DNA of 64,000 nt from Lindgomyces ingoldianus (lineage: Eukaryota; Ascomycota; Dothideomycetes; Pleosporales; Lindgomycetaceae), in contig NW_022985168.1 of assembly GCF_010093535.1 (NCBI RefSeq), forward strand, positions 1,480,328-1,544,327, read 5' to 3'. A program made the translations under genes and the position numbers. The notes under the pieces are model-generated. The model saw nothing but the letters and a program-made list of their open reading frames with translations, did not search any database and was not told where the DNA came from. This document shows positions 1-64,000 of this stretch, one piece after another. Each line of letters starts with the position of its first letter. The stretch's first letter is position 1.

Positions 1-1517
1 CCCAGCCCTAGCTTGCTCACTCTTCTCGCCTTTCCCTCAGCACAGCAGCCTAAGAAAAAAAATCCCCGCAGCTGTCGCAAAAAGATGCGACTGATGTCCA
101 GACAAACACCGCAGATCCGGATGCCGATCCTAGGAAGTAATCAACGCCGATCCCACCCGAAATGAGAAAATCATTTCTCTCTACCGAATGTAAATCCAGC
201 GGCTGGCAGGCATTAGCAAGATTTGCGCCAGTATCTAGACTGGATTAGACCACACGCGCAGAGAAGGGTGCTCTCGAGCAGGGTAGGGGAGAGACATTGT
301 GGACTCCGCTTGAGGGAGTCCGAAGCAGTTCAGTCCACCCTCCGACTCGCTGCTCACGTGCACTGGAAAGCTAGCCAGCCTTAGACCTTTCGTACAAATA
401 CTATACATCCCGGATCTACACGCACACTAAAGTCCACCAGACATCCCTCCAACTATACATTTCCGGCCAAGATCCAGGCCAAGTCATGACCAGCCAGGCC
501 AAGCGAGCCGCTCCGGTGCTCCTGAGAAGCCTAAGGGTTTGAAGAAGAACGTACTCCACACTATCATGTCATGCGACATCCCCAGACGTCTAAGGCGGGA
601 ATGTAGGCTTCTAAGGCTAAGTAAGCGGTAAGGCGGAGATATATCGCAAGGAGATGCTAGATATGCGTATGCCAGATGATGGATGACTGGATCTTTCTTC
701 TACTTCTTCTGCTTCTTCTGCTGCCGCCGCCGCTGCTGTGTGAGTCGAGCTAAAGACGCAATGCAGCAGCAGGAGGGACGCGCTTCTGTGCAACGTGTGC
801 TCACACGATGCTGCGGCTAAGCGTGAGAATGGGAACAGAGTTCGGAAATATGGGAGCATGACTTGAAAGCGAAGAATCAGGTGCGATGTGGAGAGTGAGC
901 GAGCGTGGGACGACATTATCGTGGGGTAGGCAGGCAGGCAGGCAGCAGTATTTCGAGCGTGGGAGCTGGAGCTGGAGCTGAATAACTCCGGGAGTCTGAA
1001 ATAGGACACTGCGTGTGGCATTACACCGGTCTCGTAAGTGGCGCATAGTTGAGTGGTCGAGTTGGCAGCTCTGCTCGGGACGAAGATGTCGCGGAAAAAG
1101 CAACCTTTTGATCCCCAAAACCTAAAAACCCACATAAATCACCGCGGGAAAGACAGATCAGTGGTTCATCTATCTTTTTTTTGCGTGCTCCAAATTGCTT
1201 CTTATCAGTCTGTCTGTTCCGTGGGATGTGGGTTGGCCCGCGGCTGAAGAGCGCCATACAAAATTATCGATGGAGTCGCCCAATACCAACCTGCAGATAC
1301 ATTCAGGCAGGAATCTCCCGTTCCTCCAGGCCATGTATTTGCATTACCGAGCGCAGCTTCGCAGCGACTCGTTCACTGGTGCGCGCAACGGCGTACAGCA
1401 CAGAAATCATGCTTAAAAGAAGAGGCCCATCCAATTGCAAACAACAATTTCCTGTACCGAGCTCAGATGACCATTTTCCCTCCGTTCGTCGCCCTGTCGC
1501 CCCAATAACACCATCGC
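1..1517. other. Intergenic region downstream of urc1, no gene supported
   Basis: I see no convincing gene here. The region holds a trinucleotide-rich stretch (CTT/CTG/CCG type) near 694-738, a short AGGC tandem run near 928-946 and three GGAGCT units near 961-980. The open frames over 617-1135 are low-complexity translations of these tracts, rich in Ala, Glu and Ser, and show no domain. The right part contains the 3' flank of urc1, which ends at 1518. Confidence 0.6.
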
Positions 1518-3672
1518 TCAATGCTATGATTGGAGTCAGCATTTCTTGAATCGCGCGAATAAAATCTGAGATAAGGGGCAGAGGTGGATGGCGTACGTCA
1601 ATGTCCTCCCAGCCACGGCCTTTCACGTTCGATAGCTCCTCCATCGTCGGCACGTAGCCTGTCGTAACTGCGAGAATTTTCATCCGTCAGCGGTCTTAAG
1701 ACACTCCATGCACGCCATAGAACTAGCTGTTAGGATGGGGTTGGTTGGCCCGCTGGAAGGTTAGGCTTCTGCAGTCGCAGAGAAAGACCACAACAGGAAT
1801 GCTGATGCTGATCCTTCGGGGAGCAGAAAGAATGAATTAGTGGGATGACTGATGGCGGACTTACAGTAGCCGGCATGGATTTTGGCGTCGATCTCGACGC
1901 GGCTATCCTCCGGAATCATCTCTTCTGGAATCGGGACGCGTTCGTGGATCGGGATACCTTGCTCGACGATCGCGTCATGCTTCATGCTGCAACCCCCGTC
2001 AGTATGGGGATGGGTACAGTACGTCTAGGGTACAAAGGTAGGCGAGAAGCGGGGAAGAACAAACTGCTGCCAGCAGTGGATAATAGTAATTGCAGAGACG
2101 AGACTTACTTAGACATAGAGAGCATCCGGTCAATCTTGGTAATACCTAGCCAATGAAGAATCTGCGGTGGTGTGATGGTCAGTAATAGTTCGACAGGTAT
2201 AAGATACAGGCGATTTCCAACACCCAATCCACCGTCCATACGGATGTGGGACAGATAGACTTACATCCGGCATTAGGGCTTGGAATCGCATGTCCTTGAC
2301 TCCAGCAATATTCTCCGTGCGTTTGAAATACTCGCTGGCCCTGTCATCCCCTCTCTTCCTTGCATTGTATACGAGGTATTTAGTCACCTCACCCAGGGCT
2401 CGGCCTTCTTTGCGGAAATAGATGACGACGCCGCTGCCGCCTTTCTGGGCTTCCTTGACGGCCTCCTCGACGCCGAAAATGAGGTATGGTCGGCAGGTGC
2501 AGATATCAGATCCGAACACGTCGCTGCCGTTACACTCATCGTGAACGCGGAGGGCAAGGCGGACATTCGGATCAGCCATCTTTGCCGGATCACCGAAGAT
2601 GTAGACAGTAAGACCACCAATTGGGGGTAGGAATAGTTTGATATCGTGACGGGTGATGAGTTCTGGATACGAGCCTCCGGTCTCTTCGAAAAGCGATCGA
2701 CGGAGAGTGCCCTCATCTAAATCAATATCAGTTTATCCTTGCGCCAAACTTTCAACCCTTGGACCACTTACCAATACCAAACCTCTCAGCCACTCCAGGT
2801 AAGTACCATACGGGTTCCACGGCGACTTTCGTCACAGCAAGCTCTCCAGTCTCGTTCACGCAAATCTTGCCATCTGGTACGAGTCGGCCCTTTTGCACGC
2901 TGGTCTCCAACTCGGGAAGTTTCATGTGCGCTCGGGTGACGGCAATAGTTGGCCTGATTTCGATATCTTCTTTCTGTATTGTGTCCTTGAATAGCCAGGG
3001 AGCAAGATGGCCCAACGGATCCATAGCCACAATCTTCTTCTTGTCGCTCCATTGCGGGAATGGCCCGATGTTGGCTGCAGGTTCGGTGTTAGTGAAGTCT
3101 GGCTTGTGGTCGACATCGAGGTTCTTGCTAGCTACGGCAAGAGCATGGTAGATGGAATATGAGCCCCCATGAGCACCAATAGCTAAGATATGTCAGTGAC
3201 GTTACAAAACACATATATCTATTAAATACTTACCATTACGCCGACGGATCGTACTAGGATGCCTCGACACCACAACTGGACCTCTCACGTTCGGATCCAT
3301 ATGACCCCAATCCATAGGCAAAGGGTCAACACCAGCTTGGCCAGGGTACGAGGTCAAAATGATCTTTGATATCTTTGCAGAGCTCGACCGACGAGGAGAA
3401 GTTTCAACATTGGCTGGCGGTTGATCATACTGTTGACTAACAGCTTCTACGGTCTTCTCAGACTCCACTTCCTTCACCTTCCCCGTGGGTGAGACGCCAT
3501 TAGAACCTCCGCCCGCGGCTCCATCCTTTAACTGTTTGACTCCCGCCAACATGTTTACACGCCCGTTGATAGTGTCAACGGCAGATACAAGCTGGGTGTG
3601 GTCCTTCTGCAGCGTCCTCATCCCCTCCAGGATCTCTTTGAGAAGAGCATCACTTGAGCTTTCAGTAGACAT
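1518..3672 (-). CDS. urc1: Urc1/Urg1, GTP cyclohydrolase II-like uracil catabolism protein
   Basis: The model has seven exons: 3234-3672, 2772-3182, 2265-2716, 2109-2161, 1865-1986, 1597-1667 and 1518-1523. They encode 517 aa and the frame is kept throughout. The core matches GTP cyclohydrolase II. It has the zinc ligands Cys345, Cys356 and Cys358 in a DEC-x10-CTC pattern, the YFRKEGR segment, and a C-terminal LGI..IDRMLSMSN region. The polar N-terminal extension of about 160 residues and the short WEDIDH end are what I expect of fungal Urc1 (S. pombe urg1, uracil-regulated), not of riboflavin-pathway Rib1. Known role: the URC route that releases nitrogen from uracil; its exact chemistry is not settled. 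A uracil phosphoribosyltransferase gene lies 1.4 kb away, which supports this role. Oddities: intron 5 is long (197 nt) and the last exon is only 6 nt (CAT TGA). Without that last splice the frame would read on with non-conserved sequence. Confidence 0.9.
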
Positions 3673-4238
3673 GGATTGTTTGCAAAGCTTTCAAGCAAAT
3701 GACAAAGAAACAACCCCGAAGCAATACGAATGCGTGAGATCTAAGGTGATTGCTCCGCCAGATTCCGCCACGAATGCAAGACAAAGCGCCGCTGGATGTC
3801 GATATGGATGAAAGTGGAGAAGCGCAATGATATGAGGTAAATGTGAAGGAGACAATGTAGGGGGAATTGCTGACGGCTGCTTGATTTATATGTGGGTGCA
3901 GGGGCCAGAAAACAGGTGAATAGAGGGGTTGAAGGTTAGAAGAGGGAAGGGGAACGACGGGCGGTGGAGAGTGATGGCTGACCTTGGGCGTGCCGATCGT
4001 TGATTGGTGCCGCTTATCGACGCTTTGGGCAGCTGCCAGGGCGGTGTGAAATCTTGGCATCGGAGCTCCCCATAGGTTCACTTGCATTCGCGTGTGTGCA
4101 GCTCCAGAACTTCAAAACCCATCGCATCAAGACTCGCATCGTCGTAAACCCACAACCCACCCAACTCTTCGCAAGCTCTTCACACTGCACTAGCGCATTC
4201 AAATCCCCGACCGTTGCAACTGTTTGTGCGCCATCAAT
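3673..4238. promoter_or_regulatory. Divergent promoter region urc1/elf1
   Basis: This 566-bp interval lies between the start codons of urc1 (-) and elf1 (+), so it should hold both promoters. An inverted CCAAT box (ATTGG) lies at about 4003-4007. I see no other recognisable operator. The small open frames across the interval have no domain content. Confidence 0.5.
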
Positions 4239-4793
4239 ATGGTTATTTTGTCCCGCTTCCCCCCGCTCTGGCCTACAGCCTGACGATATCTAGGGGAAAC
4301 GCAAGAAGTCTTCGAAGAAAGCACCCGGGCCCAAGAGGGTAATTACCCCACCCATCCTTCCTGCACCGACAAATCTGATATATTTGGCAGAAGGAGAAGC
4401 TTCCCACGACGTTCCAGTGCCTGTTCTGCAATCACGAGAACTCTGTCTCAGTCACAATCGACAAGAAGTCCGGCGTCGGCAACCTACATTGCAAGGTGTG
4501 CGGTCAAACGTTCCAAACAAACATTAACTGTACGTGGCGAACTCGAAGTGGCCAAAGGAGGAGCTGATGCTGAGGTAGACCTTTCTGCGCCCGTTGATGT
4601 CTACGCCGACTGGATCGATGCCTGCGACGCCGTTGCGAAGGAAGCTTCGGGCGGCGCGACCGGAAAATCTTTGAACCGCGCCGGAGCACTCCCTCGGCGC
4701 AATGCTGCAGCGGAAGAAGGCGAAGGTCAGGGGGATGACTTTATTGTCGATGATGAGCTGGACGCCGAGGGCGAGTACGCGGACGACGAGTGA
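4239..4793 (+). CDS. elf1: Transcription elongation factor 1 homolog (Elf1)
   Basis: Four exons (4239-4241, 4294-4338, 4391-4529, 4579-4793) encode 133 aa. The first coding exon is the ATG alone; the next one supplies the basic start GKRKKSSKK. The zinc ribbon follows, with FQCLFCNH and LHCKVCG giving two CxxC pairs, then the family segment [17 protein letters not shown]. The C-terminus is acidic ([14 protein letters not shown]), as in fungal Elf1. Elf1 is a small nuclear factor that travels with RNA polymerase II and helps it pass nucleosomes. The gene sits between urc1 and the uracil phosphoribosyltransferase and probably has no functional link to them. Introns 1-3 are 52, 52 and 49 nt. Introns 1 and 2 have weak donors (GTTATT and GTAATT). 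Confidence 0.95.
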
Positions 4794-5110
4794 TTTATTC
4801 ATGGACTATTGGTGTGTTCCGACTATCTTCATGCATATAGGGTCACGTTCAGGCAGGCAGTACTTTGGCGTTTTGGGAAATACCAGGGTCTATCGGAGAT
4901 TCACCACGTTTGTCAGAAATATTGCAATCGAACAGGACTAAAGTCCTTCATTTCATTGTTATGCCGACTGCACTGGCAGCGACTTCCCCACACCGAATTC
5001 CAAGATATCTATCTGGTATTTACTCATTCAACTTATGTCTTTAGGCTTTGACATAAATGGCCAACATCCATACATCCGGGAATCGAGATGTCCCTCGGCC
5101 CTAGATCGCT
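4794..5110. other. Convergent 3' region between elf1 and urc6
   Basis: This is a 317-bp spacer between two converging stop codons and probably holds both 3' UTRs. I see no gene and no strong hairpin. Confidence 0.5.
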
Positions 5111-6000
<890 letters not shown>

Positions 6001-6519
6001 ATTGGCGAGGTTATGGATCTTGTGAATAGAGGGGAGCTCTGTGGGGGCTTAGAGCGCTTTTATATAGAGACAAGGAGCCAATCGTACACAGCTGAGGCCA
6101 AAACCCAAGTATGGACATAAACACAGCGACCGCCCGGTGAAACTTTTAGGAAGGAGGTGAAGGACAGTGCACAAGGGCGTTCCAGGCCAGACTCGTGATC
6201 ATCGGGGAACTCCATCACTACCAGAAGAAGACGCCTTTCCACATTTGGCGATAACGTGGGCTTGGCAAAGGAGCATTGCGCCCAGCCACAGTAGCAGGTT
6301 CGTCATTGCTTGATGCAGCCGCCCGCCAAAACACCGAAACATAAACACTCCCCTCTCACATCCCATGCGCCCGTGTTCACCACGTCAGCTAATCTCGATC
6401 GCTCTTCCTCGGATAGTTTCTGTGCTCTTCGCCTCTCGCCCACACCTCCCGTCTATTGTGCATAAGATGCGCGTCTGAGCCATTTCCCCGATACCTTCTC
6501 ACAAACCTTCGGGTTCCTC
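6001..6519. promoter_or_regulatory. Divergent promoter region urc6/wapl
   Basis: A 519-bp interval between divergent start codons. It presumably carries both promoters and 5' UTRs. Pyrimidine-rich stretches near 6340-6450 are typical of fungal core promoters. No specific site is claimed. Confidence 0.45.
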
Positions 6520-9500
6520 ATGGCCACGGCCATGTCTTCCGCCTTCACTGCTGCCCACCGCCGGAAGCGAATCGCGACATACGGGAAGGCGTCGCGGTCA
6601 ACGACAAACTTTACCTGGAACGAAGACGCGCCTTCGCCGGACAGGCCCCGAAAGCAAGCGGGGGCGTTGCAGAGTGTGTTGAGGAGGCCCGGAGCAACAT
6701 CTGGCTCTGATAGCACTGTTGGTAACAGTCGTGCAAACCCGTCGAGATCACTTGCGACTCGCGACGTCTTCGATGTACCCTCCGAAGACGAGCTCGCCCC
6801 TCTACTGTCACCTGTCCCCACAAAGATTTACCCAGCGAAAACATCTCCGAAGCAGGTCGCGCCCATGGACGATTTCGATGTTCCATCCTCTGGTAATGAA
6901 GCGCCCTTGCCTAGGCGACGGATAGGGAAGACACCACAGCCAACACACAAACATGACGCTCCCCGCCGTCTGGTGCCTCCGCTGAAGAAGCTGACAAAGA
7001 CCGACCGTTCAGATATGCCTTCGTCAGATGATCCACTGGCTGCTCCTCCCCGGCAGCGAGCAAAAACTCCTCTGTCTTTGCGCAAACCCGATAAAAACAG
7101 TCAGTTGCAGCAACAGACAGAAAGATGTCCCGTGGTGAGACCTAAGGCTGTGTCGCGAGCAACTACTCCAGTCCCGACGGCGTCCACCGTAGAGCGGAAA
7201 AACAAGAGTGCATCAACTATTCCTGCCAAGAATCCTGCGGTGAAGCCTACCTTAGATGTGGACATATTCGATGTTCCTTCATCTGACGGGGAAACGGCCC
7301 AGAGAACATCGAGGAGGCCTCGGCCGGCACCATTGCCCCGAGCAAAGACTCCAACAGTGTCACGACCCCCTGGCCCTCGGCGTTCACCCGCTGCATCTAT
7401 CGAGTCTGATGACTCCAATGCTTCTAAGAAGCGAAAGTGGCGAGGCTCGAGCCAGATCTCACTTACGGCCAATGTCACAGAATTGGCGGGTAGGAAGGAA
7501 GAAGAGTCTGTCGTACCTCAACGGAGCAAAAAATATCGAAAGAAGGAAGATAGTGTTTCGCCTAAGCATGATTCTGAGGTCCACACGCAGCCCCCGAAGC
7601 AGATACCCACTACCGCCACAGAGCCTACCATTAATAAGCCCAAGCGGACAAGGGTACGGACAGTTCCAGTTCAGGCAAGAGCTCCTATTTCTAAAGGCCA
7701 ATCTTCCCCCGCAAAGTTGCATGGAATGCTCGCAATGCGATCGGTGCCGCAGCGACCACCCGCACCCAAACTACCTGAACTTTCCATCATCGAGGATGTA
7801 ACCATGTACGACATCCATGATCCTGCCACTCCTCCTCGCAAGGCGTTGAAGAGCTCAATAGCTGGGTCGGTGACGCCTCGCCAAAGAGAGATATTTGGCA
7901 ACTTGCTGGGAGATTCTTCGGAAAACACTACTCCAGGCATGCCGAGTATTGCAAGACTGCAATTGACGGTCAGAAAACCAAGAGACACCCTAGCTTCATT
8001 GGCAAGATCTTCATCAGATATCCCTCAAACTGCTCACTCGCGGAAGCCCAGGCTTATCGACACGCTCATGCAAGCTCAATCTGAGTCGGATGAAGAGGGA
8101 GAAGAAGAAGAGGAGGGGGGGGGAGAGGCGGAGGCGGAGGAAGATGAAGATAGTGAGAGTGACGAAGACATTGAGCAAGATATTACCAAAATTCCGATTG
8201 GTTCACGCTCCCTTCATAAGACGACTTACAGAACCGCAACTTCATCTCTTCCTGCAGCTGATGATGCGGAGATGGATGATGAACTACCAACGAACTCGCA
8301 AACCTCACAAGGTGCACTTCACCTGAATACTGGACCCAAAGTTACATACGCTAAACAACGGAGTTATCTAGAGGAATCGAACCTAGAGGATGGCCTACTT
8401 CTGGCCATGGATTTCGATGACATCCCTGGGCTCGGTGGATCCAGCTCCAACAAGGCTTCGAACAACTTTTCTGACGAGGAGGAAGAACCCACAAGCCAAG
8501 TCCGCGGCATCCACGAGTTGCGGAGAAGAGGTCAGAATGAACAATTTATGCTTGAAGCCCAAACTTCTATCGACGAAATTGCGGGCAAGGCCGGCTTAGG
8601 AGCTTCTGCGCGGCGTAGCGTGATGTTGGAGTTTTGTACCCAGCTCGCTGATGAGAAATTTGTCGATCAACTTCTCAACTCTGCCCTCGACCATCAATTC
8701 TTTAGCAGCCTTGCCTCGAAAGGAGATGTTATATTCGACTTCGCTGCCATCGTGGCCACAGCCTTCATCTTGAAGACTGGACCGGGATTCACAATCCTAG
8801 ATAAGATTCATGGATCGGACATCATGGCAACATTGACCAAACTCCTAGACTTGGGTACTGATATCGGCAGGATTGCCAAAGAACGGAAGACGAATCTATC
8901 CCGTGTTGGACAAGAATCTGTAGCCGGGTTTCGAAAGCTCGTACAGGACTCCTCAATCTGGCTGTTCGAGAAGCCAGAAAAGGTCACACCGCAGATTGTA
9001 GCCATGAAAACTTTGGATCTGCTCATCCTCAACCTGCGCCAAGCTGGTAGCACAGAAGCGCTCCTGAGTGAGAATACCCTCAGCAAACTTCTAGACATCA
9101 CGGGCAGTCCCTGCGATCGCTTGAAAAATGGAACCGGTTCTCTGCAAGACCTCACAACCTTAAATCTTGCATTTTCGATCTTGGAGGCGGTGTCAATGTC
9201 TAAAGAAAAGCAAACCACGTGGTCGAATAAGCACTTACGCCGCTTAGTGGAGATGATGCCTGCGTTGTTCGTCGCTGGTGGCGCCTCGCCGATTAGGCTT
9301 GCTATCCGCCTCTGCATGAACCTTACCAACAACAAACCCAAGGCTTGTGAGGCGTTCTCTGTGCCGGCGTTCGTACAACCTCTAGTTCGGTCTATTAGTC
9401 AAAGATTCACCTTACTGGCGGGTGAGCTTGAAGAAGAGCAGAGAACGGAGGTGTTGGAGGGCCTCATCCTTAGCTTGGGTGCCATGATTAATCTCGCGGA

Positions 9501-9940
9501 GTTCAGCGATCAGGCGAGGACGAGCGTGATCGCGGAAGAGGAGGGGCTGGTTGATGCGCTGGCGAAAATCTTCCTGGATGGATCGGAAAGAGCTGCTCAG
9601 GTATGTGCACACTCGTATGTTGTATATCGTTATGTTGTACTAATCTGTCTAGGCCGATTCTATGGAAGAGTCTCAATCCAACGTAGCAATTGGCTACCTC
9701 GCTGTTTTACTCGGAAATCTCTGTCTAAACGACTTTGTGCGCTACAAGGTTCGATCACGACTCCCTGGAAATAAGATCGACATGCTCGTTGATAAAGTCA
9801 GAGAATTCGTTCAATACAACGAGCGGGTCGATAATATGACCAAAGGCCAATTTGAAGGAGACGAGGGCAGAGAGACGTGGCAGAACTTCACCATGCGGCT
9901 GATGCTTGTAGCGGAGCGGTTGGAGCAAGCGGAGGCGTAA
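6520..9940 (+). CDS. WAPL-type cohesin release factor (Wpl1)
   Basis: Two exons (6520-9600, 9653-9940) encode 1122 aa. The N-terminus carries the short basic motif RRKRIATYGKASR typical of fungal WAPL proteins. A long disordered, Pro/Ser/Lys-rich region follows to about residue 510, with repeated FDVPS(S/E)D-like motifs near residues 85-255. An acidic Glu/Asp run (coded about 8085-8190) comes next. The helical WAPL domain starts near residue 640 with RGIHELRRRGQNEQFMLEA and continues to the end. WAPL opens the cohesin ring at the Smc3-kleisin gate and limits chromatin loop size in the nucleus. The intron at 9601-9652 removes an in-frame read-through, and exon 2 restores the conserved end LAVLLGNLCLN..., as expected for this domain. 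A second in-frame ATG at 6532 is an equally possible start. The assignment rests on the C-terminal half. Confidence 0.75.
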
Positions 9941-11154
9941 ACGTGGGTAGCTTATAGGGAGGAAGGTGTTGATTGTGCATCACCTGTGTCTCTGCGCCAT
10001 GTGTTACATTTTCTTTTGGAAAGAGACTACCCTTGGTAATTGCATTGGCTGCAGTGCGTTTGGCCGGTTGTTGGTGGATGAAGCACAAAGATACCCCTGG
10101 ATTCTGCAACTTTTGTTCTGGACTTTCAGATTTTCTGGCATGTGCATGGGTGGGAGGATAAATGATATACATAGTCTCCAGGCGCCTTTTAGGCTCTACA
10201 GTTGTTTATATTTTCCTTTTGTGGCCAGGCTAGGACAGAACATGCAGATAGGTACGGATCCGTACAAAGTAGGCAATTGGAGGCCCGGCAGAGTGTGGAC
10301 GATTTGCCACGCTGCCTAAATCAAGGTGCGTTTAGGGCTGAATACAGATGCGAGCCCAGAGACTCGGTCGCGGTGACGCGCATGGCTTGCATTTTGCCTT
10401 AAACAAGCCGTGATGAGCAGATTTCGAAACTAGCAGGCTTCTCGAAAATTGCTTGTTTGCCGGCGTGTTGACGGAAGCTGTCACAGCGTGTCCTGGTGGA
10501 ACACGATGGCTGCAAGCGTACTCATTCACGCCTCGAGTCGTGCCTACTTTCAGCGACGAGCATGTGCAACGCACTTTGCAGTCGGGTAAAGCTCGCGGGG
10601 AGTCGGGAAGGAGGCGACACCATCTTTTGGACCGACGACGCCTTGTTGTCTGTTGGTGTTTGGGTGCCAGCCAAATAATGGAGGGGGCTTGTGCACTGCA
10701 GTGAGAAGACGGTGTGAAGGGCCTCGGGCGAATGCAGAGTATTCTATTACTTGATGTCAATTCACCGCGAGCCCAACCAAGAAGTGTGAATATATAACTG
10801 GGGTCCGCCAGGATGACGGTATGACACGGTGCGGTTGAACTTTTTTTGGGGGGGGGATTACTTCGTCTCTCTCCTCTAGCTACGGATCCATACATCCTCA
10901 GTTTTCTAGTTTCTTTTGCACGAGGTGCTTCCGGGACGACACGACTCGACACGCCTTGAGTCGCAGCTGCAGCTTGACGGCGGAGCTACTGGACGCCGAC
11001 CGAGGGTAGCACTGGCGGAATCATAGCTCCATCGGTAGCAGGCGTAACTTTACTTAACGTAGGCATCAGCACCAAACATCTCACAACAACAACCTCCACT
11101 GTGGCCTCCCGCTCGGCCACCTCGAGATCTTCTCACCCGGCTAGCACCAGCAAG
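9941..11154. other. Intergenic region wapl to rheb, promoter of rheb
   Basis: No supported gene. A T7G10 homopolymer run lies at 10841-10857. The 206-codon open frame on the minus strand (10332-10952) is Arg/Ser/Pro-rich, lacks domain signal and is treated as chance. The last few hundred bases should hold the rheb promoter and 5' UTR. Confidence 0.5.
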
Positions 11155-12206
11155 ATGCCGGCGCCCAAGCAGAGGAAGATTGCAATCGTGGGGAGCAGGG
11201 CCGTTGGTGAGTTCACATGCGCGCGCAGCTTGGTGGAGCGCAACATTTCTGACGAGCAAGCCCTGCAGGCAAATCGAGCTTGACGGTGCAATTCGTCGAC
11301 GGCCATTTCGTCGAGAGCTACTATCCCACGATTGAGAATACATTCAGCAAAATCATCCGCTGCAAGGGCCAGGACTTTGCGACCGAGATTATCGATACTG
11401 CAGGCCAGGTATGTACTCATTTGCTGGGCTCGCACTCCATTTTCTCAGTCCACCCCACATCCATCTGCCCTCCCCAGCTGCAGGAGCAGCCACATACCCA
11501 TCCATCCATTCATCCACCCATCTATCCATCACTCGCCTGCCCCAGCACCTGCTCCCCACGCTGCATCCCTGTCTGTTCCTGAACATCCCGACAGACGAAT
11601 TGAGTGAATTTTTGTTTTCTCTCTTTCCTGCGTCTTGTTTTGTTTGCGCGCTTTTTTTTTTGGACGTTCAAGCTGAGGCTTCTGAGGACGGGGCGACTGA
11701 CAATTTCGCCTCTTCAAAGGATGAATACAGCATTCTCAACTCAAAGCACTTCATCGGCATCCATGGATACATGATTGTGTATTCGGTGGCGAGCAAGCAG
11801 AGCTTTGAGATGGCGAGGATTATTCGGGATAAGATTCTTAATCACCTTGTAAGTTACCCCCCTCCTCACTTCCTAAGCTAAGTGACTGTTTGGAGTTTGG
11901 GAGGGGTTGCTAAGGGGAGAGCGGGATGGAGATGGATTGGAGCTGACTGGGTTTGCTCCTGTGTAGGGCACCGAATGGGTTCCCCTCGTCATCGTCGGCA
12001 ACAAATCTGACCTCCGCCCTGAACAACGCCAGGTTCAACCTGAAGACGGCAAGGCGCTGGCTGAAGAGTTCAAATGTGCGTGGACGGAGGCGAGTGCGCA
12101 GTACAACGAGAATGTGCAAAAAGCGTTTGACCTCATGATCGCCGAGGTCGAGAAGAGCCAGAACCCAGGCGAACCAGCTGGCGGAAGCAAGTGCGTGGTG
12201 ATGTAA
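11155..12206 (+). CDS. rhbA: Rheb-family small GTPase (RhbA)
   Basis: Four exons (11155-11206, 11269-11408, 11720-11848, 11967-12206) encode 186 aa, the usual Rheb length. G1 is GSRAVGKSS, with Arg where Ras has Gly12, a Rheb hallmark. The effector loop is PTIENTF, G3 is DTAGQ, G4 is NKSD and G5 is TEASA. The C-terminus KCVVM is a CaaX box for farnesylation, so the protein should be membrane-bound. Rheb activates TORC1 and in fungi also affects arginine uptake and nitrogen responses. Exon 1 encodes only 17 residues and the P-loop is split by the first intron. Intron 2 (311 nt) is unusually long for this window and contains a CATC/CATCC-rich simple repeat near 11488-11530. Confidence 0.95.
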
Positions 12207-13166
12207 GCCCCAGGGCACATACCGTCCTCCGCGGACGGGTGGGAGAGATAGTGTACGGGGGCAGGATTTCCTGGGATACTGTGGGGAGGCTGGCCTACGC
12301 TTACAGCTTACAGCATTGCTTGTGCTCGGGCACGGCGAGGCCGCTGTGTGTGGGTGTGTGTGCGATTGATCTAGGGATAGATGGTGGGTGGGGTGGAAGT
12401 CTGAAACATTTCATCGGCTTGTGGTCTTTACATATGGCTGCCTCTATTGCGGCGTAATGGTGTTCTGGCGGAGGAGTAATGGGCGTCTTTTTCTTTCTGT
12501 CTGTGTATCTAGTATCTTGATTTCCTTGGATGTGGTAGTTTGATGGGAATTTGTCATCTGCATATATGACAGCCTTCATCTATCTCAAAGCCTCACGATT
12601 CGAGTGTTGGATAGTCAAGACAGGAAGAGAAAATCTGCTAAGAATGAACGAACTTGAGCTCCTCCCTTCACCTTTGATGTGAATATCGAGTAGCGTAAAC
12701 GCTAACTAGCCAGGTGCTCAATTGCTTTCCACACATACTGACGCTATAACAATGTAGAATATCCAAGCATATGTAAAATCCCGTCCGGAAAGCCCAGGTT
12801 AGGAAGCTCCAAAGCTTCGACCACAAAGCACAGTGATCCACACTTTTCGCCGGGCCTACCTCTTTCTTACTCAGATCGGCAGGTTCGATGGAATCGTTAC
12901 GACAAGGCTCGAATCATACTCCCCCGAGCTGTGATTTGCTTTTTTCGGTCCCCGGACCAAAAACTAAGAGAGCATGAGAGAGGGATTCGCGCACCGCCAC
13001 AGAAGATGAAGAGTGCCACAATATCTGCCCCGCCATACCCTCGCACAGACCATCGCGGTTCCTGACTCATGGCGCTGTTCTTTTCCAGTGAGCCTTTCGA
13101 ACATACAGGTCAGATAACTTCAACCCCCTCCAATTCCCTCACCTACACACTCTCCCGTCATACACC
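12207..13166. other. Intergenic region rheb to SerRS
   Basis: About 960 bp with no supported gene: the 3' flank of rheb, then the SerRS promoter. A perfect TGACTCA lies at 13063-13069 (separate entry). The short open frames have no domain content. Confidence 0.5.
13063..13069. promoter_or_regulatory. Candidate Gcn4/CpcA site upstream of SerRS
   Basis: A perfect TGACTCA lies about 98 bp before the SerRS start codon. Gcn4/CpcA controls many aminoacyl-tRNA synthetase and amino-acid genes under amino-acid starvation, so target and distance fit. In 64 kb about eight such 7-mers are expected by chance on both strands, so the sequence alone is weak evidence. Confidence 0.4.
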
Positions 13167-15063
13167 ATGTTAGACGTGTAAGTAGCCGCCTCCCCCCACC
13201 TCCCCCACCTTCTCCCTGAGGCCGCATAACAAAGGCTCGGGGAATATTCGCATGTGTGCTAACAAGGAGGGGCAAACAGCAACGACTTCATCGCCGAGCG
13301 CGGCGGCAATCCTGACAAGATTCGAGAGAGCCAGCGGAAGAGACATGCGAGTGTCGAGATTGTGGACGAGATTATTAAGGATTTTGAGGTCCATCGGCAG
13401 AGTATGTGTGATTTCTTAGCCCTCTCGACACCAGACACGAGACCTTCACGACGAATATAGATATCCAAGAGACAGGGTTTATATAATAACAGCGCTAACT
13501 CCGTGGCCTCTACAGCTCAATATGCTGCCACACAAATCGGCTCGCAAATCAATGGCCTCCAAAAACAAGTCGGACAAAAAAAGAAAGCGAAGGAAAGCGC
13601 CGACGAGCTCCTCGCAGAAATGGCCGCCCTTAAGGAATTAAAGAAGAAAAAAGAAGACGAAGCCGCCGAGCTCCTCGTTAAACTCCACATCAAAGTTAAA
13701 TCCGTCGGAAACTACGTCCACGACAGCGTACCCGTTTCTGACAATGAAGACAACAACGCCGTGTACCGAAAATGGGCGCCAGATGGTGTCACAGTTTCGC
13801 ATATGGAAGCCGGGATTCCGCATCATGGAGTTTTGGCCCGACTGGCGGGATACGATCCCGAGAGGGGAGTCAAGATTGTCGGACATAGGGGGTATTGTCT
13901 CACGGGATATGGCCTATTTCTCAACCTTGCGTTGATTAATTATGGGCTGGAGTTTTTGTTCAATAAGGGGTACACGCCAAATCAGCCGCCCTTTTTCATG
14001 CTGAGGGATCAGATGGCCAAGACGGCTCAACTATCGGATTTCGATGAGGAGTTGTATAAGGTTACGGAGAGTAAGGATAAGCCCGAGACGGATAAGTATC
14101 TGGTATGCCGTGTCTGGCCTTTCCACCACCTCCGTATAGCCCTTAAATAGCTCGCCAGCTAATCTATCTGCCTCCTCGTCCCAGATCGCAACCTCAGAAC
14201 AACCTATCAGCGCGCTCCACTCGGAAGAATGGCTCGGCGAAAAAGACCTCCCAATCAAATACGCAGGCTATTCAACCAACTTCCGGAAAGAAGCCGGGTC
14301 GCACGGCAAAGATGCATGGGGAATCTTCCGGATCCATCAGTTTGAGAAGGTCGAGCAATTCCTCATCACAAAGCCCGAGAAATCGTGGGAGGCGTTCGAG
14401 CAGATGATTGCCACGAGTGAGGAGTTTTATCAGAGCCTGGGGTTGCCGTATCGGGTTGTAGGGATTGTTAGTGGCGCTTTGAGTATGTATATGTCTTTCT
14501 ATGTTGAGTTGATCTTTGGGGGGTGGGGCGAGATGGGGTGTAGATGAGTTGAGGGATGAACGGATGCTGATTGTGTGACAGATAATGCGGCGTCCAAGAA
14601 ACTCGATCTCGAAGCCTGGTTCCCCGTCACTGGTGGTGGGGAGTACAAGGAACTCGTGTCTTGTAGCAACTGCACAGACTACCAGACGCGAGAGTTGGAG
14701 ATTCGGTTTGGGGTGAAGAAGCAGACGGCTACGCGTAAGGAGTATGTTCATGCTCTTAACGGAACGTGTACGTCACCCCCTCCCCCTTCTCCCCTTCCCC
14801 CTTTCCCCATCCCTCCTAACCTCTTCTTTCTGTCATTGTTTCTGTACTTGCTTTCGTTAGGCAGAACAATTGTGAACTAACATGTGGGCTACGCAGTATG
14901 TGCCACAGAACGGACCCTTTGCTGTCTCCTCGAGAACTTCCAAACCCCTGAGGGTTTCAATGTGCCTAAGGTGCTGCAAAAGTATATCCCGGGTCAACCG
15001 GAATTCTTGCCGTTCGTCAAGGAGTGGAAACCTGAAAAGGTGATTCCGGATCGGACTAAGTGA
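13167..15063 (+). CDS. Cytosolic seryl-tRNA synthetase
   Basis: Six exons (13167-13177, 13280-13401, 13516-14102, 14185-14482, 14582-14767, 14897-15063) encode 456 aa, the normal eukaryotic SerRS length. The enzyme charges tRNA-Ser with serine. The N-terminus [15 protein letters not shown] and the IRESQRKR segment lead into the two-helix coiled-coil tRNA-binding arm, about residues 40-105 and Lys/Glu-rich. The class II core follows, with TSEQP, motif 2 around [44 protein letters not shown], and motif 3 around [16 protein letters not shown]. The first coding exon is 11 nt. The C-terminus lacks a long basic tail. A TGACTCA element lies upstream. The same window encodes phosphoglycerate dehydrogenase of the serine pathway. 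Confidence 0.95.
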
Positions 15064-17058
15064 GGGCTAACAAGCGGGGGACGCTGTAGCATGTGCTTGG
15101 AATTGTTGTGGGCTGTTTTGAGGACGACGGGGAGGGGTGTTGGGGATCTTGATGCATTTCATTACGCCAGGCTGGTGGCTAGAAGAGCTTGATACGAAAG
15201 GGAGAGATACAGGGGGGAGCGTGAGACGAATGAAGGGACCCTTAGATACACCATACCACACCATACCATACCACAGCCAAGGAGGGGGCTGGAAAAGCAT
15301 TCGGAATTCGGCATTCATTGGCTCCCTCAGATAGAGGTCCGCGATAGACAGGTATCTTAAAACCCTGCGTTGCTCGACCTCGTATTTCGCTTGAGTGCTC
15401 ATTGCAATGACTGACATTGACATCCATGTCTTCCGAAAGTCTAGACAAACGTTCTTAAAGTCGCTCGGGAGTCTCTGACAAACGCCCGTGTTAGGCAAAT
15501 AGAGCGGTCGGAGGTGGGATTGATTGCCAACATTGAAAGCATCCTGAAGAATGGTGGGCGTAGTGGATACGGTCAGCGCGCCCAATAGGCCGTACTACTG
15601 ACAATACTGAGTACGTTATACAGTAGATTTGAACCGTACGAACGTACAGCGATCTTCTGTCGGTGCGTATGATAACTGTTGCCCTGAGTACTGTTCGTAG
15701 TACGACGGACGGGGGTACCTTTTCGGTGTTTTGGAGAGCCCTTGCCGGAGTGGCTGCCCTGAGGGGCCGATTGGTGGAAAATCTCGTGTGCGACGCCGAT
15801 TCATCTGCTCCTAGGTGACTTTTCCTGCCCATCCAGATAGTATAGCTCATCAGAATCAGAATAGCGCCTATTATTTGAGGAGCGAGTTCCTGGTTCTGGT
15901 TGCTCACCTTACTAGGGAAAATAGTCTTGCAGGGAGCTATCAGGCTCTTGACTTTGCCTCTTCTATAGTATAGCGTATCAATCGTTACGACGTACATCAA
16001 TCGTATAGTACTACCCGTACAGCTCACCTCAAACGGTGCGGTTACTGTCCGTACAGCTGCCTCTCCTCCTCACAACCGTACGTAGGTACAGGAAATCTCG
16101 TCCGTACAGGCCTCAAAATCTCTTAATAGTACAGTAGTACGGATTGTTGGCCACGCTGGATATGGTAGTGGGGTGATGGGGAATCAGTGTCTTGAGTATC
16201 TGTATCTGGATCCAACCCTTTTAAAGTATTAGCTTGTCTCTGAGAACTTGCTTTTCTGGGGTCCTGGAGCGGGTTAATAGGATTTACTTCCGGCCTGTGG
16301 GGACACAATCGCATGGTCGTTTTGGTTTGGTATGGCTACAGAAAATCTTCACGGAATGATTCGAATACTGGAAGAAGCATATGAGAAGCTTGTGGGCGCT
16401 TTTAGGGAAGCATTCGATAAGAAACTGGTATAAGTAGGGAATATGGCCCGTACAAGATTGTCATATTGCTGTTTTTAAACCCCCTACAGCTGAGCTTATT
16501 ACATGGTTAGAGCTGGTGGATAGAGGCCATGGAGTTGCGGGGACTCAATTAGGTGGTGAGGGCCAAACGAGAAGCCCAAAAAAGCTTGTCAAGGCTACCA
16601 TGAGATAAAAGAGAGAAGAACCAGTGCAGAGAGCGCAGATGTAAGACACAGCAGGAAGAAGATTAATGCAGCGTTTGCCTCAGTATTACGGCAGAGCTAT
16701 ACTAACAACTAGCCGGCTCAGAAACTACAGTCCTCGTGCAGCTCCGGACTGGCAAGTTGCTCCTCAAGGAACCTCTCCATAAGGGCAACGCGTCCGAGAT
16801 AGCAGACTTCAACTTCGAGTTTGTAGAATCGGTACCAAGTTTCCTTTTCTTTCCAAGAATTAGAAACGGTAGAGAGCGATGTTACGGTAGCAACATGGAG
16901 AGCGATTCGGTGACTGGTCGTATGACAAGGGTTGGTACTCGAACAGACAAGAAGGATACGAGAATATGGGCGGGCAGATGGAGCGATGGGGCAATGGAGG
17001 CAGCATATCGGCGTGGCCAGAGCCAGGCTTCAATGTAAATGGGAGTTAGCTATTCTAG
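15064..17058. other. Gene-free 2-kb region with a GTAC-rich stretch and decayed sequence
   Basis: No supported gene. An ACCAT-type simple repeat lies near 15250-15282. Between 15592 and 16140 the tetramer GTAC occurs 16 times, far above random expectation (about two). Several copies are in the form CCGTACAG. The plus-strand open frame at 16736-17038 and the sequence before it look like a stop-riddled coding relic of unknown family. The region ends at the stop codon of the kinase-TPR gene. Confidence 0.5.
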
Positions 17059-20000
17059 TCAGCGTTGAGCAATGCTCCTACCCGGACGCCTCTTCATCGC
17101 TTCTGTAACTTTCACCAGCAGCTCTTTGGCCTCATTCCACCGCCCTTGATTCCTATATGTCGATGCTAGGTTGTGGATGCTGGTTACTGTAGATGGATGC
17201 CCGGCTCCAAGCGTCCTTATGGATGTTTCCATCACTTGGACCTCCAGCTTTTCTGCCTCTTTCCACCGTCTTTGATTCCTGTATGTCGAAGCTAGGTTGC
17301 CCATACTGACGAGTGTGTCAGGATGCTCCTTGCCAAGCACTCTGGTGGAAATCTCCATCACCTGCACCTCAAGCTTTTCTGCTTCCTTCCACCGTCTTTG
17401 TTTCCAAAACGTCGATGCTAAGTTGCCCATGCTGACTAAAGTGTCAGGATGCTCCTCACCAAGTACCCTCTTTCTTATCTCCACTACTTGCTCCCCAAGC
17501 TCTTCGGCCTCCTTCCACCGCCCTTGATTCCAAAACGTGATTGCTAGGTTGCTCATGCACGCAAGTGTGTCTGGATGCTCCTTACCGAACACCCTCATTC
17601 TTGTCTCCATAGCTTGGTCCTCCAGTTTTTCGGCTTCCTTCCATAGCCCCTGATCTCTATATGCCGAGGCTAGGTTGCCCATGCTGGTCAGTGTGTTAGG
17701 ATGCTCATCACCGAGTACCCTCTTCCTCGTCTGCATTACTTGCGCGAACAACCCTTCAGCATCCTTCCACCTCCCCTGCTTCAAGAATGTTGAGGCCAAG
17801 TTGCCCATGCTGGTCAGTGTATCGGGATGCTCCTCTCCAAACAGCTTTGTTCTGATTTCCATTACTTGCACCCTCATCTCTTCAGCCTCCTTCCACCGAC
17901 CTCGGTTGCTATATATTAACGCTAGGTTATTCATACTAGTCAGGGTAGAAGGGTGCTTCTCTCCAAACAGCATTTTTCTGGTCCCTAAGAGTTCCGCCAA
18001 TAGCTTTTCAGCCTCCTTCCACCTCCCATAATTGTTGTACGTCAAAGCTAGGTTGTTCACGCACGTGAGCAGGTCTGGATGCTCCTTACCTAACACCCTC
18101 ATTCCTGTCTCCATGGCCTGGACCTCCAGCTTTTCGGCTTCCTGCCATCGCCCCTGATGCTTATATGTCAAGGCTAGATTACCCATGCTAATCAGTGTCC
18201 AACGATGCTCCTCCCCAAATATCCTCCTTCTCGTTTCCATCGCTTGCATAAAGAGCCCTTCCGCCTCCTTCCCCCGCCCTCTCTCCCGAATCATCGACGC
18301 CAAGTTGTCCATACTGATTAGCGTAGAAGGGTGCTCCTCCCCAAGTACTCTCTTTCTTGTTTCCATCACATGCGCCTCAAGCTCTTCCGTCTCCTTCCAC
18401 CTCCCTTGATCCCTGTAAGTTGATGCCAGGTTTGAAATGCCAGTCAGCGTATGTGGATGCGTCTCACCAAACACTTTCTTGGAGGTCTTCACTACTTGCG
18501 TAAACAACTCTTCCGCCTCCCCCCACCGACCTTCGGCATGACATAATCTTGACAATGTGTGAGTGTTTATTATCCACACAGCACTCTCCTGGCTATTACA
18601 ATGCTCTATATCTCCAATCTCTCGTCTGATAACTCCTTCGGCCTCGTTTAACCTATCACTCATGCGGTATTGATTGGTGAAATTAACCAATGTAATATGG
18701 CCGAGGGATTGTAGAGTACTATAAGTGGTGTCTGCTCGCGTTATGCTATCGGGTTTGGACGATTTAATTCGGCTCACGGTTTCGCAAAGTTCCAGTTCAG
18801 TTTTCCTGCTCTTGGGTAATAGCCCCGTTAACTTCAGCTCATCTCTACAACCGCCAAACCCAGTCTTATAGCAAAATGCGAGCTGAAAGGCAATATTAGG
18901 GTCGACACTAGTCTGTTGTTTGGTTTCCAGCAGGCGTCTAATGTACCGTCTTACTCGATAGTCTGACTGGTAGAGGGAATTTATAGATAGTATAATCTGC
19001 CTGCATCAACATAAAGTCTCAAATCTTAGGGTATCTCTCACCTCAAAGTTACAGTCGGGCACCCGGAATTCGCCCTTTTTCAGTCCGACCACTCCAGACC
19101 CTGCCCTTTGAGTAGTATTAGCCAAATGCGCATAAGTAGAACAATATAAGCTTACCAAGTTGGAATGAGGAGACCAGGCAACGCTGAAAGACTTTCGTCT
19201 CGTTCATCTGGGTTTCGGGCCAACGATGTGCTAAAGAATCGCTCTAGCGCTTTCTTCTTGTCGGTCTCTATATCTCTCTCGGCTAGAACGAGCTGCTGAG
19301 CAAGCATTGCCAATCTATCCTGCTGCTTCAGATCCGCGAGAATACTCTTGCACATATGTCTCTTCCCTTTGCCTTGGAAATATCGCTCCGCCCAGTATGC
19401 TTCGTGGGGCAACGGTGTAATCCCTGAGAGATACTTTTCAAAGAGGACCCAGAGGCATAGCATACCAAACGAGAACACATCCATCTTCCGTGCTTGGATT
19501 GGCTTCAACTTTTCGTGCTCGCATTCAGGCGCACACCAGGGCCATGACTTTGGTACAGAAACAAGGTCGTCTTCACCCGCAAATCGGGTGGAATATCCGA
19601 AATCTGTCACTCTTGCGGTGTACGCACCAGCGTCGTCTTTAAAGACCAAGACATTCTCAGGCTTAATGTCTCCATGTATAATCTCTGGAATTAATTTAGT
19701 TGGTTATTTTATAAGCTTATTGACCCTAGAGAACGTACTGTTGAAGTGCATGTCCAAGATCGCAATGCCAACGTCTACACAGAGCTTTAGACGCTCAGCA
19801 ACGCATAATGCTCTCCCTACTGGCAGCGTTGCAAAACTGTAAAGATCTCCGTATTGCGATTTTTCAAACACTAGCACCGGCCAGACTTTGTCATTGCCTC
19901 TATCATCGGATACAATATCCCAGCATATCCCCTGCAGCTCGACAATGTTGCGGTGCTTTCGAATCAATGGATGGCCAAGCGCGATAACTTCGCTGATGAG

Positions 20001-20294
20001 AGTATGGATAATTCTCTCCTCAGCTTGCTTCTCTTTCTGCCTGTTCGAGGCGCGCTTGAAAGCGAAGCTTGTGTGAAGGTCGATAAGAGCCTCGTTGATT
20101 ATGCCTGTCGCCCCTACTCCAATTGGCTGCCGTGCGGCCTGCCATGTAGTCGGTAGAATATCGACCTGGAGTTTTTGGATGACGGCGAGGAAGGTGATCA
20201 AGTCGTACGGGGCGTCCGCTTCTTGCACTGACTCTAAGGAAGCGTCGGAAAGGTAGCGGGGTTTGAAGAACGTAAGATCGTCGTCGGTGGACAT
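17059..20294 (-). CDS. Protein kinase-TPR fusion protein, receptor-like (non-self recognition type)
   Basis: Four exons (19739-20294, 19156-19684, 19042-19105, 17059-18996) encode 1028 aa. Residues about 55-330 form a protein kinase with a weak glycine loop (GVGATG), a candidate ATP lysine Lys80, HGDIKPEN with Asp191, DFG at 213-215, and CAPE at 236-239, so the catalytic residues look intact. The linker contains PDCNFE and a SDYRVRRYIRRLLE stretch. From about residue 500, twelve consecutive TPRs of 42 residues follow, of kinesin-light-chain type (pattern GRWKEAE..., HPDTLTSMGNLAS). They are nearly identical to each other. This kinase plus superstructure-forming repeat layout resembles fungal NLR-like receptors, with the kinase as effector. 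Function is inferred only. It is divergent from the kinase/pseudokinase gene starting at 20952. Its TPRs are of the same type as those in the NLR pseudogene at 36-39 kb. Confidence 0.8.
17110..18560 (-). repeat. Tandem 126-bp TPR-coding repeats
   Basis: Twelve in-frame 126-bp units encode the TPR array of the kinase-TPR gene. Units share long stretches of the GRWKEAE / HPDTL / NLAS codons. This level of similarity suggests recent duplication or unequal crossing-over within the array. Confidence 0.8.
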
Positions 20295-20951
20295 ATCCTA
20301 GGTGCACTTGAACCGGCGAACGGAGTCTAAATTGAGAACTAGTTACAAGTGGCTATGATGATTAGACATTGGGTGTTTTGATAGAGCAGGAAGAGCACTG
20401 GCGTGGTGGCAGCGCTAGGCTTCGGCCGTGCCTCGAACTCCCCTCGGTCGGATGTCTTGCCTGACTGGTGAGAACCCCGCTCCTTATATTGCTTCTGCTT
20501 TCGTCCAATGTTGGCCGGTCTATCGCTAGATTTTGAACCAGATAGCCCTACGGGAAACACCAGCGGATGTGTCAAAGTGTTCGCTTCCGTATCTACCTTC
20601 TATCATTTGTCAAGAGGACTTTACTGCTCGGTCCTGGCCGGCTTTTGGTATACCTAGCCCCACGCCTTTCGCCTTGTGGCTTCTTGACTAGTGATATCGT
20701 TCCTGTTTGACTGGTTTCGGGCGGTCCTAGCCGAGATCTCTCTCTCGTCGCCTAGCGGATCTTTCTGCAAGCACTGGCGGTATTTTATATAGAGCTATCC
20801 AACATTGGTAAGGATATGTTCGCAGTTTGTCTCCTTAATCCTCTGGGTTAGAGTGGCCAGTTGACTCAGACCTAATCTGCCCTCTGAAATGAGTATTTCA
20901 CTGCTTCCTTTCACTCGATGGATTTCACTCTGACTTAACATAGAATGAATT
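20295..20951. promoter_or_regulatory. Bidirectional promoter between the two kinase genes
   Basis: 657 bp separate the divergent start codons of the kinase-TPR gene (-) and the kinase/pseudokinase gene (+). No coding sequence is apparent. A TGACTCA occurs at 20862-20868, but it may be chance. The head-to-head layout would allow co-regulation. Confidence 0.5.
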
Positions 20952-23792
20952 ATGGATAAAAAAACGAATGATCTTGAGTCACGCATCAAGAGTCTTCGAC
21001 GCGAGAACGCAGATTATCGGTGGTTTATCCCTGAACTGCTTCTCCGCGAAGCATTATCAGAAGATGTGGTCCGGAAGGCGTTACTGGACGTTGGGGCTAA
21101 ACCATACCATCTTGACGAAATAGTAAAGCATGTTCTCACCAGCGGGATTAAGATTTTCGCTGTTCTCGTCTTAACTAACCAAGCTGCCATGACTTCCAAG
21201 TTCATTGAAGAGGGAGAATTTCAGGATCACAGGCTTCCCTTCAACCTGAATACTTTGGACAAGCAGCTCTCACTTCCGGCTGCCAAGGATTTCTACGAGA
21301 GGCAGTGGGAATTCACAGCGCCCACCTTTTATCGCGGCACGATCCATCGACTGCTCAACGACCGGTCCGTGCTTCCCTTCACCAAGGACAAGCGCATTGG
21401 CAACGGCGCATTTGGCACCGTATACGAAATCAAGTTGGATCAAAGCCACCAGAAAATGGAGGGAGCGTTTCAGAATAGGGTAGGAATATACCATACGCAC
21501 CGTCGATATATACGCATAGCTAACGTTTACAAGCTGGTGAGAAAGGAACTAGATGATGCCGGAAGCCACAGGATCGAGCTTGAAAACCTCGCAATTCTTA
21601 GCCACTTAAGACATCCGAACATTTTGGAGCTCTTGGCTTCGTACACATACAAAGGCAAACACAATCTGGTTTTTCCTCTGGCCGAGGGCGGTACACTGGC
21701 CGAGCTCTTCGCTAGTGATCGCCAAACAACACGCTTCAAATCCAACCAGGCTTTCTTCATTGCACTTACTCGTCTATCATCTGCTATTGAGCACGTCCAC
21801 AACTTTGTTGAGCGTCGGATCGATCTCAACCTCATTGGCTGCCATTATGATCTACGGCCTAAGAATATACTCGTCTCTAGAGACACATTTCTCCTTGCCG
21901 ACTTCGGTCTATCAAGGTTTAAGCAGGCTTCCGAAAGTTCAGGAGCGTTGTTCAAGGAGGGAGCTGGGGACTACCGCGCACCGGAATGTGAGGATATTGA
22001 TGACAATCTCTTTCCAAAATTTATTGTGCGTCGATCGAGCGACATTTGGTCGTTTGGTTGTATAATGGCGGAGGCTGTTACATATATGATTCTCGGCCAA
22101 GACGGCGTAGAGGAGTTCAGAAAAGTGCGAAGTTTTAAGAAGGGACAAGGGCGATATTATCTTTTCCACTGTGGGCTTGGCGAACCGAACGAAGCTGTAA
22201 TCAACTGGATATCGCAGTTAGAGCACAAATCGCCGAGGGAGTGCAAGATGCTCCTCAAACTGGTCCGGAATATGATCGCAATAGACGAAGAGAAACGGCC
22301 GAGGGCAAAAGAAGTTACAGCAAAACTACGGCTCATTGCGCAACACGTGGTGGTCGATTCTGTGGAGCAACTTTTCCGAGTTATTCCTTTTGGAAGCTCC
22401 CTTGATGCTCTTATTGAACAGAAGAGATTCCAGTCGTGGAAGTATGCCCTTGGGATGCTTGATCAGGAGAGTGTTTCGGATTCCACTAGGGACATTTATT
22501 GGGAGCACGAATCTCAGTTTGACTCTACACTGGATTGTCTTTACAAGATCCGAGATCTCCTGAAGTCTGCCTCCTCCCGGAAGCAAAGCATGGCAGCATT
22601 TCCTCATATTCCACTCAGTGAACTCAACGATCGCCTTGATGAGCTTCTGAATGAGAGATTGCAAGAGAAGTCCAGAGCTTACTTTAGAGCTTCCATGGTT
22701 GAGGATGAAGACAATTTGTTTCTCCAAATGGTTCGAGATGATGTCAAGGGGATGTCTTTCCCCAAAGAGATCAGAATGCGAGCCACTCTAAAGTACATGA
22801 CCGAATTAGCGATGCAACACCATGAAAGAGATACGTACAAGCGGCAACTCGACGTAAAGAGTGTAAAGGTCGGATCTGCATTTGGTGACCACAACATCGG
22901 GCGGTTCCAAGAGGGTGATCTCTCCCACCCGGTGCTAGTGGAATGGCGATGGTATGGGCGCCAATCCTCAGAGAAGACAATAAACCGTGAGCTTTTTGTT
23001 CGGGTCGACGCAATAGCCGATCTGCTAGGCCAAGATAAACCCAAGGAGTTCTGTACACTCGACTGCAGAGGGTTCTTTCACGATCCGAATCAATTTGCCT
23101 TCGGCGTCGTCTACGATTACCCACGGGCTACGGCACCATATCAGGGCAATCCACAACTTAAGTCTCTTCGCAAGTTAGTTACAGAAACCACCGCGTCAGT
23201 CAAACTTCACCCTACTCTTGACGATAAATTTAGGGTCGCGTACATTCTATCTCGATCTATATTAGAGTTTCACCTGGTTGCATGGCTGCATAAACGATTA
23301 AACTCATCGAACATCGCATTCTTTGCCACGACCGAGCTGCTTCAGGACGAGTGGTTCCAGATGCCATACGTTGTTGGCTTCAACCACAGTCGTCCTGATG
23401 AAATCTCGGCTTTTACCGGGGGCCCCGAGGATTCAGGCACTAATCGTTATCAACACCCTGCATATCTTAACACTACTCGAAGATATTGTGCAGAATTTGA
23501 TTACTATAGCCTTGGCATCATCCTCCTAGAAATTGGGCTTTGGAGACCCCTGGACGAGATAACTCGAAAGTATAAAGGTACTCACGAGCAAATTCGAGAC
23601 AAGCTTCTCCAAGAGCGGGTACCATTGCTCAAACAATCAATGGGTAGGCATTATTTTGAAGCCGTTAGGGTATGTATTGAAGGCGACTTTGATCAGTCAG
23701 AACTTAATGACGGACATGGAGGCAACACAAAGTCCTTACATCTTAGCTTTGAAAGATTAGTTGTCAGTCGGTTGAACCAATTCTCGAATTGA
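20952..23792 (+). CDS. Tandem kinase-pseudokinase protein, HET-type
   Basis: A single exon encodes 946 aa. The N-terminal helical region (1-140) resembles the leader of many fungal orphan kinases. Kinase 1 spans about 146-465: glycine loop IGNGAFGTVY, HYDLRPKN with Asp300, DFG at 317-319, APE at 343-345, and SSDIWSFGC. The usual Lys of HRDLKPEN is Arg here. A helical linker covers 466-620. Residues about 635-946 look like the degenerate kinase fold found at the C-terminus of fungal HeLo/HET-s-type proteins. The catalytic loop is reduced to NSSNIAFF, the DFG position reads VGFNHSR, and the diagnostic YYSLGIILLEIGLW helix is present; catalytic Asp residues are missing. No HeLo or NACHT domain is seen. 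By analogy this could be a signalling or sensing protein in non-self recognition. That is inference. The gene is divergent from the kinase-TPR gene. Confidence 0.8.
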   Translation: MDKKTNDLESRIKSLRRENADYRWFIPELLLREALSEDVVRKALLDVGAKPYHLDEIVKHVLTSGIKIFAVLVLTNQAAMTSKFIEEGEFQDHRLPFNLNTLDKQLSLPAAKDFYERQWEFTAPTFYRGTIHRLLNDRSVLPFTKDKRIGNGAFGTVYEIKLDQSHQKMEGAFQNRVGIYHTHRRYIRIANVYKLVRKELDDAGSHRIELENLAILSHLRHPNILELLASYTYKGKHNLVFPLAEGGTLAELFASDRQTTRFKSNQAFFIALTRLSSAIEHVHNFVERRIDLNLIGCHYDLRPKNILVSRDTFLLADFGLSRFKQASESSGALFKEGAGDYRAPECEDIDDNLFPKFIVRRSSDIWSFGCIMAEAVTYMILGQDGVEEFRKVRSFKKGQGRYYLFHCGLGEPNEAVINWISQLEHKSPRECKMLLKLVRNMIAIDEEKRPRAKEVTAKLRLIAQHVVVDSVEQLFRVIPFGSSLDALIEQKRFQSWKYALGMLDQESVSDSTRDIYWEHESQFDSTLDCLYKIRDLLKSASSRKQSMAAFPHIPLSELNDRLDELLNERLQEKSRAYFRASMVEDEDNLFLQMVRDDVKGMSFPKEIRMRATLKYMTELAMQHHERDTYKRQLDVKSVKVGSAFGDHNIGRFQEGDLSHPVLVEWRWYGRQSSEKTINRELFVRVDAIADLLGQDKPKEFCTLDCRGFFHDPNQFAFGVVYDYPRATAPYQGNPQLKSLRKLVTETTASVKLHPTLDDKFRVAYILSRSILEFHLVAWLHKRLNSSNIAFFATTELLQDEWFQMPYVVGFNHSRPDEISAFTGGPEDSGTNRYQHPAYLNTTRRYCAEFDYYSLGIILLEIGLWRPLDEITRKYKGTHEQIRDKLLQERVPLLKQSMGRHYFEAVRVCIEGDFDQSELNDGHGGNTKSLHLSFERLVVSRLNQFSN

Positions 23793-24778
23793 GGTTAATA
23801 TTCCTATTTGACAATAGTACCGATGAACAAGGGCTCACTGTCGAAAAAGAGAACTCGAAATAAAAGGGATACGACAAACTTCAGCTTTATATTCCACATA
23901 TTCGTTCTCAGAAAGTATTCATCATGTCTTGACAACTTATCTCGATGGCTCTCCCCGTGTTCGTGTTATGTTCGCATTGGCTATCCACCATACAAAAGAT
24001 TTAATTGACCATAAAAGTCCCTCTCAATACGTGTTTCCCAGTCCAATCTGTTGTCCATCAGCTGAATCTACACATCCTGTCCTCTAACTTGGTCTGAATC
24101 ACCTTAGGGTTTGAATTCTTTTGAATTTGCTTAATTTCGTCCTATAATCCTTAGCCTTATCTACATCAACTCGTTTAGTGGAGCATACATCGGTTAATCT
24201 TCGAGGAACTCTCAGAATGAATATCTCATCCTGAACCTATACTAGCGCTTAGTACATTATATGGCGTTCACAGATGACTCTCCTACCTCAAATTCATAAT
24301 TATTACCGAAAAGACCCCATAATACCTGGGATAGGACAGTTTTGTCAATGTATTGGTTCGAGATAGCTTGAATCTCCATCGCTGGGGGTTTTGGCGGAAC
24401 TGCATTCGCGTTACTGCCGGACAGGTTACCACAAGGATTTTGATCGGCAGCTTCATAAACTTACGTAGCATTATTATGTGATAAATCGCCGATAACCTGA
24501 ATTTGGCATGTCAGGCAAAAGGCAAACACAAGACGAGTGATGGCTGACCGGTTCTGTGCGGGGCCGCCCTCGTCCAAATGAATCAATGCATAATCGATGC
24601 ATGTCAGCACCACCGATTACGGGGTAGAAATCTGAATGGCCGTGTTTATTTTGCCTCCATGCAAGGTGTCATTGGAGATTTAATTTAAACATTCACTATG
24701 AGCTAAGTATGAATTGCGAAACACTACCACAAAAGCTTTTAACATGCACTTAGTTCACTAGAGTACGCAATCTTTACT
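23793..24778. other. Intergenic, AT-rich, no gene seen
   Basis: About 990 bp, moderately AT-rich. Stop codons break every frame and no domain-like open frame exceeds about 65 codons. It should hold the promoter of the CorA-like gene. Confidence 0.5.
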
Positions 24779-26756
24779 ATGGTTGTACTGTCAGAAGCTT
24801 CAACTAGCTTGCATGCCTATACTCGCCCTAGACTAGAAGATGATCCTGGAGGGGATTCACTGTATCTCGCTCCAGGGAAAGACGCGGCTTTCTATGAAAG
24901 TCTCCTAGTCCAGCATGAGTCGCGTCTGTTTGAGACGGATGAATCTATATTTGAAATAATACGCCTACTCCATGATAATGAAAGTATGTTATTTTACTGT
25001 ATAAATGAGACAATTTCGTTCTGCTACTAATATGGCCTCAAGGATCGATTCATGGCCGTATCGAAATCCAAACTATTTCGGATATGGGTAGCCTCGTCGT
25101 ACAACTGGAGGTAAATGCCTAGCTCCCTTTAGAAGAGGCTGTTTTTATCAGCTAGCAAGAATCAATATCACGGTTCTTGGAAACTTCTGGCTAAAATTAC
25201 TAATTGTGCTACAGCGTCAAAGAAGCAAAGGCGAACAGCTATTCTTGTAGGTATCACAAGGCTTGCATAATCTCCCGTGAAACACGTTCATACTAACCGA
25301 TACTTTATCTAGCATCATTCCTCAACTTTATTCTTGGGGACAGCTCCAGATTACCAGAGAGGCCTTTCAACGAATTCTTGTGTGCCAGCAAGTCTCAACA
25401 CCTTTCTTAAACGTTGTGAATGAATTCGGTTCTAAGATCCGACACGAATTTCCGAGATGTAATACCTCGTTTTTCTGCAGCCGTATGGATTCTTGGCCGA
25501 ACTTGGAAGGACAAGCAGCTTACGAGAGCCATCATGACTATGGTATGAGAGATGATAAGAACATTTACATCAGCTAAACCTAAATCAGAACTGTCGTATA
25601 TTCTCCAATTCGTGGAGAGGAATGGCCGGAACCGAGGTAACCCCTGGTCTATCCGACAAACTGGTGTCTACCAACAAGCGAAACTTGATAATCGTCAGTC
25701 GGTCTGGATATTTTTGCAGGTATCGACGCCTACCAGGGGAGTTTTAGAGGACAAACTGCGGAGGCAATTAAGTTGCCATGGCGAGAGCGACAGTCCTGTT
25801 GCGCTCCACGCTCTTCTACTTAGGGCAACAGCAGGCAACTGGGGAGAGTACGTTCGAGGCCTTAGTGCGCAGCTTAGAGATTTAGTGAGTCCATCGTCTA
25901 TGCGGAATCCTCGATTGAGTTTATATTTACTTATATAGCGACGCAGGATGAGAAAGCATGTTTCTCTAAAATAGGCATCGTAGCTGCACATGATTACTCT
26001 GTCACTTTCGCAGATATGCAGGCTCTACAGATATTGCGACACAAAATTCTCACAGTATCTTTGATTCTCAGCTCTTGCCTAGATGTTGCAGCAAGACTAA
26101 CAGAGCACTGCCATAAGCTTGACGGATCTGGTTTCTCTCCTAAGAGTGAACAAGTCCGTAAGTCGATCGAGATGTATGCTGCAGACATTCGTGTTCACCA
26201 GCAAAGTGTTGGAGTCCTGATGGAGGCGCTGCAAGGCACGTATGGCTTGGTACGTATGCTTCTTTCTCAACACACAACTCGCTAGAGAAAGCTGACGCCC
26301 TTTGGATCAGCTATCAAAGATAATTGAATTCCGTAACATCGAGAGTCTACGGCATATCACCGAGGCATCCGAGAGGCATCTTGTCTCTTTAGAGGACCTT
26401 ACTTTGCGGATCCGGAACGAGAATCGCGACTCAGCTACCCTTGCTTCTCACGCTCAAAAGGACACAAAGGCCATGAAGGCATTGACCACGATGGCTACTA
26501 CGCTCCTTCCAGCGTCGTTGATAGCAGTATGATTTTACCACGAGCCTGCATTTAGATAGTACTAAAAAGTGGACAGACAATATTCAGCTCGAACTTAGTC
26601 CAGCTAAAGCAGGACAGCAATTCTGACGGCCAAAAGACGCACTTTGTCATAGCTACCCAGTTCTGGATATATGTCGTGGTCACACTAGCTTTGACAATCA
26701 TTATTCTAGGCTGTACACGCCTTCTGGAACGCCAGTGGATAAGGAGTCTGTTTTAA
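24779..26756 (+). CDS. Fungal CorA-like membrane protein
   Basis: Eight exons (24779-24983, 25043-25110, 25215-25246, 25313-25542, 25589-25884, 25947-26249, 26311-26526, 26577-26756) encode 509 aa, all in frame. The pattern is that of the large fungal CorA-like family. It includes a central PWSIRQTGVYQQ segment, ATAGNWGEYVRGL, a coiled-coil stretch around FADMQALQILRHKI, and KIIEFRN. The C-terminus has LPASLIATIFSSNL as the first membrane helix and FWIYVVVTLALTIIILGC as the second. The GMN ion-selectivity motif of true CorA magnesium channels is not seen, so transport activity is doubtful. Such proteins are common next to fungal allorecognition genes, and here two kinase receptor-like genes lie just upstream. 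Intron 4 (25543-25588, 46 nt) has an alternative upstream acceptor that would make it too short. Confidence 0.7.
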
Positions 26757-28216
26757 GGCCTTCCATCGCCAGAGCAGGCCATGTAGGTTTTTGTCAGTCT
26801 ATTATGTCCGAGCGTTGCGTTTTAGCTTGATGGATCCGCCATGTTCAATATTAGAAATGGAAGGATCCAGGACCCAGGGACTGTAACCCATACAATTTAG
26901 GATGGATTTTGGGGAGTCCCCATATAAGCTCAACCGGCAACTATTGAGGAGGGTTAAGTGACTAGTGGGGACGCTGGGGGAACCTAGATAATAAGGAGTG
27001 ATTAGGGACTCCGCTTCAACAAGAGTATACTAGGACAACGAGGCTTCTCCACGCAGTAAAGCAAGCAGCTCTAAGGCCAAGCTCTTAATATAAAAACGAG
27101 AATGCCATGCACGATTTGCTATTAGCCAATTCTTTGAGTGGATGCCTAGACCCCCGTTAGCTTGACCACCAGAGTCTGGGAATTTCTATGGCTCTCTACG
27201 ACTCCTCGCAGCCATGTAACATCCTATGAGTATCATCTCAACGTAGCTTAGAGTTTAAGTGGTGAACTGGAAAGACAACTTCGCTTTGATGTACAATACA
27301 AGGCCACCATAGATCTTTTTTTGGAAGCGCACGTCATTCGCCACACGACCTGTCGATCGCGGCCCGCCTTATTTTTGTGGAACGGCCGTCTCGCGCGAAC
27401 GCCACATCTCCGATCGCCCTCAAAAGTTTCGACCACCACAGCGACTACCTTTGCGACGACACCCGCCGCCCTTTATCATGCTGCTGCTTATGCGGCTCTA
27501 AAGACTTCTGTTCATTCGTCAGCTCGTCCCTAATCGCTGCAACACTATGTTGGTTTCAGCACATCAAGGGTGTTGTAACCGCCTGTTTCCCGAGCCACAC
27601 CGTCATCACGCCGACTTCTATTCCTGGGGCGAAATCTAATAATAAGCATAGCATGCACCTAAATTGCCTACCTCAGTAACCACAAGATATACTATACCTG
27701 GCGATCCAGCCTGCCGGCGCTTATATTCCATCTCTGTAGGGCTGGGGTATGCCAGTGCGCCGGTTAAGCTTCATCCGAACAGTGTGGCCATGCACCTTTA
27801 GAGAAAACATCCTTCAGCCGCCTTGCTTGGCACGTTTCGCTGTGGGAGGTTGGGGAAGCCAGACAGGTCCTTGCCGCGTAGGTCTGGCCGTTGATTTGTG
27901 GTAATGATCCGTCAAGCATGCTATGTCTAAATTCATTGCATTGCTGGCGAGCACGTTCCTAGTAACGAACGTGTCTGATGTTTCACGCAGCTGCGAATCA
28001 TCAGTCGGATACTGGTCGCTTATGTCAGGCCATGCTTCGATAATAGTAGCTTAATGGTAAGGAACTGCTGCTTCTGCTTCTTCCCCCCGGCCTACCACAC
28101 TTCTCCTCTCGTTCGGTCTACCAAAGACTACCTCTTTACTTTCTCATTCACTTCGAAGCTGGCAGAGCCAGCCGATTTCTTAGACGTTCCCTAGTGGAAC
28201 ATAATCCAATACGTCT
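26757..28216. other. Intergenic region, no gene supported
   Basis: About 1.46 kb. Open frames at 27321-27679 are Ala/Ser/Thr-rich and show no domain. A pyrimidine-rich stretch at 28070-28145 probably belongs to the promoter of the DUF3176 gene. Confidence 0.5.
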
Positions 28217-30613
28217 TTGAAGATGTCGAGCTCAATGATATGGCCCACATATCCAGACATACCTATCTTTCTCGAAACTAGTGATGATCGCGGATTACCG
28301 AAGTCGTATGGAACTACTCCCACCACGCCGACTATCTCTCTTGCTATTGAGAATTCACCAGGGCAACCAGTCCACCTCAGCGTCCCGACGTCATCGACTC
28401 TTCCGGCTCGGGGCTGTTCTGCAGTATGGCCTATCCCAGAACCACCGCCAGAGATCGAAGTGCAGCAGCCTCGCAGGCCTTTACTTCGCTTCTTTCCATT
28501 AGAAAGGCCAAGGGTTTGCTTCAATGGTGCTCGTGCTTTGCAGTGTTCAGAGAAAACCGAATTCACCGACTTGGAATCGGGCACCGCGGACACCCACAAC
28601 AAGATCAATTTCGGTGGTTTGGGCATCATGAATGGTCCAACCAAGCTTCCATCCACTCAAACACCATCCCTAGTCGATGAAAAACCCGAAAGCTCGCCGA
28701 ACATTGCGGAACGAATCGAACAGAGGCTTTGGCGGTATAGCTTGAACGGAAATGTAATCGAAAGATGGCTGCTCGAGATTATTAGCTGGATAATAAGTGC
28801 CATATGCATGGGCGCTATTGTTGGTGTCCTCATATACCTGAGAAATCAGCCTTTATCCAAGTGGCAGCTCAGCAGGATCGGCCTCACACTAAACGCCTTC
28901 GTCTCAGTCCTGTCTAAGGTCGCCTCTGCAGCTCTTCTTCTACCAGTAGCTGAGGCACTAGGGCAACTGAAGTGGAGTTGGTTCCAAGGCCACTCAAAGA
29001 AGATGTGGGACTTTGAAATATTCGACAACGCTTCGAGAGGGCCATGGGGTTCATTTCTCTTGTTGATCCGGACGAAAGGCATGACGCTAGCGGCATTAGG
29101 AGCTTTGGTCACCATATTTGCACTGGCGCTAGATCCTTTTTTCCAGCAGGTGGTCGACTTCCCTGACCGATGGAAGCTCCAAGGGAATAGCTCAATTCCT
29201 AGGGTGGTGCGATATGACCCCGTTTATCCAGAAGAGTACATGAACGGACTGTTGCAAGCACAGCGCGATGAAAACCTCGAGGCGGTGCTCAAAAACTTCT
29301 TCTACGACAATGGGACCCAACCAATGCTGTTCGGCAATGGCACCCGGGCAGAAGTTCCTCTTTCCTGCCCAACTAGCAACTGCACCTGGCCGCCATACGA
29401 AACTCTTGGGGTCTGTAGCCAGTGTGTAAATGTTTCCCAGCTCCTTACGTTTGATTGTCTCGAAACGCGGGTGGACTGGACGTCTAATCTAACTGGTCCC
29501 GGAACCGAGTGGACATACCCAAATGGAACTGTGTGCGGGTATTGGCTCAATTCGACGAGCAAGGAGCCAGTTCTTATGTCGGGATATTTGAAAAACTCGA
29601 CCAACTCCGGTGAAGAGGAAGCTCTGTTGATGCGCATTTTAGCTCTCGTGACCAACCCTAAGAGGCAGACTTTCTATGGTGGTTCGATAAACTTCAAGCA
29701 TATTCGCAATCCGATAGAAGACTTCATCATCGTTGGTGCCGCGAACGAAGCTCCAAGTGTGTACCGTAATGAGACGCCCATCGCACACGAATGCGTGCTT
29801 TCGTGGTGTGTTAAAACGATTCGTTCATCTTACTGGCAAGCAACGTATCAGGAAGAAGTGACAGACCTTTACATGAACGAAACGGAAGGACCTTACCCTT
29901 GGACAACTATACGGATCGATAGCCCGCAAGGAAGTGGTACTGATACCTACTACGCGGAAGATATCGTTATTGACGCGCCCTCATCAGGTCCAAACCAAAC
30001 TTACGGGCTTAGCAATCTTACAGCCGTGAACACCATTAGCATCTTTGACGACATTTTCCCTTCATTTACGACCGTTGCAAACTCTTCGTCTGAACCACTG
30101 TTAAGGTACAGGACAAGCTTCGTGAACAAAGTCATGCGTCGGGTAATGCGGAAGAACCCATGGATACCACCAGCGAACGTAAGCGAACACGTGGACAGGA
30201 TGGCGACGGCCTTTACCAACGTGATTCGAGCAGGGTCGAGCAAGGAGATGATCTACGGCGACGCATACGACAAAAAAACGTATGTGTCGGTACGGTGGGG
30301 ATGGCTTTCCCTTCCACTTGGCCTGCTCATTCTTAGCTTTGTCTTTCTCGTTGCCACAATCATCAAGAGTGCAAGGGAAACGGGACAAGTGGGGGTACGG
30401 AAGACGTCGGCTATGGCAACACTACTCTACGGTCTGCCAGACCATTATCAAGAAAGAATTACCCGCTCAGTATCCAAAGGCACGCCGCGAGCAAGGGCGA
30501 AGGAACTGAGGGTAAAATTACTCCCAAAGAAAGGTTGGAGAATTTCCGGAAATATGATCTCTCCCATGACACCTAAAGCTCCACGGACCCAACCTCCGCC
30601 GGGTTGGCTGTGA
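28217..30613 (+). CDS. DUF3176 family membrane protein
   Basis: A single exon encodes 798 aa. A disordered N-terminus of about 165 residues is followed by RLWRYSLNGN..ERWLLEIISWIIS and a first membrane helix. The DUF3176 core follows: NQPLSKWQ, LSLN-like VSVLSKVASAALLLPVAE, LGQLKWSWF, FDNASRGPWGS. A second membrane span comes near GMTLAALGALVTIFALAL. A large luminal or extracellular domain of about 400 residues carries many N-x-S/T sites and paired cysteines (CPTSNCTWPP, CSQCVNVSQL). The last membrane helix is WLSLPLGLLILSFVFLVATII, before a basic cytosolic tail. The biochemical function of the family is unknown. The start could also be the ATG at 28223. The gene converges on the secreted repeat-peptide gene with 156 bp between stops. 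Confidence 0.85.
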   Translation: MKMSSSMIWPTYPDIPIFLETSDDRGLPKSYGTTPTTPTISLAIENSPGQPVHLSVPTSSTLPARGCSAVWPIPEPPPEIEVQQPRRPLLRFFPLERPRVCFNGARALQCSEKTEFTDLESGTADTHNKINFGGLGIMNGPTKLPSTQTPSLVDEKPESSPNIAERIEQRLWRYSLNGNVIERWLLEIISWIISAICMGAIVGVLIYLRNQPLSKWQLSRIGLTLNAFVSVLSKVASAALLLPVAEALGQLKWSWFQGHSKKMWDFEIFDNASRGPWGSFLLLIRTKGMTLAALGALVTIFALALDPFFQQVVDFPDRWKLQGNSSIPRVVRYDPVYPEEYMNGLLQAQRDENLEAVLKNFFYDNGTQPMLFGNGTRAEVPLSCPTSNCTWPPYETLGVCSQCVNVSQLLTFDCLETRVDWTSNLTGPGTEWTYPNGTVCGYWLNSTSKEPVLMSGYLKNSTNSGEEEALLMRILALVTNPKRQTFYGGSINFKHIRNPIEDFIIVGAANEAPSVYRNETPIAHECVLSWCVKTIRSSYWQATYQEEVTDLYMNETEGPYPWTTIRIDSPQGSGTDTYYAEDIVIDAPSSGPNQTYGLSNLTAVNTISIFDDIFPSFTTVANSSSEPLLRYRTSFVNKVMRRVMRKNPWIPPANVSEHVDRMATAFTNVIRAGSSKEMIYGDAYDKKTYVSVRWGWLSLPLGLLILSFVFLVATIIKSARETGQVGVRKTSAMATLLYGLPDHYQERITRSVSKGTPRARAKELRVKLLPKKGWRISGNMISPMTPKAPRTQPPPGWL

Positions 30614-30769
30614 AATCCTCAAAGGATATCAGAAACGATCCACGCATTACAGTCGATTGGTTTCGTCTCCATCGATAACTCTTTCAATGCGATTATCTCA
30701 GCTCTTCGTTGGTTGGGGGAAGGAGCACTCCAAGTTGCCAGCACTAGTGCCACCGTTCGAAACGAAGAT

Positions 30770-31312
30770 CTATTGCTTCTGACCAGAGCCGCCATCAGGG
30801 ATGAACACAGGCTCTCGCTTCTGTCCAGAGCCACCATCTGGGATGAAGACAGGCTCTCGCTTCTGTCCAGAGCCACCATCTGGGATGAAGACAGGCTCTC
30901 GCTTCTGTCCAGAGCCACCATCTGGGATGAAGACAGGCTCTCGCTTCTGTCCAGAGCCACCATCTGGGATGAATACAGGCTCTCGCTTCTGTCCAGAGCC
31001 ACCATCTGGGATGAATACAGGCTCTCGCTTCTGTCCAGAGCCACCATCTGGGATGAATACAGGCTCTCGCTTCTGTCCAGAGCCACCATCTGGGATGAAT
31101 ACAGGCTCTCGCTTCTGTCCCGAGCCACCATCTGGGATGAAGACGGGTCCTCGTTTCAGCACCATAGTATCGACATCTCCAACCTGTGTGCACCATCAGT
31201 ATGGGTGATTGTGGCGACAAACATGATTGGCACTTACCACAGCAACAGAAACCGGAGCAGCGAAGGAAGAAAGAGCGAAGGCGGCAATGAGAAAGAGGTA
31301 GCGCCCGTGCAT
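30770..31312 (-). CDS. Kex2-processed repeat peptide precursor (secreted)
   Basis: Two exons (31238-31312, 30770-31183; intron 54 nt, GTAAGT...CACACAG) encode 162 aa. Exon 1 gives a textbook signal peptide: basic start MHGR, hydrophobic core YLFLIAAFALSSFAA, likely cleaved after Ala18 or Ala19. A short pro-segment ending in LKR follows. The rest is nine direct 14-residue units of (G/E)PVFIPDGGSGQKR; the last ends in KQ and then stop. Lys-Arg is the Kex2 site. The X-Pro at the start of each unit is a substrate for Ste13-type dipeptidyl aminopeptidase, which would leave VFIPDGGSGQ. The layout is that of alpha-pheromone precursors and of KEP/RiPP precursors (ustiloxin, phomopsin and epichloecyclin type). 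The core has no Cys, Trp or Tyr and matches no pheromone I know. No UstYa-like (DUF3328) partner is seen in the window. The biological role is unknown. Confidence 0.8.
30773..31150 (-). repeat. Nine tandem 42-bp peptide-coding units
   Basis: Nine head-to-tail 42-bp units (378 bp) in the secreted precursor. They differ mainly at one Val codon (GTG once, GTC in four units, GTA in four) and a Ser codon, all synonymous. The only amino-acid changes are Gly for Glu at the start of the first unit and Gln for Arg at the end of the last. The array therefore looks homogenised or conserved at the peptide level. Confidence 0.95.
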
Positions 31313-34300
31313 TTTGGTTGGGTTGCCAAGAAATAGTCTGTTTAATATGGGTATCACAGTTGGTTGAGGTTAGTGAGACTAATGAGGGTAAAGGATGTAC
31401 GTTATGGCCCAGCCAAAAAAAACGAAGGGAAAGTGAAAGGAGTGGATGTGGTGTTGTGTTGTGCGATGGTTGTTTGGATGCGGGCATGAATTTGGGGGAG
31501 GATCACCGCTGCCTTTATCGATGCTAGTCGAGCCCAGCGATATCCTTGTGCGATGCTGCCGAATACCACTCATCATCCATGAAACCTCCACCAGCGCGTT
31601 GACCCGCCTGTTGGCCCCACTCAAGAAGCCACAAACAACAACGCTGTCGCGCTGGGATGACGGACGAGATGAAGTTCATGCGAAGGTTGTGCACTTATTG
31701 GAGGTGCAAATGTTGAGGCATAATCGTTGCGCGACGGATTCGGCGAGATGAAACCTCAGGACCGAGGGGACTGGAACACGAGTCGTCACACCGGACTCCG
31801 TGGAGGGCCAGAACCAGTCCGTAATGGCTGGAATGGATCTCATCGTTTCGTCGTCATAAACCATCACAATCGCAAGCGCTTCTCAGGCTGTTAGCAAGGC
31901 CCTCCACAACTTGCACGAACTGGAGAGTATCGATTCTGCTCCTGTAATCTCCCCAGCTCTCACAAATGCCAGAATCGTTCCTAACCAATCGCAGGGGTGA
32001 AAGTCGTGCGAAATGGCTTGGCGGCGGTTTGGCCCTGGATCCCGCTGCGAAACGATTGGCTATGGGTGAATCTCTTCGTCCGCGCTTCCGCGACCTTTGT
32101 CACATTTACCCGTCATAGGTTACGCTTCGCAATCGATATTCGAGCGTCCGTACATGCTTATTGATTTCGTTGTTGATGATTAGATGGGTATAGCGAAGCG
32201 AATAGTTCACGCAAATTGCTGCTTTGTCCATGTTCCGCTCGGACTTTGTCGTATCGCTGCGCCACCTCCGCATCGCTTGATGTTGGCTTGGCGTTATAGC
32301 ACTTAACCTGAAGCAGTAACTTCCATTCACGTTCTCATATTCACACCAGCATTCACTAGGGAATTCACTCGCTTTTCGCATCACAAATACTCACTGCACT
32401 AAGTATTTGTACTCGATTGTGCGGGATTGGAAAGAACGCCGCCGTCGTATCTACCATGAAGAGTCAGAGAAGGGACATGGGTACTACATCATCATGGGAC
32501 ATACCGAGCCAGCCCCAACTTCGCCCTCACGCAACTCCACTCCACCGGCGCTTAACGGACGGAATTGATGTCATCTACAAAATCTCACACCCTAACGAAA
32601 AGCCATGAAAGATATCGAAGCGCACAAGGGGTGTTAGAAATTCACTCGGTGTCGCGCAACCTTGAAAATCGCACGATACGGCGTAGTCCGCACCCCTCCA
32701 ATTGGCTCACGCACTTCAAGCACTGATATGCTACGGCTTCGCCGCCATCATCCTTTCATTGTCGGTGTGATTGTTCTCGTAGCATATTTTTCCGCTGATC
32801 CCGCCTATTGTTGAACTCCTGACACCATATTGTCTTGCCACCTAGGCTCGCCTCCATATGACCTTCCTAGCAGCATCTTCTTTACCCCGATACCAAATGC
32901 GTTGGAAAATGCCCAAGCCTTCCGCTATGTCAATTTCCTTCCATCTCCTTCTCCACACTATATCCATTTCCATCTAGCTCTCGAATCCATTCTACTAGGG
33001 CGTACTCTATATAGACTTACTTTATATTATTAAAGAAATTACATTTAGTGGTTATGAAGAAATAGCTTCCGGTTTTTTTGGTAGAAAAATCGGAGTCTCG
33101 GGAGCCCAATTTATTATAGTACATGTAGTAACAATAAACCAAAAATCGAGAATGAAAATTTACAAATCACCTCCTTTATTCTACCTCTCTCCTTTATCAT
33201 TCTTGATATTCATCTGCAATCCATCTAATCTCTTAGAATTGTATTCTCCATCAGGCACCCTTGGCCCTTAGTCTCTTTATTTTAACGTGTCACTGAAGGT
33301 ATTCCTTTGGCGCATCACACACCTCCCTAGGGTATTCGGATCGTTCGCAACATTTGGACATAGTAGGATTAGGTAAGAGGCCAGTAGTACTAGACAAATT
33401 ACCAATTCAAGAATCTATTCGAAATTCTATAATCACTCAACACCCTAGACCACTCCTCTCCATGGCGACCGCCGAATTTCATGGCTACTGTAGAGGAGAA
33501 GTGTCACGATAGGCACAAGGGCTACACTTTTCTAACGTAGCCACACAATCTACCACCGTAAGGTTATTCCGACATGCACAAAAGGAGATGCTCACATTGT
33601 CACTCTGACGAATTCGAGTCTCCGATTCTCAGCGTGCACAGACTTGCGACAAAGCTGCATGCGGTCTGAGAAGGAAGTGGCAGGCGGAAATGCGCCTCAT
33701 GATCACTGGTCTTTAGGGCAGCTCCAGACTTCTGTGACCCCCGCGTTTGAGAGCAATGTGCAATGAAATTTGGGGGCCAGAACGTTGTCATTGTGGTCAT
33801 GAGGCCGGAACGCGGAATTAGGCTACACCGGAATGCTGAGGCTTTCCAAGGTTGCTTCCAGCTTATTGATTTGGCCCAATATCCAGTCTGCACGCAACTT
33901 TTAATAGCCCGTTCCGGATTATCGTGGGTAGGATTGAATGTTATCCACTTCATAGGGGCACCCTCGTCACTGCCATGAGCCTCTTCGTGTACGTCATCGA
34001 AAAACAAACGTTAAATCATAGATTATAGGCTTTCGCGTCGCATACCCTACAGTGCCCCCATTGGCAGCCTCGACTCACGGTGATACGTGTAGCCGCCGAA
34101 CCGCGATGCCAGGGCGCGACGGTCAGATTGAGTTGATGACTTTGCCCCAAACCTCAGTCTGCGAAGAGAGGCGCATTCAGGTAATATCCATAGCGAGTAA
34201 CTGCGCATTGTGCTGCTGCGGCGGTCTCGTGGCGCTTGAGGCTCTTGTATGAAGGGCTGGAATGCTACAAGCCCTGTAACATGTGGATACCTGAAACTTT

Positions 34301-35113
34301 TGCCCGAACGCAGCCCCCTAAAAGGCAATCACCAGATCCCTCCGTAGCGCTTTTCTTATGGCAAGATTGCACGTAATGCTTTGCTAGGATTACTGGCTTT
34401 ATTTAGCGGCTAGGTCCTTACAAATTATTTGATCTTCTAGAGGGAGACGACGACTTCGGCGAATTTCTATTGCCGAAAGGGGCATTGTCCGTACGCAGGA
34501 GCGATACGGCGCAAAGTATCCATCTGGCCCGGCATAGGATCACGTGGTTATACCACGTGATGCCCGTGCGCCGCGCGCCTCCTTTAATATCGCTCGCGTC
34601 CGTACATAGAAGAAGACAAGCAATGACCAGAAATCTGTTGCCCACCCTACCTACTCCGTACGCTGTGCACACCGTACATTACTCTTACTCTTGCTACTTA
34701 ATACCTTAATTCTACCTTACTAAACACACCCCTAAGATTAATAACTTTATAAATAGTAAAAAACTAATATTTAGACAATAGTAAGCTTTAATTATTAATA
34801 AGCTTAACATTAATGCAGATTACTATTAAAGCAGGCGCGTACACATAGCGTTAGTATAGGGGACACTGCTAGCATTGTGAAGGAATACTTAGAGCTAGGA
34901 TACCTAGCTAAATTAAACTAGTTTTAGTTTAAAAAAGCAAAGAACATAACAGCAATACTTTCCCACTCTAAATACTACTAATAGGGACTATTAGTCTATA
35001 GAGAGGGGGGTAGTGTAATAATTTACATAAATTATTTTATTAGGTTACCTAACAAACCTATATCTAAAGGTTCCTTGTATTGGCCCTAATCCTAAACTGG
35101 CCCTGACCCTGCC
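31313..35113. other. 3.8-kb gene-free region, partly AT-rich
   Basis: No gene is supported. 31313 to about 31700 is the promoter side of the secreted peptide gene. 32830-33250 and 34700-35090 are AT-rich, probably RIP-affected or decayed sequence. Open frames at 33600-34330 have no domain signal. A perfect CACGTG-containing palindrome lies at 34539-34561 (separate entry). Confidence 0.5.
34539..34561. promoter_or_regulatory. Perfect 10+10 palindrome with two E-boxes
   Basis: Two 10-bp arms, ATCACGTGGT and ACCACGTGAT, are separated by TAT. Each contains CACGTG, the core site of bHLH regulators. No gene starts close by, so a regulatory role is uncertain. It could be part of a decayed mobile element. 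Confidence 0.4.
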
Positions 35114-35612
35114 TGTAACGGCGCAGGCAAGAAAATGGGTCTGAATGCGGTAGGAATCCACTCAGAGGCATATGGGAGTGCGTGGGGATTCAATGACCTG
35201 GGAATTCCATTGACACCTATAGGCCTTGTCCAAAAGGATATCAGAAAACTACTGAGCTAGCTAAGGGGAGAGGTGCGACTAAATACTTGGGGGAATAGGG
35301 GTAACCGCGGGGGACAGGGTCAAGTCAGGGTCGGGGCTGATACGGGGACCCTTCGGATAGGTTCCGAGCGACCCGAGATGGAACGATTCATGAGAATCGT
35401 TACACTGCCCTAGCCCCTGCTGTACCCCTATTCCTCTAAGTATTTAGTTGCGCCTTTTCTCTGTAGCTAGCTTAGTAGTTTTCTGATATTCTTTGTACAA
35501 GGCCTATAGCTGTTAATGGAATTCCCAGGTTTCTGAGTCCCCACGCACTCCCATATGCCTCTGAGTGGATTCACACCGCATTCGGACCCGTTGTCTTACC
35601 TTCGCCGTTACA
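35114..35612. repeat. Foldback inverted repeat of about 0.5 kb
   Basis: Arms of about 190-200 bp (35114 to about 35313, and about 35425-35612) are roughly 85-90% complementary and flank a short GC-rich centre. Both ends share TGTAACGGCG. The arms include the matching stretch CAGAGGCATATGGGAGTGCG. No transposase frame is inside, so this is a MITE-like or foldback element, or two inverted solo copies of one repeat. Confidence 0.75.
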
Positions 35613-36339
35613 AGTACTATACCTAGAGAACCTTGATGGTAACACAGTACAGATATTAGCTTTAGAGGAGGTAGATAACAGCTAAGAGAAAGACTACAGT
35701 CTTACAATAACTAGAGTTAATGAGTACAGCGTGGGATTTAGAGGGGCTACAAGAGAGCTCTTCTCTCAGCTAGAGGGTGATGGCCCCTCGGAGAACTCTC
35801 AGCCCGTACCACCTAAGAGATCCTCTCTCATGCAATAGGGAGCTACACGTGGTAAAAATAATAATAATCGCGTATTACGCTACCTAGGATTGTGTGGGAG
35901 CCTGGGGGAGAGAAGCTCACCGAAGAGCTCACTAAAAAGCTGTATATGGCTATCTAAAAACAGAGGGTTGATCTCCCATCCCTTCAACCAAGGGATTCAA
36001 GCATATGTTCAGTCGCAAAATTTACCTCCATAACTTAAAGATCCCTCAAGAGCAGTGACAAGGTCGTCAGGTCCACAGGAAGCATTAATAGGGGTTTCCT
36101 CAAGAGGGCTTTGAAAAAGGGTGTTCGAAAAGGGGGACTAGACTTCTTCCAGTGCGCATTTCAGGTGTACAAACAGCACAAGATGAATCCAACTAAAAAG
36201 TCATCATCTCTGAGGACTCTGCAACACCTTCAAGGTCCATTCACCAATGAGCATCCTCCGTCCATTGTTGCAACCAGGGGCACTCTCCTATAACATAATA
36301 CAATCCCTTTTTGCAGATTGGAAAATCTAACTAAATGTC
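35613..36339. other. Decayed coding-like relic of unknown family
   Basis: On the plus strand, 35696-35840 reads as a protein-like stretch (EKDYSLTITRVNEYSVGF...) bounded by stops. The following 500 bp contain more broken frames. No family could be assigned. It may be the remains of a mobile element next to the foldback repeat. Confidence 0.3.
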
Positions 36340-38850
36340 AGGTTCAACGTCTCTCGATGCATCATCTTCTCTGCCTCAGCGTACTTCACCTGTTCACCTA
36401 GTTTCACCTGTTAGTGTCTGAGCGCTCCTCTCCTAGCACCTTCTCTTGCAGTGCCAACGTCTTGCGATAAATCCTCCCTAAATCCGCATACTCTCCCTAT
36501 CGCTTAGTACCCTTGCCGCATTGCCTATATTGGCTAGCCTGCTTGGGTCCTCATTTTCTGGCACTTTCTCTACCAGGGTCAACGTCTCTCGGTGCATCTT
36601 CTCCGCCTCCGCATACTTCCCCTAGTCACTTAGGACCTCTGCCACATTAGCCACGCTTGTTAGCGTGCCTGGGTGCTCCTCTCCTCGAACCTTCTCTTTC
36701 AGTCTCAACGTCTCTTGATGCATCTTCTCCGCCTCTGGATACTTCCCCTAGTTGCTTAGCGCCTCTACCACACTACCCATGCTCGTCAGCGTGCCTGGGT
36801 GCTCCTTTCCTAGCGCTTCTCTCGCAGTGCCAACGCCTCTCGACGCCTCTTCTCTGCCTCCGCGTGTTTCCTCTGATTGCTTTCTGTCTCTGTCACATTG
36901 CCCATACTCGTCAGCGTCTATGGATGCTCATTTCTTAGCATCTTCTCTTGCAATGCCAACGCCTCGTGATGCATCTTCTCCGTCTTCGTATATTTCCCCT
37001 GATTTTTTAGCACCCCTGCCGCATTGCTCGTCATCATGTCAGGGTGCTCCTCTCCAAATATCTTTTCTCGTAGTGCAGATATCTCTCGGTGCATCTTCTC
37101 CGCCTCTACGTGCTTCCCCTGATCGCGTAAAGATCGCTTAAAGTTACCGCTATATTGTTTACGATTCCCAGTGCGTCTGGGTGCTCATTACCAATGACTC
37201 ATTTCCTTATATTTCCTACCTCCGAAAAGAGCTTCTCGGCTTCTGCCTATCTTTCTTGAGAGAAAAGGGTAGATGCGAGGATAGTTTTCGCTTGAGTTTG
37301 GGAATGGTCGATATCAAACGCCACTCTGAACCCTTCAGCCTTCCGCGAACATTGCTCAGCTTCCTGATATTACCTCTGATGCCCAGCAAAAAGCTAAGGA
37401 ACTGTAGACTGATAGCTTGTCTAAATTGTTAGAACCAAGGGTCATTTCACATCCCTCTTGGATCTGTTTAGCCCATTTTGCGGCCTCATTGTATTTCCCC
37501 TCGGCCATAAGCAGCCAAGATACGCTAAGCCCGTAATTTAGAGCGAGCACGTCTTTGGATTAAATAGCTGCTGGGTTCCTGTAGCAGCAGTGTCGTCGAG
37601 TTCCTAGAACGCTTACTGTATTTTCCATGCTCTGGAATAATAGGCTGTTGAGTGGCGCAGGGTCATGTAAAGTAGCAGATATGCATTTCGGAATGAACCA
37701 AAGTTAATGGCGGCCTCAGCATGAGGACGTAATGATTTACTCATGATCCAGTATCCATCATTTGGCGTAGGCGAAACGTCAAGAAGCGCTAGCAAGCTCT
37801 GTTTTTTAGTTTGTGTAAATCTACCCTCCCTTCTATCCGCTTCCATACTAATAGTTGCACAAGGCGGTCGGCTTGGTAACGATTCGACTTAACATCTTGG
37901 GAGAGAAAGGCGTAGTTTCCTAACATAATGATACCTTCATCAATGTCGTCCCTAAACATGTTGTACTTATTATGAGAATTTTGAAAGATCATTCCAGTCA
38001 TCTCTAGTGTTTCTAGTAGGTACGCTTGGGAAGGGTTGGACATAACAGGAAGGAGTCTATAGCGCTAGTTAGTACAATACCTACGCGAATTATTGCAAAG
38101 CCCTTACAGAAGTACCCCGAAGGTTGTGAGAAGTGATCTGGCAATAGAAAGCTGCATCTTTAAATAGACCTCTATTATAATAGTGACTGCAATGGCAAAA
38201 AGAACGCTATAAACAGTGCGGTCATACGACTGCCATCTGCGGAATGTTAACTGATGAGATCAGACCCCGGAAGAGTAAATTAGAATTTCTGGGATCTCCG
38301 GCCGGTTGAAAAGCTTAGCACTGAGAGCAACGCAGTCTTAGTAAGCCTATCTGCTTGAATATCATGGAAAGATTTGTGCTAGGTCAGAACATTAGGGCTC
38401 GCTTGCTTGATATTCGTAGACTCCCGCCAGAGATCCCTGTAGGCTTGCTCGAGAAAGCCACCCTTTTTTACCCTTCTCTTTTAATTTCGACCAGCTATTG
38501 AGAGTGCACTTTGGAAATTTGTAGTTTAGGAATGCAGTAACCTGAGAGATAGCAAGTGGGATGCAGCCAAGGGCTCTGACAAGGCCAGGCGCTTTACCGT
38601 TGTCCCATCTGAAAGCGCAAAAGAGAGGGCAAGGTTGATTAGGGAAGAAGGGCCTGTCGTGGTTGGTGATGAACCATGGTTGAAGCAAATGACCGAACAA
38701 CATTGGCCTTTTGATGGCTGTAACGAGGATGAGTAAGAATCGAAAAAGCCCAATAGGTTGTGGTATGCCCTGGTTCGGGATTGATGACCGGAGCGTGACT
38801 TGTTGGGAGACACGGAGGAAATCAAAGGCAGGTGCAACCAGCATGGTATA
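36340..38850 (-). pseudogene. Decayed NLR gene (NB-ARC plus TPR)
   Basis: Fragments on the minus strand occur in NLR order but in different frames with many stops. At 38392-38630 is the NB-ARC segment ALGCIPLAISQVTAFLN. At 37789-38043 is the post-NB-ARC winged-helix-like piece with EGIIMLGNYAFLS and ADRLVQLLVWKRIE. At 37613-37830 is KKQSLLALLDVSP..., and at 37356-37550 the first TPR-like helices. At 36340-37140 are 42-residue kinesin-light-chain type TPRs (EAEKMHREISALREKIFGEEHP). A P-loop is not found, so the 5' part is lost or too decayed. Several stops arise as TAG at positions where sister repeats have CAG, a CpA to TpA change typical of RIP. About 350 bp at 38044-38391 look unrelated and may be an insertion. 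Confidence 0.7.
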
Positions 38851-39261
38851 ATGACCACAACTGGGAACTGCACTGTCCTTATGAACACCGTAATGCTGGA
38901 CAGTCGCAGTAACAGATTCGAGTGCGGTGAAAAGTCGTTAGGCGCGCAAAGAAGACTTTCCGTCCACAAAACAATCCTCACATAAGAACATACTAGAAAG
39001 AAAAGACATGGTAGGAGAGGTTGTTTGGAATTGATCATTTCCCATTGATCCTAGGGAGGACTCTTGATTGATTTTGCCATTGTCGTGTTTTCCGAAAAGC
39101 AATGACACCTTTAACCAGCCAGAAACATGCCATGTGAATGAAACTGAGCATGAAGCCTTCCCCGCTTGCATCCTCTCGTTTCGGTGACTTCTGTAGTCGA
39201 CCCGCCACCATCCGCCCTGTCCTGCAACTACCGTCCCCTCCCCTACATGACGCGGAAGAAA
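38851..39261. other. Intergenic / eroded 5' part of the NLR pseudogene
   Basis: No intact gene. Minus-strand frames up to 39038 may be the eroded NB-ARC coding sequence, but I cannot align a P-loop. The right end is the 3' flank of the eL33 gene. Confidence 0.4.
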
Positions 39262-40126
39262 TTATATCGAAGAAGGGTAAAGCATAACTCGGACGGACGC
39301 ACCCTATAAAATTATTAGAGACGGTCTGAATGCAATGAGAAAATATGTACGCACGAAGCTCTTTGGTGGCAGGTTAGATCTGAACTTGGCGCGCACAACA
39401 CCCGTGTTGCCTGTTATCAAGGCGTCAATTCATGTCCTATCTCAAGACGGAGGAGGGACGGACCGTGCGGACGAGTGACCTTGCCCCAGATGACTCGGAT
39501 CTTGGTGCCCCGTACTGATCGCTGGGCCCGGTAGACGTAGGCTACGCGCTTACCGCAATACCATTGTGCCGCTGCCGTGTCGTCGACGCCTTCGAGCTTG
39601 AGAAGGGAGGTTCCGGGGTTGGTGTTGCGTTTTCTGTAGATTGTTAGCACAATTCATGGATAGTTCATTGCTGGGGTTCTTACCCTCGCTGGTAGGAAAT
39701 GTGCTTGCCCCTAGGAAGAACGGATGTTAGCATTATGATCTCTGATTCCATTCCAAAGTGCGGAATTCCGTATGTATCCAGCCGGTTTCGTGGTTCCATT
39801 CCTGCAGCATATCCATCTAGACCAATTTAACGAATCTCCCCATTGGATCGCATCTCGTTGTCTTTTCCAATGATGATTAAGCTGTAGGTTGGAGAGCATG
39901 GAACAGGGAAGCACGAAGTCGCCGGTGACTCTGTCGGAAGTTCTTGGAGACTAGGGGAAGACGTAAAACTCACTTCACGTAGACTAAATAGTAGAAAAAC
40001 TGTCAGCGCACGCAGTCGAACGGTTTGAGCCACGATCCAGTCTTTGGGGAAGGGTTGTTGAAGTTCTTTGCGCACTTCTAGGAGAATGGGAGGCTAAGAC
40101 TTACGGCGGTGGGATTTCTCAGACAT
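39262..40126 (-). CDS. rpl33: 60S ribosomal protein eL33 (L35Ae, RPL33)
   Basis: Six exons (40105-40126, 39974-39983, 39684-39710, 39464-39633, 39355-39410, 39262-39303) encode 108 aa, the family length. The start is [20 protein letters not shown]. The core reads [53 protein letters not shown] and [20 protein letters not shown], and it ends in MLYPSSI. Every exon join restores conserved sequence. The protein belongs to the large ribosomal subunit. The second exon is only 10 nt. Intron 2 is long (263 nt), and intron 4 uses GTCCGT as donor. Five introns in 109 codons is dense even for a fungal ribosomal gene. Confidence 0.95.
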
Positions 40127-41812
40127 GGCGAGCAAGTCCTGGTCTCCGGAATTTGTATGGGATAGGTATCGAGACCGGAGTCGAGGTTGTGGTGCTGTCG
40201 AGTTAGTTTGGTCGTCGTGAGGTGAAGTTCACGTCGCGAATCCGGATTGCCAATGTGCGTCTTGGCGCTCTCGCTTAACGGAGCAAGAGCACGTGAATCG
40301 AAAGGGCAAGGCTGCCAAAGCCTCCCTCCCGGTTTATGCGATTCACATAGCAACACCATCCTCAGACAACCCATCAGCTATGCTATACGCAGCCACCAGC
40401 TGTGCAAAGGCCCTGGCCATATGCGCTCGAGGCAACATGTCGGGACTCTCTTTTCCAACCGCTCGCATCCTTTGGACTTCACCACTTCGTATTGGGTATC
40501 TCGTTTGTCCATCGTGGTTCTACTTTTTCCTACTCGCCCCCCCCCCCCCCCAACCGAGAATGGAGGCACTGGCTCTTCAAGTCATGCCTGGAAGATGGAG
40601 TCCCAGAATCCATCTCCCAACAGTTGTCGGCGGATAACGATTCCTGATTCCACTTTTGGGTGTGCAATTTGATATGTCAACCTACCGCCTCGCACTCTCA
40701 CCCAGCTAGTAGCATGACTGATGGGAAACCTGAGTTGCAACGTCACTCCTTAAGATTTCTGTTGCTCGGCCTAAGACAAGTGCCGCAGTGGCTTCTATCG
40801 GCTAGCACACGAGGTCGGTGAGGTCAATTTCTTCGTGTCACGTCGTCGCGACACGACCAGCGGGGGAATTGGAATGCATCTCCGACCCTCGGAAACGCGC
40901 TGTTGAGCGGGATGCCATGGCAGCGGTAAGCGAGTATCCTTCAGCAGATGGCCTTAAGCACCGGCAAAGCTGCTTAAAAGTTTGCAGCCTCGCCGCGCGC
41001 TGCCAGGGCCTTAACAGCGTTCTGTTGTCACGATGCAACCCAAGGGGAGAGGAGCCGGCGCTTCTGAAACGAAGATGAATGTCCGCCTGAAGCCCCAAGA
41101 CATGCCAACGCTTGTCCACTTTACTCACGGATGAAATAATATTTATTCCAGCGGCGTCCGGACTTCGGAGGAGCTTGAGCGAGGAGGGGGGAGCCGTCTT
41201 CAGGACAGCCTTTTCCAGGAACTGCCGGTGTAGTAAGGCGTGTACGCCAAACTTGACCACTGGCCAGTGGTTTGGATGTCTTTTTTCCAGCTCAGGGATA
41301 CTCAAGACGCAACGCAGAGGTTGGCTGATGCCGTCCCGCGATTGTGTCGCAAAGGAATGGTGGGGTCGTCCGCACCCCTCGGCGTTAGTAAACCTTTGCT
41401 CCAGGCGGAGATCGTGGGATTCAGTTGGCTCCGGAGATGCTTTGCAAGACACCATAGGCTTAGTGATGCTTGATGACCTTGCTTTTGATTGCAAACCCTT
41501 TTAAATACATCAGTGCCCTTGGGGGATTGTTATTGCGAAAATCTCCCTCCATTCTATTGTTATCGGATTTCAAGGCGCAAGCGTAGCGGCACTCATTGCA
41601 TCACCAGTGACCACCACAACCGTCGCAAACCGCCAAACAAGGGCCGGATAAACCCCACCACGCCACAAGCATTTCTCGACAACAACCTCCCGTCTGTTCT
41701 CATCCGCACTTTCACCAAGCGCTATCACTGAAATTCCCTTGCTCTACCTCGAGGACCTCCTAATTGGATCTTGATTCGACCTTTGGGGTCGCCTTCCCGC
41801 ACAGCGAGCGCA
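40127..41812. other. Intergenic region eL33 to G6PDH
   Basis: About 1.7 kb without a supported gene. It holds a run of 15 C at 40537-40551. A 218-codon minus-strand frame (40838-41494) and overlapping plus-strand frames show no domain and are treated as chance. The last 250 bp are pyrimidine-rich and should be the promoter and 5' UTR of the G6PDH gene. Confidence 0.5.
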
Positions 41813-44023
<2,211 letters not shown>

Positions 44024-44873
44024 AACTGCATTCTCTTCCTGCGTGAAAAGTAATTCTCCTGGAGTGGTTTGGTAGGATAATCGGGAACACTTTCTAGGCG
44101 GTTAAGGGTGGCAGGATAGCACAGCAAATATCTTGGTCTAGGCAATGCAAAGGCACGATCTCAATCTCATAGAGAATTTCAATGTCGTTGGAGCTTTTGA
44201 TAGAGTGCTATGCGAAGCTGCTCTCCTTTGGTCGTCATGTCTGAATAGGTGGCAGGGCATAGAATTGCCTGAACGAGCGAAACCAGCCTCATATTCGACC
44301 TGCATGAAGATCTATTATATGCTAATAATAGATATCCATGTTCGCAAGCACGATCTCCCGAATTCAATCTGCATCCCCGGAACCCGCTGTTGCATGATGG
44401 CCGAAAGCGGAGCTTCTTAGCTTGATGAAAGAAGCTGTGGCTTTTATTAACCACCAGCCACACTTTCGGGCGGCGGCATGGCCGGACCTACACGGCTAGC
44501 CAGATTGCATCATTCGGCTCTACCACAATTTTCCGTTTTTCTCGTCAGGTTGACTCAGGAGACGCTGACTCGGAGCTAGTATTTATTGAAAGTCCGAAGG
44601 GTCGATATCGTATTGTTTGCATACGGAGGTTTTTGTTGGATTGTCTGGATTACTTGGGTTGCTAGGTGAGTTACATCGTTTTGTCCACCTTGTTCTCTAG
44701 TGACAAGCCTACTTGTTCGCTATTGCTAACTGTTGAAGAAATCAAAAAGACAGGCCAGCAAATTTAGATCACTTCCATGTGCTATCTCTATTAATATCCC
44801 CATTTTTCTCCCTCTCGACGACGTCCGATCGTCGAACTCCCACATCCCCGCAATCATCCCACCTTCCTCGAAA
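44024..44873. other. Intergenic region G6PDH to phosphoglycerate dehydrogenase
   Basis: 850 bp without a gene. It holds the 3' flank of G6PDH and the promoter of the serine-pathway gene, including two TGACTC elements at 44551 and 44566 (separate entry). Confidence 0.5.
44551..44571. promoter_or_regulatory. Paired Gcn4/CpcA-like sites upstream of phosphoglycerate dehydrogenase
   Basis: A perfect TGACTCA at 44551-44557 is followed by TGACTC at 44566-44571, about 300 bp before the start codon. Serine biosynthesis genes are classical targets of general amino-acid (cross-pathway) control. Two sites 15 bp apart is stronger evidence than a single hit, but no binding has been shown. Confidence 0.5.
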
Positions 44874-46509
44874 ATGACGCCGCCGAAGGATATCGAAGGC
44901 AGAGCCAATAGTTTCGCGAGAACAGTGTCGAGCAGCTTGTCTCTAAGCACGAGCCCAACTCTGGCCTTCCACAGCCCACCATCGAGCTTTAGAAACCCCC
45001 CGCACCCTAGCTCAACGGATGGGAGACCAGGAAGTCTATCAGGGATTTCTCCGGTCGTAGCAGCGAAGCAACTGAAACCTTTCCATACCAAAGACGTCAA
45101 GGTGCTATTGTTGGAGAATGTGAATCAGACCGGCGTAGAAATACTCAAGGGGCAAGGCTACCAGGTCGAGGCGCTCAAGAGCAGCCTTCCGGAAGATCAG
45201 TTGATCCAGAAGATCAGGGAAGTACACGTTATCGGGATACGGTCAAAGACCAAGCTCACAGAGCGGGTTTTGAAAGAAGCAAAGAATCTCATTGTCATTG
45301 GTTGCTTCTGCATCGGCACAAACCAAGTTGACCTTCGGTGCGCGGCACTGCAGGGTATCGCGGTATTCAACTCGCCCTTCAGTAACTCGAGGAGCGTTGC
45401 CGAGCTCGTAATAGCCGAGATAATTGCCCTCGCACGCCAATTGACGGACCGTTCCATGGAGCTGCATAATGGGACATGGAACAAGGTCAGCAAGGGTTGT
45501 TGGGAAATACGTGGCAAGACACTGGGCATTGTTGGATACGGGCATATCGGCAGCCAGTTGTCAGTGCTCGCCGAGTCAATGGGCATGTCTGTTATCTATT
45601 ACGATATACTCAACTTGATGGCGCTGGGTACAGCACGTCAAGTTGCAAGTTTGGATGACCTGCTCGACCAGGCGGACTTCGTCTCCCTTCACGTGCCAGA
45701 GACACCGGATACGAAGGACATGATCTCGAAAGAGCAACTCGCAAAGATGAAGGACGCCAGCTATCTACTCAACAATGCGCGGGGTAGTGTAGTAGACATT
45801 CCTGCACTCGTCGAAGCCATGAGGGAGGGCAAGATCGCGGGCGCTGCGCTGGATGTATATCCAAATGAACCTGCAGGCAATGGCGATTACTTCACCAACG
45901 ACCTCAACTCCTGGACCAAAGATCTGCGCAGTCTCAAGAACCTGATCCTCACGCCCCATATTGGGGGAAGTACAGAGGAGGCGCAGAGTGCTATTGGCAT
46001 TGAAGTCAGCACATCGCTGGTTCGCTACGTCAATGAGGGATCAACTCTTGGCGCTGTGAATATGCCAGAAGTCAGTCTTCGTTCGTTGACGCTTGAGGAG
46101 CCCAACTGCGTACGGGTTATCTACATCCATAAGAATGTGCCTGGTGTGCTGCGACAGGGTATGTTTATCAACCGATTGCATCGCATCTCACCGTATCTAA
46201 CGAAATCCAGTGAACGCAATTCTCGCGCATCATAACGTCGAGAAGCAAATGACTGATTCAAGAGCAGAGGTGTGTTCTTCCTTCCCCAGGCGGTGAAAAT
46301 AGAATATGGAGTGTACTAAATTTCTTTTGAAGGTGGCGTACCTCATGGCCGACATCAGCGAGGTCAAAGAAGAAGAAATCAAAGACCTCTGGCAGAGCCT
46401 CGAGGAGCTTTCATGTATGTATCCCGACAAGTTGCTGAGAACGAATTGTGTGCGGCTCGTCGGACTAACTGCGGCAACAGCTCGTATCCGGACGCGGGTG
46501 CTCTATTAA
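44874..46509 (+). CDS. D-3-phosphoglycerate dehydrogenase
   Basis: Four exons (44874-46158, 46211-46269, 46333-46414, 46481-46509) encode 484 aa, near the fungal Ser3/Ser33 length. The enzyme starts serine synthesis by oxidising 3-phosphoglycerate to 3-phosphohydroxypyruvate with NAD. After a Ser/Pro-rich N-terminus of about 70 residues come the substrate domain (KVLLLENVN, IGIRSKTKLT), the NAD-binding TLGIVGYGHIGSQ, the catalytic Arg/Glu/His region (NNARGSVVD, HIGGSTEEAQ), and a C-terminal ACT domain built from exons 1-4, ending SRIRTRVLY. The frame is open upstream of the ATG, but 44874 is the first ATG. TGACTCA-type elements lie upstream. Confidence 0.93.
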
Positions 46510-47549
46510 GTGTTGTGTTAAGCTTTGGGTGCAATGATCAAGGTTTGGGACGTGAAACGGGACAGGCGCGGAGATAAGTTCTTCTCAACGAAGATGTGGG
46601 AAAAAAGCATTCAACATGGCGTTTGGTGGGAAAACTCAACATTCCATTCGAGAAAACAGGACGCATAAGGAGGGTTTCATTTTAGGGGTACAAAAGATCT
46701 GGCGATGACGGCAAGGTCTGAGACGTCTTGGCACGATAGGTAGGCATGATGTTCGCGCGTCGAGTACCAAGGTACATTACACTAGGAGGCAAGGGGATGA
46801 GAATATCATCTGAGAGATCTGGAGCGGTTTGAAGCATGTAATGTTTACAAGGGCGTGGCTTGCGAATCCTCATTAGCTGGATGAGGGCGATTTCGTTTTA
46901 GACGGCCTCCCTGCTTTGCTTTGATTATAGGGCGAGTTCCGGGTGGTGTAGCTGTGAATAGCATAGAGGCGTTTGAGAAGTGATTGTGCCGAAGAAGCAA
47001 CGCCCGGACGGCGGCGACTGCGCGAATTGAGCGGGCCTGTCAGCAACGGAGGATGAAAGGGTTTTCTTGCACCCATCCATCTGCAGGTGTACGAAGACTG
47101 CATGCTGGTGAGACAGGACCGTCGCCCCTCTCTCCAGGTGTTCTTGGGCCTGCTTGGTTGGCCGTGCAGCGTTGGGTGCTCAGGGGCCAGTGCATGTTGG
47201 CGGTGAGCTTAGCGAGCCTATCCCCGGTCGCGGAAACTTGGTGAAAGTCGGGCGGACGTCCGTGTTCCACCATCACTGATTGACACCACGACTGTGGACT
47301 GCTAAATTATTCTCCTCTCAACTTCTAGACCTACACTCTCTCCTGGATGCCCTGACACTGCCACTCTTCCTTCACCGGATGCGGACTTTTATGCCATCGA
47401 CGGCGGCATCTACATAGTGAGCTGGAGTTGAGACGAGGTGCTTTTCTTTACCGCTGGTTTGAATAGCTGAAAGGGAGGTCCCTGGACCGTTGGCTCCCAC
47501 CCCATCAACGGCCACGACAGAGACAGCAACGGCGACGGCGACAGACGAT
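46510..47549. other. Intergenic region before the myosin V gene
   Basis: About 1.04 kb without a supported gene. Both halves are GC-rich with short frames only. The right end is the promoter and 5' UTR of the myosin gene. The frame is open for about 20 codons before the chosen ATG, but no upstream ATG is present. Confidence 0.5.
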
Positions 47550-50500
47550 ATGGCCCACATTTACGACGTTGGAACGCGGGCATGGCAGCCGGACCCGACC
47601 GACGGCTGGGTGGCCTCTGAGGTCACTGACAAGAAGGTGGAGGGGGACAAGGTGAAGCTGTTCTTCAAGCTTCAGAATGGCGAGGTACGTTTCCGGTGGC
47701 TGCTGTGGGCTTTCTATCTTCTGAGGAGGACTATGCTGATGCCCGTGGACGCAGACCAAAACAGTGCAGACTACCATTGCCGCCATCCGGGACGGCAACG
47801 ACCCGAATCTCCCGCCGTTGATGAACCCGGCGATGCTCGAAGCCAGCGATGACCTTACCAATCTGTCGCATTTGAATGAGCCGGCTGGTAGGACCCACTC
47901 CTCCCTCCTTTTCTGGAGCTACACTGACATGTCGGCGTAGTGCTCCAGGCGATCAAGCTGCGATATGCGCAGAAGGAGATTTACACTTACTCGGGTATTG
48001 TCCTGATTGCCACGAACCCCTTCGCGAGGGTGGACTCGTTGTATGTGCCTGGAATGGTGCAGGTCTATGCGGGAAAACAGAGATCCTATGGTGCCCCGCA
48101 TCTGTTTGCCATTGCGGAGGAAGCTTTCGCGTACGTGCATCCCCCCTCCACCTCGGTTGCTAGTGTGCATAGAGTTCGGAGATACAGTATATCTTGAAGA
48201 GAATGAAGCTGACACAGGCACAGAGACATGCTCCGCGACCAGAAGAACCAGACCATTGTCGTATCTGGAGAGTCTGGAGCTGGTAAGACCGTCAGCGCCA
48301 AATACATCATGCGATATTTTGCAACGCGAGAATCCCCGGATAGTCCCGGCAAGCGGTCAAGAGGCCGCGCAGACGCCATGAGCGAGACAGAAGAACAGAT
48401 TTTGGCTACCAATCCCATCATGGAGGCTTTTGGTAACGCCAAGACCACTAGGAACGACAACTCTTCCCGATTCGGTAAATACATTGAGATCATGTTCAAC
48501 AAGCGAACAGACATCATCGGCGCAAAGATTAGAACATATTTGCTCGAACGGTCGAGATTGGTGTTTCAGCCACTCAAGGAGAGAAATTACCACATCTTCT
48601 ACCAGCTAATTGCGGGTGCCACAGATCAGGAGCGCCAGGAGTGGAGTCTGAAACCAGTTGAGGAGTTTGAATACCTCAACCAGGGCAGTTCGCCGACGAT
48701 TGCTGGTGTTGATGACAAGGCGGAATTCGACGCTACACGGAAATCTCTGACAACAATTGGAGTGTCTACGGATACTCAGCAACAAATTTTCCGCCTCCTT
48801 GCGGCCCTGTTACATCTGGGAGATGTAAAGATTACTGCGACTCGAACAGACTCCGCCCTCGATCCCGCAGAGCCGGCCCTCGTCAAGGCATGTGGGCTGC
48901 TCGGAATTAACCCAGCCAACTTTGCGAAATGGACTGTGAAGAAGCAACTGATTACAAGAGGCGAGAAGATTATGTCAAATTTGACCCAACAGCAGGCCGT
49001 AGTTGTTCGGGACTCAGTCGCCAAATTTATTTATTCGAGTCTGTTTGATTGGTTGGTCGACATAACCAACCACAGCCTTGCCACAGAAGAGGTTATCAGC
49101 CACGCCACCTCGTTCATTGGTGTACTCGATATTTACGGTTTCGAGCATTTTGCAAAGAACTCATTCGAGCAGTTCTGTATCAACTATGCGAACGAAAAAC
49201 TGCAACAAGAGTTCAACCAGCACGTTTTTAAGCTCGAGCAAGAGGAGTATCTCCGGGAACAGATCGACTGGACATTTATCGACTTTTCCGACAACCAACC
49301 TTGTATTGACCTTATTGAAGGCAAGCTCGGTGTTTTGTCGCTACTTGATGAAGAATCGCGTCTCCCCATGGGTTCGGATGAGCAGTTCGTGACCAAGCTT
49401 CACCATAATTTCGCCGCAGACAAGCAGAAGTTTTATAAGAAGCCTCGCTTTGGAAAATCTGCGTTTACTGTCTGCCATTACGCTGTGGATGTCACCTATG
49501 AATCCGATGGATTTATAGAAAAGAACAGAGACACCGTGCCGGATGAGCACATGGAGGTCCTCAAGGGCTCCTCCAATAAGTTCCTTGGGGAAGTCTTGCA
49601 GGTTGCTGCATCGATTAGGGAGAAGGAGACTGCCGCCACTGCATCAGCGAGGCCAGGTGCTGCCATGGCTGCGGGACGCAGGATCGCTGTGAACCGGAAA
49701 CCGACTCTTGGAGGCATTTTCAAGTCTTCTCTGATCGAGCTGATGTCAACTATCAACTCGACTGACGTCCACTACATCCGATGTATCAAGCCGAACGAGG
49801 GTAAGGAGGCGTGGAAGTTCGAAGGCCCCATGGTTCTCAGCCAGCTCCGAGCTTGTGGTGTTCTAGAGACTGTGCGAATCAGTTGTGCGGGTTATCCCAC
49901 AAGATGGACGTACGAGGAATTCGCCTTACGATACTACATGCTGGTGCCATCCTCACACTGGACTCCCGAGATCCGTGATATGGCGAAGCAGATTCTTCGG
50001 AGAGCTTTGGGGGCAGGCAAGAATGACGGAACCGACAAGTACCAGATGGGTCTCACCAAGATCTTCTTTCGTGCTGGTATGCTTGCTTTCCTTGAGAACC
50101 TGCGAACTGCCAGACTTAACGACGCCGCAATCATGATCCAAAAAAATCTTCGGTGCAAGTATTATCGACGCAAGTATCTCGAAACACGCGCTTCGATCAT
50201 TGCTTTGCAATCCTTGGCTCGCGGTTACATCGAAAGAGAACGTGCGGAAGAGGCCAGGCAAGTCAAGGCCGCGACCACCATCCAGCGTATCTGGCGTGGC
50301 ACCAAGGATCGGAGAGCATTCCACGTCATCCGCAACTCCGTCATCTTGTTCCAGGCCACAGCAAAGGGACACTTGCTTCGCAAAAACCTTATGGATACTC
50401 GCCTCGGCAATGCCGCCAGAATTATACAGCGCAACTGGCGACAGCAAAGGCAACTCCGATCCTGGAGGCAGTACAGGAGAAAGATTGTCATCATACAGAG

Positions 50501-52599
50501 TCTCTACAGAGGAAAGAAGGCTCGTGTCGAATACAAGTCTCTTCGCGAGGAAGCCCGCGATCTCAAGCAGATCTCCTACAAGCTGGAGAACAAGGTCGTC
50601 GAGCTTACACAGTCTTTGGGTACGATGAAGGCTCAAAACAAGGCCCTGCAGAACCAAGTCGACAACTACGAAGGCCAGATCAAGTCATACAAGGAGCGGA
50701 GTCGTGCACTCGAGACCCGGCAAAAGGAGCTTCAGGCGGAAGCCAACCAGGCTGGTATCACGGCTGCCAAATTGAGCGCCATGGAAACCGAGTTCAAGAA
50801 GCTGCAGACCAATTACGACGAGAGCACCGCCAAGATGCGTCACTTGCAGGAGGAAGAGAAGCAGCTCCGCGACTCGCTCAAGAGGACTACGGAGGAACTC
50901 GACTCGGCCAAGAGGAGGAGCAATGTCACGGAGACAGAGAAGATGTCTCTTCGACAACAGCTAGCCGATCTGCAAGACCAGGTCGAGATGCTCAAGCGGT
51001 CAGGACCGATCAATGGCGAGATGACGAACGGCCACGGACCAATTGGCGGCCCAATTATGGGCGCCAGCAGCTTGATCAAACTCGTGTCTTCGAAGAAGCC
51101 AAAGCGGCGCAGTGCTGGCCCCGACACCCGCGACTTGGATCGCTTCAGTTCTTCATACAGCCCGCGACCCGTGTCGATGGCTATTGGATCTACCATCCAC
51201 CGACAGAACCTCTCTGGCTCTACGTTCAACCCTAACATGGATACTATTGAGCTTGAGCTTGAAAACATCCTTGCTGATGAAGACATGCTGAATGATGAAG
51301 TCACACTCGGTCTCATCAAGAATCTCAAGATCCCATCCCCCACCACCACTCCACCACCTACCGATAAGGAAGTTCTGTTCCCCGCTTACCTCATCAACCT
51401 TGTCACCTCTGAGATGTGGAACAATGGCTTCGTCAAGGAGTCCGAGCGCTTCCTTGCCAATGTCATGCAATCGATTCAGCAAGAGGTTATGCAGCACGAC
51501 GGCGACGAGGCAATCAACCCTGGCGCTTTCTGGCTGTCCAATGTCCATGAGATGCTATCTTTTGTCTTCCTCGCTGAAGACTGGTATGAGCAGCAGAAGA
51601 CCGACAACTACGAATATGACAGGTTGTTGGAGATTGTCAAGCACGACTTGGAGAGTCTTGAGTTCAACATCTATCATACCTGGATGAAGGTGCTTAAGAA
51701 GAAGCTGCATAAGATGATTGTTCCCGCAATTATCGAGTCGCAGTCGCTACCAGGCTTTGTCACGAACGAGAGCAACCGGTTCCTTGGCAAGCTACTCCAG
51801 ACTAACAACGCCCCGGCCTTTAGCATGGACAACCTGCTCAGCCTGCTGAACAATGTTTACAAGGCGATGAAGGCTTACTACCTCGAGGACACGATCATCA
51901 CTCAGACAGTCACCGAGTTGCTAAGGCTCGTTGGCGTCACAGCCTTCAATGATCTCTTGATGAGGAGAAACTTCCTCTCCTGGAAACGCGGTCTTCAAAT
52001 CAACTACAACATCACCCGCATCGAAGAATGGTGCAAGTCACATGACATGCCTGAAGGTACTCTCCAGCTTGAGCACTTGATGCAGGCAACCAAGCTTCTC
52101 CAGCTCAAGAAGGCCACGCTCAACGACATCGAGATCATCCAGGATATCTGCTGGATGCTGTCACCTAACCAGATCCAGAAGTTGCTGAATCAGTATCTTG
52201 TCGCGGACTACGAGCAACCCATTAACGGCGAGATTATGAAAGCGGTAGCGTCGAGAGTGACGGAGAAGAGCGATGTTTTGCTGCTCACAGCTGTGGATAT
52301 GGAAGATTCGGGCCCGTATGAGATTGCGGAACCGAGAGTTATCTCAGCGTTGGAAACCTATACACCTTCTTGTAAGTCTGATCTGATCTATACTGACTGC
52401 TCTTGGAGTGGTAGGGATTGTAACTAATTTAGGGGAAATAGGGCTTCAAACTCCTAGACTTAAGCGCCTCGCGGAAATTGTGAGTCAGCAAGCTATCGCG
52501 CAGCAGGAGAAACTGGAATATGAGCAGACTAACGGCGATGAGAATGGGTTGGGGATGAACGGTCATGAGGCTATGATTGAGGAAGAAGTAGCTGCGTAG
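47550..52599 (+). CDS. myoE: Class V myosin heavy chain (Myo2/MyoE type)
   Basis: Five exons (47550-47684, 47755-47887, 47941-48130, 48224-52371, 52442-52599) encode 1587 aa, the expected size. The motor moves vesicles, peroxisomes and other cargo along actin towards hyphal tips. The start MAHIYDVGTRAWQPD is that of fungal myosin V. The motor (about 70-790) shows the P-loop GESGAGKT at 168-175, switch I NDNSSRFGKYIE, switch II DIYGFEHF, and the actin-binding region with HYIRCIKPNE. Six IQ-like motifs follow (IMIQKNLRCKYYRRKYL to IIIQSLYRGKKAR). A coiled coil of about 180 residues comes next, then a Ser-rich linker and the C-terminal cargo-binding DIL domain (about 1190-1520). The last exon supplies WLQTPRLKRLAEIV, conserved in Dilute domains, and an acidic tail. 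Confidence 0.97.
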
Positions 52600-55500
52600 A
52601 GAGAGCATCAAGATTCCTTGTTTTTGAATGGACGGGACTGGGGTGGGTTGAGCGCAGTATTTTCTATTTTAGACGTCTAAACATGAGAGATGATCAAAAC
52701 CTGATGAGCTTCCGAAGCTGGAGTCGGGGCTGTAGTGTAGGCTAGGCCAGTCTATAGTTTCCGCATTAAGTGAGGAGGGGGTGGGTAGGGTACGCAGGCA
52801 TGATGTTGGGTATGTAATGTGGAAATGTCTTTGACTTGTTTGAACTCTTTTGTGGTTCTGGGAGGTTGAGTGGAGATTCTTTTTGTTAACTTCAATACCT
52901 GATTGTGGTAAGGGTATCGTTTGGAACACCTTTTGACGAGGAAGAGCTTTGTGGGAAAGGCTTGTTTGTGCATAATTTTGGGTGTGTGTCTGTAGGGAGG
53001 CAGTTTTTTTTTTAATGAATTTGAATGCGGGACGGTCGAGTGATTTATCTGCTTATGTCCTGTTGACTTTGTGAATTAGAAACTATCACATCAAATGAAG
53101 GACTGTATTGCGGAGAATGCATCCTTGGATTAGTTCGCATAGCAACCTCCTTTGACCTATTTGGTAAGTCACCGGGGATTCTACCTCGCCGTAACATTAT
53201 TGTAAAGCCATAAGTCTTCACATCGCTCATCCACAATTCTCCAGTGAGTCAATTAGTCTGACAGGTTTAAGCGGAAGGGAATTAGCGGTAAGGATTGAAG
53301 GAGTGGGGGAATCAAGGGCTTAGTTCGAATCCCTTTACCCTTTGTTTGTGCCTCTTTTGCTACAAAGCTACTCGAAGCACATTTATGAACCGGCAGTTGG
53401 GGGAAAGGCTAGAACTTCACTGCGCTTACCGTCGAGTGAAGTCATAAACCGAAGAATAGGCGAAGATAACAAATACCGAATTCAAGACGTGGTCCTTGCT
53501 TACTGTCCTTCAGCCCCGAGAGCCATGCATCAAGCCTCGTAAATGGAAGCATTTGCCATATTCTGGCTCCTGCCTAAATAGCTGATGATATTGCTCCTCC
53601 GGCCTCTCCTCCAGGCTCTTCGAGAAAAACTCTCTCTGGTATGTATTCCTTACTGTCGCTCTCGTATTTAAATTTACATTTTCTCTAAAGTCTCTGAGTG
53701 TCAATACCAGTGAATAGGATCCCGAACAAAGCTATAAGTGCCAATACCCCCGATAAGAAAGGTATGAGCTCCTGGCTCGTGCTGAACTTGCACTCTGGAG
53801 TAAGTTCATCGAGCAAATAAGATATTAGTAATACGAAAGCGGAGCATTTTGTCGTGCTAGTCGATGGAGATTCCGTTGCAAATATCGCGCTTTTGTAGAG
53901 AAATATAGAACAAGTTTTGCACGCACCTTAGATTGAAATGGCACCCGACAATTGCGGCACTGGCTGATGCTATACTGACCATCGAATGATAAGAATGGGG
54001 AGCGGTACCTAAGAAGTAGTTAATGGAATACCTAAATTACCCTTTTATGAGACCAATAGCGAGCCCGGCAATAGTTCTATTAGATTGAAGATTTCGTGCA
54101 ACTGTATTATTAGAAACAAAAAAAAGCATCTATACCTCTTGAGGGGACAAGGCTGAAACTTGGGCGGGGTATCCTGCTGTTCAGCGGGATGATGCGGTGT
54201 CGAGGTTAATCGCTCATCCTTGTTTCTGTCCAAAGGGTTGGATGGCATGCATTGGCCTGTCTAAATCTCGTAAAGGTTCGGGCATTCGGAGGGTAGGTCC
54301 TAGATTTGACGGAAGGCGCAAAGGCGGCGTTTCCACTTCATGCCCCCCGTTGGTGGGCATTTTCCTCGGCTCACTGAGACCGCCCGCTGGTGCCCTATAA
54401 GGTTAACTGTGTTGGCTGCCCCTAAACTTCTCGTCCTTCATGCTACCGTCTCACACCCCAGGGTATTTTTAGCCTTGCAAGGAGCATGCTTTATGAGAGA
54501 ATTCTTGTGGACTGAGGGTCTAAGGAGTTATGTGATTTATATTGTACTGCAGGACGCCAAGCCTATGGTTGATGGGGCTAGCTAGGGTAAAGACTCAGGA
54601 TTGCAGTATTTACTTCCATTTCCCATGATGGCGTTGGTGATAATGGAAGCCTAGCACCTGTGACAGTGCTATGCATGCTAAGGGGTGGCGGCCGATCACC
54701 TTTGCCCGTATCTGTGCCCGCGCTTAAGAACGATCAATAGTTGGCGTTTCCCAGAGACTGAACGCTTTGTATGACAGAACCATTGCACTACTCATGAACC
54801 CCAGCATGCCTCAGATGAAGTGGTAGCATATGTGGAGGTGCATCCATATGAATAGATAGGGGTAGAGGTGGGTGGAGATAGAGAGCTTCATGGAGGACAA
54901 GAAAAGACAGTGCTAGCCTGATAGGTTAGTGTAATTCGTTTGAGTAGCGAGAGTGAATAGTTCCATAATTTGCTGGTAGCCAGCCAGCCTCAAACATGAA
55001 CCAAATCTCAACCAGTTCCGCAATACAAGTGATAGCTTATTAGGGCGCTACTATTCATCTATCATCCTACCTGACACCTCCAGCATCCCCCAGGAGTTAT
55101 CTGAGATGGACTTGGATAAATATGGGCAGTATGGATAACTCAAAAGTGTCAATGCATGTCTTCATCCGTTGGATAGGCAACCTCATCGACTCCAGATTGT
55201 TGTATGCTACAAGTAATGCCGGGTTGCCACTCAAAAAAGTACCAAAGTTCTAAATGCATAGACCGAAGATGGAGAGGAATTCGAAATAACTCAAGCAGAT
55301 GTGTTGCCTTCTCCAAGGCCTCCTAAGAGTAGACCAAGAGAGATTAGATAGTAAGCAGGAGCTAGCATAGGTGCGAAACGGTCGGAATTCATGGCGTTCT
55401 AACGAGCAGTGTAGACTTAGTGCTTTCCTGAGGCAGGGGGTATTTGATGCATGATTTGAGTGACGGTGATGCAGGTACGTGAGCGGGCAGCTCTAAGGGA

Positions 55501-56048
55501 TGCAAATGTGGTCACAGTCAAATGGGTTGTGCGTTTATGCCCGGGTGGTTTCTGTGGACGATGTGCACGAAAACGATTCACGAGCTGTGTGTTGCCGTGA
55601 ATGTCCGCGTGAGAGGGGCATCTTTTGGGCGGTGTGGTAGTCTTGGCGTGGCTTGTAAGCATGATTTCCGTTTTCGGTCTTCAACATCCGGCTGAACCCC
55701 ATCACACTTCCTTCACTTCAGCCTTCCATCGTGCGCTTCTGCCTGCATCACTGTCTCATATATTGACGAAGACCCTCACCACGATTGATCTCTATCCTAT
55801 GACATACCTAAGACGATGCGTCGTCATCGTAGGAAAAGTGGATTGCTAAACCCTTGGTTCTGAGAGAGCCGCGTAGCGCTAAGCCACGGCTTGCTCAGCA
55901 AGCAACCTACTTAGTTGACGTTTGGTCTCTGCGACTATTCACAGGCGTAGGCGGCGATACAAGACAAGCAGTTTGCGTACGTCTTGGATTGAAACCCCGT
56001 TTGCGACCCTTCACCCTCCTTCTGGAAATCGGTTTTGGAGCTGAGGTC
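52600..56048. other. 3.4-kb intergenic region, no gene supported
   Basis: No gene or recognisable element. Frames are short and stop-rich, and parts such as 53500-54150 and 54900-55400 are AT-rich. A T10 run lies near 53006. A GTTCGAAT motif at 53322 resembles a tRNA T-loop, but no cloverleaf can be drawn around it. The region's length and composition suggest old decayed sequence. Confidence 0.45.
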
Positions 56049-59000
56049 ATGGCCAACACGGAGTTGCTGGATTGTCCTCTTTGCGCTTTCTCAGTGCTCC
56101 AATCTGACAACTATGTCCTGCAATTGCATTTCGAACAAGTCCACACCTCAGACTCTCCCTTCCAGATTCAAAATGACCCGGAGCCGCTACCGCCAGCATT
56201 GCCAGCAAGGCCTTCCTCGAACCAACCTAAACACGTGGGCTCAGACACACCTTCCGAAGACGAAGACGAAAACAGTGTTCTTTGCCCAGAGCCCGACTGT
56301 GGCGAGCTTGTTCTCCTCACCGACTTCAACGATCATCTCGACTTGCACGCCGCAGAAACATTATCATTTGACGAGGCTACCGGAACGTATCATCATCACA
56401 AACGACCATCATCAGACAATATGCAGGCTTTAACCCATTCAAATCACCATACAGGAGCTTCGAAACAATCATTCCTAGAGCAGAACTTCAACACGGCTTT
56501 ACCGGACGCTCTGAGAAGAAATGATGACAGTGGACGCAAGTTGAAAAAGAAAATCAGAGGTAGGGGTGACTCTAGTGGCAGTGAGAAGAGTACGCTTGCC
56601 AGAAGTATTCTCAGCTTCAATCCGTTTGCGAAGCAGAGTAAGATCGTGAAGCCGCCACCTAGCAGCATTCGCCTTGGCGTAAGTCATCACCCTCCTTTAT
56701 CTACTTGTTTGTATATTAACGGTATCCTAGAGGGCTGAACTTGGTCCCCATGCCTGGGAAGACCGCATGCCCAGGTGGCTACATGATCAGCTTGCAGCCG
56801 GTCCTAAGGTTATTCTTGTCAACAAGATCGGTCGAGATGGCCGCCTCATCAAGCAAGAGGTAGTGCAGAACGAGACTCCGGGAGTCATTCCTATTCTCGC
56901 TCAGCTGTCGGCGCTGGATCGTTCTGTTAGGGAAGCTTATTACTGCCATCCATCGACTCTCCATGTCGGCAAGACACCAAAAGAAGGTGGCTTTTGCGGT
57001 TACCGCAATATTCAGATGCTCATATCCTACATTCAAGGTGCTCATGCTCAAGGGTATGAGGATTTCACCGGACGTACACCAGGCATCTTGAGGCTTCAAG
57101 ACCTTATTGAAAGGGCTTGGGACAAGGGTATCAATGAGATCGGGCGTGCTCAGACCGGTGGTATCCGCGATACCAGGAAGTACATTGGTACTCCAGAGGT
57201 GCGCTTCTCATTGCCCCTTCCCTTAATGCCAACTACTGACACGGCTACAGGCACAAGCGCTCTTTCTTAGTTCCCAAATTGACTGCGGGGTCGAGATGTT
57301 TAGTGACTCGCCCGACGGCCAAGTCGAAGCCCACGAGCTTCTCCTCCTCGCTGTCGAGAGATACTTCGCGCAAGCCGCCGTCGACGACGGTTCGAATGTC
57401 CACAAAACGCTTCTTCCACCCATCTATCTCCAACAACCAGGCCATTCACTCACCATCGTTGGCTTCGAGCGCCGCAAGGACGGCAGCTGCAACTTGATGA
57501 TATTTGATCCTATGTATAACACTAGCCCGGCTATGCATCGACTGATTGGTCGCAAGAATATCCGGAATAGTCGACCTGAGGTTCTTTATGCATATCGGAG
57601 GGTAGGGAAGCAACTGAGGAGGCATGCTGCTTTTGAGATTCTTATGTGAGTGTATCTGCATATCATTGATTTTTGCGTGGGCTGACTGGGGATTAGGCTC
57701 ACAGCACATCCGCCTCTGTTCCCGGCTTGGGATGTATGAGAATCATCCTCTACGCCCAAATCCGCTTCACTTGATTACATAGATACCCAGTTCCATCTGC
57801 TATCTAGACCAGTATAGTCTTAATGAGCTCATGCCAATTCTCACGAACACACCTACGTTTCCTAAGCACATCATTTGGTTCACTCTTTTGCTAAAATGTG
57901 TCATACTAGGTCCTCCGCCAGTTCCCTGACTGCCGCTACCTCTATGTCTTCTTCCGCTCCCGTACTCTCGGCTACGACGTTTACCCCGAAGACCACTTCC
58001 TACGCAATTTCCCCTGGCAACAGTATGGCGGCCTCTGGGTGGTTGATGACGCCCGCTTCGCCCGATCTGACAAAATCAATCCGCTTACGGCCCAAGCACT
58101 TCGTCGACTCACTAGCGAAGGATCCTCTTCTGGATATGGATCTGGATCTTCGAGACACGATAGCATGTTCTCTGGCGGAGGCGAATCTTTCAACAGTGGG
58201 TCGTTCAGTCATTCGTCTGGAGGTCCGAGGGGAATGCGAAGTGGAGCGTCTACCAGACACACATCCTTCATGTCCTCTTTTGACGGCACACTGCCTATTG
58301 CGTCCACGCCCATCAAACAAGAACTTAATGCCCTTAACCACGCCCTCGACATGCTTGGAATGCACACGGCGCAACCCCTCACCCAACCAATGCCAACTCG
58401 CCTCCAACCACCAGTACTTTCCATTCAAACTGGTTTCGGGAGAAAAGTCCCCGGTTACCCGACTCCCATTTCCCCAACCTCCAGCGCAAAGGCTTGGTAC
58501 CCGTCCCCTTTATCTGATGCCGGAAGCGGCATCGTGACGCCTCGAGCCGGAAGTCCAATGAGCATCGACGGGTCGGAGGTGTGTGGGCCAGCTCATCTGT
58601 GCCTGTCTCATTCGTATGAATCCTACAGCTCGCAACTTTATCAGACCGTCCCTGGTACTGTGAACGCAAAAGGCCAGGTTAAAGATTCCGGATGTAACGC
58701 GCCTGGTTGTCGCAACCGAACGGCTGGGCAGGAATTTGGTCATGGTCAAGATCAAGCATACCGCGTTCGTAACTCATCGTCGACTTCCTCGGGCGCAACA
58801 ATCAGTCCCACGAGTCCTCCCCGCACCGTCTCCCCACGAACAGCGATGTTGAAGAATATGGTCGGCAAACAAACTTCCGCATCACCGAAAATCTTCCCAC
58901 AGAAAACCTCTCTCTTCACAACCATCCCCTCACAATCCCTTTCCTCACCACCATACTCCCCACCCTCATCTGTCCCCAGCTCAACTTCCAACCCCAACTC

Positions 59001-59397
59001 CATCCAGTCCCTCCCCTCCAATCCCTCCATCCAAATCTCTAATGGAACAGAGACATCGCACGTCTCGCCCATCTCTCCAGCCGGCACAATGCTATCGTAT
59101 ACCTCCAACCGCGCCCCAGACTCGGGGCTTTTGGCTGTGAAGCCATTATCGGAAGATCAAGTTGCGGAATACCGTTTTTGGAGACCGTGTGGGAGGAGGA
59201 GTTGTGCGTTTGGGTGTGGGAGCAAGGATGTTGGGGAATGGGGGGCAGCGAGAAGGTTATTTAAGGGGGAGGAGGAGGTTGTGGATGATGAGGGGTTTGG
59301 GAAGGGTGAGAGTGAAGGGCAGGAGGGTGAGGATGAAGGCGGGAAGGGGGGGAATATTGATGAGGAGAGGGATATGCGTGCTTCCGGAGAGAACTGA
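56049..59397 (+). CDS. Peptidase C78 (ZUFSP/Mug105-type) with long C-terminal extension
   Basis: Five exons (56049-56678, 56731-57198, 57251-57645, 57697-57733, 57910-59397) give 1005 aa. Residues 1-210 hold two zinc-finger-like modules (CPLC..HFEQVH, CPEPDC..HLDLH) and a disordered basic stretch. Residues 211-500 are the C78 cysteine protease: GGFCGYRN with Cys299, GHSLTIVGFE with His431 and MIFDP with Asp452. These match ZUFSP/ZUP1, a Lys63-ubiquitin-specific deubiquitinase. The protease part is certain. The extension starts VLRQFPDCRYLYVFFRSRTLGYD, becomes Ser/Pro-rich, and ends with QVAEYRFWRPCGRRSCAFGCG before an acidic tail. It is joined by a 176-nt intron in phase and has no start codon of its own. 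Without that splice the protease ends at 57739 (511 aa). The alternative is two genes, the second with an unfound first exon. Confidence 0.6.
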
Positions 59398-60126
59398 TGG
59401 GCAAATGTGGTCGATGTTTGTGTGTGTTTCATTCCGGGGCGTGTATTCCGTCTCAGGAACCGACCACCCGATGGCGTCTTGCGTGGTTGTGGGTCTTGGA
59501 TTCATTTCTGTTTTTGCGTGGCTTTGGATGGGATGCGTCATCATTCTTGCATTACACATGCTGTTAGTTCAGGTTCTTTGGGTCTTTTTTGTAGCATGAC
59601 TGGCCGGCGTTTGGTGTTTTTCTTCTTATTTTGCTGGATTCAATTCATTAAGTCACCCTCTTTCTTATCCCATCTCGTGTCTCGCTCTCTTTATAATTCA
59701 TTGGCAAATTGTAATTGTGGTTGTGCTTATTCGTTGTGTAGATGTAGCTTGGTGCGTGTGGAGGTATTGCTACTATGACCTGTAACCTGGTACTTACGTG
59801 TTCTTGATGGCATCGTCTTCTTCCCCTTCCTCTATCATAATAGTATAATGGAATTCAACTCAACAGAGAGATTCGTATGTAGTTAATAGTCTCCGTAATT
59901 TTGGTAGGAGGTTTGACTATTTAACTAACGTCCCTCCCTGCCGAGACACCCTCCACGCTGAGACAGATAAAGGGTACTCTAGTTAACTTTCAGTAACTTG
60001 ATTTTAGCGCACACGTTAGTATATATCACAATTCTATATAAGTTGTATACTATAGCTATTCTAAAATATATAAGGCTTCTCCTGCTAAAAAATTACATTT
60101 GTAATATTGTCTTTGCGCTTAAGTAA
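59398..60126. other. Intergenic, increasingly AT-rich
   Basis: The 3' flank of the C78 gene, then AT-rich sequence leading into the palindrome. No gene is seen. Confidence 0.5.
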
Positions 60127-61231
60127 TAACGTACTTCACAGGCGAGTTGCTCACACACCTAAGTTGCTTACTTTTACTAAGACCCTACTAAACTACCCTT
60201 TCTACACTAATGCATTCCCTATAACACTACTTAAACGCGCTAAAAGAATGTTAGATATAGCTTATGCTCTAAGCTTTTAAATAAGACATAAAACTCTTAA
60301 AAAAAATGTGCTACAGCTATATATAAAGTTTTATAAAAAATAATAAATAACTATAGCACTAGATAACCTTTATAAGCTAATTTTACAGCTAAATTATAAA
60401 GGCTAGGTAATAAAAAGAAGTAGGTAATTATTAAGACTATACTTAAGCTATATACATAAGGAATTTCCTTTTAGATAGCATTTATAGCTAATATAGCTAA
60501 TTTTTTACGCGCTAAGCGTAATCTAGGCTATATTTATATAAACTAGCCTAGTATATTTATAAAGTGTTATTTAAAGCTTAAAGTAAAGTTTTAAGCATAA
60601 GTATAGTTAAAAGATATTTAGCTAATTATAAACTCTGTTTTACTAAAGTTGTACATGTTATTATTTTAGATGCTATACTTAGCTTTAATATTTTTTATAA
60701 GGCTAAACCTGCTCTAAATTACTTTAAGACTTTTATAAAAAGCTCTTTTATAGTTATACTTATGCTTAAATGTTACTTTAAGCTCTAAATAACACTTTAT
60801 AAATGTACTAGGCTAGTTTATATAAACATAGCCTAGATTATGCTTAGCATGTAAAGAATTAGCTATATTAGCTATAAATACTATTTAAGGGGAAATTTCT
60901 TACGCATATAGCTTAAGTATAGTCTTAATAATTACCTGCTTTTTTTTATTACCTAGCCTTTATAATTTAGCTATAAAATTAGCTTATAAAAGTTATTTAG
61001 TGCTATAGTTATTTATTATTTTTTATAAGACTTTATATATAGCTGTAGCATGTTTTTTTAAGAGTTTTATATCTTATTTAAAAGCTTAGAGTATAAGCTA
61101 TATCTAATGTTCTTTTAGCGCGTCTAAGTAGTGTTGTAGGGAATGCATTAGTATAGGAAGGGTAGTTTAGTAGGGTCTTAGTAAAAGTAAGCAACTTAGG
61201 TGTGTAAGCAACTTGCCTGTGAAGTACGTTA
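60127..61231. repeat. 1.1-kb AT-rich palindromic (foldback) element
   Basis: The whole interval is one inverted repeat of about 520-bp arms around a centre near 60680. Both ends read TAACGTACTTCACAGGC. In the outer 115 bp the two arms differ at six positions, all transitions (C/T or G/A) and none transversions, as expected for RIP of a duplicated sequence. No coding frame survives. It may be a large MITE, or two inverted copies of an element after RIP. Confidence 0.85.
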
Positions 61232-62243
61232 AAGAACTTTCTTTATATAAAACAATACTGCTTTGCTACAGTAACACTATTAAGCTGTTACTACTTATAA
61301 TACTTATATAGGTATTTTATCTACACCTAAGAAGCCTATAATGTTCTAATAAGTTTTCGTTAGTCTTGTGTCTATTATTGCGCATGAATTTATACAGGTT
61401 GCCGTCCTAATTAGTACCTCTAATAAGACGAATCACTAATCCTAGCTACTGAAAGACAGCTATAATTTTATTACATTGTAATCGACTTACACCGGCCGCC
61501 AAGCAGGCTCGTGGTTGTCACACCTGTGGCTGTGCGAAGCCTTAGCAAGCTAGCCAGCCTAAACCTCGCAGCTTTGCGATCCAACTCAACCTTAGCTGCT
61601 TTCTGCCTCCCAGTCAACCATTCACCCTGCTAGCGGTGGCGACATCAAGTGCTAAATCACTTTGACTACTAGATTTTAACTCACAAGCATGCATACGCGG
61701 CTGGACTCTTTGCGCATATCCACAAGCGGTCCGCCGCGCTAAACATATTGAGCTCGTTCATGTTATTGTGGGGCGGCTGTGTCCGAGGTATGAACAGGGA
61801 CCGCAACTAGCTCTGAAGGTAGCCGAATCTGACGAGGATGCTTGGCTCATCAATATATATATGTCTCTTGTAAAACCGATACGCAATAAGATTAAATATC
61901 CATTCACGATATCCCTGCTATGCTGCAGTGCGGCTATCTTCAACCTTTGCCAAGACATTGTAATATTCGTTTCCTGCTCAGGCCAAGACATACACAGCCT
62001 TCTGGTTTCGCTGCTGCCTAATCGTTCAGATCTCCTTCAAATCGTTCACTCAAAAGGCTATTGCCTCAAACCGTCATCATTGGTATGGGTAATTGAACTT
62101 ACTTTGTTGAGCATAGAGGCCTACACCCGTAAGTCGCATAATAGTACTGCTGTCAGTCATAACTCTAACCATCACAGCACTGTCCATACATCTCCACGGC
62201 AACACAGTACCCGTTCCCAAAATATATTTGCCAAAGATCGCAA
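61232..62243. other. Intergenic region before the HET gene
   Basis: About 1 kb. 61232-61480 is AT-rich and continues the decayed zone. A 167-codon plus-strand frame at 61768-62271 is not in frame with the HET gene and has no domain. The region should hold the HET gene promoter. Confidence 0.45.
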
Positions 62244-64000
62244 ATGGCCCGTTTTAAATACAAGCCAATAGATCTCGGAGGTCCTTCCTTTCGCCTTATT
62301 CGTCTTTTCAAAGGGGAAGATGGACCGATTCAGTGCGAATTGTTCGATGCATGGCTTCATGATGCAGAAGAAATTATGGAGTACGAAGCTTTGTCGTACA
62401 CATGGGGGGGTACAGAGAAGCCGTACGAAGTAGAGATTAATAAGAAGAGAATGTCGGTCACGGACAACTTGTCTCTAGCACTACGACATCTGCGTTACCA
62501 ACATCAAGACCGGATTCTATGGATTGACGCAATCTGCATTGATCAGGAAAATGATAAAGAGCGGGGACATCAAGTGCAACAGATGGCGTCCATCTATAAA
62601 AGAGCTGAACGGGTTATTATCTGGTTGGGCGGAGCCACTGCTGAGACAGATCTGATCTTGCGTTTTATGAATCGACTAGAGGAAGAGCGTATTAAACATG
62701 CATGCAACAAGTGGAAATCCTCAGACAAGAGGTGGTCGGACATATGGTCGTCTGTTCAGCCATTACTGGGTGATGTACAGGATGACCTGATGTTTCGACA
62801 GCGTAAGGGTCTAGCGTCCCTCTTAGGTCGGTCCTGGTTCAGGAGAGTTTGGATTATACAAGAAGTTGCCAACGCACGGGCGGCCGAAGTTGTGTGTGGC
62901 ACCAAGTCAGTCTCAGCGCGCATCTTTGCTCTCATTCCATCTTTAGTAGGGATGACTCCAGATGTCCATTGCCAAGCTGTCTTGGATATAATGCCAGGTT
63001 CTTCTCGGAACAACTCTTGGTGGAGTCAAAAGCGCGACCTTCACACATTACTGCTCAAATTCAACGCAAGCGAGGCTTCCGACCCGAGAGATATTATCTA
63101 TGCGTTGCTTGGTATATCATCAGATGGGCATAATACGGACACCCTAGTACCAAACTATGAGAAGTCTGTACAGGAAGCTATTTGCGACACTATTTCCTTC
63201 TTACTTCACTACCACGACTGTGAAAGTCCTATAAATTGCTTACCGCGGTGGACATTAGCCGAGTTTCTGCAGAATTTGGAATCACTCAGCAATGCAGTTT
63301 TCGATTGGGCAATAGAGGGGAGCCATCGGGGTATAGTGGAGTTGCTAATGCACCGTGAAGATGTGGATGTGAACTGGAAGGGTAAGTCTGGCCGGCCACC
63401 TCTATGGAGGACAGCAGACAGAGGAGATAAGGTGATAGTGAAGCTACTGTTGGAGCACAACGACATTGATGCTGACTGGAAGGATAGCAGCGGCCAGACG
63501 CCGCTATGGAGGGCGGCAGACGGAGGGTATGAGGAGGTCGTGAAGCTACTGATGGAACACAACGATGTTAACCTAAACTCAAGGGATAGTAGCAACCAGA
63601 CACCACTACGGAGGGCGGCAGACAGAGGACATGAGGCGGTAGTGAAGCTACTGTTGGAACACAACGATGTCAATGCCGAACCAAAGGATAACAGCGGCCA
63701 GACGCCGCTATGGAGGGCGGCAAATGGAGGGCATAGGGCAGTGGTGAAGCTATTGCTGGAACGCGACGATGTCGACCCGAACTCGAAAGATAGTAGCGGC
63801 CAGACGCCACTATGGAGGGCAGCAGACGGAGGGCATGAGGCGGTGGTGAAACTACTGCTGGAACACAACGATATCAATGCCGAACCCAAGGATAGAAGCG
63901 GCCAAACGCCGTTATGGAGGGCGGCAGACGGAGGGCATGAGGCGGCAGTGAAGCTACTGCTAGAACGCAACGATGTTAACCCAAATTGGAAGGATAGTAG
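62244..64000 (+). CDS. HET domain-ankyrin repeat protein (partial, runs off the window)
   Basis: The frame is open from the ATG at 62244 to the window end (585 codons) with no stop, so the 3' end is missing. Residues about 45-200 form a HET (heterokaryon incompatibility) domain with YEALSYTWGG, ILWIDAICIDQ and the RRVWIIQEVANA box. These domains trigger cell death after fusion of unlike hyphae. From about residue 350 there is an ankyrin array with units of 34 residues (pattern SGQTPLWRAADGGHEAVVKLLLEHND), at least six in the window and very alike. Repeat domains of this kind normally sense the non-self signal. The gene lies next to a RIP-affected palindrome in an accessory-looking zone. Domain calls are firm; recognition of a specific partner is inference. 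Confidence 0.9.
   Translation, partial: MARFKYKPIDLGGPSFRLIRLFKGEDGPIQCELFDAWLHDAEEIMEYEALSYTWGGTEKPYEVEINKKRMSVTDNLSLALRHLRYQHQDRILWIDAICIDQENDKERGHQVQQMASIYKRAERVIIWLGGATAETDLILRFMNRLEEERIKHACNKWKSSDKRWSDIWSSVQPLLGDVQDDLMFRQRKGLASLLGRSWFRRVWIIQEVANARAAEVVCGTKSVSARIFALIPSLVGMTPDVHCQAVLDIMPGSSRNNSWWSQKRDLHTLLLKFNASEASDPRDIIYALLGISSDGHNTDTLVPNYEKSVQEAICDTISFLLHYHDCESPINCLPRWTLAEFLQNLESLSNAVFDWAIEGSHRGIVELLMHREDVDVNWKGKSGRPPLWRTADRGDKVIVKLLLEHNDIDADWKDSSGQTPLWRAADGGYEEVVKLLMEHNDVNLNSRDSSNQTPLRRAADRGHEAVVKLLLEHNDVNAEPKDNSGQTPLWRAANGGHRAVVKLLLERDDVDPNSKDSSGQTPLWRAADGGHEAVVKLLLEHNDINAEPKDRSGQTPLWRAADGGHEAAVKLLLERNDVNPNWKDS
63330..64000 (+). repeat. Tandem 102-bp ankyrin-coding units
   Basis: At least six 34-codon units follow one another to the window edge. 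They share codons almost exactly, for example GGCCAGACGCC and GTGAAGCTACTG. Such identity suggests recent duplication, or concerted evolution as known for high-identity repeats of fungal NLR/HET genes. Confidence 0.85.

Follow-up and report, generated by a model that had tools for sequence, protein, structure and literature searches.

Here, we describe a gene of the freshwater fungus Lindgomyces ingoldianus that lies on the minus strand of a 64,000-nucleotide stretch of DNA (the window) and that is predicted to encode a secreted repeat-peptide precursor of the Kex2-processed repeat protein (KEP) class. On balance, we favor the following reading as probable: the gene is a single-copy, apparently unannotated, lineage-restricted KEP gene whose product would be a linear secreted peptide, VFIPDGGSGQ, made by the alpha-factor route, and that peptide would be an extracellular signal or interaction peptide and not the mating alpha-pheromone. 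The gene type is already known; for the peptide itself, no relative was found.

The gene possesses two exons (Table 1). The original prediction had placed a spliced minus-strand gene with a 54-nt intron at 31312-30770, and reading the sequence confirmed these coordinates exactly. The predicted precursor begins with a signal-peptide-like segment that would likely be cleaved after Ala18. Following the pro-region, its layout is (G/E)PVFIPDGGSGQ-KR eight times, then EPVFIPDGGSGQ-KQ-stop. The proposed count of nine 14-residue units separated by Lys-Arg is likewise borne out by nine 42-nt units, and the program TRF also detects the array (period 42, 98% matches). KEPs are defined by three or more similar units with KR, RR, or KK at their borders and by repeats that make up at least 15% of the precursor (cut-off of PMC6339444). 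Here, the repeats account for 126 of 162 residues, and Lys-Arg precedes all nine units. X-Pro directly follows Lys-Arg in 9/9 units, and the Pro at position 2 is kept in every one of them, including the unit that has G instead of E as residue 1.

Table 1. Features of the peptide-precursor gene and its convergent neighbor (window positions)
Feature	Position	Strand	Description
Peptide-precursor gene	31312-30770	-	ATG at 31312; stop at 30772-30770; two exons; predicted product 162 aa
Exon 1	31238-31312	-	75 nt; encodes MHGRYLFLIAAFALSSFAAPVSVAV; signal-peptide-like
Intron	31184-31237	-	54 nt; GTAAGT...ACTGAT...CACAG; ACTGAT is the likely branch site
Exon 2	31183-30770	-	VGDVDTMVLKR, then nine units, then stop
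Pro-region, exon 2 part	31151-31183	-	VGDVDTMVLKR; first Lys-Arg at its end
Repeat array	30773-31150	-	GPVFIPDGGSGQKR once, EPVFIPDGGSGQKR seven times, EPVFIPDGGSGQKQ once; 14 residues (42 nt) each
Stop codon	30770-30772	-	TAG, read from the sequence
Convergent neighbor, open frame	28205-30613	+	DUF3176 domain (PF11374, E 6.4e-37); context only

The pattern of variation among the units argues that the array is protein coding. Specifically, comparing all units with their consensus gives 13 base differences, and when each is considered singly, 11 are silent in the precursor frame. In the remaining minus-strand frames, 0 and 2 of the 13 are silent, and in the plus-strand frames, 1, 6, and 2. The plus-strand frames through the repeat are equally long, just as the original prediction had warned, and their differences are mostly not silent. 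By hand count, the 13 differences represent about ten events, of which eight hit third codon positions, and several are one change copied by duplication: units 2-5 are identical to one another, as are units 6-8. The array harbors two amino-acid changes: unit 1 has Gly in place of Glu, and unit 9 ends with Gln in place of Arg. Both sit where processing would tolerate them, namely at the X of X-Pro and at a terminal Arg beyond which no later cut would be needed. Because conservation in another species could not be shown, purifying selection is argued from units within one gene that are partly homogenized.

The start of the gene provides a second line of evidence. Of the window's 988 open ATG starts, 4, the precursor ATG included, reach a signal-peptide score as high as that of the precursor, according to a rough, home-made measure and not SignalP. 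Among the 31 GTAAGT sites in the window, five carry the remaining short-intron signals, again including the precursor intron. That intron is in the correct phase and, with the signal-peptide segment, lies directly upstream of the array. Among all ATGs of the window, only the precursor ATG both comes within 0.5 of the precursor's score and has such an intron 60-250 nt further downstream. Could the open frames be accidents of a tandem repeat, with no gene present? The opposite-strand frames are also open through the array, and protein searches (below) returned neither an annotated copy nor a relative, as this notion would have it. Against it stand the 11 of 13 differences silent in the precursor frame alone and the signal peptide plus correct-phase intron immediately ahead of the array, the sole such pair found in the window. 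We therefore regard an accidental origin as highly improbable, and we infer transcription and splicing of the gene.

How might the peptide be made? The signal peptide would bring the precursor into the secretory pathway. Subsequently, Kex2 would cleave after each Lys-Arg, leaving Lys-Arg tails for a Kex1-type carboxypeptidase to trim, and Glu-Pro or Gly-Pro would be taken off by a Ste13-type dipeptidyl aminopeptidase. As for the yeast mating factor, the units are expected to be cut apart by host enzymes. Each precursor would yield eight linear VFIPDGGSGQ peptides and one VFIPDGGSGQKQ. The calculated [M+H]+ masses are 976.4734 for VFIPDGGSGQ, 1202.5688 for EPVFIPDGGSGQ, and 1184.5582 for the pyroglutamyl form of the latter. 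Up to nine VFIPDGGSGQ copies had been proposed; given that unit 9 ends in KQ-stop, its KQ would be kept, and eight rather than nine are expected. Similarly, the proposed EP-extended form suits the other units but not unit 1, which begins with GP. The core of the proposal, a secreted, Kex2-bounded precursor whose units each start with X-Pro, appears well supported by the sequence, and families that could supply the enzymes are matched in the genome: the Kex2 P-domain family once and DPPIV_N in two genes. These families also occur in 1 and 5, respectively, of 14 control prokaryote genomes, so the matches mark enzyme families and not Kex2 and Ste13 themselves. Secretion, each cleavage, and the linearity of the product are what we infer from this arrangement.

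The precursor gene is single copy. The assembly searched comprises 68.4 Mb in 99 contigs, with the window at C7:1480328-1544327. Its first STE2 exon matches BDR25DRAFT_287960 of L. ingoldianus (Pleosporales, Lindgomycetaceae in the NCBI taxonomy) with 100% identity over 97% of the query, and Clohesyomyces aquaticus follows with 64%. A protein search of this genome returned this locus only, via three matches: the two exons and one opposite-strand frame. A degenerate FIPDGG pattern has nine sites in the whole genome, all nine within the array, and the reversed control pattern has one. Searches of ~5.8 billion proteins with the whole precursor revealed no convincing relative; among 8000 candidates scored, there was one match, at E 9.2e-3. 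The protein matched (P0002) contains repeats and, by eye, starts like a lipoprotein; we take the match as low-complexity similarity. Precursor residues 1-52 drew four candidates, none of them at E up to 10. These searches covered subjects 0.55-1.75 times the query length and used 5-residue words, so fast-changing repeats could escape them. An STE2 search of the same database gave 421 proteins; the best 120 listed include the STE2 of L. ingoldianus and those of many other named Dothideomycetes, mostly Pleosporales. Given this coverage, the absence of the precursor among the annotated proteins of these fungi is informative within the length range searched. The precursor gene is apparently unannotated, and its absence from the protein set searched suggests how annotation may miss a small, spliced, repetitive gene.

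Family models provided no assignment for the precursor. DUF5967 of Pfam reached E 9.6e-5 and 22.7 bits, below its curated cut-off of 25, with its best stretch in eight repeat residues. DUF4075 of Pfam (E 0.0087, 16.6 bits, cut-off 25) and lasso_burhizin of NCBIfam (E 0.51, 10.3 bits, cut-off 45, best stretch again eight repeat residues) were likewise rejected. The PDB contained no match up to E = 1. From the literature side, the strings VFIPDGG, FIPDGGSG, PVFIPDGG, and IPDGGSGQ are absent from the full text searched, supplementary KEP-survey tables aside. Neither PMC6339444 nor PMC7329392 contains four-letter pieces of the core in its main text, again leaving aside the survey tables, where this genome may be missing. 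Literature on second KEP or pheromone-like precursors in Pleosporales and on the species itself showed no match to a VFIPDGGSGQ peptide. Thus, the description of the core as undescribed holds as far as tested: neither a protein relative nor a literature text with its letters came to light. A private core is common among KEPs, given that 2560 of the 7878 KEPs surveyed by Umemura, about a third, have no homologue (PMC7329392).

The original prediction had likened the layout to those of mating pheromone and KEP/RiPP precursors, and the KEP comparison stands. Like KEPs, the precursor opens with a signal-peptide-like segment and carries more than three near-identical units set off by Lys-Arg; it differs from them by its core, which is absent from the literature text searched. 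The precursor also shares with ascomycete alpha-pheromone precursors (Ppg1/MFalpha type) a cutting plan of Kex2 sites and then X-Pro for Ste13, with no UstYa near. VFIPDGGSGQ could be the second, or the true, alpha-type mating pheromone of a homothallic-looking fungus, acting through STE2. In agreement with this idea, the layouts match, the Ste13 X-Pro signature included, and the genome has STE2 (on C18), STE3 (on C7), and, at one locus, a MAT alpha-box gene along with an HMG-type ORF recognized by eye. Moreover, the STE13 signature is generally dedicated to alpha pheromones in Ascomycota, as stated in PMC6339444. We initially favored the VFIPDGGSGQ gene as the genome's alpha-pheromone gene itself, and we dropped this assignment once a separate precursor was found.

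This separate precursor, L044, is encoded on the minus strand of C6 around 1180216-1180371. Its 250 predicted residues start like a signal peptide and include KREAEA-type spacers and five RCRLVGQPC cores, besides some degenerate cores, and we read it as a cysteine-type alpha-pheromone precursor, canonical in layout. Alpha-pheromone cores of the two-cysteine group have their cysteines around GQ, with a GQ-C spacing. TGAAACA/TGTTTCA, the Ste12-type site, is absent in exact form within 1 kb upstream of the VFIPDGGSGQ gene. VFIPDGGSGQ itself possesses neither the two cysteines nor the PYGxPxG (PYG[LM]P[IV]G) motif described for Dothideomycetes in PMC6339444. L044 appears to fill the alpha-pheromone role, and the VFIPDGGSGQ gene would then most likely serve another purpose. 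The mating pheromone part of the earlier comparison therefore finds no support: the VFIPDGGSGQ gene is probably not the mating pheromone, and we consider action as an alpha-type pheromone through STE2 unlikely.

L044 was found with a composed protein query of PYG and KREAEA repeats, as one weak match (E = 0.45). L044 has no PYG motif, so the match presumably arose through the KREAEA spacers. The PYG[LM]P[IV]G pattern has 0 sites in the whole genome, as does its reversed control. A [WF]CxxxGQxC-type pattern has 34 sites, compared with 20 for its reversed control, and the 30 of these 34 that were read together with up to 60 residues on either side revealed no repeated Lys-Arg precursor. This pattern missed L044: it calls for Trp or Phe before the cysteine, and the L044 cores have Arg there.

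We note that L044 is a cysteine-type precursor within Pleosporales. PMC6339444, in contrast, describes Pleosporales as a group whose pheromones are of the PYG[L/M]P[I/V]G type. The MAT locus (C2:2604266-2607691) holds a MAT1-1-1-like alpha-box gene and, on the opposite strand, an ORF that is HMG-type by eye. The two have ~60 N-terminal residues in common, and the locus contains an exact inverted repeat of >150 bases. This arrangement suggests homothallism. Finally, a long open frame at C6:748251-748277 ends in WCPYPGQKC-stop and earlier contains CPYPYPGELC, a pheromone-like motif in a protein lacking the repeated Lys-Arg layout.

Dikaritin precursors (ustiloxin, phomopsin, and asperipin type) have a signal peptide and Kex2-bounded repeats in common with the VFIPDGGSGQ precursor. 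They raise the question of whether VFIPDGGSGQ is a dikaritin-kind ribosomal peptide, enzymatically cyclized, with UstYa encoded elsewhere. The layout is the same as that of ustiloxin-type precursors, and the genome contains at least 31 exon-level matches to the UstYa family model. Dikaritin cyclization uses a Tyr in the core, and VFIPDGGSGQ has none. The sole UstYa match on C7, at 161344-161628, is ~1.35 Mb from the gene, whereas the mean distance for UstYa-linked cases is 3.09 genes in the survey of Umemura (PMC7329392). Furthermore, the X-Pro signature is present here, and the STE13 signature is reported to be absent from such toxin precursors (PMC6339444). Around the gene, Pfam revealed neither UstYa (DUF3328) nor another modifying enzyme in seven proteins and 76 frames of at least 75 aa. 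These 76 are drawn from 120 such open frames at 16.5-46.5 kb and match G6PD, ribosomal L35Ae, kinase, and TPR families only; the other 44 are overlaps of larger genes, the array, the seven proteins scanned separately, and the 44.7-46.6 kb edge. The convergent DUF3176 neighbor is no known peptide-modifying enzyme. Given the ~1.35 Mb to UstYa and the core with no Tyr, a linear product is favored and a cyclic dikaritin is very unlikely; the RiPP part of the earlier comparison thus finds no support.

What might a linear VFIPDGGSGQ do? Most likely, the peptide would work extracellularly, either as a signal or on other organisms; this role is a choice among several that sequence fails to separate. 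Le Marquer et al. consider KEPs with the STE13 signature good hormone candidates and report that the precursors of Rep1, cyclic toxins, and epichloecyclins lack it (PMC6339444). Vogt et al. detected products of STE13-bearing KEPs in mushrooms (PMC9769878). Both papers leave the role of STE13-bearing KEPs open. In its most specific form, the signaling idea posits a non-mating peptide hormone, made via Kex2, Kex1, and Ste13 beside an intact alpha-pheromone and read by a non-STE2 receptor. We regard this specific version as conceivable, though not likely.

Roles other than signaling come from precedent. Structural or surface peptides (akin to the Rep1 repellent) and antimicrobial or host-directed peptides are known among other KEP products (PMC6339444 and PMC9769878). 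Likewise, six kep knockouts in C. cinerea have no apparent phenotype, which their authors read as pointing to a function directed at the biotic environment (PMC9769878). The VFIPDGGSGQ core, in contrast, is short and Gly-rich, carries Asp as its sole charged side chain, and looks neither amphipathic nor cationic; Rep1, for its part, has no STE13 signature (PMC6339444). We assign such a non-signal role a low probability.

Returning to the reading that we favor, a linear interaction or signal peptide, the gene is somewhat distinctive in bearing a full Ste13 signature in an ascomycete with a separate alpha-pheromone gene. That signature has so far been treated as a near-mark of ascomycete mating pheromones (PMC6339444), and the precursor offers a clean case for asking whether ascomycetes also make other peptide signals by the alpha-factor route. 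A short peptide that is predicted to be linear is easy to synthesize, which makes the question directly testable.

Other features of the window deserve mention. TPR-repeat genes with 126-nt repeats lie at 17059-20297 (minus strand) and 36424-37120, a protein kinase frame sits beside the first, and a further kinase with DUF7580 is present at 20949-23792. Positions 60001-62000, an AT-rich island of 33% GC where the flanks have about 50%, contain short tandem repeats; the island looks like a RIP-affected repeat. It is adjoined by an open frame at 62169-63998 with HET-like and ankyrin-like sequence by eye.
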